Shown here one piece after another: positions 1 to 37,808 of a stretch of 37,808 bases of DNA. Where the stretch lies: the NCBI GenBank assembly GCA_018830525.1, contig JAHJSH010000020.1, positions 24,001 to 61,808 of the forward strand, given 5' to 3'. Each line of letters opens with the position of its first letter. Positions within the stretch are counted from its first letter, which is position 1. This DNA comes from Nanobdellota archaeon (GTDB lineage Archaea > Nanobdellota > Nanobdellia > Pacearchaeales > GW2011-AR1). The notes under the pieces are model-generated. The model saw nothing but the letters and a program-made list of their open reading frames with translations. It made no database searches and was not told where the DNA came from. A program made the position numbers and the translations under genes.

Positions 1-711
1 AGATTTGATCCGACACAATCAATTCCCAAACAAGTTAATTTGCCACCGAGTCTTCTTTCGCGTTTCGATGCGATTTTTATTATGAGGGATATTCCGGAGA
101 AGACTAGAGATGAGGCGATTGCTATGCATGTTTTGAGTGAGCATAAGCAGGATACGAAACATGATGTTATTGATAAGGAACTTTTGAGGAAATATATTGC
201 TTACACGAAGCAGAAGTATAATCCGGTTTTGACGGATGAAGCGATCGCTGAGATGAAGAATTTTTATGTTGGGTTGCGTAATCAGCCACAGATGGGCGAC
301 TTGCCTAATCGTCCGATTCCGATTGGTGCTCGACAGTTAGAGGCATTGGTTCGTTTGGCGGAGGCTCATGCGAGGATGAAGTTACGAAAGAAGGTTACGA
401 TTGAGGATGCGCAAGTTGCGATTGCTTTAGTCAAGGGTTATTTGATGCAAGTTGGTTATGATGAAGAGACAGGGCAGATTGATATCGATAGGATAAGTGG
501 GAATCCGGCGTCCGCTAGAAACAAAATTAGCTTGGTTCGTTTGGCTGTTGAGGAATTGGAAAATAGGTTGGGGAAGTTGATTCCGTTGGAAGAAGTTACA
601 AAAGCGCTTAAGGATAAGATGGATGATGCGGAGATTGATGAAGCGGTTGGGAAGTTGTTGAAGTCTGGAGATTTATTTAGACCTAAGAGGGGTTATATTC
701 AGAGAATGTAG
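1..711 (+). CDS. mcm: MCM replicative helicase, C-terminal part (5' end outside window)
   Basis: This is the last 236 residues of a minichromosome maintenance helicase, the archaeal replicative DNA unwinding motor. The frame is open from the first base of the window, so the gene begins upstream. Visible parts in order: the arginine-finger segment NLPPSLLSRFDAIF; a helical region with the sensor-2 arginine in GARQLEALVRLAEAHAR; and a C-terminal winged helix of about 65 residues ending in LFRPKRGYIQRM. The Walker A and B motifs lie in the missing part. It is followed 48 bp later by an RPA-like gene on the same strand, a sensible replication pair. Identity as MCM is firm. Whether the missing part carries an intein, as some archaeal MCMs do, cannot be seen here. 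Confidence 0.96.
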   Translation, partial: RFDPTQSIPKQVNLPPSLLSRFDAIFIMRDIPEKTRDEAIAMHVLSEHKQDTKHDVIDKELLRKYIAYTKQKYNPVLTDEAIAEMKNFYVGLRNQPQMGDLPNRPIPIGARQLEALVRLAEAHARMKLRKKVTIEDAQVAIALVKGYLMQVGYDEETGQIDIDRISGNPASARNKISLVRLAVEELENRLGKLIPLEEVTKALKDKMDDAEIDEAVGKLLKSGDLFRPKRGYIQRM

Positions 712-759
712 GACTCAATCCCAATAATCCTTATAAAGTCAAACTCTTTTTTGTAATTT

Positions 760-1404
760 ATGGAAGGAGATGCCGGGACTACTGTTGGTGGTCAAGAAAT
801 TAGAAAGAGGAATATTGCATATAAGATGCGGATTGGTGATGTGCTTAAGGGTAAGCCGATGATGGATGAGGGGAAGTTTTTGTTTCTTGAGATGGGGGAT
901 AAGAAAGTTGTTAGGATTAATGTTCTTGCGAATTGTGTCGATAAATATATTCAGGAAGGCGAGAAACAATTTGCGTCTTTGACGGTTGATGATGCTTCGG
1001 GTCAGATGAAACTTAAGGCTTTTGGTGAAGATATCGGTCCTTTGAAGGAAGTTTTGCAGGGGGATACTTTGCAGATTATTGGAAATGTTCGTGAATGGAA
1101 TGGTGAATTGTATGTGATTCCGGAAGTTATTAAGAAAGTTGATCCTCGATGGTTGCTTGTTCGGAAGTTGGAGATTCAAAATTCTAGGAAAGATATGCCT
1201 GCTGTGGAAAATGGTGATTCGAATTTGAAGAATGGGATTATGAAACAGATTAAAGATGCTGAGACTGATGGGGGGATTGATATTGATACGATTATTATGG
1301 ATACTGAGGCTAGTCCAGATTTGATTAATGGGGATATTAAGAAGTTGTTAGAAGAGGGGTTGATTTATGAGCCTAGGCCTGGACGGCTTAGGTATTTGGG
1401 CTAA
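760..1404 (+). CDS. RPA-like single-stranded DNA-binding protein (OB fold plus winged helix)
   Basis: This 214-residue protein looks like an archaeal replication protein A subunit. After a short polar N-terminus, residues about 25-130 read as an OB fold: the strand VVRINVLANCVDKY, then the beta segments SLTVDDASGQMKLKAFGED and TLQIIGNVREWNGELYVIPE, a pattern typical of RPA32-type OB domains. Residues about 160-214 form a small winged helix ending in LIYEPRPGRLRYLG, as in the RPA32 C-terminal domain. The role would be coating ssDNA at forks and in repair. The ATG at 760 fits the domain start. It sits just downstream of mcm and may be co-transcribed. An OB-fold protein of another job is possible, but the OB plus winged-helix order favours RPA2. 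Confidence 0.85.
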   Translation: MEGDAGTTVGGQEIRKRNIAYKMRIGDVLKGKPMMDEGKFLFLEMGDKKVVRINVLANCVDKYIQEGEKQFASLTVDDASGQMKLKAFGEDIGPLKEVLQGDTLQIIGNVREWNGELYVIPEVIKKVDPRWLLVRKLEIQNSRKDMPAVENGDSNLKNGIMKQIKDAETDGGIDIDTIIMDTEASPDLINGDIKKLLEEGLIYEPRPGRLRYLG

Positions 1405-1407
1405 CGC

Positions 1408-1422
1408 GAAACCTAAGGTTTC
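1408..1422 (+). terminator. Short hairpin just after the RPA-like gene
   Basis: GAAACC-TAA-GGTTTC is a perfect 6-bp inverted repeat starting 4 nt after the RPA-like stop codon. A second perfect 6-bp dyad, GTGAAC-TTC-GTTCAC, lies at 1448-1462. Both sit in the 158-bp gap between convergent genes, so they may mark the 3' end of transcripts. No long T-run follows the first hairpin directly, so the terminator role is an inference. Confidence 0.3.
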
Positions 1423-1562
1423 CTTCGTTGTGACCTTCCTCATCTTGGTGAACTTCGTTCACGATATAATGCAAATAAATTTTTCTTAACGTTTCTGTCA
1501 TGCTTCGCACGACCCTGAAACTAAAAAATTAATTTGCGGAGTTGTTCTTCCAAAGCTAAAAA

Positions 1563-2054
1563 CTAATAATTTCCTTTTTCTGGAATAATGTGTCTGATTC
1601 CGCCTCGAGGGTTTTCTACGTCTCCAAAATATCTCGGGATGATGTGCCAGTGAAGGTGGTGGATTGAACGCCCCGCGGCTTCCCCATCGTTTAGTCCGTG
1701 GTTATATGCGTCTGGTTTTGTTCGAGTAAGTCCTGGGTGAAGTAATGCTTGAGCGCAATATATCTTGGATTGTTCATTCACAGAGTCTTTGATAAATAAA
1801 TTATATTTCTCCCATAAATTTGTTGATTCAATTATTCCAATTGTATCTTGGATTGCGGGGAAAAAGTTTTTCCATTCTTCTGAGGTGAGGGCTTGTAGAT
1901 TAGCAACATGTCTTTTTGGTATAACCTCTGAATGTCCGGGAGAAATTGGAAACCTATCGAATTGGGAATAGAAAAACTCATTCTCATAGATTACTTCGGT
2001 GCCCTTCTCATAAATATCGCAGAATAAACATCCCCCCCTCTTACAAGTCGTCAA
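1563..2054 (-). CDS. HIT family nucleotide hydrolase/transferase
   Basis: This 163-residue protein belongs to the histidine triad superfamily, which hydrolyses or transfers nucleotidyl groups (AMP-lysine, ApnA or similar). The triad is clear near the C-terminus in SIHHLHWHIIPRYFGD. The N-terminus carries CLFCDI, a Cys pair typical of the Hint/FHIT-like branch, and the middle has ISPGHSEVIPKRHV. The start is TTG at 2054, overlapping the end of the aMBF1 gene by 14 bp; no ATG lies at a better place because the CxxC that must be kept is only 9 residues in. The overlap suggests coupled translation from the aMBF1 message. The substrate cannot be told from sequence. Confidence 0.92.
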   Translation of the reverse strand: MTTCKRGGCLFCDIYEKGTEVIYENEFFYSQFDRFPISPGHSEVIPKRHVANLQALTSEEWKNFFPAIQDTIGIIESTNLWEKYNLFIKDSVNEQSKIYCAQALLHPGLTRTKPDAYNHGLNDGEAAGRSIHHLHWHIIPRYFGDVENPRGGIRHIIPEKGNY

Positions 2055-2868
2055 TATCCATATCTAAATCGACATCGATATCTAAATCGTCTCCGAGAAT
2101 TGCATCTGTTTCAATCCTTCTTCTCGCGCTTATCTGTTTTTTCTCTCGCTGTTTTTTCATCTCTACTAAGTCATTGAGAGTTACATTTTGAAGGTTTTCT
2201 CTTCGGGAAAAATCCATTTCGCCCCGGGAAATTTTTTCTCTTGTCCCCCGTTTCTCCTCTTCTAGTTCTTCTAAAAGGGCATCGGTCTCAGAAGAATCTT
2301 CTCCCGCAATTTTTTCGCCTACAGATTTTAGAATTGCTCTTTCTTCATCTACAGTTCGTGAAAAGTGAACCTGTTGTCGGTGATTCTTTAAAAGTTTGAT
2401 TCCCAAAAATGATTCTAGTTTCAAAAATATTTCTTCGAAATTTTCTGGGATTTTTCCTCGCTCAATTGATTGTAATATTTTTGCATCTATTTTTATTAGA
2501 TTTGAAAGTTGATTTATACTAAGTTTTTTTCTTCTTCGCGCGATATTCAATGTCCAGTAATAATTATCCAAGACATCTTCGTGGAATTGTTTTTTTGGAG
2601 GGACTCTTAATTTTGCTAGATTTCCTTGAGTGATGGTTTGATCATCGCTTATCTCTGTTGTGTCTCTTATTCCAGAAATTCTCTCCATTCTCTCACGTAC
2701 GGAATATCTCTCGTCTGCTTTTTGTAATTGAACTTCAGAAGGCTTTCTAACTAGCGGAACGCCTTCGGATTCGGAACATTCTTCACAAACCCGAATCATT
2801 TCAGCTTTTAGAATTCCTTCGAATAGTTTTACTTCGTCGCTTTCTCTTTTACATATCGCACATCTCAT
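2041..2868 (-). CDS. Archaeal multiprotein bridging factor 1 (aMBF1)-like, zinc ribbon plus XRE helix-turn-helix
   Basis: This 275-residue protein has the layout of archaeal MBF1. A four-cysteine zinc ribbon at the N-terminus (CAIC ... CEEC, residues 3-31) is followed by a linker and an XRE-type helix-turn-helix at about residues 104-155 (IARRRKKLSINQLSNLIKID...LQSIERGK). aMBF1 binds the archaeal ribosome and may link translation and transcription. This copy is longer than most, adding a charged, probably coiled C-terminal third and an unusually acidic end made of D/I/L/M repeats (LDIDVDLDMDIDDL). A GGAGG lies about 12 nt before the ATG. The stop of a possible 42-aa upstream ORF overlaps the ATG as ATGA. 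The HIT gene follows with an overlap. Confidence 0.88.
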   Translation of the reverse strand: MRCAICKRESDEVKLFEGILKAEMIRVCEECSESEGVPLVRKPSEVQLQKADERYSVRERMERISGIRDTTEISDDQTITQGNLAKLRVPPKKQFHEDVLDNYYWTLNIARRRKKLSINQLSNLIKIDAKILQSIERGKIPENFEEIFLKLESFLGIKLLKNHRQQVHFSRTVDEERAILKSVGEKIAGEDSSETDALLEELEEEKRGTREKISRGEMDFSRRENLQNVTLNDLVEMKKQREKKQISARRRIETDAILGDDLDIDVDLDMDIDDL

Positions 2869-2993
2869 GGCCTAAGACCTCCTCGCGATTTGCAATTGTT
2901 CATGTTTGGATTGTCAACAGCGAATCGCTCGCCTCCGGCTGTTCTTGTGTCATCAACTTCCCACTGAGATAGTCCGCTACGCTCGGTATTCAT
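2865..2993 (-). CDS. Possible 42-aa leaderless ORF before aMBF1
   Basis: Starting at the ATG at 2993, 42 codons (MNTERSGLSQWEVDDTRTAG...) run to a TGA that overlaps the aMBF1 ATG as ATGA. A TATA-like stretch on the same strand (CTTTAAAAATAA, 3012-3023) lies about 25 nt before this ATG, the spacing used for leaderless starts elsewhere in the window. That placement would make this the first reading frame of the aMBF1 transcript. The DNA is richer in GC than its surroundings and I recognise no family. It could be a leader peptide, a genuine small protein, or chance. Confidence 0.35.
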   Translation of the reverse strand: MNTERSGLSQWEVDDTRTAGGERFAVDNPNMNNCKSRGGLRP

Positions 2994-3011
2994 AAAATTA
3001 TGAAAGAAGGG

Positions 3012-3023
3012 TTATTTTTAAAG
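3012..3023 (-). promoter_or_regulatory. TATA-like box for the aMBF1 transcript
   Basis: The minus-strand sequence CTTTAAAAATAA is centred about 25 nt upstream of the ATG at 2993 and about 150 nt upstream of the aMBF1 ATG. If it is the promoter, transcription starts at or next to the mini-ORF start and leaves a long leader in front of aMBF1. Confidence 0.4.
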
Positions 3024-3046
3024 AAATATGTAATTGAATGTATATG

Positions 3047-3445
3047 TTAATTTTTTGGAATTTTGTCTTTGAATACCCAATGAAGGGAACCTAGGAAGGT
3101 TATTGGAATTGCTGTAGCGATCCCAGATGCAGTTGCGATATTTGCGTTAATTGCCCCATTCCCTAGGAAATTATTCATTAGAAGGCTCACAGAGAGATTT
3201 ACTACTATTGCAATGGCATAGACGACTAGATATTTAGTAAATTGTTTTGTTATTTTTCCAGAACGTGCGAGAAAGGTTATGTTACGATTGATTGAAAAAT
3301 TGAGGGCTAATGCTAATGCTAGAGATAGAATTTTCGAGGGCATGAAAGTTAGGAAAATGAAAAAAATGTTGAAAGAAGCAAGTTCGAGTAAGGCTCCGGA
3401 AGCTCCGGCGAAACAAAACGAAAGAAATTTTTTCTTTAACCCCAT
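3047..3445 (-). CDS. GtrA-like membrane protein
   Basis: This 132-residue protein is almost wholly hydrophobic, with four predicted transmembrane segments and the family markers FCFAGASGALLEL near the N-terminus, FSINRNITF in the middle and LHWVFKD at the end. GtrA proteins are thought to flip or help move lipid-linked sugars across the membrane. The gene is divergent from a DPM1-like glycosyltransferase 50 bp away, so the pair probably makes and translocates a polyprenyl-phosphate sugar for surface glycosylation. The family assignment rests on the hydrophobic pattern and these motifs. The substrate is unknown. Confidence 0.85.
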   Translation of the reverse strand: MGLKKKFLSFCFAGASGALLELASFNIFFIFLTFMPSKILSLALALALNFSINRNITFLARSGKITKQFTKYLVVYAIAIVVNLSVSLLMNNFLGNGAINANIATASGIATAIPITFLGSLHWVFKDKIPKN

Positions 3446-3495
3446 TTTGATAAAGCGGAGGTTAATTATTTAAAGCTATTGAATTTTCTTAGGAA

Positions 3496-4191
3496 ATGAA
3501 ACTCTCTGTAATCATTCCAGTTTATAATGAACGCAAGACTGTTGAAAAAATAGTGTCTCGTGTTAAGGTCGCAGATATTGGAGATGTTGAAAAAGAAATA
3601 ATTTTGGTAGACGATTTTTCTAGTGATGGGACTCGGGAGATTTTAGATAAAATTAAGGGGGTTGAATTATTATTTCATGAGAAAAACCAAGGTAAGGGTT
3701 CTGCCCTTAAAACTGGGATTGCAAAATCAACGGGGGATATAATTATTGTTCAGGATGCAGATTTGGAATACTCTCCTGAAGAATATGCGATATTAATAAA
3801 ACCAATTATGGAAAAGAAAACTAAGGTGGTTTATGGTTCTAGGTTGTTGAAGAAAGAGAATCATCAAGGAAAGTTTATATTTTATCTTGGGGGGAGGACG
3901 GTTACATTTTTTACTAATTTGTTATATGGGTCTAAACTCACAGATGAGCCTACTTGCTATAAAGTTTTTCACAAAGATTTGAAACCAATACTTCTTGGGG
4001 CGGAAGGTAAACATTTTGAATGGGAGCCCGAAGTCACTGCGAAGCTTATTCGAAAAGGTCATAAAATTTTAGAGGTTCCAATTTCATATGATGCTCGAAC
4101 CGAAGCGGAAGGTAAAAAGATTGGATTTAAGGATGGATTTCAGGCCCTCTGGGTTTTACTTAAGTGGAGATTTAAAAGTCTAGATAATTAA
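3496..4191 (+). CDS. GT2 glycosyltransferase, dolichol-phosphate mannosyltransferase (DPM1)-like
   Basis: This 231-residue GT-A enzyme transfers a sugar from a nucleotide donor, most likely to a polyprenyl phosphate. It opens with the family signature LSVIIPVYNERKTVEKIV, then IILVDDFSSDGT (nucleotide binding) and IIVQDADLEYSPEEY (the DxD-type metal site). The C-terminal half keeps GSR, DEPTCYKVF and HFEWEPEVTAKL, typical of DPM1-like enzymes. There are no transmembrane segments, so it belongs to the soluble DPM class. Its 3' end overlaps the convergent GT-C gene by 20 bp. The neighbouring GtrA suggests that its lipid-linked product is flipped outward and used by the GT-C enzyme. Confidence 0.93.
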   Translation: MKLSVIIPVYNERKTVEKIVSRVKVADIGDVEKEIILVDDFSSDGTREILDKIKGVELLFHEKNQGKGSALKTGIAKSTGDIIIVQDADLEYSPEEYAILIKPIMEKKTKVVYGSRLLKKENHQGKFIFYLGGRTVTFFTNLLYGSKLTDEPTCYKVFHKDLKPILLGAEGKHFEWEPEVTAKLIRKGHKILEVPISYDARTEAEGKKIGFKDGFQALWVLLKWRFKSLDN

Positions 4192-5671
4192 TTGCTCGGC
4201 AAGTTTTTAGGAAAGTATTGCTCGCGAATTCTGAATTAAATTTTTTTGAGAGTATTTCGCAAGGTGTTGAAATAAGGGGCTGGGTAGAATCTTTTGTTTT
4301 TATACAGTTTTCTACAGTAATGTTTTCATTTGCAATTATTATATAATTTCCAGTTTTCCTTAGTGGGGGATAATTGTCTATTTCTTCGGGAGTAAATTTG
4401 TCGTCTATTGTCGGATAATGGTAGAATATAAGCATTATTTCGTTTTGCCTTAGGCCTTCTTCAATTGTATATGGCATGAATCTTACATTCCCTATGTAGT
4501 AATTTACTGGGACCCAATGGGGTGATAAAATTTGACATTCGCTTAAGCTGAGGTTTTCTATGCCTTGTGCTGCCTCAAGATACATTACATCTGCATCATC
4601 TATCTTGAAATATTGTTGTCCTAGAAGGATTAGAGAGATTATGAAACAGACCATTAAAATAATTGTGAATATTTTCTTGAGAGATTTTTTTCTTAGGTTT
4701 TTTATTATGAAAATTGAACCTAGTGTTGAAAAGAAAGCAATTGGTAATGACATGTTGAACATATATCTTATCACCTTGAAGGGGATTGAGTAAATATCGT
4801 AGAAGAAAAAAAGGAATATTGTGGCGAATAGAACTTCATATTTGTAAGAGGAAATTTTGTAATCTTTTGAACGGATTAAGAGGACGATTGGAACTAGAAG
4901 ACCGATAATTAGGAAGGGCAAGAACCAATTTGTAATATTAGAAAGTGATGAAAAGTGGAATGCCTCTACTCGGTCTAATCTTGAGAAAACGTTTAAGTAA
5001 AATGCATCGGCAAGGCTAGTGAAAAAATTTCCCCAACGAATTTTATTGAAGATTAACCAGGGGGCCGTAATCAGCAAGAATAGTCCGAGGTTTTTTAGAA
5101 TCTTTTTTAGACTCCTATTGAAGAAAAGAAATGGGACGAATATTAAGAAGTTGTATCTGCTTAGGAATGCGAGAGCGAGCCAGTGCCCAGAGTTTTTGTT
5201 GAGTATAAAATATGCCAGGAATAATTGAAAGAAAGCTAGTGCGAGAAGTTCGGTCCCAACTAAAAGTCCGAAAGCTAATACAAATACGTTTAGGCTGAAA
5301 AAGTAAAATAGGAATAATGTTGTTTTTTTTGTTATATTGAATTTATTGAAATATTTTTCATAGAGTGCATCAGAGAGTCTTTTTGTCGAATATAAAAATA
5401 GGCCCGAAATTAACAAGATGTAAAGATAGGGGGCAGCTTTTCCTAGAAGAAGTAACGGGGCAAGAATAAAGCTTATCATCGGGGCCCGATAAACTTCATA
5501 ATAATTACCTCCATAGAAAAGATATTTTGCGTTGATGATGTACGCTGCGAAATCCCATGCGAAATCAAAGTAATGTTGTACTAAGAAAAATAATGTAGAG
5601 AGTATGAATAATGTAGTTACTAGGGGATTCTCCAGAAAGAAATTTTTGGTTTTATTAATTAATGCTTTCAT
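4172..5671 (-). CDS. GT-C-type membrane glycosyltransferase (ArnT/PMT-like)
   Basis: This 499-residue protein has roughly ten to twelve hydrophobic segments and a soluble C-terminal part of about 120 residues. Near the N-terminus, after the first membrane segment, it has FDFAWDFAAYIINAKYL followed by VYRAP, the acidic loop and following motif expected of GT-C enzymes such as ArnT and PMT, where the Asp is catalytic. Such enzymes use lipid-linked sugars on the outer face of the membrane. The gene overlaps the upstream one by a single base (5671) and the convergent DPM1-like gene at its 3' end. It most likely adds sugar to surface proteins or lipids. The exact GT-C family is not certain. Confidence 0.75.
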   Translation of the reverse strand: MKALINKTKNFFLENPLVTTLFILSTLFFLVQHYFDFAWDFAAYIINAKYLFYGGNYYEVYRAPMISFILAPLLLLGKAAPYLYILLISGLFLYSTKRLSDALYEKYFNKFNITKKTTLFLFYFFSLNVFVLAFGLLVGTELLALAFFQLFLAYFILNKNSGHWLALAFLSRYNFLIFVPFLFFNRSLKKILKNLGLFLLITAPWLIFNKIRWGNFFTSLADAFYLNVFSRLDRVEAFHFSSLSNITNWFLPFLIIGLLVPIVLLIRSKDYKISSYKYEVLFATIFLFFFYDIYSIPFKVIRYMFNMSLPIAFFSTLGSIFIIKNLRKKSLKKIFTIILMVCFIISLILLGQQYFKIDDADVMYLEAAQGIENLSLSECQILSPHWVPVNYYIGNVRFMPYTIEEGLRQNEIMLIFYHYPTIDDKFTPEEIDNYPPLRKTGNYIIIANENITVENCIKTKDSTQPLISTPCEILSKKFNSEFASNTFLKTCRAINYLDF

Positions 5672-6318
5672 TATTCTAGATATCTTTCTATTTCACTGAT
5701 GTTATCTATTTTTGTGAATCGTTGATCTTCATTTACTATGATTAGCGGTTCTTCTCCCACATTATATTTTTCTTTTAAATTCCCAATTATATTGCTGTCA
5801 AGATTCAGGTCTAGGGAGTAAAGCACGAGATTTTCATCATTTTTTTGGTAGACTACTGAAAGAATATTTCCTAATCCTTCAGAATTATCTAAATCTACTT
5901 TTTTGTTGGAATAAAAGAATAGGATTGAGTTGATACTTCTATTACATTCTTCGTTTATCACTTTTGTAAATTCAAAGTGTTCTATTTGAACCAGTGTGTA
6001 GAATTTTTTTCTGAATATAACTCGGGGATCATTAATTCCGAATTTTTTCTCTAATTGTCCAATCAATTGTCCTTGGTATTTCAAATCTTCAGAAATCTCC
6101 TTAAAGCTATCTTCTACACAAATGTCTTTATCAAATAAGCTATACTCTAATTTGTTCTCAAATATCTTATATGAGATTGGGTCCTGAAGTGACGCAACCC
6201 TTTCAAATTCTAAATAGGAAATAAAAGTTGACGCCTGGATCACTAAAAAGAATAATACTGTTGCAATTATTAATGCCCAAAGATATCTTTTCTTGTCTTT
6301 ATATTTTCTGTTTTCCAT
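5671..6318 (-). CDS. Single-TM extracellular protein, possible thioredoxin fold
   Basis: I do not recognise a named family. The 215-residue protein has a basic N-terminus, one membrane segment (about residues 12-32, WALIIATVLFFLVIQAS) and an outward soluble domain. The last 55 residues, VLYSLDLNLDSNIIGNLKEKYNVGEEPLIIVNEDQ, follow the beta-alpha-beta-beta pattern of a thioredoxin fold with a Pro before a strand, but there is no CxxC, so a redox role is unlikely. It lies between the GT-C and membrane GT2 genes with a 1-bp overlap at its 3' end, so it is probably part of the same surface-glycan operon, perhaps as a binding or scaffold subunit. Confidence 0.7.
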   Translation of the reverse strand: MENRKYKDKKRYLWALIIATVLFFLVIQASTFISYLEFERVASLQDPISYKIFENKLEYSLFDKDICVEDSFKEISEDLKYQGQLIGQLEKKFGINDPRVIFRKKFYTLVQIEHFEFTKVINEECNRSINSILFFYSNKKVDLDNSEGLGNILSVVYQKNDENLVLYSLDLNLDSNIIGNLKEKYNVGEEPLIIVNEDQRFTKIDNISEIERYLE

Positions 6319-6348
6319 AAATTTTGTTAAGTAAGTTTATTTATATAA

Positions 6349-7602
6349 TTACCTCCAGACAATCTTTCTATTGAATAGGTTGTAAACAAGAGTCATAACC
6401 CACCAAAAACCGAAGAAGATTGGATATAAAATCAAAAAGATGAATAGGCTTATTGAGAGACTACCAGTCTTTCCAATTTTACTTGTCGCATATCTTGCGT
6501 AAAAAATCATTAGTCCAATAAATAGAAGGAAAAACCAGATAACTGGATCTGTCAAATAGGTAAAGAATACTTTTTCGAGTAGATATTTATTAAATTCAAG
6601 ATAACTTCCAAAATAAAAATTGATGCTGATTAAGAAGGAAACTTCTGAGATTATATCGGAAATTCCTCTGATTAACATATAGAAAAGAAAAAACACTGAA
6701 AGGAAAATTGATATCCAGGCTATGGGAAGAACAAAAGTCCCAAGGTCCCCATATTTTCTCGAAAACATTTTTCTATACTTAAATGCGTTTTCGATTAATC
6801 CTGAATACCATCGCCTTCTTTGAATTAGAAGTTCTTTGAATTTTGTCGGGGCAACAGTATATACTAGCGCTTCTGGACAGTTTTCAATTTCATAACCATG
6901 ATATTGTATTCTGAAAGTTAACTCTAAATCTTCAGTGATGTTCCCCACCTCATACCCCCCATATTTATCAAAAAAGAATTTTCTATATGCCGAGAATGCT
7001 CCAGGGGCGATATGTTCAGCATTAACCGACGCAAAAGCACTTCTTAAAAAAATTCCTAAAAGATATTCTGCATGTTGAATTCTCTGAATTATGCCTTTTG
7101 GTTTATAGGGGACCATCGAAGGAGTTACACACATAACTTCGGGTTTTTTAAAAAATCGTGCCATTGCACTTAGGCTGTTTTTCTCAGCATAAGTGTCCGC
7201 ATCCATTGTTATGATAATCTCGCCCTTTGCAATTTTTAGGCCAGCATTTAATGCCCCTCCTTTCCCAGTATTCTCTTGGTGTATAACCTTAACTTTAATT
7301 CCTTTTTTTGTTCCTTCAAATTTTTTTGCTATAGATAGAGATTTATCCTTACTCCCATCATCAATAACGATTATCTCTAATTTTCCTTTAGGATATTTGA
7401 GATTTAATGCGGATTCAATTGTTTTTTTGATAGTCTTTTCTTCGTTGAACATGGCAATCAATATTGAAGCTTTTGGAAGTTCTTCGAATTTATACTCGGG
7501 GACTACTTTCTTTTTTGCAGAGATCATTGACAAAACGTAAAAACTAATTGCGAATAGACCAATATAGATAGAGAGATAAATGAATATTTCAATGAATTTC
7601 AT
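6349..7602 (-). CDS. Membrane-bound processive-type GT2 glycosyltransferase
   Basis: This 417-residue enzyme has one N-terminal membrane helix, a cytoplasmic GT-A domain and three or four C-terminal helices, the layout of poly-N-acetylglucosamine synthases, cellulose synthases and related enzymes. Motifs in order: ASILIAMFNEEKTIKKTI; IIVIDDGSKDKS; IIITMDADTYAEKNSL (metal-binding DAD); GNITEDLELTFRI (the ED acceptor motif); and LIQRRRWYSGL (the Q-x-x-R-W motif of processive enzymes). It probably makes or extends a surface polysaccharide or lipid-linked glycan while passing it through the membrane. The start overlaps the stop of scpB by one base, so it is co-transcribed with a chromosome-organisation gene. 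Confidence 0.92.
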   Translation of the reverse strand: MKFIEIFIYLSIYIGLFAISFYVLSMISAKKKVVPEYKFEELPKASILIAMFNEEKTIKKTIESALNLKYPKGKLEIIVIDDGSKDKSLSIAKKFEGTKKGIKVKVIHQENTGKGGALNAGLKIAKGEIIITMDADTYAEKNSLSAMARFFKKPEVMCVTPSMVPYKPKGIIQRIQHAEYLLGIFLRSAFASVNAEHIAPGAFSAYRKFFFDKYGGYEVGNITEDLELTFRIQYHGYEIENCPEALVYTVAPTKFKELLIQRRRWYSGLIENAFKYRKMFSRKYGDLGTFVLPIAWISIFLSVFFLFYMLIRGISDIISEVSFLISINFYFGSYLEFNKYLLEKVFFTYLTDPVIWFFLLFIGLMIFYARYATSKIGKTGSLSISLFIFLILYPIFFGFWWVMTLVYNLFNRKIVWR

Positions 7603-8225
7603 TATTCTTTTTGCTCAGCTTCTGCAGGGCTAGGGTCTGCTGGGAGTTCCTCGAATTTATCCTCTCCGATAATTGAGTCGTTGTTATTATGGACATTGAA
7701 ATATTCGTAGAATTCCTCAGATAATGAAAGGTCTAATGTGTGTCCGGATTTTTTTGCAACTACGAGTCCGAGGTCTCTGAATTTTCTTATATGGTCATAG
7801 GATTTATTTCCTCGGATGTTTATGATGACTGATTGTTTTATTGGTTGTTTGTATGCGATGATTGCGAGGGTTTCTTGTTCGGCTTTTGTGAATTCGGCGT
7901 TCCCGGTAGCTAGTTTGTTAATTAGGTAATGATATTTTTCTATGACATCCATTTTCCAGGAATTGCTTCGGTTGATTAGCCTTAGAACGCCCGTAGCATA
8001 TTTTTTCTCGAGACGATGAAGAATTTCTTTGAGCATGATAGGATTTACATCTGTTAGCATAATTAGTTCTTGTAAGTTTAGAAATCTCCCTGCAATAAAA
8101 AGTGCTGCCTCTACTTTTTCTATTGATTCGGTCTCTTTATTTTCAAAAACATTGTCCAGCTCTTCTGCAGTTGATTCCGTAATAATTGGTGAAGAATGTT
8201 CTTCATGATGGGCCTGTTCTTCCAT
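7602..8225 (-). CDS. scpB: Segregation and condensation protein B
   Basis: This 207-residue protein matches ScpB, the dimeric kleisin-binding subunit of the SMC-ScpAB complex that compacts and separates chromosomes. After an acidic N-terminal tail of about 30 residues come the two winged-helix domains. The first starts KVEAALFIAGRFLNLQEL. The second contains FTKAEQETLAIIAYKQPIKQSVI and the hallmark IRGNKSYDHIRKFRDLGLVV. An acidic C-terminal tail follows. No scpA or smc gene lies in the window. It is the first gene of the glycosyltransferase operon (1-bp overlap with the next gene), an odd pairing that may reflect only shared transcription. Confidence 0.93.
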   Translation of the reverse strand: MEEQAHHEEHSSPIITESTAEELDNVFENKETESIEKVEAALFIAGRFLNLQELIMLTDVNPIMLKEILHRLEKKYATGVLRLINRSNSWKMDVIEKYHYLINKLATGNAEFTKAEQETLAIIAYKQPIKQSVIINIRGNKSYDHIRKFRDLGLVVAKKSGHTLDLSLSEEFYEYFNVHNNNDSIIGEDKFEELPADPSPAEAEQKE

Positions 8226-8247
8226 GAGATTATATGGTTAAGGGAGT

Positions 8248-8290
8248 TTTAAAAGATTTAGTTTAAAAGATTTAGTCCGGGACTAAATCT
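8248..8290. repeat. Tandem 14-bp repeat merging into a perfect palindrome upstream of scpB
   Basis: The unit TTTAAAAGATTTAG occurs twice back to back (8248-8261, 8262-8275). It runs into a perfect dyad, AGATTTAGTCC and GGACTAAATCT around a central G (8268-8290). The stretch begins 23 bp upstream of the scpB ATG (8225), where the promoter should lie, and TTTAAAA is TATA-like. It could be an operator-plus-promoter or a hairpin at the end of an older transcript. Confidence 0.5.
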
Positions 8291-8357
8291 CCTTTTAGGC
8301 GTCGCACAGTATGTGCTCTTTAGTCACGGTCGCGCTTAACTTGCTGCGTAACTAAAG

Positions 8358-8387
8358 TTACTCATGAATCTCAAATCTCAATAGCCC
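8358..8387 (-). pseudogene. Relic of a second aRF1 3' end (encodes GLLRFEIHE-stop)
   Basis: On the minus strand these 30 bases encode GLLRFEIHE followed by TAA. The true aRF1 gene ends in GLLRFEIHD followed by TAG at 8521-8550. Aligned codon by codon, 21 of 30 bases match. The nine differences are all synonymous (including the stop codon) except the last residue, Asp to Glu. That pattern is expected of a diverged coding copy, not of chance. No further aRF1 sequence is visible upstream of the relic. It most likely remains from a second or replaced aRF1 gene. Confidence 0.6.
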
Positions 8388-8439
8388 TATTCGCAATTTG
8401 CATTTCGTAAGAATATCTTTAATTTTGTTTTGCTCGAAG

Positions 8440-8469
8440 CGAATTGCTCTATTCGTTCCGAGCAATTCG
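8440..8469. repeat. 10-bp inverted repeat in the scpB-aRF1 gap
   Basis: CGAATTGCTC (8440-8449) and GAGCAATTCG (8460-8469) are perfect inverted arms around a 10-nt loop. They lie in the roughly 295-bp gene-free stretch (8226-8520) and about 50 bp beyond the aRF1 stop, so the hairpin could form at the end of the aRF1 transcript. No T-run follows on the minus strand, so a simple intrinsic terminator is not certain. Apart from this hairpin, the upstream palindrome and the aRF1 relic, I see nothing in the gap. Confidence 0.4.
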
Positions 8470-8520
8470 TAGATTTATTATTTAATCAAATAGCTCGAAA
8501 CTCACCCATGCCGGCATAGA

Positions 8521-11136
8521 CTAATCGTGAATCTCAAACCTAAGCAATCCACCCATTCCACCTAAATTATCGAATTGGACTCCCTCGGCGGTTTCATTTG
8601 TAACAATATGGATTTCAGTTGAAGATGCTTTTGCTAGTTTTTCTAACATTATTACTTTTTCTCGAGGGAGTGATTTGGAAAGGATTAGTTTATCTACAGC
8701 CCCCCGATTTAATCGATCTTCGACTTCAGCTTCCCCGTATGCGACTTTGTTCGGTTCTTTTGCTAGTCTCTCAAAAAATAAATCTAAGATTAATCTTTGT
8801 TTTGTTATTTCCTGTTCCGCTAAGACGTCCTCACAATTTTCAACTAATTCTTGGAGACCGTGCATTCCAGTTCCTCCGATATCTTTTATTGCGATTACTT
8901 TTTCTTTTAGTTTTGTAACAAGTTGTCCTTGTGCCAGAAATTCATCTTTTGTTGGAATTGGACCTCCAACAAGAATTCCTTTTAGTTTTTTATTATCCCA
9001 AAAATGTGTCTTCATATGTTCTGCTACTCTCTTGAAGAATTCTTTTGCTGCACTTTCCCGAATACGCGCGAATCTTTGTGCGGAATTATGGACAATTAAA
9101 CCATTTGCAATAAAATTTTTATCTCCTATGGAAATGTCAATCATGTTTATCTTCTTCTTGGTCTTCTCAATTTTATTAATTTGAATAGGTAAAACTGGGC
9201 AGTTATAAAATTTTTCTAATTCCTTAAATAACTTTTTATCTGGGATATTATTTAGGATTGATTTTTTGAATATTTCCTTACTTATCATTCTTTTATCCTG
9301 GAAAAAGCCACTAACTTTTGGAAATAGTTTTTTTACATTATAACCATAATCTTCTATAATATTTCTAACTTTTGAACCTGAAATCATTAACTGCCTTACG
9401 TTTGATTTGTCTGTTTTTCTATTTATGATATCATTTAACTTGTCTATTTTTACCAGGGAAGAAAATCCTATATTTTTCTTAAATAGTTCCATTGACTTTT
9501 TTTCAGTTATATCAATAGTAAATCTTGGATTGTTACTATATGGATTTTTTCTATTATCATACTCTTGTAATGAAGCTATGATTCCGAATCTTAAAAACAT
9601 TATTTGAATTTGCTGAGCGAAGATTTTATTATTTATTCCCAATCCGATTCCTCTGCTAAGATTAACGTAGCCTTCTGCATCAAAAAATCCCTTAAGAAAA
9701 AAAGCTATTATATCGTTGCTGGATCTTAATATCTTATCTGGAACTGTTGAATCTATCGCCTTTTTCAATTCTGGAAATTCTTCATTTATTAGGCGTACTA
9801 ATGGCCTACTTGTAAATCTTAATTGATGATAATTTTTATCTTCTCTGAATTTATAACTAGATTTGTAATTATAATATCTATCAAACTTCTCTTTATATGT
9901 TAAGGCTACTTGCTCATCTTGTTCGAAAAATGTAATTCTTCCTTTTTCTAAACTACTGTCTCCCGCAAAATATCCTATAAATTGGGCTAAGCTTTTATCG
10001 ATAGTTTTTGGTAAGGATATTTCTTTAGTCTTATATGGTTTGCAGAAATCTTTTAAAAATATTTTAAAATTAATATTTAATAGGTTGCATAAATTTTTTA
10101 GAATATTTTTATTAATATTTCTCTTACCTAGTTCTATTAAGGAGATTGCTGTTTGAGTTATGCCCAATTTTTTAGCTATTTGTTTTTGGTGTAACTTTCT
10201 ATTTAGCCTATTTTTTTTAAGTAATTTTATTCCACCCCTACTAATTGTAAAAGAATTGTAATATTTATTTATATCAAGGATTATTTGTATTGGATTAGTT
10301 TTTATTTTTTCTGGAAATACTAACTTATCGGTTATCTTAATTTCTTGTGCCGTTTTTTCTATAATGCCTTTATTTGTAGAAACAAAAAAGAGGTGGTCTT
10401 TGCTTGATTCAATTTCAATACGGGGATTTTTTGTAATTATTTTGTAAACTAAGTCTTTTTTTGCATCCCATTGATCTGTTACTTTTGAATCGTTAAGTGA
10501 TAAATCGTTTAATGAAATACTTTTAACAATATTACCTTTTTTACAATCTATGATTTTTAGTATTGAGCCCGAAGCTAACTGGACTAGGGAATCACTTTTG
10601 AGACATTGTCCTCCAGCCCGTGTTTTCCCAGGAATTCCTGAAGTCATGTTTTCTAATAATTTAATATGTTTTCCATCTAAAAGTCCAATTGATGCTTCAT
10701 TCCTTTCAATAATCAAGAGACCATAAACTTCATCAGTTTCTAGCATTTCTTTGAGAGGTTCTAAAACAAATGTTTGGTCACAACGGTAAATTTTAACCTT
10801 TAATTTTTTTGGAGGTTCAATTGCCCAAACTTCTAAACTTTCTTTTCCACCAGCCATAGTTACATTCCCGGAAAATACAGCAAGTCCATTTGGAGGAGTT
10901 CTTTCAATTTCTTTCAATTTTCTAATCGCCCGTTCTAAGGCATTAATAACATTTTTCCTTGTCCCGGTAGATTTGATATTTGTCGCCGTTCCTTTTTCAT
11001 CTTCTAATTGTTTTGTTGTTTGAGTTAGCGTAGCTCCTGACGGGATTAATACCGTGATTAACTCGGTGTGTTTCCCCCGGTATCTTTCAAGCTCTTCAAC
11101 GAGCGATTCAAGTTCATATTTTTGTGCTTCATTCAT
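8521..11136 (-). CDS. prf1: Archaeal peptide chain release factor 1 (aRF1) precursor with an intein after the GGQ motif
   Basis: This 871-residue precursor is the class-1 release factor that reads all stop codons and triggers peptide release. The N-extein (1-177) has the stop-codon-reading TNIKS loop (residues 52-56) and YRCDQTF (117-123), and ends in GKTRAGGQ, the catalytic GGQ loop. Residues 178-684 are an intein. The C-extein (685-871) resumes with SAQRFARIRE. Joined exteins give 364 residues, about 50 fewer than usual for aRF1. The third domain lacks the cysteine-bearing minidomain seen in many homologues but keeps the final GGMGGLLRFEIHD. A TATA-like TAAATAAA lies about 25 nt before the ATG, so the mRNA is probably leaderless. 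Without splicing the factor should be inactive, because GGQ is split from its conserved context. Confidence 0.97.
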   Translation of the reverse strand: MNEAQKYELESLVEELERYRGKHTELITVLIPSGATLTQTTKQLEDEKGTATNIKSTGTRKNVINALERAIRKLKEIERTPPNGLAVFSGNVTMAGGKESLEVWAIEPPKKLKVKIYRCDQTFVLEPLKEMLETDEVYGLLIIERNEASIGLLDGKHIKLLENMTSGIPGKTRAGGQCLKSDSLVQLASGSILKIIDCKKGNIVKSISLNDLSLNDSKVTDQWDAKKDLVYKIITKNPRIEIESSKDHLFFVSTNKGIIEKTAQEIKITDKLVFPEKIKTNPIQIILDINKYYNSFTISRGGIKLLKKNRLNRKLHQKQIAKKLGITQTAISLIELGKRNINKNILKNLCNLLNINFKIFLKDFCKPYKTKEISLPKTIDKSLAQFIGYFAGDSSLEKGRITFFEQDEQVALTYKEKFDRYYNYKSSYKFREDKNYHQLRFTSRPLVRLINEEFPELKKAIDSTVPDKILRSSNDIIAFFLKGFFDAEGYVNLSRGIGLGINNKIFAQQIQIMFLRFGIIASLQEYDNRKNPYSNNPRFTIDITEKKSMELFKKNIGFSSLVKIDKLNDIINRKTDKSNVRQLMISGSKVRNIIEDYGYNVKKLFPKVSGFFQDKRMISKEIFKKSILNNIPDKKLFKELEKFYNCPVLPIQINKIEKTKKKINMIDISIGDKNFIANGLIVHNSAQRFARIRESAAKEFFKRVAEHMKTHFWDNKKLKGILVGGPIPTKDEFLAQGQLVTKLKEKVIAIKDIGGTGMHGLQELVENCEDVLAEQEITKQRLILDLFFERLAKEPNKVAYGEAEVEDRLNRGAVDKLILSKSLPREKVIMLEKLAKASSTEIHIVTNETAEGVQFDNLGGMGGLLRFEIHD
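9085..10605 (-). mobile_element. Intein with LAGLIDADG homing endonuclease and HTH in aRF1
   Basis: This 507-residue intein sits between Gln177 of GGQ and Ser685 of the precursor. Splicing residues are all present: Cys1 in block A (CLKSDSLVQL), His71 in block B (SSKDHLFFV), block F (NMIDISIGDKNFIANG) and the end GLIVHN (His506, Asn507), with Ser as the +1 residue. Between the splicing halves lie an XRE-like helix-turn-helix (about intein residues 136-185, QKQIAKKLGITQTAISLIEL) and two LAGLIDADG helices, LAQFIGYFAGD (206-216) and FLKGFFDAEG (303-312), each with its catalytic Asp. The DNA looks more AT-rich than the flanking exteins. I expect both self-splicing and endonuclease activity, but neither can be proven from sequence. 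Confidence 0.95.
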
Positions 11137-11176
11137 ATTATATTAATTAGAAAGGGGTTTATTTAGTTTTGCGAGG

Positions 11177-13555
11177 TCAAATATTATGACAGGCTTTTAG
11201 GTCTTTCTCGAATGCAGATAATTCTTTTGGAATCTTTATTCCTTTAATTGGATTTCTAAGGGAGATTCCTTTTTCTTTTTTGGTCTTCCAAACTTTACTA
11301 TTGAATTCAACTAGGAATTCTATTAGACTTAAATCTGATTTTCCTGTTTTTGATTCTGGCCACTCGGCACTTAATAAATCGATTCCTTTTTCTTTTGCAA
11401 GGACTGAAGTTATCTGGGGGATTATTGGGTACAGAAGAGTTATGAGTCTTTCTAATAAAAAGTGCAGTGTGTATCTTGCCGAGGCGGATTCTTCTTTTGT
11501 GAAATTCTTTTCTTCATTGTAGGCTCGATTTTTTACTAGTTCTATATAGTTCGATGCAAAAACATCCCATAGAAATTTTCTTAATTCTTGAGTGGGATGG
11601 TTGAAGTCGTAGATGCTGTAGGCTTTGTCGGATTCTTGTGTTAAGATTTCTATATAATCGAGAAAGAGCTGGTCTAGATTTGTAACTGCTGGTTTCTTTT
11701 TCGGTTTCTCAAACATCATTACAAATTTTGAAACATTCAATAATTTATTTAGCGATTTTCTTTCGGCCTTTATCTTTTCTTTGGAGCAAATAAAGTCTCC
11801 CTTAGATAAATCTCCCTCGGTTGCGGCCCAGAGTCTCAATGCCTCTGCTCCGTCTTCTTTTAAGATTTCTTGTGGGTCAATTATGTTTCCCAGAGATTTT
11901 GACATCTTTCGCCCATTTCCATCTAAGATGTGTTGGTGAATCCAAGTATCTCTAAAGCATGCTTTTCCAGTTTCTAAAAATCCTCGGAGAATCGTGTAGT
12001 ATAGCCAAGTTCTTACTATTTCTTTTCCTTGAGGCCTCAATGTTGCAGGATATGCTTTTTTGAAAAATGTATTATCTGATTTGTACTTTAGCATGTTAAG
12101 TTCAGAGATTGAAGAATCGAACCAAGTGTCAAGAACTCTTTCTTCGCCTTTCCATTTGTTTTTGGGATAATCTGCAACGGTTCCAATAATCTTTTTTGAT
12201 TTTGTATCAATTACCTCGGAATTTTTTGGAGGGGCCTGTCTCCAGGGTTCGGTGTAAGTTCCTAATGGGGCTAATGCAATTAGACTTTCAGAATACCATA
12301 AAGGCACAGGGGTAGCGTAATATCTTCTTCGGGAAATTGGCCAATCGATTGAAACAGATTCAATCCAGGAGTCTAATATTTTCTTGGAATTCTTCGGATA
12401 AAAGTTTATGTCCTTAATAATTCTCTTCATGTCTTTTTTGAAATCTAATTGTTTTAGATAAAATTCTGGCATCTCTATAAATTCAATTTCCGCCTTCGAC
12501 CTTTCAGAGATGGGTGTTCGATGGGTAATTTGTTCTTGTTTTACAAGCAATCCTTTTTCTTTTAGTAATTCAATAATTTTTTCTCTTGCTTCTTTAACTT
12601 TTAGTCTTTCCAGCACCCCGGCTTTTTCGTTCATCTTTCCATCTTGCCCGATTGCAATTTTTGGGATTAACTTCATTTCTCTGAAAAATTGGATATCGGA
12701 TAAGTCTCCAACTGAACACATCATAACTAATCCTGTCCCTTTGTCGATTTGTGCGAGAGAGTGTGCCTTTATTGGAATCTCTTCTTCGAATATCGGAGAA
12801 ATCACGGTTTTTCCTTCAAGATGCTTATATCGTTTATCTTTAGGATTATAAATAACCATCCCACAGGTCGCAATAAGTTCAGGTCTTGTTGTTCCGATTA
12901 TAACCTCTTCTCCAGTTTCCTTGACTTTCCATTTTATATCATTGAAGGTGGAATTTATTTCTTCATAATCTATTTCGGAGTCGGCAATTGTCGTTCGGAG
13001 TTTCGGGTCCCAGTTATTGATTCGTGAGTCTTCATAGATTAATCCTTTTTTGTAAAGTTCGATGAAGGTTGTTTGCGTTAATGTTCGGTATTCTGGCGAG
13101 TCGGTATTATATATTGCTCCGATTTCTTTTCCTTCTTTGTAGGAAGAAAATGAGATTCCAAGTTTCGCAAATGAATCGATTGATTCGGCAGAAGACTCGC
13201 TTAAGAGTTTTTCGCAATATTCTACGAATTTTTCTCGACCGACTTTGAATGGAGAAACTTTGTATTTCTTTTCTGCGGCCATCTCAATTGGGAGTCCATT
13301 TCTGTCAAGTCCTAATGGAAACAAAACTTCCTCACCTTTCATTCTCCTATATCTCGCAAAGAAATCCATGAAGCAATAGGTTACTGCGTGGCCCATGTGG
13401 ATTGGGAAATTGATGTATGGGGGTGGAGTATCAATTGAATAGATTTTCTTTTTTGTTTTTGGATTGAATTTGAAAAGTTCTGACTTCTGCCAGTTCTTGG
13501 TAATTTCAGATTCTATTTCAACATTCCAGTTCTTTATTTCTGATAATTTAGGCAT
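11177..13555 (-). CDS. valS: Valyl-tRNA synthetase
   Basis: This 792-residue class I aminoacyl-tRNA synthetase charges tRNA-Val. The HIGH motif appears as PIHMGHA near residue 54, in the context DTPPPYINFPIHMGHAVTY. KMSKS is intact (GRKMSKSLGNIIDP, near residue 550). The CP1 editing domain carries GTTRPELIATCGMVIYNPKD, and NNWDPKLRTTIADSEIDYEE is the ValRS version of the segment before it, separating it from IleRS and LeuRS. An anticodon-binding domain follows, but the long C-terminal coiled coil of bacterial ValRS is absent. The stop is TGA at 11179-11177, with an in-frame TAA six codons on. It lies upstream of aRF1 on the same strand with a 40-bp gap. Confidence 0.96.
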   Translation of the reverse strand: MPKLSEIKNWNVEIESEITKNWQKSELFKFNPKTKKKIYSIDTPPPYINFPIHMGHAVTYCFMDFFARYRRMKGEEVLFPLGLDRNGLPIEMAAEKKYKVSPFKVGREKFVEYCEKLLSESSAESIDSFAKLGISFSSYKEGKEIGAIYNTDSPEYRTLTQTTFIELYKKGLIYEDSRINNWDPKLRTTIADSEIDYEEINSTFNDIKWKVKETGEEVIIGTTRPELIATCGMVIYNPKDKRYKHLEGKTVISPIFEEEIPIKAHSLAQIDKGTGLVMMCSVGDLSDIQFFREMKLIPKIAIGQDGKMNEKAGVLERLKVKEAREKIIELLKEKGLLVKQEQITHRTPISERSKAEIEFIEMPEFYLKQLDFKKDMKRIIKDINFYPKNSKKILDSWIESVSIDWPISRRRYYATPVPLWYSESLIALAPLGTYTEPWRQAPPKNSEVIDTKSKKIIGTVADYPKNKWKGEERVLDTWFDSSISELNMLKYKSDNTFFKKAYPATLRPQGKEIVRTWLYYTILRGFLETGKACFRDTWIHQHILDGNGRKMSKSLGNIIDPQEILKEDGAEALRLWAATEGDLSKGDFICSKEKIKAERKSLNKLLNVSKFVMMFEKPKKKPAVTNLDQLFLDYIEILTQESDKAYSIYDFNHPTQELRKFLWDVFASNYIELVKNRAYNEEKNFTKEESASARYTLHFLLERLITLLYPIIPQITSVLAKEKGIDLLSAEWPESKTGKSDLSLIEFLVEFNSKVWKTKKEKGISLRNPIKGIKIPKELSAFEKDLKACHNI

Positions 13556-13603
13556 ACCTAATGGAACGGGAAGTTATTTAAAAAAGTGTTGATTGGGTAT
13601 TTT

Positions 13604-14197
13604 ATGGTAAAGAAGCTTAGGATTTTGGCAGCAGGGGATTTACACGGAGATATAGGGATTGCAGAAAAATTGTCGGATAAAGCCAAGAAAGGTAAGGTTG
13701 ATTTAGTGGTTTTGGCAGGAGACATCCACGGATATTGGGGTAATGATGGAGACATCTTGGGGCCATTTAGAAGGGCTAAACAAAAAGTCATTTTTGTTCC
13801 GGGAAATTTAGATTCTGCAGAGGATCATTTGATGTTGAAGAAAGATGCGAAGAGTATTCATAATTATTATGTAACTTATGGTGGTGTAGGTATTGCAGGA
13901 ATTGGAAGTGCAGATTGGAAGATGGAGTTGGATGAAGAAGACTTAAATGAGATTAAAAAAAATTTCGAGAGAATGAAACCTAAGAAAAGAATTTTAGTTT
14001 CACATTTACATGCGGAAGGAACCGGGGCAGAATTTTCGGGGATTGCGGGTGATAAAATCTTGAGAAAGGCAGTTAAAGATTTCAAACCAGATTTGTTAAT
14101 TTCTGCACATATTCATGAAGCTGAAGGAATTGAGGACCGAATTGGAAAGACGAAAGTAATCCAGGTTGGTCGAAAGGGTAAGATTATTGAGATTTAA
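13604..14197 (+). CDS. Calcineurin-like metallophosphoesterase
   Basis: This 197-residue protein has the five metal-binding blocks of the superfamily: AAGDLHGD, VLAGDIHG, VPGNLDS (the usual GNHD with Leu in place of His), VSHLHAEGTG and SAHIHEAEG. Such enzymes hydrolyse phosphomono- or diesters in the cytosol; the substrate is not evident. An upstream GTG at 13586 is in frame, but the ATG at 13604 is preferred because the TATA-like TTATTTAAAA at 13574-13583 lies about 25 nt before it, giving a leaderless message. The gene is divergent from valS and overlaps the convergent dCTP deaminase gene by 14 bp. Confidence 0.9.
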   Translation: MVKKLRILAAGDLHGDIGIAEKLSDKAKKGKVDLVVLAGDIHGYWGNDGDILGPFRRAKQKVIFVPGNLDSAEDHLMLKKDAKSIHNYYVTYGGVGIAGIGSADWKMELDEEDLNEIKKNFERMKPKKRILVSHLHAEGTGAEFSGIAGDKILRKAVKDFKPDLLISAHIHEAEGIEDRIGKTKVIQVGRKGKIIEI

Positions 14198-14708
14198 AGT
14201 CCTTCCAGATTTGGCTTGTTTGAGGACCTACAGAATCTTTATATTTTCCATTATAGAGATTTATTTTTCCAAGGGTTTTCCAAAATAACATTTGACCTAT
14301 TTTCATCCCAGGATAAATTTTTAGTTTGTGAATCGAATGAAGTTCTAGAGTCCATTGTCTCTTGAAACCTATGTCGCCGAGCCCAGAATTAAGATAAATG
14401 TAAAGCCCCAGTCTGCCAATTGAACTTCTTGCCTGCATTGTTGGAACAAAATAGTCTGAGCCCATTTCTTCGAGAGTATGACCTAGATAAAGCTGATTCG
14501 GTTTGAGAATATAACCGGTTTTAGGAATTTTTATTTCTTTGAAGTCGTTTATTTTTGCAGGATCAAGAATTTTTTTTGAATAAATCTTTAGGATATCTCC
14601 AAGCCGAAAATTGTAACTATTAGGATTTAAGTTCTCTTTAATAAATGGTTTGATATGAATTCTATTTCTTTTTACTTGCCTCAAAATTTCATTCCCTGTC
14701 AATATCAT
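14184..14708 (-). CDS. dcd: dCTP deaminase family protein
   Basis: This 174-residue protein belongs to the dCTP deaminase/dUTPase family, which turns dCTP into dUTP or dUMP. Family blocks are all visible: LNPNSYNFRLGD; FVPTMQARSSIGRLGLYI; GDIGFKRQWTLELHS, where the Glu corresponds to the catalytic residue; GMKIGQMLFWKTLG; and a C-terminal substrate-closing segment KYKDSVGPQTSQIWKDF. It is the last gene of a five- to six-gene overlapping operon (20-bp overlap with the radical SAM gene), so its partner enzymes probably act on nucleotides too. Whether it makes dUTP or, like the bifunctional enzymes, dUMP cannot be told by eye. Confidence 0.9.
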   Translation of the reverse strand: MILTGNEILRQVKRNRIHIKPFIKENLNPNSYNFRLGDILKIYSKKILDPAKINDFKEIKIPKTGYILKPNQLYLGHTLEEMGSDYFVPTMQARSSIGRLGLYIYLNSGLGDIGFKRQWTLELHSIHKLKIYPGMKIGQMLFWKTLGKINLYNGKYKDSVGPQTSQIWKDFKSQ

Positions 14709-15411
14709 CGCAATACCACTCCAGCTTTATTTTTCCATCAGGATGCAGAATTGGGTTTTTATTTTCACAGGAACATGACCTAAATTCAAATTCAACTTCT
14801 AAACCTTTAAGGAAAAAAACAGGGTTTTCATTATTTAATTCAAAATCTTGGAGGTCTAATTTATGAAAAAACTCTTCTGTGGAAATATATTCTTCTTCGG
14901 GCAAACCGTCGAAAAGTTGTCTTACTACGACTTTTTTCGCACCTAGATTTTTTGCCCAGTTCAAGTATTCCTCAAAATCTTTGACATTGGATATTCCGGA
15001 TTTATGTAATAGGAGAGAGAACTTAAGCGAATATGGAATCTTTTTGATATTTTCTGCAAGGCAGTCCACCCCCATGATTTCTTTATTTGATTCGTCAGAA
15101 TAGTGCGCTCGAGAAATGCAAACAAAGTTTAAGTTTAGGTTAGGGTCTAGTAAATCTAATTTTGAAGCATTGGTATAAATCTGAGTTTTAGCAACTTTTG
15201 AACATTCTGCTATAATCTCATTTATTTTAGGATGAAGAAATGGTTCTCCTCCCCCAGTTATTTCAATCTCGTTAGGGTTTACTATCTTCAGTTTATCTTT
15301 TAAGTCAGATATTTCCAGAAATTCCTTGCCACATGTTTTTCGTGATTTGGTGATGCAATATTTACAAGAGGCATTGCAGCAAGTTGCTACGGGGATGACA
15401 TATAACTTCAT
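14689..15411 (-). CDS. Radical SAM enzyme of unknown reaction
   Basis: This 240-residue protein has the iron-sulfur motif CNASCKYC (CX3CX2C, Cys12, 16 and 19) and the SAM-binding segment EIEITGGGEPFLHP, followed by the TIM-barrel strands KTQIYTNASK and LNFVCISRAHYSD. The C-terminus adds SCSCENKNPILHPDGKIKLEW with further cysteines that might hold a second cluster, as in MoaA-like enzymes. It is short, close to a bare core. Its ATG overlaps the stop of the kinase-like gene (ATGA) and its 3' end overlaps dcd by 20 bp, tying it to nucleotide enzymes. I could not match it to viperin, QueE or MoaA with confidence. Confidence 0.85.
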   Translation of the reverse strand: MKLYVIPVATCCNASCKYCITKSRKTCGKEFLEISDLKDKLKIVNPNEIEITGGGEPFLHPKINEIIAECSKVAKTQIYTNASKLDLLDPNLNLNFVCISRAHYSDESNKEIMGVDCLAENIKKIPYSLKFSLLLHKSGISNVKDFEEYLNWAKNLGAKKVVVRQLFDGLPEEEYISTEEFFHKLDLQDFELNNENPVFFLKGLEVEFEFRSCSCENKNPILHPDGKIKLEWYCDDIDRE

Positions 15412-15893
15412 TTAACCATCTCCTTGACTTTTTTAATCAACTTGTCTAATTCTTCGTAACTTTTGGATAGATAAATTAAGTAATGGTGATTAGACAATTC
15501 TTCGATAAATAGTTCTCTTGATTTTTCTAATTCAGAATACTTTATTTGTTGAGAGAAATTCCTTGAAGAATGCCTATCTTGGAGAGTCTCTATATTTGGA
15601 CAAGCAAAGATTATCAGACCGTTTATCTCAAGAATCTTATCTAAAACTTCTTTTTCATTTTTCTGAAAGGAAGTCCCATTTCTCCACAATTTTGAGTAAA
15701 CTTCCTCAGAGATATGGCTTCTATCGAAAATTATTTTATCTGCGAAAGCATATTCCTTAAAATATCTTGTAAACTGGTCGCATTCAATATGGTGTAAGGA
15801 TTTTGAATCCCACCTAAGTGAATTTTTTAATTGATTCACCAAAGTACTTTTTCCTGAACAATCAGGCCCCTCTATAATTATTCTTGTGAGCAT
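15408..15893 (-). CDS. P-loop (deoxy)nucleotide kinase-like protein
   Basis: This 161-residue protein starts with a Walker A motif, IIIEGPDCSGKSTLVNQL, of the thymidylate/deoxynucleoside kinase kind. The middle segment KIIFDRSHISEEVYSKLWR resembles the substrate-site DRS motif of deoxynucleoside kinases, and FACPNIETLQDR fits the following strand and arginine. A short helical lid follows. It would phosphorylate a nucleoside or nucleotide, possibly one changed by its neighbours. It overlaps the CYTH gene by 16 bp and the radical SAM gene by 4 bp. Specificity is unknown. Confidence 0.82.
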   Translation of the reverse strand: MLTRIIIEGPDCSGKSTLVNQLKNSLRWDSKSLHHIECDQFTRYFKEYAFADKIIFDRSHISEEVYSKLWRNGTSFQKNEKEVLDKILEINGLIIFACPNIETLQDRHSSRNFSQQIKYSELEKSRELFIEELSNHHYLIYLSKSYEELDKLIKKVKEMVK

Positions 15894-16351
15894 ATTATCT
15901 TAAGATAGGATTTAGTTTCGAGTTCGTGGTTATCTAGCTTTAATTCTCTTAGAGTTTGTTTTATCTTTTCTGGAGGCCCTTCAACTTCAATATAATAATC
16001 ATCCCCCCCTAGAATATCTAAGGAGATAAGACATTCATTTTGAGAAGTATTTGCTCGACGTTTTCGGTAAGAAATAGTCTCCACTAAGCCTAAATTTTTG
16101 AAGAATTCTTTTAGTGTTGTAAGGCTAGATTTTGTTTCAAATTCTATTTCAGTTCTTGAGTTAAATTCTCCTTTTGCGGATTTCTTTAAAGTTATAATTT
16201 TTTTCTCATTCTCTTTTCGAATTCTTACAAATCCTTTTGGGAGTTCATATAAAATATTTTCTTGAACAAAGAAATATGGTCTTTTGAATTTATTAACAAA
16301 GTTTTCAAACTCGTCTTTTGTGATTTTTATCTTTGCTTCGGTTTCAATCAT
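15878..16351 (-). CDS. CYTH domain triphosphate-tunnel metalloenzyme
   Basis: This 157-residue protein is a bare CYTH domain. It opens with the signature E-x-E-x-K (MIETEAKIKI), then has paired charged strands lining the tunnel: GFVRIRKENEKKIITLKK, SRTEIEFET, SYRKRRA, LISLDILGGDDYYIEVEGP. Enzymes of this family hydrolyse or cyclise triphosphates (ATP, thiamine triphosphate, inorganic triphosphate). The gene overlaps the upstream AAA_28-like gene by 8 bp. The two domains are fused in the animal protein Ttd14, from which I infer that they work together here. The substrate is unknown. Confidence 0.9.
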   Translation of the reverse strand: MIETEAKIKITKDEFENFVNKFKRPYFFVQENILYELPKGFVRIRKENEKKIITLKKSAKGEFNSRTEIEFETKSSLTTLKEFFKNLGLVETISYRKRRANTSQNECLISLDILGGDDYYIEVEGPPEKIKQTLRELKLDNHELETKSYLKIICSQE

Positions 16352-16901
16352 TTGACATTTCCTCTAATTTTGATAAAATAAAGTCCGCTCGTTTAGATAT
16401 GGATTCTTTTACTGTTCTCGCCGAAAATACAGGAACTGGAATTGAGTTAAAGCCTTGTTTTATGTAGAATTTTTTTACTAGCGCGTAGATTTTTTGAGCT
16501 TCTTCCTCGTCGGATTCTATTCTTGTGTTTGTTTTTTTGAAGGGTAAATTCTCTAATTCAAATATAAAATCATATCTTTGTGAAAGGGTGGATTGGTCAG
16601 CAAAATATTCCGGGATTTTTCCACAGAGCGTTTCAGTATAAGCGTAACTGTCCATCAAACATCTATCCTGGAATACTAAACCTTCATAGGAATCTTCAAG
16701 TGTTTTTTGTAGGGTGTATATTAATTTTTGTCTTTTTTCCCATTCTTCTAAATTGATTTTTCTAGTTTTCCTTGAGTCTAAAACGATTGTTGGAATTTCA
16801 TGTCCGACCTGATAACCCCTATCCCTAAGACAATTTACTACCGAGGTTTTTCCAGAAGACGACCTTCCCAAAATAACCACCCTCTTTGCTTTTTCGTTCA
16901 T
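16344..16901 (-). CDS. AAA_28-like P-loop NTPase
   Basis: This 185-residue protein has a Walker A motif, VVILGRSSSGKTSVVNCL (residues 8-25), followed by GYQVGHEIPTIVLDSRK and LVFQDRCLMDSYAYTE, a layout shared with the AAA_28/NadR-like kinase group. The C-terminal part holds R-rich and helical segments ending in RADFILSKLEEM. It may be a small-molecule kinase or a nucleotide-binding regulator. Its ATG overlaps a TGA that closes the extended frame of the previous gene (ATGA), and its 3' end overlaps the CYTH gene. That arrangement supports tight co-translation through the operon. Confidence 0.8.
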   Translation of the reverse strand: MNEKAKRVVILGRSSSGKTSVVNCLRDRGYQVGHEIPTIVLDSRKTRKINLEEWEKRQKLIYTLQKTLEDSYEGLVFQDRCLMDSYAYTETLCGKIPEYFADQSTLSQRYDFIFELENLPFKKTNTRIESDEEEAQKIYALVKKFYIKQGFNSIPVPVFSARTVKESISKRADFILSKLEEMSND

Positions 16902-16984
16902 TTTAATTCTTTCCTTAACTTTTTAAGAAGTAATGAAGCATCTGCTTCATCAAGGCAACCTGCCAATCTTAAAGAGTAATAATC
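16898..16984 (-). other. In-frame continuation of the 98-aa ORF past its TGA
   Basis: Directly after the TGA at 16987-16985 the same frame reads DYYSLRLAGCLDEADASLLL and then KKLRKELK, 28 codons in all, ending in a TGA that overlaps the ATG of the AAA_28-like gene. This amphipathic, coding-like text fills the gap between the two genes exactly and copies the ATGA overlaps seen elsewhere in the operon. An 8-bp palindrome, ATGAAGCA-TC-TGCTTCAT, lies inside at 16933-16950. It could be a nonsense mutation, readthrough or an assembly error. Confidence 0.5.
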
Positions 16985-17281
16985 TCAGGGGTAGTATCTA
17001 TTCCCTTCTCGGTCAAAATTAATTAGCTTGGCCGTAACAAAATCAATAAAGGCGTTATAGGTCCCCCGATAAATACTGGAGTTCAGAGCGAGAAGATGCC
17101 TTCCATAAAATCCGGCATAATTGTCTGTTCCTAATTTGTTGTCCACTTGTCTGGCTAAATCTGGAATTTGATTCCATAAATCCTTTTGGGAAAAAATGTA
17201 ATCCTTAACTTCCCCGACAATTTCTCTTTCAAACTTTTTAACTCTCTTTTCTATGCTCCCCTTTTTATTTTCTTTTCCCAT
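16985..17281 (-). CDS. Unknown protein, first gene of the nucleotide operon (frame continues past TGA)
   Basis: I do not recognise this 98-residue protein. It has a lysine-rich N-terminus (about residues 1-25), then a helical stretch and an aromatic C-terminus, NFDREGNRYYP. The frame closes with TGA at 16987-16985 but stays open for 28 more codons (see 16898-16984) up to a TGA that overlaps the next ATG. The full gene may therefore be 127 codons with one internal TGA. A TATA-like stretch (CATTAAAAATAC on the minus strand, about 17303-17314) lies nearly 30 nt before the ATG, so this is the promoter-proximal gene of the operon. Confidence 0.6.
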   Translation of the reverse strand: MGKENKKGSIEKRVKKFEREIVGEVKDYIFSQKDLWNQIPDLARQVDNKLGTDNYAGFYGRHLLALNSSIYRGTYNAFIDFVTAKLINFDREGNRYYP

Positions 17282-17294
17282 ACTAGCTTATGGA

Positions 17295-17356
17295 GTTGTA
17301 TTTTTAATGACATTTACGGTACAAAATCTGTCCATGGTGTTGTATAAGTTTAAATA
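17295..17356. promoter_or_regulatory. Divergent promoter region with TTGTA/TACAA motifs
   Basis: The 96-bp gap between the nucleotide operon and the HTH-PLD gene holds GTTGTA at 17295-17300 and 17339-17344, and the inverse TACAA at 17320-17324. The first overlaps the region upstream of the leftward TATA-like box. The last lies just before the rightward TATA-like GTTTAAATAATT, which is about 25 nt before the ATG at 17378. Such a set could be an operator for the adjacent regulator. This is inferred from position and symmetry only. Confidence 0.35.
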
Positions 17357-17377
17357 ATTAAAAATCTTAGAATATTC

Positions 17378-18214
17378 ATGTTGAATGGCGAGATAGTGAA
17401 AAAAATTGAAGATTTTGTTTACGTAAAACCTCGGAGTATCCAAGAAATTTCTGAGTACCTAAAGAATAATTGGCGGACTGCCGACAGATATGTTGAAGAA
17501 ATTATTAAAGAATATGGAACACTTGATAAGAGAGTTTTTCGAGAAGGAACTCGAGGAGCATTAAAGATTGTTTATTGGGCAAGTGTTGAAAAGATTAGTA
17601 ATAGTGTTTTCCAGGAAGAACTTGAGCAGAGAATCTTTGAAGGGGAAAAACGAGACGACTTTGCCGCATTTGATATTTTTCAACATATTCCTGATAAGAA
17701 CAAGGAAGTTTGGATGAAAGTTGCTAAAGATGAAATTATCGCCGGGAGACTTAAGGAATTTAAGAAATTTTTGTTACAAGCAAAAAAACAGATTCTGTTC
17801 TTTTCTGGGAATCTTTCATTTATTAATTTTGATGATGGTGAGACAAATGTTTTTGATGTTCTTGAAGAATTGGTCCAAAAAGGGATTAATATCAAAGTTC
17901 TTTGTAGGGTGGATATTGTTGGAAAAGAAAATATAAGGAAGATGTTATCTCTAAATTTTAAATATGGAAAGGAATTAATTGAAATTCACCATCGTGAACA
18001 GCCACTTAGAGCAACCATAGTTGATGGAAAACTGATTAATCTTAAGGAAGTTAGAGTCCCGGGAGAACGGGGAGAACTTAAAAATAAAACAATAATAATT
18101 TATACCTTAAAAGATAAAGATTGGGGAGAATGGCTCTCGAAGATTTTTTGGAAAATGTTTTCGCAGACGATAGGGAGCAAAAAAAGGCTTGAGGAAATTG
18201 ATAAGTTAAGGTGA
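17378..18214 (+). CDS. Winged-helix regulator with PLD-like C-terminal domain (TrmB-like)
   Basis: This 278-residue protein begins with a winged helix (about residues 1-70; SIQEISEYLKNNWRTADRYVEEIIKEYG is the recognition region, here split by a linker). After a helical linker comes a PLD-like regulatory domain with the strand KQILFFSGNLSF, the segment INIKVLCRVD and EIHHREQPLRATIVDGKLI, similar to the effector domain of TrmB-type archaeal regulators. It probably senses a small ligand and controls transcription. It is transcribed divergently from the nucleotide operon, which is its likely target, and is followed 4 bp later by an 87-aa ORF. The TATA-like box 25 nt upstream supports a leaderless start. 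Confidence 0.8.
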   Translation: MLNGEIVKKIEDFVYVKPRSIQEISEYLKNNWRTADRYVEEIIKEYGTLDKRVFREGTRGALKIVYWASVEKISNSVFQEELEQRIFEGEKRDDFAAFDIFQHIPDKNKEVWMKVAKDEIIAGRLKEFKKFLLQAKKQILFFSGNLSFINFDDGETNVFDVLEELVQKGINIKVLCRVDIVGKENIRKMLSLNFKYGKELIEIHHREQPLRATIVDGKLINLKEVRVPGERGELKNKTIIIYTLKDKDWGEWLSKIFWKMFSQTIGSKKRLEEIDKLR

Positions 18215-18218
18215 TTTA

Positions 18219-18482
18219 ATGAATATTGATTTGCAAATACTGCTTGATAAAATGCTTGAAGAAAGTTTAGAGAAAAAAGGGATTGTCGCGATACAACCTG
18301 GGGAGTTTTGCGATTTGTTGATCAATGCGGATTCTTTTGAGATTTATGGTGTGAAGTTGAATCGAAAAGTTATGTTAAAAGATCGGACACTAGGATGTAC
18401 TTATCCAGGATATACCCACCTATTGAAATACTCTGGGAGAACTTTTTCATGTTCCACAAGTGTTGAAATTAGTGATGAGTAA
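18219..18482 (+). CDS. Unknown 87-aa protein
   Basis: No family is recognised. The protein has an N-terminal helix (LQILLDKMLEESLEKKG), then mostly beta-type segments with three cysteines, including GCTYPGYTHLL. It has no membrane segment. It starts 4 bp after the HTH-PLD stop, so the two are probably translated together, and it may be a partner of that regulator. Confidence 0.65.
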   Translation: MNIDLQILLDKMLEESLEKKGIVAIQPGEFCDLLINADSFEIYGVKLNRKVMLKDRTLGCTYPGYTHLLKYSGRTFSCSTSVEISDE

Positions 18483-18523
18483 ATAACGTAATATTCTTAT
18501 AGTGTGGGTTTTTGTTATTACTA

Positions 18524-20746
18524 ATGGCTAAGGAAAGGAATGCAACTTTAATTATCACAGAAAAGCCGGCAGCTGCGGCAAAGATAGCGGCTGCGCTTAG
18601 TGGGGCTACTGATGAGAAGATTACGAATAAAGACAAGGTTTCGTATTATGAATTTTATAAAGGTTCAAGAAAATATATTGTTGGTTGTGCGGTAGGTCAC
18701 CTTTTTGGAATTCAGCAAATTGCTAAACGAGGGCCATTTCCTAATTTTGATGTTGAATGGCAGCCGGCATATCAGAAAGGTGGCGGAGCTTTTACTAAAA
18801 AATATTTGATGGTTTTGAAGAAGTTGGCGAAAGAGTGTGATGAATTTATAGTGGCTACGGACTTTGATGTTGAGGGGGAAGTTATTGGGTGGAATGTTGT
18901 AAGATTTATTGCTAAGCAGAAAGATGCTAAGCGAATGAAATTTTCTTCATTGACAAAAGAGGCACTTGATGAAAGTTTTGAGAATCTTTTACCTACGCTG
19001 AATTGGGGTGCGGCGATTGCTGGAGAGACTCGACATTATATTGATTGGTTTTACGGAATTAATTTATCACGGGGTTTGATGAAAGCACTTTCATCTACCG
19101 GGACATTTAGAATTTTGTCTATTGGTAGGGTTCAGGGTCCGGCGTTGAAAATTGTTGCAGATAGGGAAAGAGAAATTGAGGCATTTGAATCGGAACCTTA
19201 TTGGCAAGTTTTTTTACAGGTCAAGGATAAAAAGAATCAGAAGATTGAAGTTAACCACCCGAAAGATATTTTTAAAGAAAGTGAACTTTTGAAATTTAGG
19301 CATTTGAAGGGGAAGAAAGGAGATGCAATTACGACAATAAAGAAAGAGGGGGTCGCGGTGCCGATTCCATTTGATTTGACAACATTACAAATTGAGGCTT
19401 ACAAGAATTGCGGTTATACCCCCACCCAAACATTGCAAGCGGCACAGAATCTTTATCTTGCCGGAGTTATTTCTTATCCAAGAACTTCAAGTCAAAAATA
19501 TCCGGCGGCGATTGGCTATGAAAAGATTTTGAAGCTTTTGAAAAAATATACTACTGTAGTGAAGTATGCAGTTAATAAAAAACCTAGTGAAGGAAAAAAG
19601 GAAGACCCGGCACATCCAGCGATTTATCCGACTGGAGAATCAAAGAAAATTGCAGAGAGAGATAAAAAGATTTATGATTTGATTGTTAAACGGTTTATTT
19701 CATGTTTCTGTGAACCGGCGAAAGTTGAGAATAAGAACATAAAGGTTATTGTTAATGGATTAAATTTTACTACTCGTGGTGTGCAAATTAAAGATAAAGG
19801 TTGGATGAATGTTTATCCGAGTTCGATTAAAGAATCTGAAGTTCCGACGATTGATGGGGAAGTTGATGTCTTGGAAATTCGGACGGAAGAAAAAGAGACT
19901 AAGCCTCCGAGAAGATATTCCGCGGCTTCGCTTGTTAAGGAATTGGAGAATCGAAATCTTGGGACAAAGGCTACTCGTGCGGCGATTGTTGAAACTCTTT
20001 ATTCTCGGGGTTATGCTCGAGAGAAAAGCATTGAGGTTACTGAACTAGGTCTCCGAATGGTGGAAACTTTAGAAAAATATGCTCCAATTATTTTGGATGA
20101 AGAATTGACCCGTAAGATGACCGAAGAATTGGAGGAGATTGAAGTTTCTAAAAAGGATCTTGAGAAGAAAGAAAAGAAAGTTTTGGATGAAGCTAAAACT
20201 ACTGTGATTAAGATTGCAGAAGATATGAGTAAAAATTTGGAAAAGATGGGCCAGAATCTCGCGGATGCTAATGCAGTCGTTTGGGAGCAAGAGAAAGAGG
20301 CAAATACTATGACTGAATGCCCAGTTTGCCATAAGGGGAACCTTAGAGTTATGTATGGGAAAAGATTTTCAAGATATTTTGTTTCGTGTGATAATTACCC
20401 GGAGTGTAAGACGATTTATTCGCTACCACCCAAGGGCATGATGAAACCTGCTAGGATGTCAAAGAAAGCTTCAGAAGAAGCCGGACTTGAGGAAGGTGCT
20501 TTAGAGATGTGTGAAGAATGTGGGTTCCCAAAGGTTGCTGCTTTCAAGAAAGGTGGTGCTCCTTGGAGGTTTTGTTTTAATCCTTCTTGTAAGACTAATG
20601 AGGAGTTGACGAAGAAGAAAGAAGATTTTAAGGCGAAGTTAGCAAGTGGGGAGATTGAAATTGATAAAGAAGGGAAGGTTATTGATCATGGTAAGGAAGA
20701 GAAGGGGGAAAAGAAGGTTGTGAAGAAAAAAGGGAAGAAGGAATAG
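18524..20746 (+). CDS. topA: DNA topoisomerase I (type IA)
   Basis: This 740-residue enzyme relaxes negatively supercoiled DNA by passing one strand through a transient break. The Toprim domain starts with LIITEKPAAAAKIA and includes ATDFDVEGEVIGW (acidic metal triad). The active-site Tyr is in GVISYPRTSS at about residue 318. The C-terminus has two cysteine modules, CPVCHKGN...CDNYPEC and CEECGFPK...CFNPSC, then a lysine-rich tail. An upstream TTG at 18512 is in frame, but the ATG at 18524 is the natural start because the conserved text begins within ten residues of it. There is no helicase domain, so it is not reverse gyrase. Confidence 0.96.
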   Translation: MAKERNATLIITEKPAAAAKIAAALSGATDEKITNKDKVSYYEFYKGSRKYIVGCAVGHLFGIQQIAKRGPFPNFDVEWQPAYQKGGGAFTKKYLMVLKKLAKECDEFIVATDFDVEGEVIGWNVVRFIAKQKDAKRMKFSSLTKEALDESFENLLPTLNWGAAIAGETRHYIDWFYGINLSRGLMKALSSTGTFRILSIGRVQGPALKIVADREREIEAFESEPYWQVFLQVKDKKNQKIEVNHPKDIFKESELLKFRHLKGKKGDAITTIKKEGVAVPIPFDLTTLQIEAYKNCGYTPTQTLQAAQNLYLAGVISYPRTSSQKYPAAIGYEKILKLLKKYTTVVKYAVNKKPSEGKKEDPAHPAIYPTGESKKIAERDKKIYDLIVKRFISCFCEPAKVENKNIKVIVNGLNFTTRGVQIKDKGWMNVYPSSIKESEVPTIDGEVDVLEIRTEEKETKPPRRYSAASLVKELENRNLGTKATRAAIVETLYSRGYAREKSIEVTELGLRMVETLEKYAPIILDEELTRKMTEELEEIEVSKKDLEKKEKKVLDEAKTTVIKIAEDMSKNLEKMGQNLADANAVVWEQEKEANTMTECPVCHKGNLRVMYGKRFSRYFVSCDNYPECKTIYSLPPKGMMKPARMSKKASEEAGLEEGALEMCEECGFPKVAAFKKGGAPWRFCFNPSCKTNEELTKKKEDFKAKLASGEIEIDKEGKVIDHGKEEKGEKKVVKKKGKKE

Positions 20747-20787
20747 AGTATAATAATTTTTAAAAAGAGCTCTAGTATTGTAATTTA

Positions 20788-21567
20788 ATGGTTGATAATT
20801 TGGTTGCAAAGCTCTCAGCTGTTGAGGCGCTTAATAGAAAGATTTCTCAGCAAGAGGGTATAATGGAAAGTGCAAAAAGAATATTATTTTCTGAAAAGGG
20901 TAATTTGCTACAGGAAGTTGCTTCTGCAAAAGAAATTATGTCCAGCGGGGCTCGATTAGATAGTAGAACTGAAGATTTTTGTTTTTATCATTTCGGGGCA
21001 GGATGGAAGGGGGCGGTTCCTTTGGTTGAAGAGTTTGTGAATGAGTTAGATAAGTATTCTGGGCAATTAATTTTAGAAAATTTTGTGGGTTCTAATTGGA
21101 CCAGTAGTAGAATTGGACCAGATAGTGCAGGAAGAGATAATAGAAGTATTATTTATGGAAGACTCTTAGAAAGTCCTTATGATATTGAGATGCCTTCAAG
21201 AGAACTAGTTGCAAATGCATCCACTTTGAAAAGATTTTATGAAACTGCTGGTTGGGAGGATTTTCGAAGAGATTCTATTAGATTAAATAATTTTTTTGAA
21301 ACTTTTTTGAAATTAAGAAATGATTATGTTAAACCTGAACGTGCCTTTAGCGGAATTAATTTTATTGGGGAAAGACCTGGTGGAATTTATATTGATATCA
21401 ATTCTCCTCCATCCCCACAAGAATCATATGGGGGGTCAAGAACTTATGACTCCGAACCACATGTTTCTTTAATTATTGGGAATAAGGCAGTTAAGCATTA
21501 TTTAGATGGACAAGATTTGAAAGTTACTACGAAAAGCGTTAGAGATGCTGGGACGCCGGTTATTTAA
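20788..21567 (+). CDS. Unknown 259-aa protein
   Basis: I do not recognise this protein. It starts with a helical region of about 50 residues (coiled-coil-like, VAKLSAVEALNRKISQQEG), followed by a soluble domain with GAGWKGAVPLVEEFVNELDKY and, near the end, PGGIYIDINSPPSP. There is no signal peptide or membrane segment. It follows topA after 41 bp on the same strand and overlaps the convergent radB gene by 4 bp. Confidence 0.7.
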   Translation: MVDNLVAKLSAVEALNRKISQQEGIMESAKRILFSEKGNLLQEVASAKEIMSSGARLDSRTEDFCFYHFGAGWKGAVPLVEEFVNELDKYSGQLILENFVGSNWTSSRIGPDSAGRDNRSIIYGRLLESPYDIEMPSRELVANASTLKRFYETAGWEDFRRDSIRLNNFFETFLKLRNDYVKPERAFSGINFIGERPGGIYIDINSPPSPQESYGGSRTYDSEPHVSLIIGNKAVKHYLDGQDLKVTTKSVRDAGTPVI

Positions 21568-22301
21568 AATAATCCTCTTTTCCTTATTCCAATATTAATA
21601 ATTTCAAAAGCTAATTCTTTAACTGGAAGACTTCGGTGTTTTCGCAGGACGAGTTTTCTTTTGCCTCGAAAGTTTTGTAGTTCGATTAAGCATTTGCTCC
21701 AGTATTTTAGGAGGTCGCCGCCGACCATAGAGACTTGTTTTTCTAGGTTTTGGTCTTCGGGATTCTGAGTAAATGTTGAATAGACTTGGTTTGTTACGAG
21801 GACGGGGATGTTTTGTTTTCTTGCGATTTCGTTTAGGGTTCGGAGTTGGTTTGCTAGATTTCTATTTATTGCGGAGATTTTTTCGTTGTCTTTTGCTGTA
21901 ATCGCATCGCCGAGTTCTAGTCGATAGAGCATTGCTATGGAGTCTATAATTATTAATGAAACGTCTCCTTTTTTTACATGATTTAGAAGTTTTTGGAAAG
22001 ATTCTTCTTGTTCTTCGAAGGAAGTCGGTTTTAGAAGGAGTATGTTTTGTAAATCTCTTTCGATTTCTTCTTTTGTTCCTTGATGAACTTGTCTGAATCT
22101 GTCTGAAGAAAATCCCCCCTCAGTATCCATAAAGATTACCTTGTTGCCTTTTCGCGCCTGGGATGTTGCGACCATTATACAGAAATTTGATTTGCCTGAA
22201 CCTCCCGGGCCATAGAATGTTGTTATTATGTCTGTTTCATAGCCTCCGAAAAGAAACTTGTTTAGGTCGAAACTCCCCGCGGAAATTTTTGGTTCTCTCA
22301 T
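21564..22301 (-). CDS. radB: RecA-family recombination mediator RadB
   Basis: This 245-residue RecA-fold ATPase is the archaeal RadA paralogue that helps load or steady RadA on ssDNA. It consists of the core domain only, without the helix-hairpin-helix N-terminus of RadA. Walker A is TFYGPGGSGKSNFC (about residues 27-40), then VIFMDTEGGF and Walker B SLIIIDSIAMLYRLEL. Loop regions LVTNQVYSTF and QVSMVGGDLLKYWSKCLIEL match RadB. A basic end with RGKRKLVLRKHRSLP follows. It is convergent with the unknown 259-aa gene. Identification is firm by length and motifs. Confidence 0.93.
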   Translation of the reverse strand: MREPKISAGSFDLNKFLFGGYETDIITTFYGPGGSGKSNFCIMVATSQARKGNKVIFMDTEGGFSSDRFRQVHQGTKEEIERDLQNILLLKPTSFEEQEESFQKLLNHVKKGDVSLIIIDSIAMLYRLELGDAITAKDNEKISAINRNLANQLRTLNEIARKQNIPVLVTNQVYSTFTQNPEDQNLEKQVSMVGGDLLKYWSKCLIELQNFRGKRKLVLRKHRSLPVKELAFEIINIGIRKRGLF

Positions 22302-22360
22302 TTGTGGGAGAGATTCTTGGGGGTTAAATATATTTATATAGTAAAAAAATATCTAGCTAT

Positions 22361-22639
22361 ATGGCAAAAGTCTCCGAGAGGAAGGAACTACTATGGAGAA
22401 TTTTAGTTTTTATAGTAAGTGGAATAATTCTAGGTGTTTGGAGAGCTTTTATTCAGATTCTTTTTGTTGTTAATTTTGTAATTGTTCTTTTTACAGGTAA
22501 GAGAAATAAGGAAATTGCAAATCTTTGCGAGATTTGGAACTCTGAAGCTTATAGGTTCATGAGATATTTAACTTTTGAAACAAATGAACGTCCTTTCCCT
22601 TTTACAAACCTGAAAACATTAGGCAAGTTTGAAAAATAA
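22361..22639 (+). CDS. DUF4389-like membrane protein
   Basis: This 92-residue protein has one long hydrophobic region (about residues 9-46) that probably forms one or two membrane helices, followed by VLFTGKRNKEIANLCEIW and AYRFMRYLTFETNERPFPF, the pattern of DUF4389 proteins, whose function is unknown. A TATA-like TATATTTATATAG precedes the ATG by about 25 nt. It stands alone between divergent and convergent neighbours. Confidence 0.75.
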   Translation: MAKVSERKELLWRILVFIVSGIILGVWRAFIQILFVVNFVIVLFTGKRNKEIANLCEIWNSEAYRFMRYLTFETNERPFPFTNLKTLGKFEK

Positions 22640-22679
22640 AAATTTATTGTCATAAAGATATTTTATAATTAGTTTAGGA

Positions 22680-22934
22680 TTATTTCAATTTCTTGAAATC
22701 TTCTACGGTTTTGTCTATCTCTTTTTCTAGAGTTGTGATGGCGCTTTTCAAAAGTTTCTTAGGATTATCTCCTTCGATATGGAGTATTGGATTCTTAGTT
22801 GGATGATCTCTTTTCCACGCAGCTAATTTTGCACCTTCTTTATTCAAATAGACTCTGAGAACTTCTGCGATAGTTAGGCTACCTATCTCAATATCTAATT
22901 CATTCTTTTCGTCTTTAAGAATTTTGATTTCCAT
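22680..22934 (-). CDS. rpoL: RNA polymerase subunit L (Rpo11)
   Basis: This 84-residue protein is the small archaeal polymerase subunit that pairs with RpoD in the assembly platform, like eukaryotic RPB11. The typical features are SLTIAEVLRVYLNKEGAKLAAWKRDHPTKNP and the C-terminal helix KLLKSAITTLEKEIDKTVEDF. A TATA-like CTTAAAAACC (minus strand, about 22955-22964) lies about 25 nt before the ATG, and the same CTTAAAAACC text recurs in the tandem repeats upstream (22974-23150). Confidence 0.95.
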   Translation of the reverse strand: MEIKILKDEKNELDIEIGSLTIAEVLRVYLNKEGAKLAAWKRDHPTKNPILHIEGDNPKKLLKSAITTLEKEIDKTVEDFKKLK

Positions 22935-22973
22935 ATATGTAAGGGAGAAAATTGGTTTTTAAGCCTTTTGGAG

Positions 22974-23150
22974 TCTTAAAAACCTGGTTTTTACCCAGTA
23001 GGTAGCTCTGGTGATCTAAGGCTTTTGATTGCTCTTAAAAACCTGGTTTTTACCCAGTAGGTATCTCTGGTGAGCTAAGGCTTTCGGGGGTTCTTAAAAA
23101 CCAAGGTTTTCACTCAGTAGGTAGCTCTGGTGAGCTAAGGCTTTCGGGTG
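22974..23150. repeat. Three 59-bp tandem repeats with internal dyads
   Basis: Units begin at 22974, 23033 and 23092, each starting TCTTAAAAACC, with an exact 59-bp period. A worn partial copy seems to precede them at about 22950-22973. Each unit has two dyads: AAAAACC/GGTTTT-type arms with a 1-2 nt centre, and TAGCTC-TGGT-GAGCTA, perfect in unit 3 and with one mismatch in units 1 and 2. In unit 3 the centre of the first dyad changes but the arms stay paired. The TTAAAAACC text resembles the rpoL TATA region. There are no spacers, so this is not CRISPR. It fills most of the gap 22935-23199. Confidence 0.85.
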
Positions 23151-23199
23151 CTCCCTCCGAGCCATGACCGATTTAGTTCACTTATGTAGGGAGTGAAAG

Positions 23200-23451
23200 T
23201 TATTTTTCTCTTTCATTTAAATTAGGATAATACTCTGATTCCCATTTTCCTTTTTCAAAATTAAGATATATTTGAACTTCTTCATTTGTATCTAATCTCC
23301 TTTCTATAACTGATTTACCATTTACGTAATGAACAACCCCAGGTTTATTATTATTATAATTATTTTGACAACTTTTTATTAATCCAATACTTGCAGCAGT
23401 CAAAACTACCCCTGTTCAAACAGCCCAAATTAATCCATCTTTTCTTGCCAT
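23200..23451 (-). pseudogene. Small membrane-anchored protein gene with an in-frame TGA
   Basis: From the ATG at 23451 the frame reads MARKDGLIWAV, a TGA at 23418-23416, then TGVVLTAASIGLIK and a polar tail, 83 codons in all. The pieces join into one natural N-terminal membrane segment, so the interruption looks secondary. Without the upstream part, translation would start at TTG 23403 and give 67 residues that lack a proper anchor. The tail (QNNYNNNKPG...FEKGKWESEYYPNLNE) matches no family I know. It may be a nonsense mutant, a readthrough gene or an assembly error. Confidence 0.5.
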
Positions 23452-23496
23452 AATTAATATAATTTAAAAGTATTCATAAATCTTTCTTTTTGTAAT

Positions 23497-23616
23497 CATT
23501 TAAAAGTAACATAAAATCCTAATGCCTCCGATGGGCTTCGTACAAAAGGCACTCATTATATAAGATGGGGCATCAGTGACCTCCCTAGAGGGTTGTTTAT
23601 GCTGGAGAGATTCTTG
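23497..23616 (+). ncRNA. Candidate small RNA (or mini-ORF) upstream of the beta-helix gene
   Basis: A TATA-like CATTTAAAAG (23497-23506) is followed about 20 nt later by a stretch richer in GC than its surroundings and without a real gene. It can pair TGCCT with AGGCA (23523-23551) and GCAT with ATGC around an inner ACCTC/GAGG stem (about 23574-23605). A 13-codon ORF starts at the ATG at 23522. It may be a small RNA, a leader or neither. No known family was recognised. Confidence 0.25.
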
Positions 23617-23621
23617 GAAAG

Positions 23622-23636
23622 ACTTATATATATTTA
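23622..23636 (+). promoter_or_regulatory. TATA box of the beta-helix surface protein
   Basis: CTTATATATATTTAA lies about 25 nt before the ATG at 23653. It is one of the strongest TATA matches in the window and supports a leaderless transcript for the surface protein. Confidence 0.6.
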
Positions 23637-23652
23637 ACCGATTACCTTTAAG

Positions 23653-25212
23653 ATGGACAAAAGAGGAATTTCTGCAGTTGTTGCAACTGTCTTGATTATT
23701 TTAATTACAGTCGTGGCGATGACTATTATCTGGGCAGTAATTATACCTTTGATTAATGATAATCTTGGTTTTCAAGATCCTAATGCAAGATTATATGTAT
23801 CTACCTCAGGGGGTTACACTTTTTATAAGGATGGATGTTTGTATGTTCAGGTTAAGAGGGGAAACGATGATGCAAATATGGCGGGGTTTGAAATTATTCT
23901 TACAACTAATGGAAATAGCGAGACCTACAAATATGGCCCTCTTTATGTGCCTGCGCCAAACCAAGCGATAGTGATTAAGATTTGGGTTATCCCTAAGCCA
24001 GATTATGTGACTATAGTCCCAATATTTCTTGAGGGAGATAGTCTGAAGCGGGGAGCGGAGTCATCAAAGGTTGAGATTGATGATGGGACTGCTACAGATG
24101 TTGGAGGAGATTGTCTTAAGACTCCGATGGCATGCGAAGCTGATAAGGATTGTTATAATGGGGAAATTTGTAAGGATGGGGTTTGTGGATGTGTTGATGG
24201 AGAGGTTGTTTATCAGGGAGGATGTGCTAAAGAGATTTCTTGCGGGTTTGATGAATGGGAGTCTGGTAAGACCTATTTATTGGGAAGCGATCAGGTTGTT
24301 TCTGAAACATGTTTTAATATAACTCAAAATAACATTGTCTTGGATGGAAATGGTAAGACTATTACTGGAACGGAGAGTTCTGGGAGTAGTACAGGTGTTT
24401 ATGCTGAGGGAAGAAGCGGATTAACTATAACTAATTTTAAGAATATTAGCGGTTTTGATGGTGGGTGGCATAGGGCAGCGGTTTATCTTGAATCTACAAC
24501 TGACTCGAGGGTTCAGAATTTAGAAGGATCTGTAAATACTTATGGGGTTCTTTTAATATCTAGCTCGAACAATATACTCTCTAATCTTGTTGTGAGAAAT
24601 AGTTCTAACACCGGGATTCGTCTGGATTCTAGCTCGAACAATACGCTTTTCAATATCGTTGCAGAGCGGAATTACTTTGACGGTCTTTTTTTATTTGATT
24701 CTGATAACAATCAATTAACGGACATTACTGCGAGTTTTGGTTGTGGGAGGGGTATAACAATTCTGTCTTCTTCTGGGAATATTGTAACGAACCTTATTTC
24801 TAACTCAAATAAATATTATGGGACATATGTGTTTGATTCTTCCAATAATACCCTCTCTGAGATAACTTCCAATAGTAACCTTCTTCACGGGGTTTTCCTT
24901 TATTATGGGTCTAATAATACCTTTAGTTCAATAACTGCAAACTCTAATAGTTGGAGGGGGATTGCTATTAATACTAGCTCTGATAATACCTTTAGTTCAA
25001 TAACTGCAAACTCTAATAGTCTGGGAGGGATTTCTCTCGATTCAAGCTCAAGCAATAATCATCTTGCTTCAAGTAATCTTTGTAACAATCCTCCTTTGAC
25101 TAATGATAAGAATGTAGTGTGTGGGAGTTTATTTTTCTCTGATGGGGGGAGCAACACTTGTCCTCTTGCAGAAGGGTCGTTGTGTGGGATAACTTGTACT
25201 ACTATTTGTTAA
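23653..25212 (+). CDS. Secreted beta-helix protein with type IV pilin/archaellin-like N-terminus
   Basis: This 519-residue protein starts with a class III signal, MDKRGISAVVATVLIILITVV, in which KRG followed by IS fits the prepilin peptidase site and the hydrophobic stretch forms the pilus-core helix. Residues about 45-155 form a pilin-type beta domain. A cysteine-rich segment follows (about 155-205, CEADKDCYNGEICKDGVCGC). The rest is a right-handed parallel beta-helix with repeats of about 23 residues of the form SSNNTLSxITxNSN, like NosD/pectate-lyase-type proteins, ending in a cysteine-rich cap (CPLAEGSLCGITCTTIC). It is probably an adhesin or glycan-active surface protein anchored or assembled like a pilin. 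No catalytic residues can be named. Confidence 0.85.
   Translation: MDKRGISAVVATVLIILITVVAMTIIWAVIIPLINDNLGFQDPNARLYVSTSGGYTFYKDGCLYVQVKRGNDDANMAGFEIILTTNGNSETYKYGPLYVPAPNQAIVIKIWVIPKPDYVTIVPIFLEGDSLKRGAESSKVEIDDGTATDVGGDCLKTPMACEADKDCYNGEICKDGVCGCVDGEVVYQGGCAKEISCGFDEWESGKTYLLGSDQVVSETCFNITQNNIVLDGNGKTITGTESSGSSTGVYAEGRSGLTITNFKNISGFDGGWHRAAVYLESTTDSRVQNLEGSVNTYGVLLISSSNNILSNLVVRNSSNTGIRLDSSSNNTLFNIVAERNYFDGLFLFDSDNNQLTDITASFGCGRGITILSSSGNIVTNLISNSNKYYGTYVFDSSNNTLSEITSNSNLLHGVFLYYGSNNTFSSITANSNSWRGIAINTSSDNTFSSITANSNSLGGISLDSSSSNNHLASSNLCNNPPLTNDKNVVCGSLFFSDGGSNTCPLAEGSLCGITCTTIC
24914..25020 (+). repeat. Exact 38-bp duplication within beta-helix coils
   Basis: Bases 24914-24951 and 24983-25020 are identical and lie 69 bp (23 codons, one helix coil) apart, both encoding NTFSSITANSNS. 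Other coils have diverged at the DNA level, so this pair is a recent coil duplication. Confidence 0.8.
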
Positions 25213-25254
25213 TAATCTTTAAATTTTGATTATTGAATCCGTTTATGGGGAAAA

Positions 25255-25810
25255 TGTCAACTACCCCGGACTAAAGTCCGGAGCGTGACCTACCAATTCC
25301 CAAAACCTAATTCCAATGTTTACTTTGCGATTCCTCAATATAATATCTAACTCTCTCCGTCGTGACACATCCAATGCTTCTAGCAAAATAGCCTTCACTC
25401 CAAAACTTCGAACCCCAAAGAAAATTCCTAAAAAGTTCCAAGTGATTTTTTCTCATCATCCTCGACGAGAACCCCTTCAAAAACTGGACAATTTGGCAAG
25501 GGGCATAATTTTTGCAGTTCGTTACAAAAAGATGTACATGCTCAGGACCAAACTCCAAGCAAACCAACTCAACATTAATCTCTTTCAATTTCTCGACGAG
25601 ATAAGCTCTTGTTAATTTCAAAACTTTCTCATTCGCAAAGATTTGTCGTCGGTAAGCAACTGTCAACTGGATGTGATAGTTAAATTCTCCAACTGCATGT
25701 GCGTAGCTACGTGTTTCAAATTTCATTTTTCCTCCGATAAGTTTATTTAATTTCAGAAAGTTATAACTACATCTAATCTTACAAAGAAGTAGGGTCAACT
25801 CCCTACTTTT
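25255..25810 (-). mobile_element. IS200/IS605-like insertion sequence (tnpA only)
   Basis: The element holds a Y1 transposase gene between two structured ends: a perfect hairpin CCGGACT-AA-AGTCCGG at 25266-25281 beyond the gene's 3' end, and an 8-bp hairpin AAGTAGGG-TCAACT-CCCTACTT at 25787-25808 upstream of its 5' end. Both flanks contain GTCAACT close to the hairpins. Subterminal hairpins in place of terminal inverted repeats are the rule for this family. No tnpB is present. Exact ends are not certain, and the further dyad at 25845-25915 may belong to the upstream end. Confidence 0.75.
25307..25726 (-). CDS. tnpA: IS200/IS605 family transposase TnpA (Y1 HUH)
   Basis: This 139-residue single-strand transposase carries the HUH motif in EHVHLFVTNC, a helix KGFSSRMMRK, WSEGYFARSIG, and the catalytic tyrosine helix in ERVRYYIEESQ. 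It cuts and joins single-stranded ends by a 5'-phosphotyrosine link. The frame stays open to 25798, but the ATG at 25726 is chosen because it gives the standard N-terminus and has a strong GGAGG 5 nt upstream, unlike most genes here. All catalytic residues are present, so it may be active. Confidence 0.93.
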   Translation of the reverse strand: MKFETRSYAHAVGEFNYHIQLTVAYRRQIFANEKVLKLTRAYLVEKLKEINVELVCLEFGPEHVHLFVTNCKNYAPCQIVQFLKGFSSRMMRKNHLELFRNFLWGSKFWSEGYFARSIGCVTTERVRYYIEESQSKHWN

Positions 25811-25844
25811 TTAAGACTTTTTAGAATATATATTTACCGACGAC

Positions 25845-25915
25845 AAAGTTTGCCAACTAGAAGCACAATTCATCTCCCCACTAAACTAGGGAGATTTCTT
25901 GATGCGGCAAACTTT
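25845..25915. repeat. Long nested inverted repeat between IS element and rad50
   Basis: AAAGTTTGCC (25845-25854) and GGCAAACTTT (25906-25915) are perfect 10-bp arms. Inside them is a perfect 7-bp dyad, ATCTCCC (25872-25878) and GGGAGAT (25889-25895). This two-stem layout with an internal loop could be an end structure of the insertion sequence, a guide-type small RNA, or a cruciform. A TATA-like TATATATTTA (about 25826-25835) lies just before it. It sits in the 25799-26001 gap, where I see no gene. Confidence 0.5.
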
Positions 25916-26001
25916 TAAAGATTATTGAGTATCATTTTAATAAATATAAACCTCGACAAAATATGCGACAGCGGTGGGGGCGTTCGTATGGTGTGGAATA
26001 T

Positions 26002-28044
26002 CTAACTTATCCTGCTTGTTCCTTCTTTGGTCACCCTTATGACGTGGTCAACAAATCCTTCTATTTTTTCTTCATGACTTACAAGAATTATTTGTTCGGC
26101 GTTTAATTGTTCAAAAATATCCCTCATTTTATCAATTTGTTCAGTGGCGAATCCATCTGTCGGCTCGTCTAGTATAACTATGTCTTTTGTTTTTATACTA
26201 GAGAGCATGGAATTTAGAACTTGATTCAGAGCCAAACGATAGGCAAGAGCAACGGCAGTTCGTTCCCCCCCAGAAAGAAAATCGTACTCGAGTTCATAAT
26301 CCTGATTTGAAATTATCGGCGTAAAATCTTCATCAAGCCTCACTGAAAGAGAGTCTGAAACTAGCATTGAAAACCACTCAGAGAATATAGAAGAAAATTC
26401 GCTTCGGAGTTTTGCCATGACATTTTTCTCGGTTAGATTTATCATTGCGATGAATTTTTCCTGTATCCAATCTTGTAACCCTCGGAGATAGTTAATTTGT
26501 TCTCGGATTTTTTCCTTTTCTCGAATCTCTAACTGAAGCTCCTCTAATCTTTTTTTCAAAATTTCTAATTCTTTATTTTTTGTGGCTATAGAAATTTCAT
26601 TTGTTTGCACTTCATTTACAATTTTCTGGGAGTCTTGCCTTGCATCTTCGAAAACTTTTTGAGATTGAGAAAATGATTCAGATTGGATTTTTAGTTGTGT
26701 AAGTTGTTCTTGTAATGAAAGGATTTCGTTAGAAATCCTATCCAGAACAAATGAATCACTTTTTATCTTTGTCTCAATAGTTTGTTGATGTTCATACTTT
26801 ATCTTATTCTGCTGAAATAGATTTTTATCATACTCATATCCTTGAACTAATTCTTTTTCTTTTTCAATGTCCTTAAAGAGAGTTTGTTTTTCAATAATTT
26901 TTTGTTCGAGAATTCTGTCTATTTCTTCTAAATCAAACTGGGTTCGTTTTGTAATTTTATCTTTATGTTCCTGACTTACTGTTTGAAAACAGGTTGGACA
27001 ATTTTCTAAGGACATTATTTTTTCTTTAAGTCCTAATGGCGTTTCTTTTTTTGAATCAAGTACAGAAATTTGAGAAGAAATTTCGAGGAATCTGGGATTT
27101 TTTTCCTCTAGAATCATCTTATGCTTTTCTAGAAGTTTTAAGACAGCTTTGAGCCTCTCTTCAGAAAAATCTATCTTTTCGTGAATTTGTCTCTGCATTA
27201 AGACCATCTCTTTTTTCATCCTTAACTCTAAATCTTTTTTGCCCTGAAGGAGAACTTGAATTTTTATAATTTCAGAATCCAATTCTCTCTTTTTATCAAT
27301 TAATTTTTGAGTAGAATTTAACTTTTCTTCGGAATCCTGCTTTCTTTTGAGCAATCTCTGATGGTCTAAATTTAGATTATTTGTTTCTCTTGCAAGAATA
27401 ACCTTTTTTTCATTCTCTAAGGTAAATTTTTCCTTCAGAAGATTTAACTCAGAAGCTAAAACTTCTTTTATTTTAATTGCCTCCTTTACTTTTTGTAATA
27501 AAATTTGAGAATTGTCTTTTATTCTTTTATATCTATCAATCCCAAAAATATGTCTCAGGGTATCGAGTCGGACTTCAGGTCTTTCTTGAATAATTGCTTT
27601 CATTTCTTCTTGAGGAGTATAAACTGTGAATTTGTATAAAAGATTTGATTTTTTCGCGAATTCTTTTGGGTAATTTAATAAACGAATTACTCTTTCTTTC
27701 ATTTCTGAAGTCGAGAGTTCCTCTCTCAAAGTTCCTATGGTAATTACATTCGAGTCTTGAGTTATGCCCCCACTACTGCTCTTTTTAATAGTTCTTTCTA
27801 AAGTTATTGTGGTTTCTTCAACTTCCATTTCTAAACAGGCATAGGCATTGTCTGTTCCCTGTCTTAAAATCGATGCACCTTTTTGTCCTGGCTGTAATCC
27901 AAACAATGCAAATTGAAGTCCAAGTAGGATTGAAGTTTTACCAGAACCGATATCGCCAGCCAGGAGAACAGACCCTTGAGGAAACTCGATTGTAAGATCT
28001 TCATAGCTTCGAATATTTTGTATATGGAGTTTTTTGAATAGCAT
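26002..28044 (-). CDS. rad50: Rad50 DNA double-strand break repair ATPase
   Basis: This 680-residue SMC-like ATPase tethers broken DNA ends with Mre11. The N-terminus has KKLHIQNIRSYEDLTIEFP and Walker A in LLAGDIGSGKTSILLG. Long coiled coils on both sides meet at a zinc hook, ENCPTCFQT (about residue 347). The C-terminal lobe has the signature FLSGGERTAVALAYRLAL and Walker B DIVILDEPTDGF, then SHEEKIEGFVDHVI. The protein is shorter than most archaeal Rad50s, so the arms are short. The frame runs to 28092, but those codons come from a hairpin repeat, so the ATG at 28044 is preferred. Mre11 is encoded just upstream; herA and nurA are absent. Confidence 0.95.
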   Translation of the reverse strand: MLFKKLHIQNIRSYEDLTIEFPQGSVLLAGDIGSGKTSILLGLQFALFGLQPGQKGASILRQGTDNAYACLEMEVEETTITLERTIKKSSSGGITQDSNVITIGTLREELSTSEMKERVIRLLNYPKEFAKKSNLLYKFTVYTPQEEMKAIIQERPEVRLDTLRHIFGIDRYKRIKDNSQILLQKVKEAIKIKEVLASELNLLKEKFTLENEKKVILARETNNLNLDHQRLLKRKQDSEEKLNSTQKLIDKKRELDSEIIKIQVLLQGKKDLELRMKKEMVLMQRQIHEKIDFSEERLKAVLKLLEKHKMILEEKNPRFLEISSQISVLDSKKETPLGLKEKIMSLENCPTCFQTVSQEHKDKITKRTQFDLEEIDRILEQKIIEKQTLFKDIEKEKELVQGYEYDKNLFQQNKIKYEHQQTIETKIKSDSFVLDRISNEILSLQEQLTQLKIQSESFSQSQKVFEDARQDSQKIVNEVQTNEISIATKNKELEILKKRLEELQLEIREKEKIREQINYLRGLQDWIQEKFIAMINLTEKNVMAKLRSEFSSIFSEWFSMLVSDSLSVRLDEDFTPIISNQDYELEYDFLSGGERTAVALAYRLALNQVLNSMLSSIKTKDIVILDEPTDGFATEQIDKMRDIFEQLNAEQIILVSHEEKIEGFVDHVIRVTKEGTSRIS

Positions 28045-28060
28045 TTTTATTTTTTGGTTT

Positions 28061-28082
28061 GTCTTGTGGCAAAGCCACGCGT
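28061..28082. repeat. Hairpin repeat copy upstream of rad50
   Basis: This 22-bp sequence holds a CTTGTGGC-AAA-GCCACG dyad and matches the copy at 29397-29418 in all but one base, which lies in the loop. It is 17 bp upstream of the rad50 ATG and just beyond the mre11 stop. The shared text is what gives both genes' extended frames the chance peptide AWLCHKT. Confidence 0.75.
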
Positions 28083-28120
28083 TAAATCCCATCGCCTGTT
28101 AGTTGCTGCGGATTTTAACA

Positions 28121-29314
28121 TTAGATGATTTCTGAAAGCTTCAGAATGTTTTTTAATTCGGATAATAATCTATCTTCGAAGATTACTGATCTTTCATCTT
28201 CATTTTTTTCTATTGAAAGGGCAGTCATTAGTTGCGGAAGATGTTTTGTAAAGTCCCCAGGATTTTTTTGAGAATATTCTCCGAGAATTCTACGTTCAAT
28301 ATTTTCTACGTTTTCGGTAGGAAAAGAATCTGTAGAAAAATCTGATTCAGGGATTTTTATGGAGGAAATATTTTTTAGAAAAGAGTAAACTTCTTTTTTC
28401 TTTACAAAATCTTCAATCTCATTGAAATGGATGTCTCCAGTTTTTCCCTGTTTTAGTGTTCCTTTTAATTTAAGGAGGACAATTTTATCTCGAAGATTTA
28501 ATTTATCAAACTCGGCAATTATCTTTTGTGTTGCGGTTAGACCATCTTCTATTTCTATCTCCACATAAGCGATTTCCTTTAGTGGGATTTTAATGCTTTG
28601 AGTTCGGGAGATTCCATTTTGAATTTCAAATAATTGGAAACTCCCATAATTTAAATCTGCTAACTCTTGAAAATTGTTTGGGAATGTTGGTCCGGGATAA
28701 ACATAGTAAGAATTTGACTCTCTAGCTTCAAATGGTTGATGTATATGTCCCATAGCGTAATAATTCGCAAGAGGAAGTTTTTGCTTTTCGATGGAATCCA
28801 TTGGGATCGTTCCGATTACATCTTTGATTGTCGTATGAATCATAAAAATCGTGAATGGATGCATTTCACTAAGGTAAACTTTTCTCAGGTCTTCTATTTC
28901 CATTCCAGACTTTCTTCCAGGATACCCGTAAATTGCAATGTCTTTGTGAAGGTGTGGCTTTAATTTTATCCTTCCGTCTTCTTCGGCTTCCCAATCTTCT
29001 ACATTTTTGCAAAAACCTGCTTTTTCTAGAACGTCTAAAAAGGTTTTTCCAGAAGCTGAAAAATCATGAGAGCCTGCGATTAGATAAACTGGGATTCCTG
29101 CATCATGAACTTTTTTGAATTCTGCGAAGGAGTCTTTTAATATCTCTATTGGAGGATATGCTGAATCAAATAAATCCCCTGAAATTAAAATAAATTCTAC
29201 TCTTTCTTGAATACATCGCTCTATTACTTTCTGGAAAGATTGAAAATTCAATCTCTGTAACTCTTCTTGTCTCCAGCTTCCCAGATGACAGTCTGCAAGA
29301 TGTGCAAATTTCAT
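28121..29314 (-). CDS. mre11: Mre11 nuclease
   Basis: This 397-residue manganese-dependent exo/endonuclease is the partner of Rad50 in processing DNA ends. Phosphoesterase motifs in order: KFAHLADCHLG, FILISGDLFDSAYPP, YLIAGSHDFSAS (GSHD in place of GNHD), IHTTIKDVIG, and YYAMGHIHQPFE. A capping domain and a C-terminal helical Rad50-binding region follow. The frame is open to 29449, but the ATG at 29314 is the true start because the first conserved motif lies within ten residues and the extra codons cross a hairpin repeat. It lies 76 bp upstream of rad50 on the same strand. Confidence 0.95.
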   Translation of the reverse strand: MKFAHLADCHLGSWRQEELQRLNFQSFQKVIERCIQERVEFILISGDLFDSAYPPIEILKDSFAEFKKVHDAGIPVYLIAGSHDFSASGKTFLDVLEKAGFCKNVEDWEAEEDGRIKLKPHLHKDIAIYGYPGRKSGMEIEDLRKVYLSEMHPFTIFMIHTTIKDVIGTIPMDSIEKQKLPLANYYAMGHIHQPFEARESNSYYVYPGPTFPNNFQELADLNYGSFQLFEIQNGISRTQSIKIPLKEIAYVEIEIEDGLTATQKIIAEFDKLNLRDKIVLLKLKGTLKQGKTGDIHFNEIEDFVKKKEVYSFLKNISSIKIPESDFSTDSFPTENVENIERRILGEYSQKNPGDFTKHLPQLMTALSIEKNEDERSVIFEDRLLSELKNILKLSEII

Positions 29315-29396
29315 AATCTCAAATATCTCCCTATTTTCATAATTCTTGAAATTCTGAGAGATATTTAAACATAGTTGTGTTTTAATGTGTATTATA

Positions 29397-29418
29397 GTCT
29401 TGTGGCAGAGCCACGCGT
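29397..29418. repeat. Hairpin repeat copy upstream of mre11
   Basis: This is the second copy of the 22-bp CTTGTGGC-AGA-GCCACG dyad, 83 bp upstream of the mre11 ATG; it differs from the rad50 copy only in a loop base. An AT-rich TATA-like TTTAAATATC (minus strand, about 29360-29369) lies between it and the ATG. Confidence 0.75.
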
Positions 29419-29467
29419 GAAAATCTTCATTATTTGATGAAAATTGCATTTACAGTAGACAAGTTAA

Positions 29468-29992
29468 TTAAGAGAACTCTAGGATTAATAGTTCCTCAAA
29501 AGGAATCTTCTCTCGAGCAACGAAAGTTGGATGAAACTTTTTAATTCTATCCTGGGGAGTTAGACTAGAAATTAGTAAAAATATCTTTCCATTTTTGTTG
29601 AGATGTTTTTTTGCTTGCGTTAAAAATTTAATAGAAATTTCATCCCCATATTTTCCACCAGTTGTCGCAATCTGAGAATCTTTAGGCTCTCTTGGGTCCA
29701 TTGGGAGATAGGGTGCATTAAAAGTTATTAAATCAAAATTCTCAGGTATTTTAGAAAAGAGATTTGTTTTTATCGCACTAAATCCCTTTTCTTTTACAAT
29801 TTTTATCGCATCGGGATTTATATCTGCGGACAGAATATTTTTCTTGTCTAGAAATTTTGAAGCAGTTTCTGAAAGAATCCCGGACCCAGTTCCCATGTCT
29901 AAATAAGAATTTATTTTATTTTTAGAGAGATAATTTTTTAAAAACTTAGAAAAGAAATATGAATCTTCTGCAGGTTGATAAACTTGGGCCAT
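29468..29992 (-). CDS. HemK2/Mtq2-like protein methyltransferase
   Basis: This 174-residue class I methyltransferase resembles archaeal HemK2/Mtq2, which methylates the Gln of the GGQ motif in the release factor. It opens with VYQPAEDSYFFSKFL (the family's VYxPxEDS start), then has the SAM-binding YLDMGTGSGILSETA and ILSADINPDAI, and the substrate loop FNAPYLPMD, where the usual NPPY reads NAPY. The last part, GKYGDEISIKFLTQAKKHL, also fits. An alternative TTG at 30004 is in frame, but the ATG at 29992 directly follows the previous stop. Its likely target, aRF1, is encoded in this window with an intein right after GGQ. Confidence 0.82.
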   Translation of the reverse strand: MAQVYQPAEDSYFFSKFLKNYLSKNKINSYLDMGTGSGILSETASKFLDKKNILSADINPDAIKIVKEKGFSAIKTNLFSKIPENFDLITFNAPYLPMDPREPKDSQIATTGGKYGDEISIKFLTQAKKHLNKNGKIFLLISSLTPQDRIKKFHPTFVAREKIPFEELLILEFS

Positions 29993-29993
29993 T

Positions 29994-30371
29994 TTAACCC
30001 CCAAACCATGAGTTCCAGAATAGTCCTAACACACCCGCACCTATAAGTATTAGTGAAGAAATTATGATTATGATTATGATTAAAAGTTTAGAGCTTTTCT
30101 TTGGTTGTATAGTAGCTTGAGCAGAGGATGTAGGGGGGAGCATTGCTGAAAAACTTCCTCCGGGTTTTCCGATAGGAGTTGTAGCTGTTGGAGTCGATAT
30201 CAGCGCAATTCCTTGGGGGAGTTTTTGCACTGCAGCGGCTATTTCCTGAGGCTGATAACCTGCATTTAAAAAAGTTTGTTGAGCCTTTGCTATACTCTCC
30301 CCCCGTTCAATAGCATTCCTTAATCCTCCAATTAATTCTTTTTCTCTACCTTGGTCAAGAGGTCCTACAAT
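29994..30371 (-). CDS. Small single-TM protein, start codon unclear
   Basis: The coding text runs from at least 30371 and includes KELIGGLRNAIERGESIA and QQTFLNAGYQPQEIAAAVQ, a helical motif of the AGY-x-x-x-EI type, then a Pro/Thr-rich linker and one C-terminal membrane segment (KLLIIIIIIISSLILIGAGVLG). Between the in-frame TGA overlapping the end of the RNase J gene and the GTG at 30230 there is no ATG, GTG or TTG, so translation may begin at the ATT at 30371, overlapping the RNase J stop. The GTG at 30230 would cut off the conserved part. No function is known. Confidence 0.6.
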   Translation of the reverse strand: MVGPLDQGREKELIGGLRNAIERGESIAKAQQTFLNAGYQPQEIAAAVQKLPQGIALISTPTATTPIGKPGGSFSAMLPPTSSAQATIQPKKSSKLLIIIIIIISSLILIGAGVLGLFWNSWFGG

Positions 30372-31696
30372 TTTAACACCTGCCCATCACCCATGAGATG
30401 ACATTGTTTTCCTAATTTATATCCTAACTCTGCGACCAAATCCGCCATGGGCTGGGTTTTATCCAACCCCCCGTGCGCGGGAATAACATGTTGGGGATTC
30501 ACTATCCTCATTATGTCTCGGAGATCTTCTCTTCCGGCATGACCGGAAACATGAGCATCCCTAAAAATTCGGGGTCTGCTTTTCTTTAAACGAGATTCCA
30601 TTTTTGCGAATTGTTCTTTATTGACTTCCGTAGGAATTACACTTGAAGAGAAAACAATATTATCGTCTCGATTCAATTTAAATGGAAGTTGATGTCGAGA
30701 AAGTCTTTCTAAAATTGATCCAGGTTCTCCTTGATGCCCGGTACAAACAATCATGTAATCTTTCCTTCTCCTTTCAACATGATGCAAGGTTTTTTCAACT
30801 TGTCTCCGGTATTTTGATATTCGAATATCGTTAAGAAATGGGGCGATGCCCACTCTTTTTGCAGCCGACGAATATTTATCGAGGCTTCTTCCGAGAAAAA
30901 CTACCTCCCTATTTAGTTTTTTCCCGAATTCTACAATTGATTTGAGTCGTGCTATATGTGAGGAGAAAGTTGTTACAATCATTCCGGCGTGTCGATTTTG
31001 GATTGTTAAAAGAACTTCTTCTAAAAGTGATCTTGCGATTTTTTCTGAAGGGGTTTTTCTTTCAGAACCAGAATAAAGAGAATCGACTACGAACGCTAAA
31101 ACTCCTTCTTTGGCTATCTCCCTTAATCTTTTGTAATTTGGTTTAAGCCCAAACACGGGGGTGTCATCTAATTTGAAATCGTTGGCGTAGAGGACTGCAC
31201 CCTTGGAAGTATGGATTGCAATCATGAGACATTGAGCTGTCGAGTGAGTTATGCTTATGAAATCTACTTTATATTTTTTCTTTTTTCCTTGCACATAGAA
31301 GGTAGTGTTTGGTTTTATTGAATAAGTTTTGTTTCTTAAGACAATATCGTTATCTTGTAATAAGGAATTTAAGACTTCTATTGTGAATGGAGTTCCATAA
31401 ATTGGGGCGTTGTATTTGTCCGATAAAAATGGAATTGCTCCGATATGGTCTAAATGGGCATGACTAATAAACTGGGCACGAATCTTATGACGAATGTTGT
31501 TGATTACAGAATCTTCGGGAACTGCTTTTATGGATTTTAATCTTCGTTCAGTCATCACTCTGTCTCTTTCTTGCATTGAAACAATTGCGGGCAAAAAAAA
31601 CCCTTCATCGAAAATAAATGCGTCTTCTTCGAGTTCAACTACAACCATATTTTTCCCAACTTCCGAGAATCCGCCAACTGTATGTATCTTCACCAT
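30365..31696 (-). CDS. Beta-CASP ribonuclease, aRNase J
   Basis: This 443-residue metallo-beta-lactamase/beta-CASP protein is an archaeal RNase J, a 5'-to-3' exoribonuclease in RNA decay. The zinc motifs are FISHAHLDHIGA, SITHSTAQCL and LYANDFKLDD, with the beta-CASP insertion carrying MIVTTFSSHIARL and IVCTGHQGEPGS, and the final HVSGHAGREDL and VIPAHGG. There is no KH domain, so it is RNase J and not aCPSF1. A TATA-like CTTTAAAAAC (minus strand, about 31725-31734) is about 33 nt before the ATG. The stop overlaps the next small gene. Confidence 0.94.
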   Translation of the reverse strand: MVKIHTVGGFSEVGKNMVVVELEEDAFIFDEGFFLPAIVSMQERDRVMTERRLKSIKAVPEDSVINNIRHKIRAQFISHAHLDHIGAIPFLSDKYNAPIYGTPFTIEVLNSLLQDNDIVLRNKTYSIKPNTTFYVQGKKKKYKVDFISITHSTAQCLMIAIHTSKGAVLYANDFKLDDTPVFGLKPNYKRLREIAKEGVLAFVVDSLYSGSERKTPSEKIARSLLEEVLLTIQNRHAGMIVTTFSSHIARLKSIVEFGKKLNREVVFLGRSLDKYSSAAKRVGIAPFLNDIRISKYRRQVEKTLHHVERRRKDYMIVCTGHQGEPGSILERLSRHQLPFKLNRDDNIVFSSSVIPTEVNKEQFAKMESRLKKSRPRIFRDAHVSGHAGREDLRDIMRIVNPQHVIPAHGGLDKTQPMADLVAELGYKLGKQCHLMGDGQVLKL

Positions 31697-31735
31697 CTTC
31701 CTTGAAAAGGGAAGGCCCTTGAAGTTTTTAAAGAT

Positions 31736-31753
31736 TTACTAATAGTTTAGTAA
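31736..31753. promoter_or_regulatory. Palindrome in the RNase J/protease divergent promoter region
   Basis: TTACTAA-TAGT-TTAGTAA is a perfect 7-bp dyad in the 122-bp gap between the divergent aRNase J and S8 protease genes. It is beside the leftward TATA-like box and just before a rightward TATA-like GTTTTTAATT. Position and symmetry suggest an operator; the regulator is unknown. Confidence 0.4.
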
Positions 31754-31818
31754 TGTTTTTAATTGGGGTGGGGTTAGTTATTTGATGGATAAAAAGAGAT
31801 TGATTGGAGTGGTGATTG

Positions 31819-34419
31819 ATGGCGCATAGATTTGTTAAGTGGGGAGTTTTTCTCTTTTTTGTTTTGAGTGTGGGTGTTCTTGCTGCGCAAACAGATAATT
31901 TTCTTGAGAATATTACCGGGAATGTTGTGCTTTCTGAAGAAGTAACTGAAGAAATTGGGGAAGTTATTGTTGTCTTGAAAGACCCTGTTGAAGAAGGTAT
32001 TGTTGCAATGGGAGATAAATCTGAAGAAGAATTGGGAAAAGAGTTAGAAATTATCAGAGAAGAGGTTATTGGAGATTTGGGGGTAAATGGTACAATGAAT
32101 TTATCTTCTGGAGGATTTGTTGCGGAAGTGAATGAAAGTGTTTTGAAAGATTTGGAAGAAGACCCGAGGGTTGCCTTTGTTGAGCCGGTTCGTTATTTTG
32201 ATATTTCACTTTCGGAGGCTACGGCGATTATTAATGCAAGCGATACTTGGAGGTTGAATATTTCTGGACAGAATTTGACGGGTTCATACGAGACTGTTTG
32301 TGTTATTGATACGGGGATTAATTATTCTCATGTCGATTTGGCTGGGAGAAACATGACTGCTTGTAATCTGGATTGTATCAATCAGGTTTGTGTTGAGAAT
32401 TGTTCTGAAACGGATTTGAACGGACATGGAACTCATGTTGCCGGAATTGTTGCGGCATCTGGAGTAGTTACAGGTGTTGCTCCGGGTGTGAATTATATTG
32501 GAATGAAAGTGTTCCCCGATGCTAGTAGGTCTGGAGCAACAACTACGGGAATTAAAAGTGCGATTGATTGGTGTGTTGATAATTCAGAGACGTATAATAT
32601 TTCGGTGATAACGATGAGTTTGGGAACTGCGGCTCCGCTTGTTTATGATAGTTCTTGTGATTCGGAATATCCTTTATTTAATGCTTCAATCACTAATGCT
32701 TATAACAAAAATATTTCGGTTACGGTCTCTAGTGGGAATGAAGCAAATACAACCCACATCACTTCTCCGGCTTGTGTTTCCAAAGCTATTCCGGTCGCAG
32801 ATACTTATGATGCGAATGTTGGAAGTGTTGGTTGGGGTTCTCCATTGGTTTGTACAGATAGTGCGACGGCAGTTGACCAAATTGTTTGTCATGCGAATAG
32901 AAATTCTTTAGTTAGACTTTTGGCTCCAGGGGCTTTGATATATTCTACCTGGTATGACGGAGGATATGATTCTGCTGGGGGAACTTCAATGGCTGCTCCG
33001 ATGGTCGCTGGAGCGATAGCCGTGATGAATCAGTATCTTAATTTAAGTGGACAGACAAAAACACCTTTGGAGCTTGAAACGGTTTTGGATAATACTGGAA
33101 AGGCGATTGATGATTCTGGAGAAAGTGGAGAAATTTTTTCTAGAATAAATGTCTATTATGCAATTCTTTCGTTGGATGTTGATGCCCCAAATGTAACTCT
33201 CGTTTCTCCCACAGATAATAAAATTAATTTGACTGTGAATCAAACATTTATTTGTAATGCTACAGATTGGCAATTGGCAAACATGACTTTGAAAGTTTGG
33301 AATTCTAGCGAGATTCTTTATTATAATGCGACAAATAATATTACTGGAATTTCAAATCAAACTTCATTTAACTTAACTAATATGTCTGAAGATATTTATT
33401 TATGGAATTGTTTTGGGGTAGATAGTTTAGGCAATTCTGATTATGCTTCGGCCAATTTTAGTTTGACAATCGGAGGAATTTCTACTACCTTAACAAGCCC
33501 GTCTAATGCAACATATACGAATACAAATTTGACGAATTATACTTGCCGGGTAAGATCTGAGGATTTGTATGAGTTGAGTAATGTGACTTTTTATCTTTGG
33601 AATTCTACGGGAAATTTGACTTATAATTTTACTGAAGATATTAGTGGGCTTGACAATACTACAATTTTTAATTATAATTTTACCGAAGAGAAGGATTATA
33701 CTTGGAATTGTTTTGGTACGAATAATGCGAGTAATTCTTCTTGGGGGGCTAGTAACTTTAGTGTGACTTATGATATTACGAACCCTAATTTGACAATAAC
33801 TTCTTCACCTGTGGGGGCTACTTCAAGTTCTATCGAAAGAAGTTTTGGATTTAATGTCTCGGATACTAATCTTGCTAATTGTAGTCTGATTGTTGATGAT
33901 GTGATTAGTTTGACGAACTCCTCAATGAATAGTTCGATTGGTCAATTATTTAGTCAGACTTTCACTCCTGGAACTTATGCTTGGACAATTAATTGTAGTG
34001 ATTATGCGGGGAATGTTAATAGTTCTTCAGAAAATAGTTTTACGATTACTGCCCCGACCATAACAACGGGAAGTGATAGTCCGAGTGGTGGTGGGGGTTC
34101 GACAACCACAACAAGTCCTCCAGTAGTTGAAGCTAATGAAAGTGCGGGTGGTGGGGCGGATGAAGGAGAGGAAGGAATCAATGATAGTAATGTTACTGAT
34201 GAAGACACTGCAGAATATTTTGCACATGATGAAGCCCCTGAAACGGGGGGGAGTTTGTTTGAGGTTTTGACGTCTACGGGTTCAATTGTTGTCGTTGTTC
34301 TGATAATCTTCGGAGTTGTGATAGTATTGCATCGGGCAGGGATTTTGAAGAAGACGAAGGAATTAAAAGGTCTTAAGACTAAAGAAAAAGATGATAAAAT
34401 CAAAAAAGCTAAAGCTTAA
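31819..34419 (+). CDS. Secreted, membrane-anchored subtilisin-like (S8) serine protease with Ig-like repeats
   Basis: This 866-residue protein has an N-terminal signal peptide (WGVFLFFVLSVGVLAAQ), an I9-type inhibitor propeptide (about residues 45-130, GEVIVVLKDPV...VAFVEPVRYF), and an S8 domain with Asp164 (VIDTGINYSH), His203 (NGHGTHVAGI) and Ser390 (GGTSMAAPMV), a complete triad. Three Ig-like repeats follow (about 450-750) with many N-glycosylation sequons, then a low-complexity linker, one membrane helix and a lysine-rich tail. It is probably a cell-surface protease. The TTG at 31816 is an alternative start. A 14-codon ORF from the ATG at 31785, which sits at leaderless distance from a TATA-like box, overlaps the protease start. 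The 3' end overlaps the RNase P gene. Confidence 0.93.
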   Translation: MAHRFVKWGVFLFFVLSVGVLAAQTDNFLENITGNVVLSEEVTEEIGEVIVVLKDPVEEGIVAMGDKSEEELGKELEIIREEVIGDLGVNGTMNLSSGGFVAEVNESVLKDLEEDPRVAFVEPVRYFDISLSEATAIINASDTWRLNISGQNLTGSYETVCVIDTGINYSHVDLAGRNMTACNLDCINQVCVENCSETDLNGHGTHVAGIVAASGVVTGVAPGVNYIGMKVFPDASRSGATTTGIKSAIDWCVDNSETYNISVITMSLGTAAPLVYDSSCDSEYPLFNASITNAYNKNISVTVSSGNEANTTHITSPACVSKAIPVADTYDANVGSVGWGSPLVCTDSATAVDQIVCHANRNSLVRLLAPGALIYSTWYDGGYDSAGGTSMAAPMVAGAIAVMNQYLNLSGQTKTPLELETVLDNTGKAIDDSGESGEIFSRINVYYAILSLDVDAPNVTLVSPTDNKINLTVNQTFICNATDWQLANMTLKVWNSSEILYYNATNNITGISNQTSFNLTNMSEDIYLWNCFGVDSLGNSDYASANFSLTIGGISTTLTSPSNATYTNTNLTNYTCRVRSEDLYELSNVTFYLWNSTGNLTYNFTEDISGLDNTTIFNYNFTEEKDYTWNCFGTNNASNSSWGASNFSVTYDITNPNLTITSSPVGATSSSIERSFGFNVSDTNLANCSLIVDDVISLTNSSMNSSIGQLFSQTFTPGTYAWTINCSDYAGNVNSSSENSFTITAPTITTGSDSPSGGGGSTTTTSPPVVEANESAGGGADEGEEGINDSNVTDEDTAEYFAHDEAPETGGSLFEVLTSTGSIVVVVLIIFGVVIVLHRAGILKKTKELKGLKTKEKDDKIKKAKA

Positions 34420-34675
34420 ACCGTCGGCTAGAGATAAGCGAAGATATTTTTTGGTGGGGGCTATGAATGAAAAAGTCGAAAAGGCGATTCTCGAATATGT
34501 GGGGGTTTTAGGTTTTGCTAAGTCGGCTTATATGAAAGTTAATTCTAAAGATTTTGGAAGCAAGACCATTGGAAGTTGTTTGACTAAATCTTTGATTGAA
34601 GTTCGGGCGGCGCTTGCTTTTGCAGGGATTAGAATTGAGAAAGTTTCTGGAACTTTGAAGGGTTTGAAAAAATGA
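34391..34675 (+). CDS. rnp2: RNase P protein component 2 (Pop5/Rnp2)
   Basis: This 94-residue protein matches Pop5, an archaeal RNase P protein that helps the RNA cut tRNA 5' leaders. The N-terminus KLKPSARDKRRYFLV is the family mark, followed by ILEYVGVLGFAKSAYMKVN and AALAFAGIRIEKVSGTLKGL. It overlaps the end of the protease gene by 29 bp in another frame and the next small gene by 4 bp. Location upstream of psmA and SBDS agrees with the archaeal exosome/proteasome superoperon. Confidence 0.88.
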   Translation: MIKSKKLKLKPSARDKRRYFLVGAMNEKVEKAILEYVGVLGFAKSAYMKVNSKDFGSKTIGSCLTKSLIEVRAALAFAGIRIEKVSGTLKGLKK

Positions 34676-34893
34676 GACTTGGAAAGACTTGGAAAAAACT
34701 TAGGAAAAATAAGAAACTTTCGAGATGGCCTCCAGTTTGGTTGCCTTTTATTTTTGTTATCCTTCTTCTAGGGGAAGCTTACGTTTTTCCGTTTGAGAAA
34801 TACAAGCTACCCTTATATTCTTCAGCGATTTTTGCTCTTTTTTATGCGATTGCACATTGGAATTATATTCGAATTTTGAATAGGAAGTCTTAA
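34672..34893 (+). CDS. Small two-TM protein
   Basis: No family is recognised. The 73-residue protein has a basic N-terminal 18 residues and two membrane helices, VWLPFIFVILLLGEAYVF and LYSSAIFALFYAIAHW. It starts inside the end of the Pop5 gene (ATGA overlap), so it is made from the same message. Confidence 0.7.
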   Translation: MRLGKTWKKLRKNKKLSRWPPVWLPFIFVILLLGEAYVFPFEKYKLPLYSSAIFALFYAIAHWNYIRILNRKS

Positions 34894-34910
34894 AAACTGT
34901 AGAACAACAA

Positions 34911-34920
34911 ATTATATTAA
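34911..34920 (+). promoter_or_regulatory. TATA-like box upstream of the psmA leader
   Basis: ATTATATTAA lies about 27 nt before the ATG at 34942 and about 155 nt before the psmA start. A start site near 34940 would leave a leader of about 130 nt, long for an archaeon that mostly uses leaderless mRNAs. Confidence 0.4.
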
Positions 34921-34941
34921 GGAGAATTTTGGATTATTAAT

Positions 34942-35062
34942 ATGGAAGTAGGTCAAAAGACCTTCATACCATTATTGATAAACAAGAATGGTACCCAAGG
35001 GGCATAACCTTTTAGGTCACGAGAACCCGCAAGCAGGCGAGAACCTGTTCTGAAAATCTCAA
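34942..35062 (+). ncRNA. Structured leader (or small RNA) upstream of psmA with a 21-codon ORF
   Basis: The stretch can form four successive hairpins: AGGTC-AAAA-GACCT, TACCATT with AATGGTA, ACC-TTTTA-GGT, and AGCAGG-CGAGAA-CCTGTT (with a G-T pair). It is richer in GC than the rest of the window. An ORF of 21 codons (MEVGQKTFIPLLINKNG...) fills 34942-35007 and starts at leaderless distance from the TATA-like box. It could be a regulatory leader for the proteasome gene, an independent RNA, or a small peptide gene. No known RNA family is recognised. Confidence 0.4.
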
Positions 35063-35072
35063 AGAATAGAAA

Positions 35073-35774
35073 ATGGAAGACATACAACACCAGCAAATGG
35101 GATATGACCGGGCGGCGACAATGTTCGCTCCTGATGGACATATTTTGCAAGTAGAATACGCGGAGAAGACAATTAGACTTGGCTCTGCTTCTATTGGTCT
35201 TGTTGGAAAAGATTGTGTTGTAATTATTTCTGACCGAAGGCAGAAAGATAATTTGATTATTGAAGAATCTGCTAATAAAATTAATGAAGTTGATGAGCAT
35301 ATTATTGCGGTTTCTGCAGGGATTACTTCTGATGCGAGAGTTTTGATTGAGAAGGCAAGACTTATTTCTCAGCAGCATAGAGTTACTTACGATTCGGCTC
35401 CGAGCACAGAGTTTGTTGTTCGAGAAATTGCAGACATTAAACAGCAGTTCACACAGTATGGGGGGGCTAGACCTTTTGGTGTTTCAATGATGTTTGCAGG
35501 ATATAATGGTAAGCCAGTTTTGTATACTACAGATATTACTGGAAACTATTTGATGTATAAAGCTAATGCAATTGGGGAAGACGATGAGAAGATTAAGAAG
35601 ATTTTGCGGGATAAGTATACTGAGGGTTTGAGTTCGCACGATGCGATTAAACTTGGGCTTAGTATTTTCAAGGAGATTCAGGGAGAAGAATTTAGCATTG
35701 AGCGATTTGATGTTGGGATTATTAAGGAAGGTAAGATAAAAAAGATTAGTGGAAAAGATTTGGAGAAGGATTAG
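35073..35774 (+). CDS. psmA: Proteasome alpha subunit
   Basis: This 233-residue protein forms the outer rings of the 20S proteasome. The N-terminal gate helix and signature are clear in MGYDRAATMFAPDGHILQVEYAEKT (residues about 9-33), followed by GSASIGLVGKDCVVIISDRR and the RPFGVSMMFAGYN strand. The active-site Thr of beta subunits is absent, as expected. It is followed 3 bp later by a small unknown gene and then by SBDS. The beta subunit is not in the window. Confidence 0.95.
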   Translation: MEDIQHQQMGYDRAATMFAPDGHILQVEYAEKTIRLGSASIGLVGKDCVVIISDRRQKDNLIIEESANKINEVDEHIIAVSAGITSDARVLIEKARLISQQHRVTYDSAPSTEFVVREIADIKQQFTQYGGARPFGVSMMFAGYNGKPVLYTTDITGNYLMYKANAIGEDDEKIKKILRDKYTEGLSSHDAIKLGLSIFKEIQGEEFSIERFDVGIIKEGKIKKISGKDLEKD

Positions 35775-35777
35775 CTG

Positions 35778-36026
35778 GTGGAGCATATAGAACATACAAA
35801 CTTAGAAGAATTGGCAAAAGAGGTTGCTGATGCGCTTTGTATAGGGGTTAAAGAGTTTGAAATTAAGACCTCTGAAGATTGGGGATTGCAGAGGGCAGGA
35901 GAAATTTCAAGATACTTTGAAAATAAAGGTTATGATGCTCCAATATTTGGAAGAAGAGATGTGGACAGAGAAGCTAATTTTCCTGCGCGTTATTCGGTGA
36001 TTGTTAGAAACAAAAAGGTAGATTAA
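35778..36026 (+). CDS. Unknown 82-aa protein between psmA and SBDS
   Basis: No family is recognised. The protein starts with GTG, has an acidic helix (LEELAKEVADALCIGVKEFE), then GLQRAGEISRYFENKGYDA and a basic end, VDREANFPARYSVIVRNKK. The gaps are 3 bp to psmA and 25 bp to SBDS, so it is part of this operon and may serve proteolysis or ribosome assembly. Confidence 0.7.
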   Translation: MEHIEHTNLEELAKEVADALCIGVKEFEIKTSEDWGLQRAGEISRYFENKGYDAPIFGRRDVDREANFPARYSVIVRNKKVD

Positions 36027-36051
36027 TAAACTTCAGACTTTTAATTATAAC

Positions 36052-36720
36052 ATGGCGCAAACAACTGCACGAGTAAAAAAGGGAGCGAAGCATTTTGAGA
36101 TACTTGTTGATATGGACGAGGCTCTTAAAGTTAAAAAGGGTGAAGGGAATATTAATGCAGCGGTTTTGACCGAGGCTATTTTTTATAATTTGAAATCTGG
36201 GGAGAATGCCTCTGAAGGTGATTTGAAAGATGCGTTTGGAACTAGTGATGTTATGGCGGTTGCCGAGAAGATTATCAAGAGTGGAGAAATTGAGCGGACT
36301 GTTGAATCGATGAGAGGTGAGCATGAAAAAAGGTATAAGCAGGTTGTTGATTTTTTATCTAAGAATGCAGTTAGCCCGGAAGGTCGGCCTTATACTCCTG
36401 ATAGGGTTATGAAAGCATTGGTTGAAGCTAGTGTCAATGTTAAGAACAAACCGATTGAGTCTCAAGTTAATGAAATTATAGATCAATTATCTAAGGTTTT
36501 GCCGATTAAGATGGAGATGAAAAAAGTTAAGTTGATTATTCCGGCGATTCATACTGGAAAGGCTTATGGAATTGTTAAAGAATTTATGGTTAAAGAAGAT
36601 TGGAAGAATAATGGTGATTTAGAAGTTGTTGTTGAGATGCCAACTGCCTTGATTTTTGATTTCTATGACCGGATTAATGGTGCTACAAGTGGTAGTGTTA
36701 TGAGTGAAGAATTAAAATGA
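36052..36720 (+). CDS. SBDS/Sdo1 ribosome maturation protein
   Basis: This 222-residue protein is the archaeal SBDS orthologue, involved in the last steps of large ribosomal subunit maturation. The N-terminal FYSH domain (MAQTTARVKKGAKHFEILVD ... VKKGEGNINAAVL) is followed by RPYTPDRVMKALVEASVNVK in the middle domain and a ferredoxin-like C-terminal domain (IPIKMEMKK-like start, AIHTGKAYGIV). In many archaea rrp4 and rrp41 of the exosome follow; here a 424-bp gene-poor stretch follows. The stop is TGA, and the same frame then stays free of TAA and TAG to 37041. Confidence 0.95.
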   Translation: MAQTTARVKKGAKHFEILVDMDEALKVKKGEGNINAAVLTEAIFYNLKSGENASEGDLKDAFGTSDVMAVAEKIIKSGEIERTVESMRGEHEKRYKQVVDFLSKNAVSPEGRPYTPDRVMKALVEASVNVKNKPIESQVNEIIDQLSKVLPIKMEMKKVKLIIPAIHTGKAYGIVKEFMVKEDWKNNGDLEVVVEMPTALIFDFYDRINGATSGSVMSEELK

Positions 36721-37144
36721 GGAGAGGATTCTGATAGTTGAGTGGTAGGTCGAGATGATTGTGGCTTCATGCATACTATAAAACATACTATTGTCTTGAT
36801 TGAATATTTAAAAATGGTGAAAACCTTTACTGATTATGGGCACAACAATTGATATGCTATTACAGCCTTTAGATACCTGTCTTTCTATGGGGAAAATATG
36901 GCCTCTTTATTATTGCCTGGGGGAATGATGTTAAAAGACTTCACAATCAAAGAGTCTTTGAGCTTTATTCGGTCGGATCGTTACATTCTATTCATGGGGA
37001 GAGTATACCCCTCATTACTGAAGAATCTTCTACTGGGGAGATAATAGAAAAAATTTGTTACATGGATAAAAAAAATTATGCAAGCATTATTTGTTGCTGA
37101 AAGTGAAGGGATGAAGGCTTAGGAAATTTGAGGATTAAGGATAA
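36721..37144. other. Gene-poor stretch after SBDS with TGA-broken frame
   Basis: No intact gene is visible in these 424 bp. The SBDS frame continues past its TGA for about 108 codons without TAA or TAG, broken by TGAs at 36739 and 36850, to a TAA at 37042-37044; the last part reads YAITAFRYLSFYGENMASLL and MLKDFTIKESLSFIRSD. A second frame gives 30 codons from the ATG at 36838. A TATA-like TATTTAAAA lies at about 36804-36812, and a 7-bp dyad, AAAGACT/AGTCTTT, lies at about 36935-36960. It may be a decayed gene or an unidentified RNA. Confidence 0.3.
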
Positions 37145-37561
37145 TTACCAATATCTTTTCTTGAATTGTTCTATTTTTTGAAATTTGACGAATCCATTAT
37201 CTTCTTCAAATGTTATCCTAAATTTATCGAAGAATCCATTTCTTCTAAGTATAACCCTTGGAGAATCTGTAATTAAAATCCTTGATTTAAATTTGTAGTT
37301 TTCGTGACCTTTCCCGAATTCAAATTCTGCTTCGGCGATATCGCACATCACCGTGCTTCCGTCTAATTGAGATAATTCTGTTTCGTCTATAGTCTTAAGA
37401 CCTAATACTTCTGCAATCTCTCGCGGGATAACGATTGCATCAGACCCAGAATCAACCAACCCAGTAAATTCATATCCGTTAATCTTAACTGGAACTACAG
37501 GCCTTTGAGCACCTTTCTTGTTATTAAATTCTATATAAGAATAGAAATAATGAAATGCCAT
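37145..37561 (-). CDS. Retropepsin-like aspartyl protease
   Basis: This 138-residue protein looks like a single-domain retroviral-type aspartyl protease. The active-site segment is FTGLVDSGSDAIVIPREIA (DSG in place of DTG), preceded by VVPVKINGYE and followed by the ILRRNGFFDKFRITFE end that resembles the second conserved strand (ILG-x). Such proteases work as dimers. The TTG at 37570 is possible, but the ATG at 37561 follows the previous stop by 1 bp and is preferred. It is translated after a DUF5678-like gene, a pair I believe is common in archaea. Its substrate is unknown. Confidence 0.82.
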   Translation of the reverse strand: MAFHYFYSYIEFNNKKGAQRPVVPVKINGYEFTGLVDSGSDAIVIPREIAEVLGLKTIDETELSQLDGSTVMCDIAEAEFEFGKGHENYKFKSRILITDSPRVILRRNGFFDKFRITFEEDNGFVKFQKIEQFKKRYW

Positions 37562-37562
37562 A

Positions 37563-37772
37563 CTAGACAATGATTATTTCTTTTTTTGGAACTTTATGAA
37601 ATAAAACTTTCTTTGAAATCCCCTTACTAGTTGCCTTATTGAAGACTTCCTTGAAAGTTCTATCTGTGAACACAATTTTCCCTTCTAACACTGCAATCCA
37701 ACTATCTTCAAGATCACTTGAGAATTGTTTTGGAAGGCTATTGAAATTAGAATTTAATTGTTGTAAGCTCAT
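37563..37772 (-). CDS. DUF5678-like small protein
   Basis: This 69-residue protein contains SWIAVLEGKIVFTDRTFKEV and GISKKVLFHKVPKKEIIIV, the layout of DUF5678 proteins: an aromatic-A strand, a helix, then a hydrophobic strand. The function of the family is not known to me. It directly precedes the aspartyl protease gene with no gap, so the two are probably co-translated and may act together, for example as protease and regulator. Confidence 0.7.
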   Translation of the reverse strand: MSLQQLNSNFNSLPKQFSSDLEDSWIAVLEGKIVFTDRTFKEVFNKATSKGISKKVLFHKVPKKEIIIV

Positions 37773-37808
37773 GTGATTTAACAGAAATCAACTTTATAAA
37801 TTTACCCG

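What the first reader, a model, noticed from the sequence alone, without database searches (positions are those of the whole stretch)
9085..10605. Intein inserted directly after the catalytic GGQ of the translation release factor
The aRF1 reading frame runs GKTRAGGQ, then a 507-residue intein, then SAQRFARIRE. The host protein's catalytic loop is therefore cut at its most conserved point, and no other aRF1 gene is intact here. All splice residues (Cys1, block-B His, His-Asn end, Ser+1) and both LAGLIDADG Asp residues are visible, so splicing and homing both look possible. Peptide release on every mRNA would depend on protein splicing, including on aRF1's own message, which ends in TAG. Inteins favour active-site motifs, but I do not recall a well-studied case at the GGQ of an archaeal release factor. 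The novelty is unverified.
Basis: partly seen in the sequence, partly recalled or inferred. Interest (0 to 1): 0.85.

Follow-up and report, generated by a model that had tools for sequence, protein, structure and literature searches.

The report
Mobile intein in archaeal release factor GGQ
A self-splicing selfish protein element sits exactly in the catalytic loop of the only gene for the protein that ends translation in a small (DPANN) archaeon, and this report shows it is one allele of a large, apparently undescribed family that invades the same codon junction in roughly one in seven to one in four species of several DPANN phyla.

Summary
The only aRF1 gene in the assembly (window 8521-11136, minus strand) is split between Gln177 of GGQ and the next Ser by a 507-residue intein (9085-10605). 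It has Cys1, block-B His, His-Asn, Ser+1, an Xre-type HTH and a LAGLIDADG endonuclease with both catalytic Asp. Three congeneric genomes carry the same gene with an exact empty site. It is not a one-off. The same site is filled in 52 of 365 genomes of the phylum, 12 of 86 Aenigmatarchaeota and 21 of 87 Diapherotrites, and rarely in Micrarchaeota and Thaumarchaeota. All 89 distinct alleles keep every splicing residue; 69 are endonuclease-size and 20 are mini-inteins of 130-145 aa. Inteins are often more alike than their exteins, including across phyla, and have lower dS in close pairs, so horizontal homing is ongoing. I found no published report of this site in the open-access library. Splicing and cleavage are inferred from sequence, not shown. 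By-product: several DPANN lineages have replaced the 'universal' GGQ glutamine (GGW, GGM, GGF) in their only aRF1, usually with Gln two residues later. These genomes lack an above-cut-off MTQ2-type glutamine methyltransferase.

The parts
8521..11136 (-). aRF1 gene with in-frame intein (871-aa precursor, stop TAG at 8521-8523)
10606..11136 (-). N-extein, aRF1 residues 1-177, ending ...GKTRAGGQ
   Evidence: TIGR03676 profile 1-174; PDB aRF1/eRF1 matches
10606..10614 (-). GGQ codons GGA GGA CAA, immediately before the intein
9085..10605 (-). intein, 507 residues
10603..10605 (-). Cys1 (TGT), N-terminal splice nucleophile
   Evidence: 89/89 alleles Cys
10393..10395 (-). block-B His71
   Evidence: 89/89 alleles His
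10066..10221 (-). Xre-type helix-turn-helix (HTH_3) inside the intein, probably a DNA-recognition part of the endonuclease
   Evidence: Pfam HTH_3 E 3e-11; PDB HTH regulators; missing or reduced in 14 of 69 endonuclease-size alleles
9958..9960 (-). LAGLIDADG motif 1 catalytic Asp216
   Evidence: Asp in 63 of 69 endonuclease-size alleles
9466..9708 (-). LAGLIDADG_3 endonuclease domain match, with motif 2 Asp309 (9679-9681)
   Evidence: Pfam E 7e-17; Asp309 in 69/69
9085..9195 (-). C-terminal splicing part, blocks F and G, ending NFIANGLIVHN
   Evidence: Pfam Intein_splicing to residue 684; TIGR01443 E 0.012; 89/89 Asp, His, Asn
8521..9084 (-). C-extein, aRF1 residues 178-364 after splicing, starting Ser+1-AQRFARIRE; stop codon included
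29468..30004 (-). HemK2/MTQ2-family methyltransferase, expected to methylate the Gln of the reassembled GGQ
   Evidence: TIGR00537 104 bits, cut-off 87

Best explanation
It is a full-length LAGLIDADG homing intein, the local allele of an intein family specific to the GGQ^Ser junction of archaeal aRF1 (an 'aRF1-a' site). After translation the intein folds from its two halves and removes itself by standard class 1 chemistry: Cys1 N-S shift, transfer to Ser+1, Asn507 cyclisation, O-N shift. This rejoins GKTRAGGQ to SAQRFARIRE and gives a 364-residue aRF1. At DNA level the endonuclease, probably helped by its HTH, cuts intein-free aRF1 alleles at the conserved GGQ codons and the intein is copied in. 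The element is hard to lose because removal must be codon-exact in a single-copy, presumably essential gene. Shown here: anatomy, exact empty and filled sites, invariant splice residues, endonuclease residues under constraint, horizontal spread. Inferred: that this copy splices, that it still cuts DNA, and that host termination depends on it.
For: Domains and residues. Exact empty GGQ^S site in three congeners, exteins 88/83/74% identical to the spliced window aRF1. Same junction filled in 52 of 365 genomes of the phylum, all at profile position 174/175; 12 of 86 Aenigmatarchaeota; 21 of 87 Diapherotrites with zero hits of the control pattern. 89/89 alleles keep Cys1, His71, Asp490, His506, Asn507 and Ser+1. 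Intein more alike than extein in 728 of 3486 pairs, e.g. Diapherotrites L157 vs G213 of the window's family: 67% vs 40%. In close pairs intein dS is below extein dS (0.11 vs 0.34-0.42; 0.08 vs 0.16-0.21; 0.06 vs 0.32-0.68; 0.51 vs 0.84-1.40), with intein dN/dS 0.07-0.28 where computable. Tree mixes phyla with starred support. AlphaFold2 precursor model, pLDDT 87.6, matches both VMA intein 7qss and aRF1 4af1. Window intein GC 0.27 vs 0.37 for its exteins.
Against: No experimental evidence of splicing or cleavage. Motif 1 of this copy reads GDS rather than GDG. TIGR01445 scores 21.9 bits against a 24.5 cut-off, so the N-terminal half is divergent. The genome is an incomplete MAG, so a second aRF1 in the missing part cannot be excluded.
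Confidence: 0.93

Rival explanations
1. The intein has been domesticated as a post-translational switch: splicing of aRF1 is conditional (redox, metal, temperature, ribosome state), so the cell controls termination capacity through it.
For: Single-copy aRF1; strong constraint on all splice residues; 20 mini-inteins persist without an endonuclease; conditional splicing is documented for other archaeal inteins such as P. horikoshii RadA (PMC5790916, abstract seen).
Against: Patchy distribution: the three congeners sampled do without it, and most species in the phylum do. Splice-residue conservation is equally explained by the need to make aRF1 at all. Clear selfish mobility.
Confidence: 0.05
2. 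The element is splicing-dead and the gene is non-functional or makes two separate half-proteins; termination is done by an unassembled second aRF1.
For: The assembly is only 86% complete.
Against: Open frame through 871 codons, invariant splice residues, 88% extein identity to a congener. In 100%- and 98%-complete relatives the interrupted copy is also the only aRF1 (G059, G033).
Confidence: 0.01
3. Assembly chimera joining aRF1 halves with unrelated DNA.
For: Two relatives (G167, G328) have contig breaks inside the intein.
Against: In-frame, codon-exact insertion at the same junction in 89 distinct alleles, including two genomes deposited as complete (CP045477, CP058998).
Confidence: 0.01

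Closest known systems
Archaeal VMA inteins with associated homing endonuclease (TliVMA 7qss/7qsu, PhoVMA 7qst)
   Same: Best sequence and fold match in the PDB: Hint splicing domain plus LAGLIDADG endonuclease (sequence E 3e-10; TM-score 0.77 by target length)
   Different: Different host protein and site (V-ATPase catalytic subunit versus aRF1 GGQ loop), only about 16% identity over the structural alignment, and an Xre-like HTH before the endonuclease
PI-PfuI (1dq3) and PI-PkoII (2cw7) intein endonucleases
   Same: LAGLIDADG inteins from archaea; fold matches
   Different: Inserted in ribonucleotide reductase and DNA polymerase respectively (from memory); not alleles of this site
Intein in eukaryotic translation factor IF2/eIF5B
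   Same: A known case of an intein in a translation factor (listed in PMC5784728)
   Different: Initiation factor, not a release factor; eukaryotic host; sequence relationship not tested here

Membership tests
Intein (protein-splicing Hint element) | In-frame insertion whose removal restores an intact, conserved host protein | tested here: met
   Flanks align without gap to three intein-free congeners
Intein (protein-splicing Hint element) | N-terminal nucleophile Cys or Ser, block-B His, C-terminal Asn, and Cys/Ser/Thr at +1 | tested here: met
   C1, H71, H506-N507, S+1; invariant in 89 alleles
Intein (protein-splicing Hint element) | Profile match to an intein splicing domain | tested here: met
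   PF14890 64.5 bits, cut-off 35.8; TIGR01443 15.8 vs 15.6; TIGR01445 below cut-off, 21.9 vs 24.5
Intein (protein-splicing Hint element) | Actual excision and extein ligation | not testable with these tools
   Needs expression or proteomics
LAGLIDADG homing endonuclease | Two LAGLIDADG motifs with catalytic Asp | tested here: met
   Asp216 and Asp309 present; PF14528 E 7e-17
LAGLIDADG homing endonuclease | Site-specific cleavage of the intein-free allele | not testable with these tools
   Horizontal spread is indirect support only
aRF1/eRF1 class-1 release factor (extein) | Match to the aRF1 equivalog model over both extein halves, with GGQ | tested here: met
   TIGR03676 E 5e-109 with 364.7 bits, cut-off 234.7

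The most novel reading that the evidence does not exclude
Recurrent homing at the GGQ codon has shaped the release factor itself: aRF1-directed inteins impose a post-translational bottleneck on termination, and the loss of the universal glutamine in several DPANN lineages (GGW/GGM/GGF in their only aRF1, with Gln shifted two residues downstream and no MTQ2 methylase above cut-off) arose partly as escape from homing, followed by inteins re-adapting to the changed site.
Probability: 0.06. Interest if true: 0.92.

Novelty: new member of a known kind. Interest (0 to 1): 0.62.

Why it matters
It adds what appears to be an undescribed, heavily used intein insertion site in a core translation factor, at the residues that touch the peptidyl-transferase centre. 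It places termination in many DPANN species downstream of protein splicing. It also gives a rich natural series (empty, endonuclease-bearing and mini-intein alleles at one codon junction) for testing the homing cycle, and led to natural release factors without the GGQ glutamine, which bears on what that residue is for.

Tried and rejected
Split (trans-splicing) inteins: G167 and G328 first looked split across loci, but both halves run into contig ends. Viral carriage: no relative in IMG/VR contigs with this query. Wider spread in Thermoproteota: pattern found in 1 of 300 genomes, the centre itself; the pattern requires a GK...GGQC match, so variants could be missed. The pattern TRAGGQC found only 18 genomes because the flanking residues vary; the profile search was needed. 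G319 carried TRAGGQC outside its intact aRF1, so it was not counted. Literature searches for release-factor inteins gave nothing relevant.

Full report
CHECK OF THE OBSERVATION. The minus-strand ORF 8521-11136 encodes 871 residues that match the aRF1 equivalog model on both sides of a 507-residue insert. The insert starts right after Gln177 of GKTRAGGQ and ends right before SerAQRFARIRE; coordinates 9085-10605 are exact, and the stop codon is TAG. Pfam sees an intein splicing domain, a LAGLIDADG_3 endonuclease and an extra Cro/C1-type HTH at intein residues 129-180. No other eRF1 domain 2 gene exists in the 963-kb, 86%-complete assembly.

EMPTY SITE. Three genomes of the same genus (G244, G337, G341) carry intein-free aRF1 with GGQ directly followed by Ser. 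Their proteins are 88, 83 and 74% identical to the spliced window protein. The insertion is therefore codon-exact and differs between species of one genus, and its GC content (0.27) differs from its exteins (0.37).

HOW WIDESPREAD. A profile search for aRF1 over 371 genomes of the phylum (365 with a hit) showed that many had the gene split. Re-examining these, 51 plus the window have an insert at profile position 174/175, and the 49 that could be read through all begin with Cys and end His-Asn before Ser. A scan of one genome per species in GTDB 220 then gave named relatives: same-site aRF1 inteins in Woesearchaeota, other Nanoarchaeota, Aenigmatarchaeota, Diapherotrites (including complete genome CP045477), Micrarchaeota (including complete genome CP058998) and three Thaumarchaeota MAGs. 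Occupancy was 12 of 86 in Aenigmatarchaeota, 21 of 87 in Diapherotrites by pattern and 1 of 300 in Thermoproteota by pattern. One Thaumarchaeota genome (TA_8) has two inserts in aRF1, at profile positions about 115 and 174. No viral contig carried a relative.

FAMILY ANATOMY. Among 89 distinct alleles, Cys1, block-B His, block-F Asp, penultimate His, terminal Asn and Ser+1 are invariant. Sixty-nine are endonuclease-size (275-577 aa), with Asp309 in 69 and Asp216 in 63; 20 are mini-inteins of 130-145 aa. The HTH is missing or reduced in 14 of the 69. The alleles were selected with a pattern that requires Cys1 and HN-Ser, so those three positions are partly invariant by selection; however, none of the split genes at this site that could be read through failed the pattern except one with an assembly gap (L076) and one not followed up (L203).

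MOBILITY. In 728 of 3486 pairs the inteins are more alike than the exteins. Examples: a Diapherotrites intein is 67% identical to one from the window's own family while the exteins are 40%; another pair is 87% versus 59%. The window's intein is closest to alleles from other lineages (58-59%), whereas alleles in its own taxonomic family are a different subfamily (38-42%) or mini-inteins. In four close pairs synonymous divergence of the intein is lower than that of its exteins, and intein dN/dS is 0.07-0.28 where it could be computed. The intein tree mixes phyla under well supported branches. Contamination of MAGs could explain single cases (L151 is labelled a bacterium but carries aRF1) but not the pattern.

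STRUCTURE. An AlphaFold2 model of the whole precursor (pLDDT 87.6, pTM 0.63) keeps the aRF1 domains and a compact Hint plus endonuclease insert. Foldseek finds the archaeal VMA inteins (7qss) and PI-PfuI together with archaeal aRF1 (4af1) and eRF1. The only low-confidence stretch, residues 171-173, lies in the GGQ loop next to the junction.

HOW IT MOST LIKELY WORKS. Standard intein splicing after translation and standard LAGLIDADG homing at DNA level, in a site that resists loss because aRF1 is single-copy and presumably essential. This fits the finding that inteins preferentially occupy conserved sites, where imprecise loss and target escape are costly (PMC2814812). Splicing, DNA cleavage and dependence of termination on splicing are inferred. 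The aRF1 message itself ends in TAG, so its own release would need already spliced aRF1; that can be inherited from the mother cell and is no paradox (inference).

NOVELTY. No open-access paper found names an intein in aRF1 or eRF1; a 2018 catalogue of eukaryotic inteins lists eIF5B but does not mention a release factor. Subscription papers and curated intein databases were out of reach, so novelty is 'not found', not proven. The kind is known; the site and the extent appear to be new.

BY-PRODUCT: RELEASE FACTORS WITHOUT THE GGQ GLUTAMINE. In one family of the window's phylum (f15) and in many Aenigmatarchaeota the only aRF1 found reads GGW, and in a few GGM or GGF, with or without the intein. 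Of 25 such sequences 22 have Gln two residues later (GGxSQ), against 9 of 128 GGQ sequences (the sequences are related, so the p-value overstates the evidence). GGxSQ is the motif reported for aVLRF1 and acVLRF1 (PMC6514570). A HemK2/MTQ2-family methyltransferase, expected to modify the GGQ Gln, scores above its cut-off in 19 of 24 GGQ genomes and in 0 of 24 non-Q genomes, with two near misses. Alleles in GGW hosts fall mostly in their own intein clades. This deserves its own study; here it qualifies the statement that the intein sits at a universally conserved residue.

Noticed in passing
L112, L113, L222-L225, L228-L230, L232, L234-L237 (intein-free); L060, L080, L087, L156, L159, L167, L170, L175, L195, L204, L205 (with intein): The only aRF1 of several DPANN lineages lacks the GGQ glutamine (GGW, GGM, GGF), mostly with Gln at +2 (GGxSQ); these genomes also lack an above-cut-off HemK2/MTQ2 methyltransferase (0 of 24 versus 19 of 24 GGQ genomes).
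   Followed up: partly
G000 contigs C18, C22, C28, C32, C34 (loci L243-L252): The window's genome is rich in inteins: besides aRF1 they interrupt GyrA, GyrB, FtsZ, an ABC ATPase, PolD DP2, RadA (several), SRP54, anaerobic NTP reductase, MCM and two hosts not identified.
   Followed up: partly
L164 / G378:C78:1990-6306: A Thaumarchaeota MAG (TA_8) has two in-frame inserts in aRF1, one at profile position about 115 and one at the GGQ site.
   Followed up: no
window 29468-30004 (-): HemK2/MTQ2-family methyltransferase encoded in the same window as its expected substrate aRF1.
   Followed up: partly
L151: A contig binned as Falkowbacteria (a bacterium) carries an aRF1 intein and archaeal aRF1 C-extein, so it is probably a mis-binned archaeal contig.
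   Followed up: no
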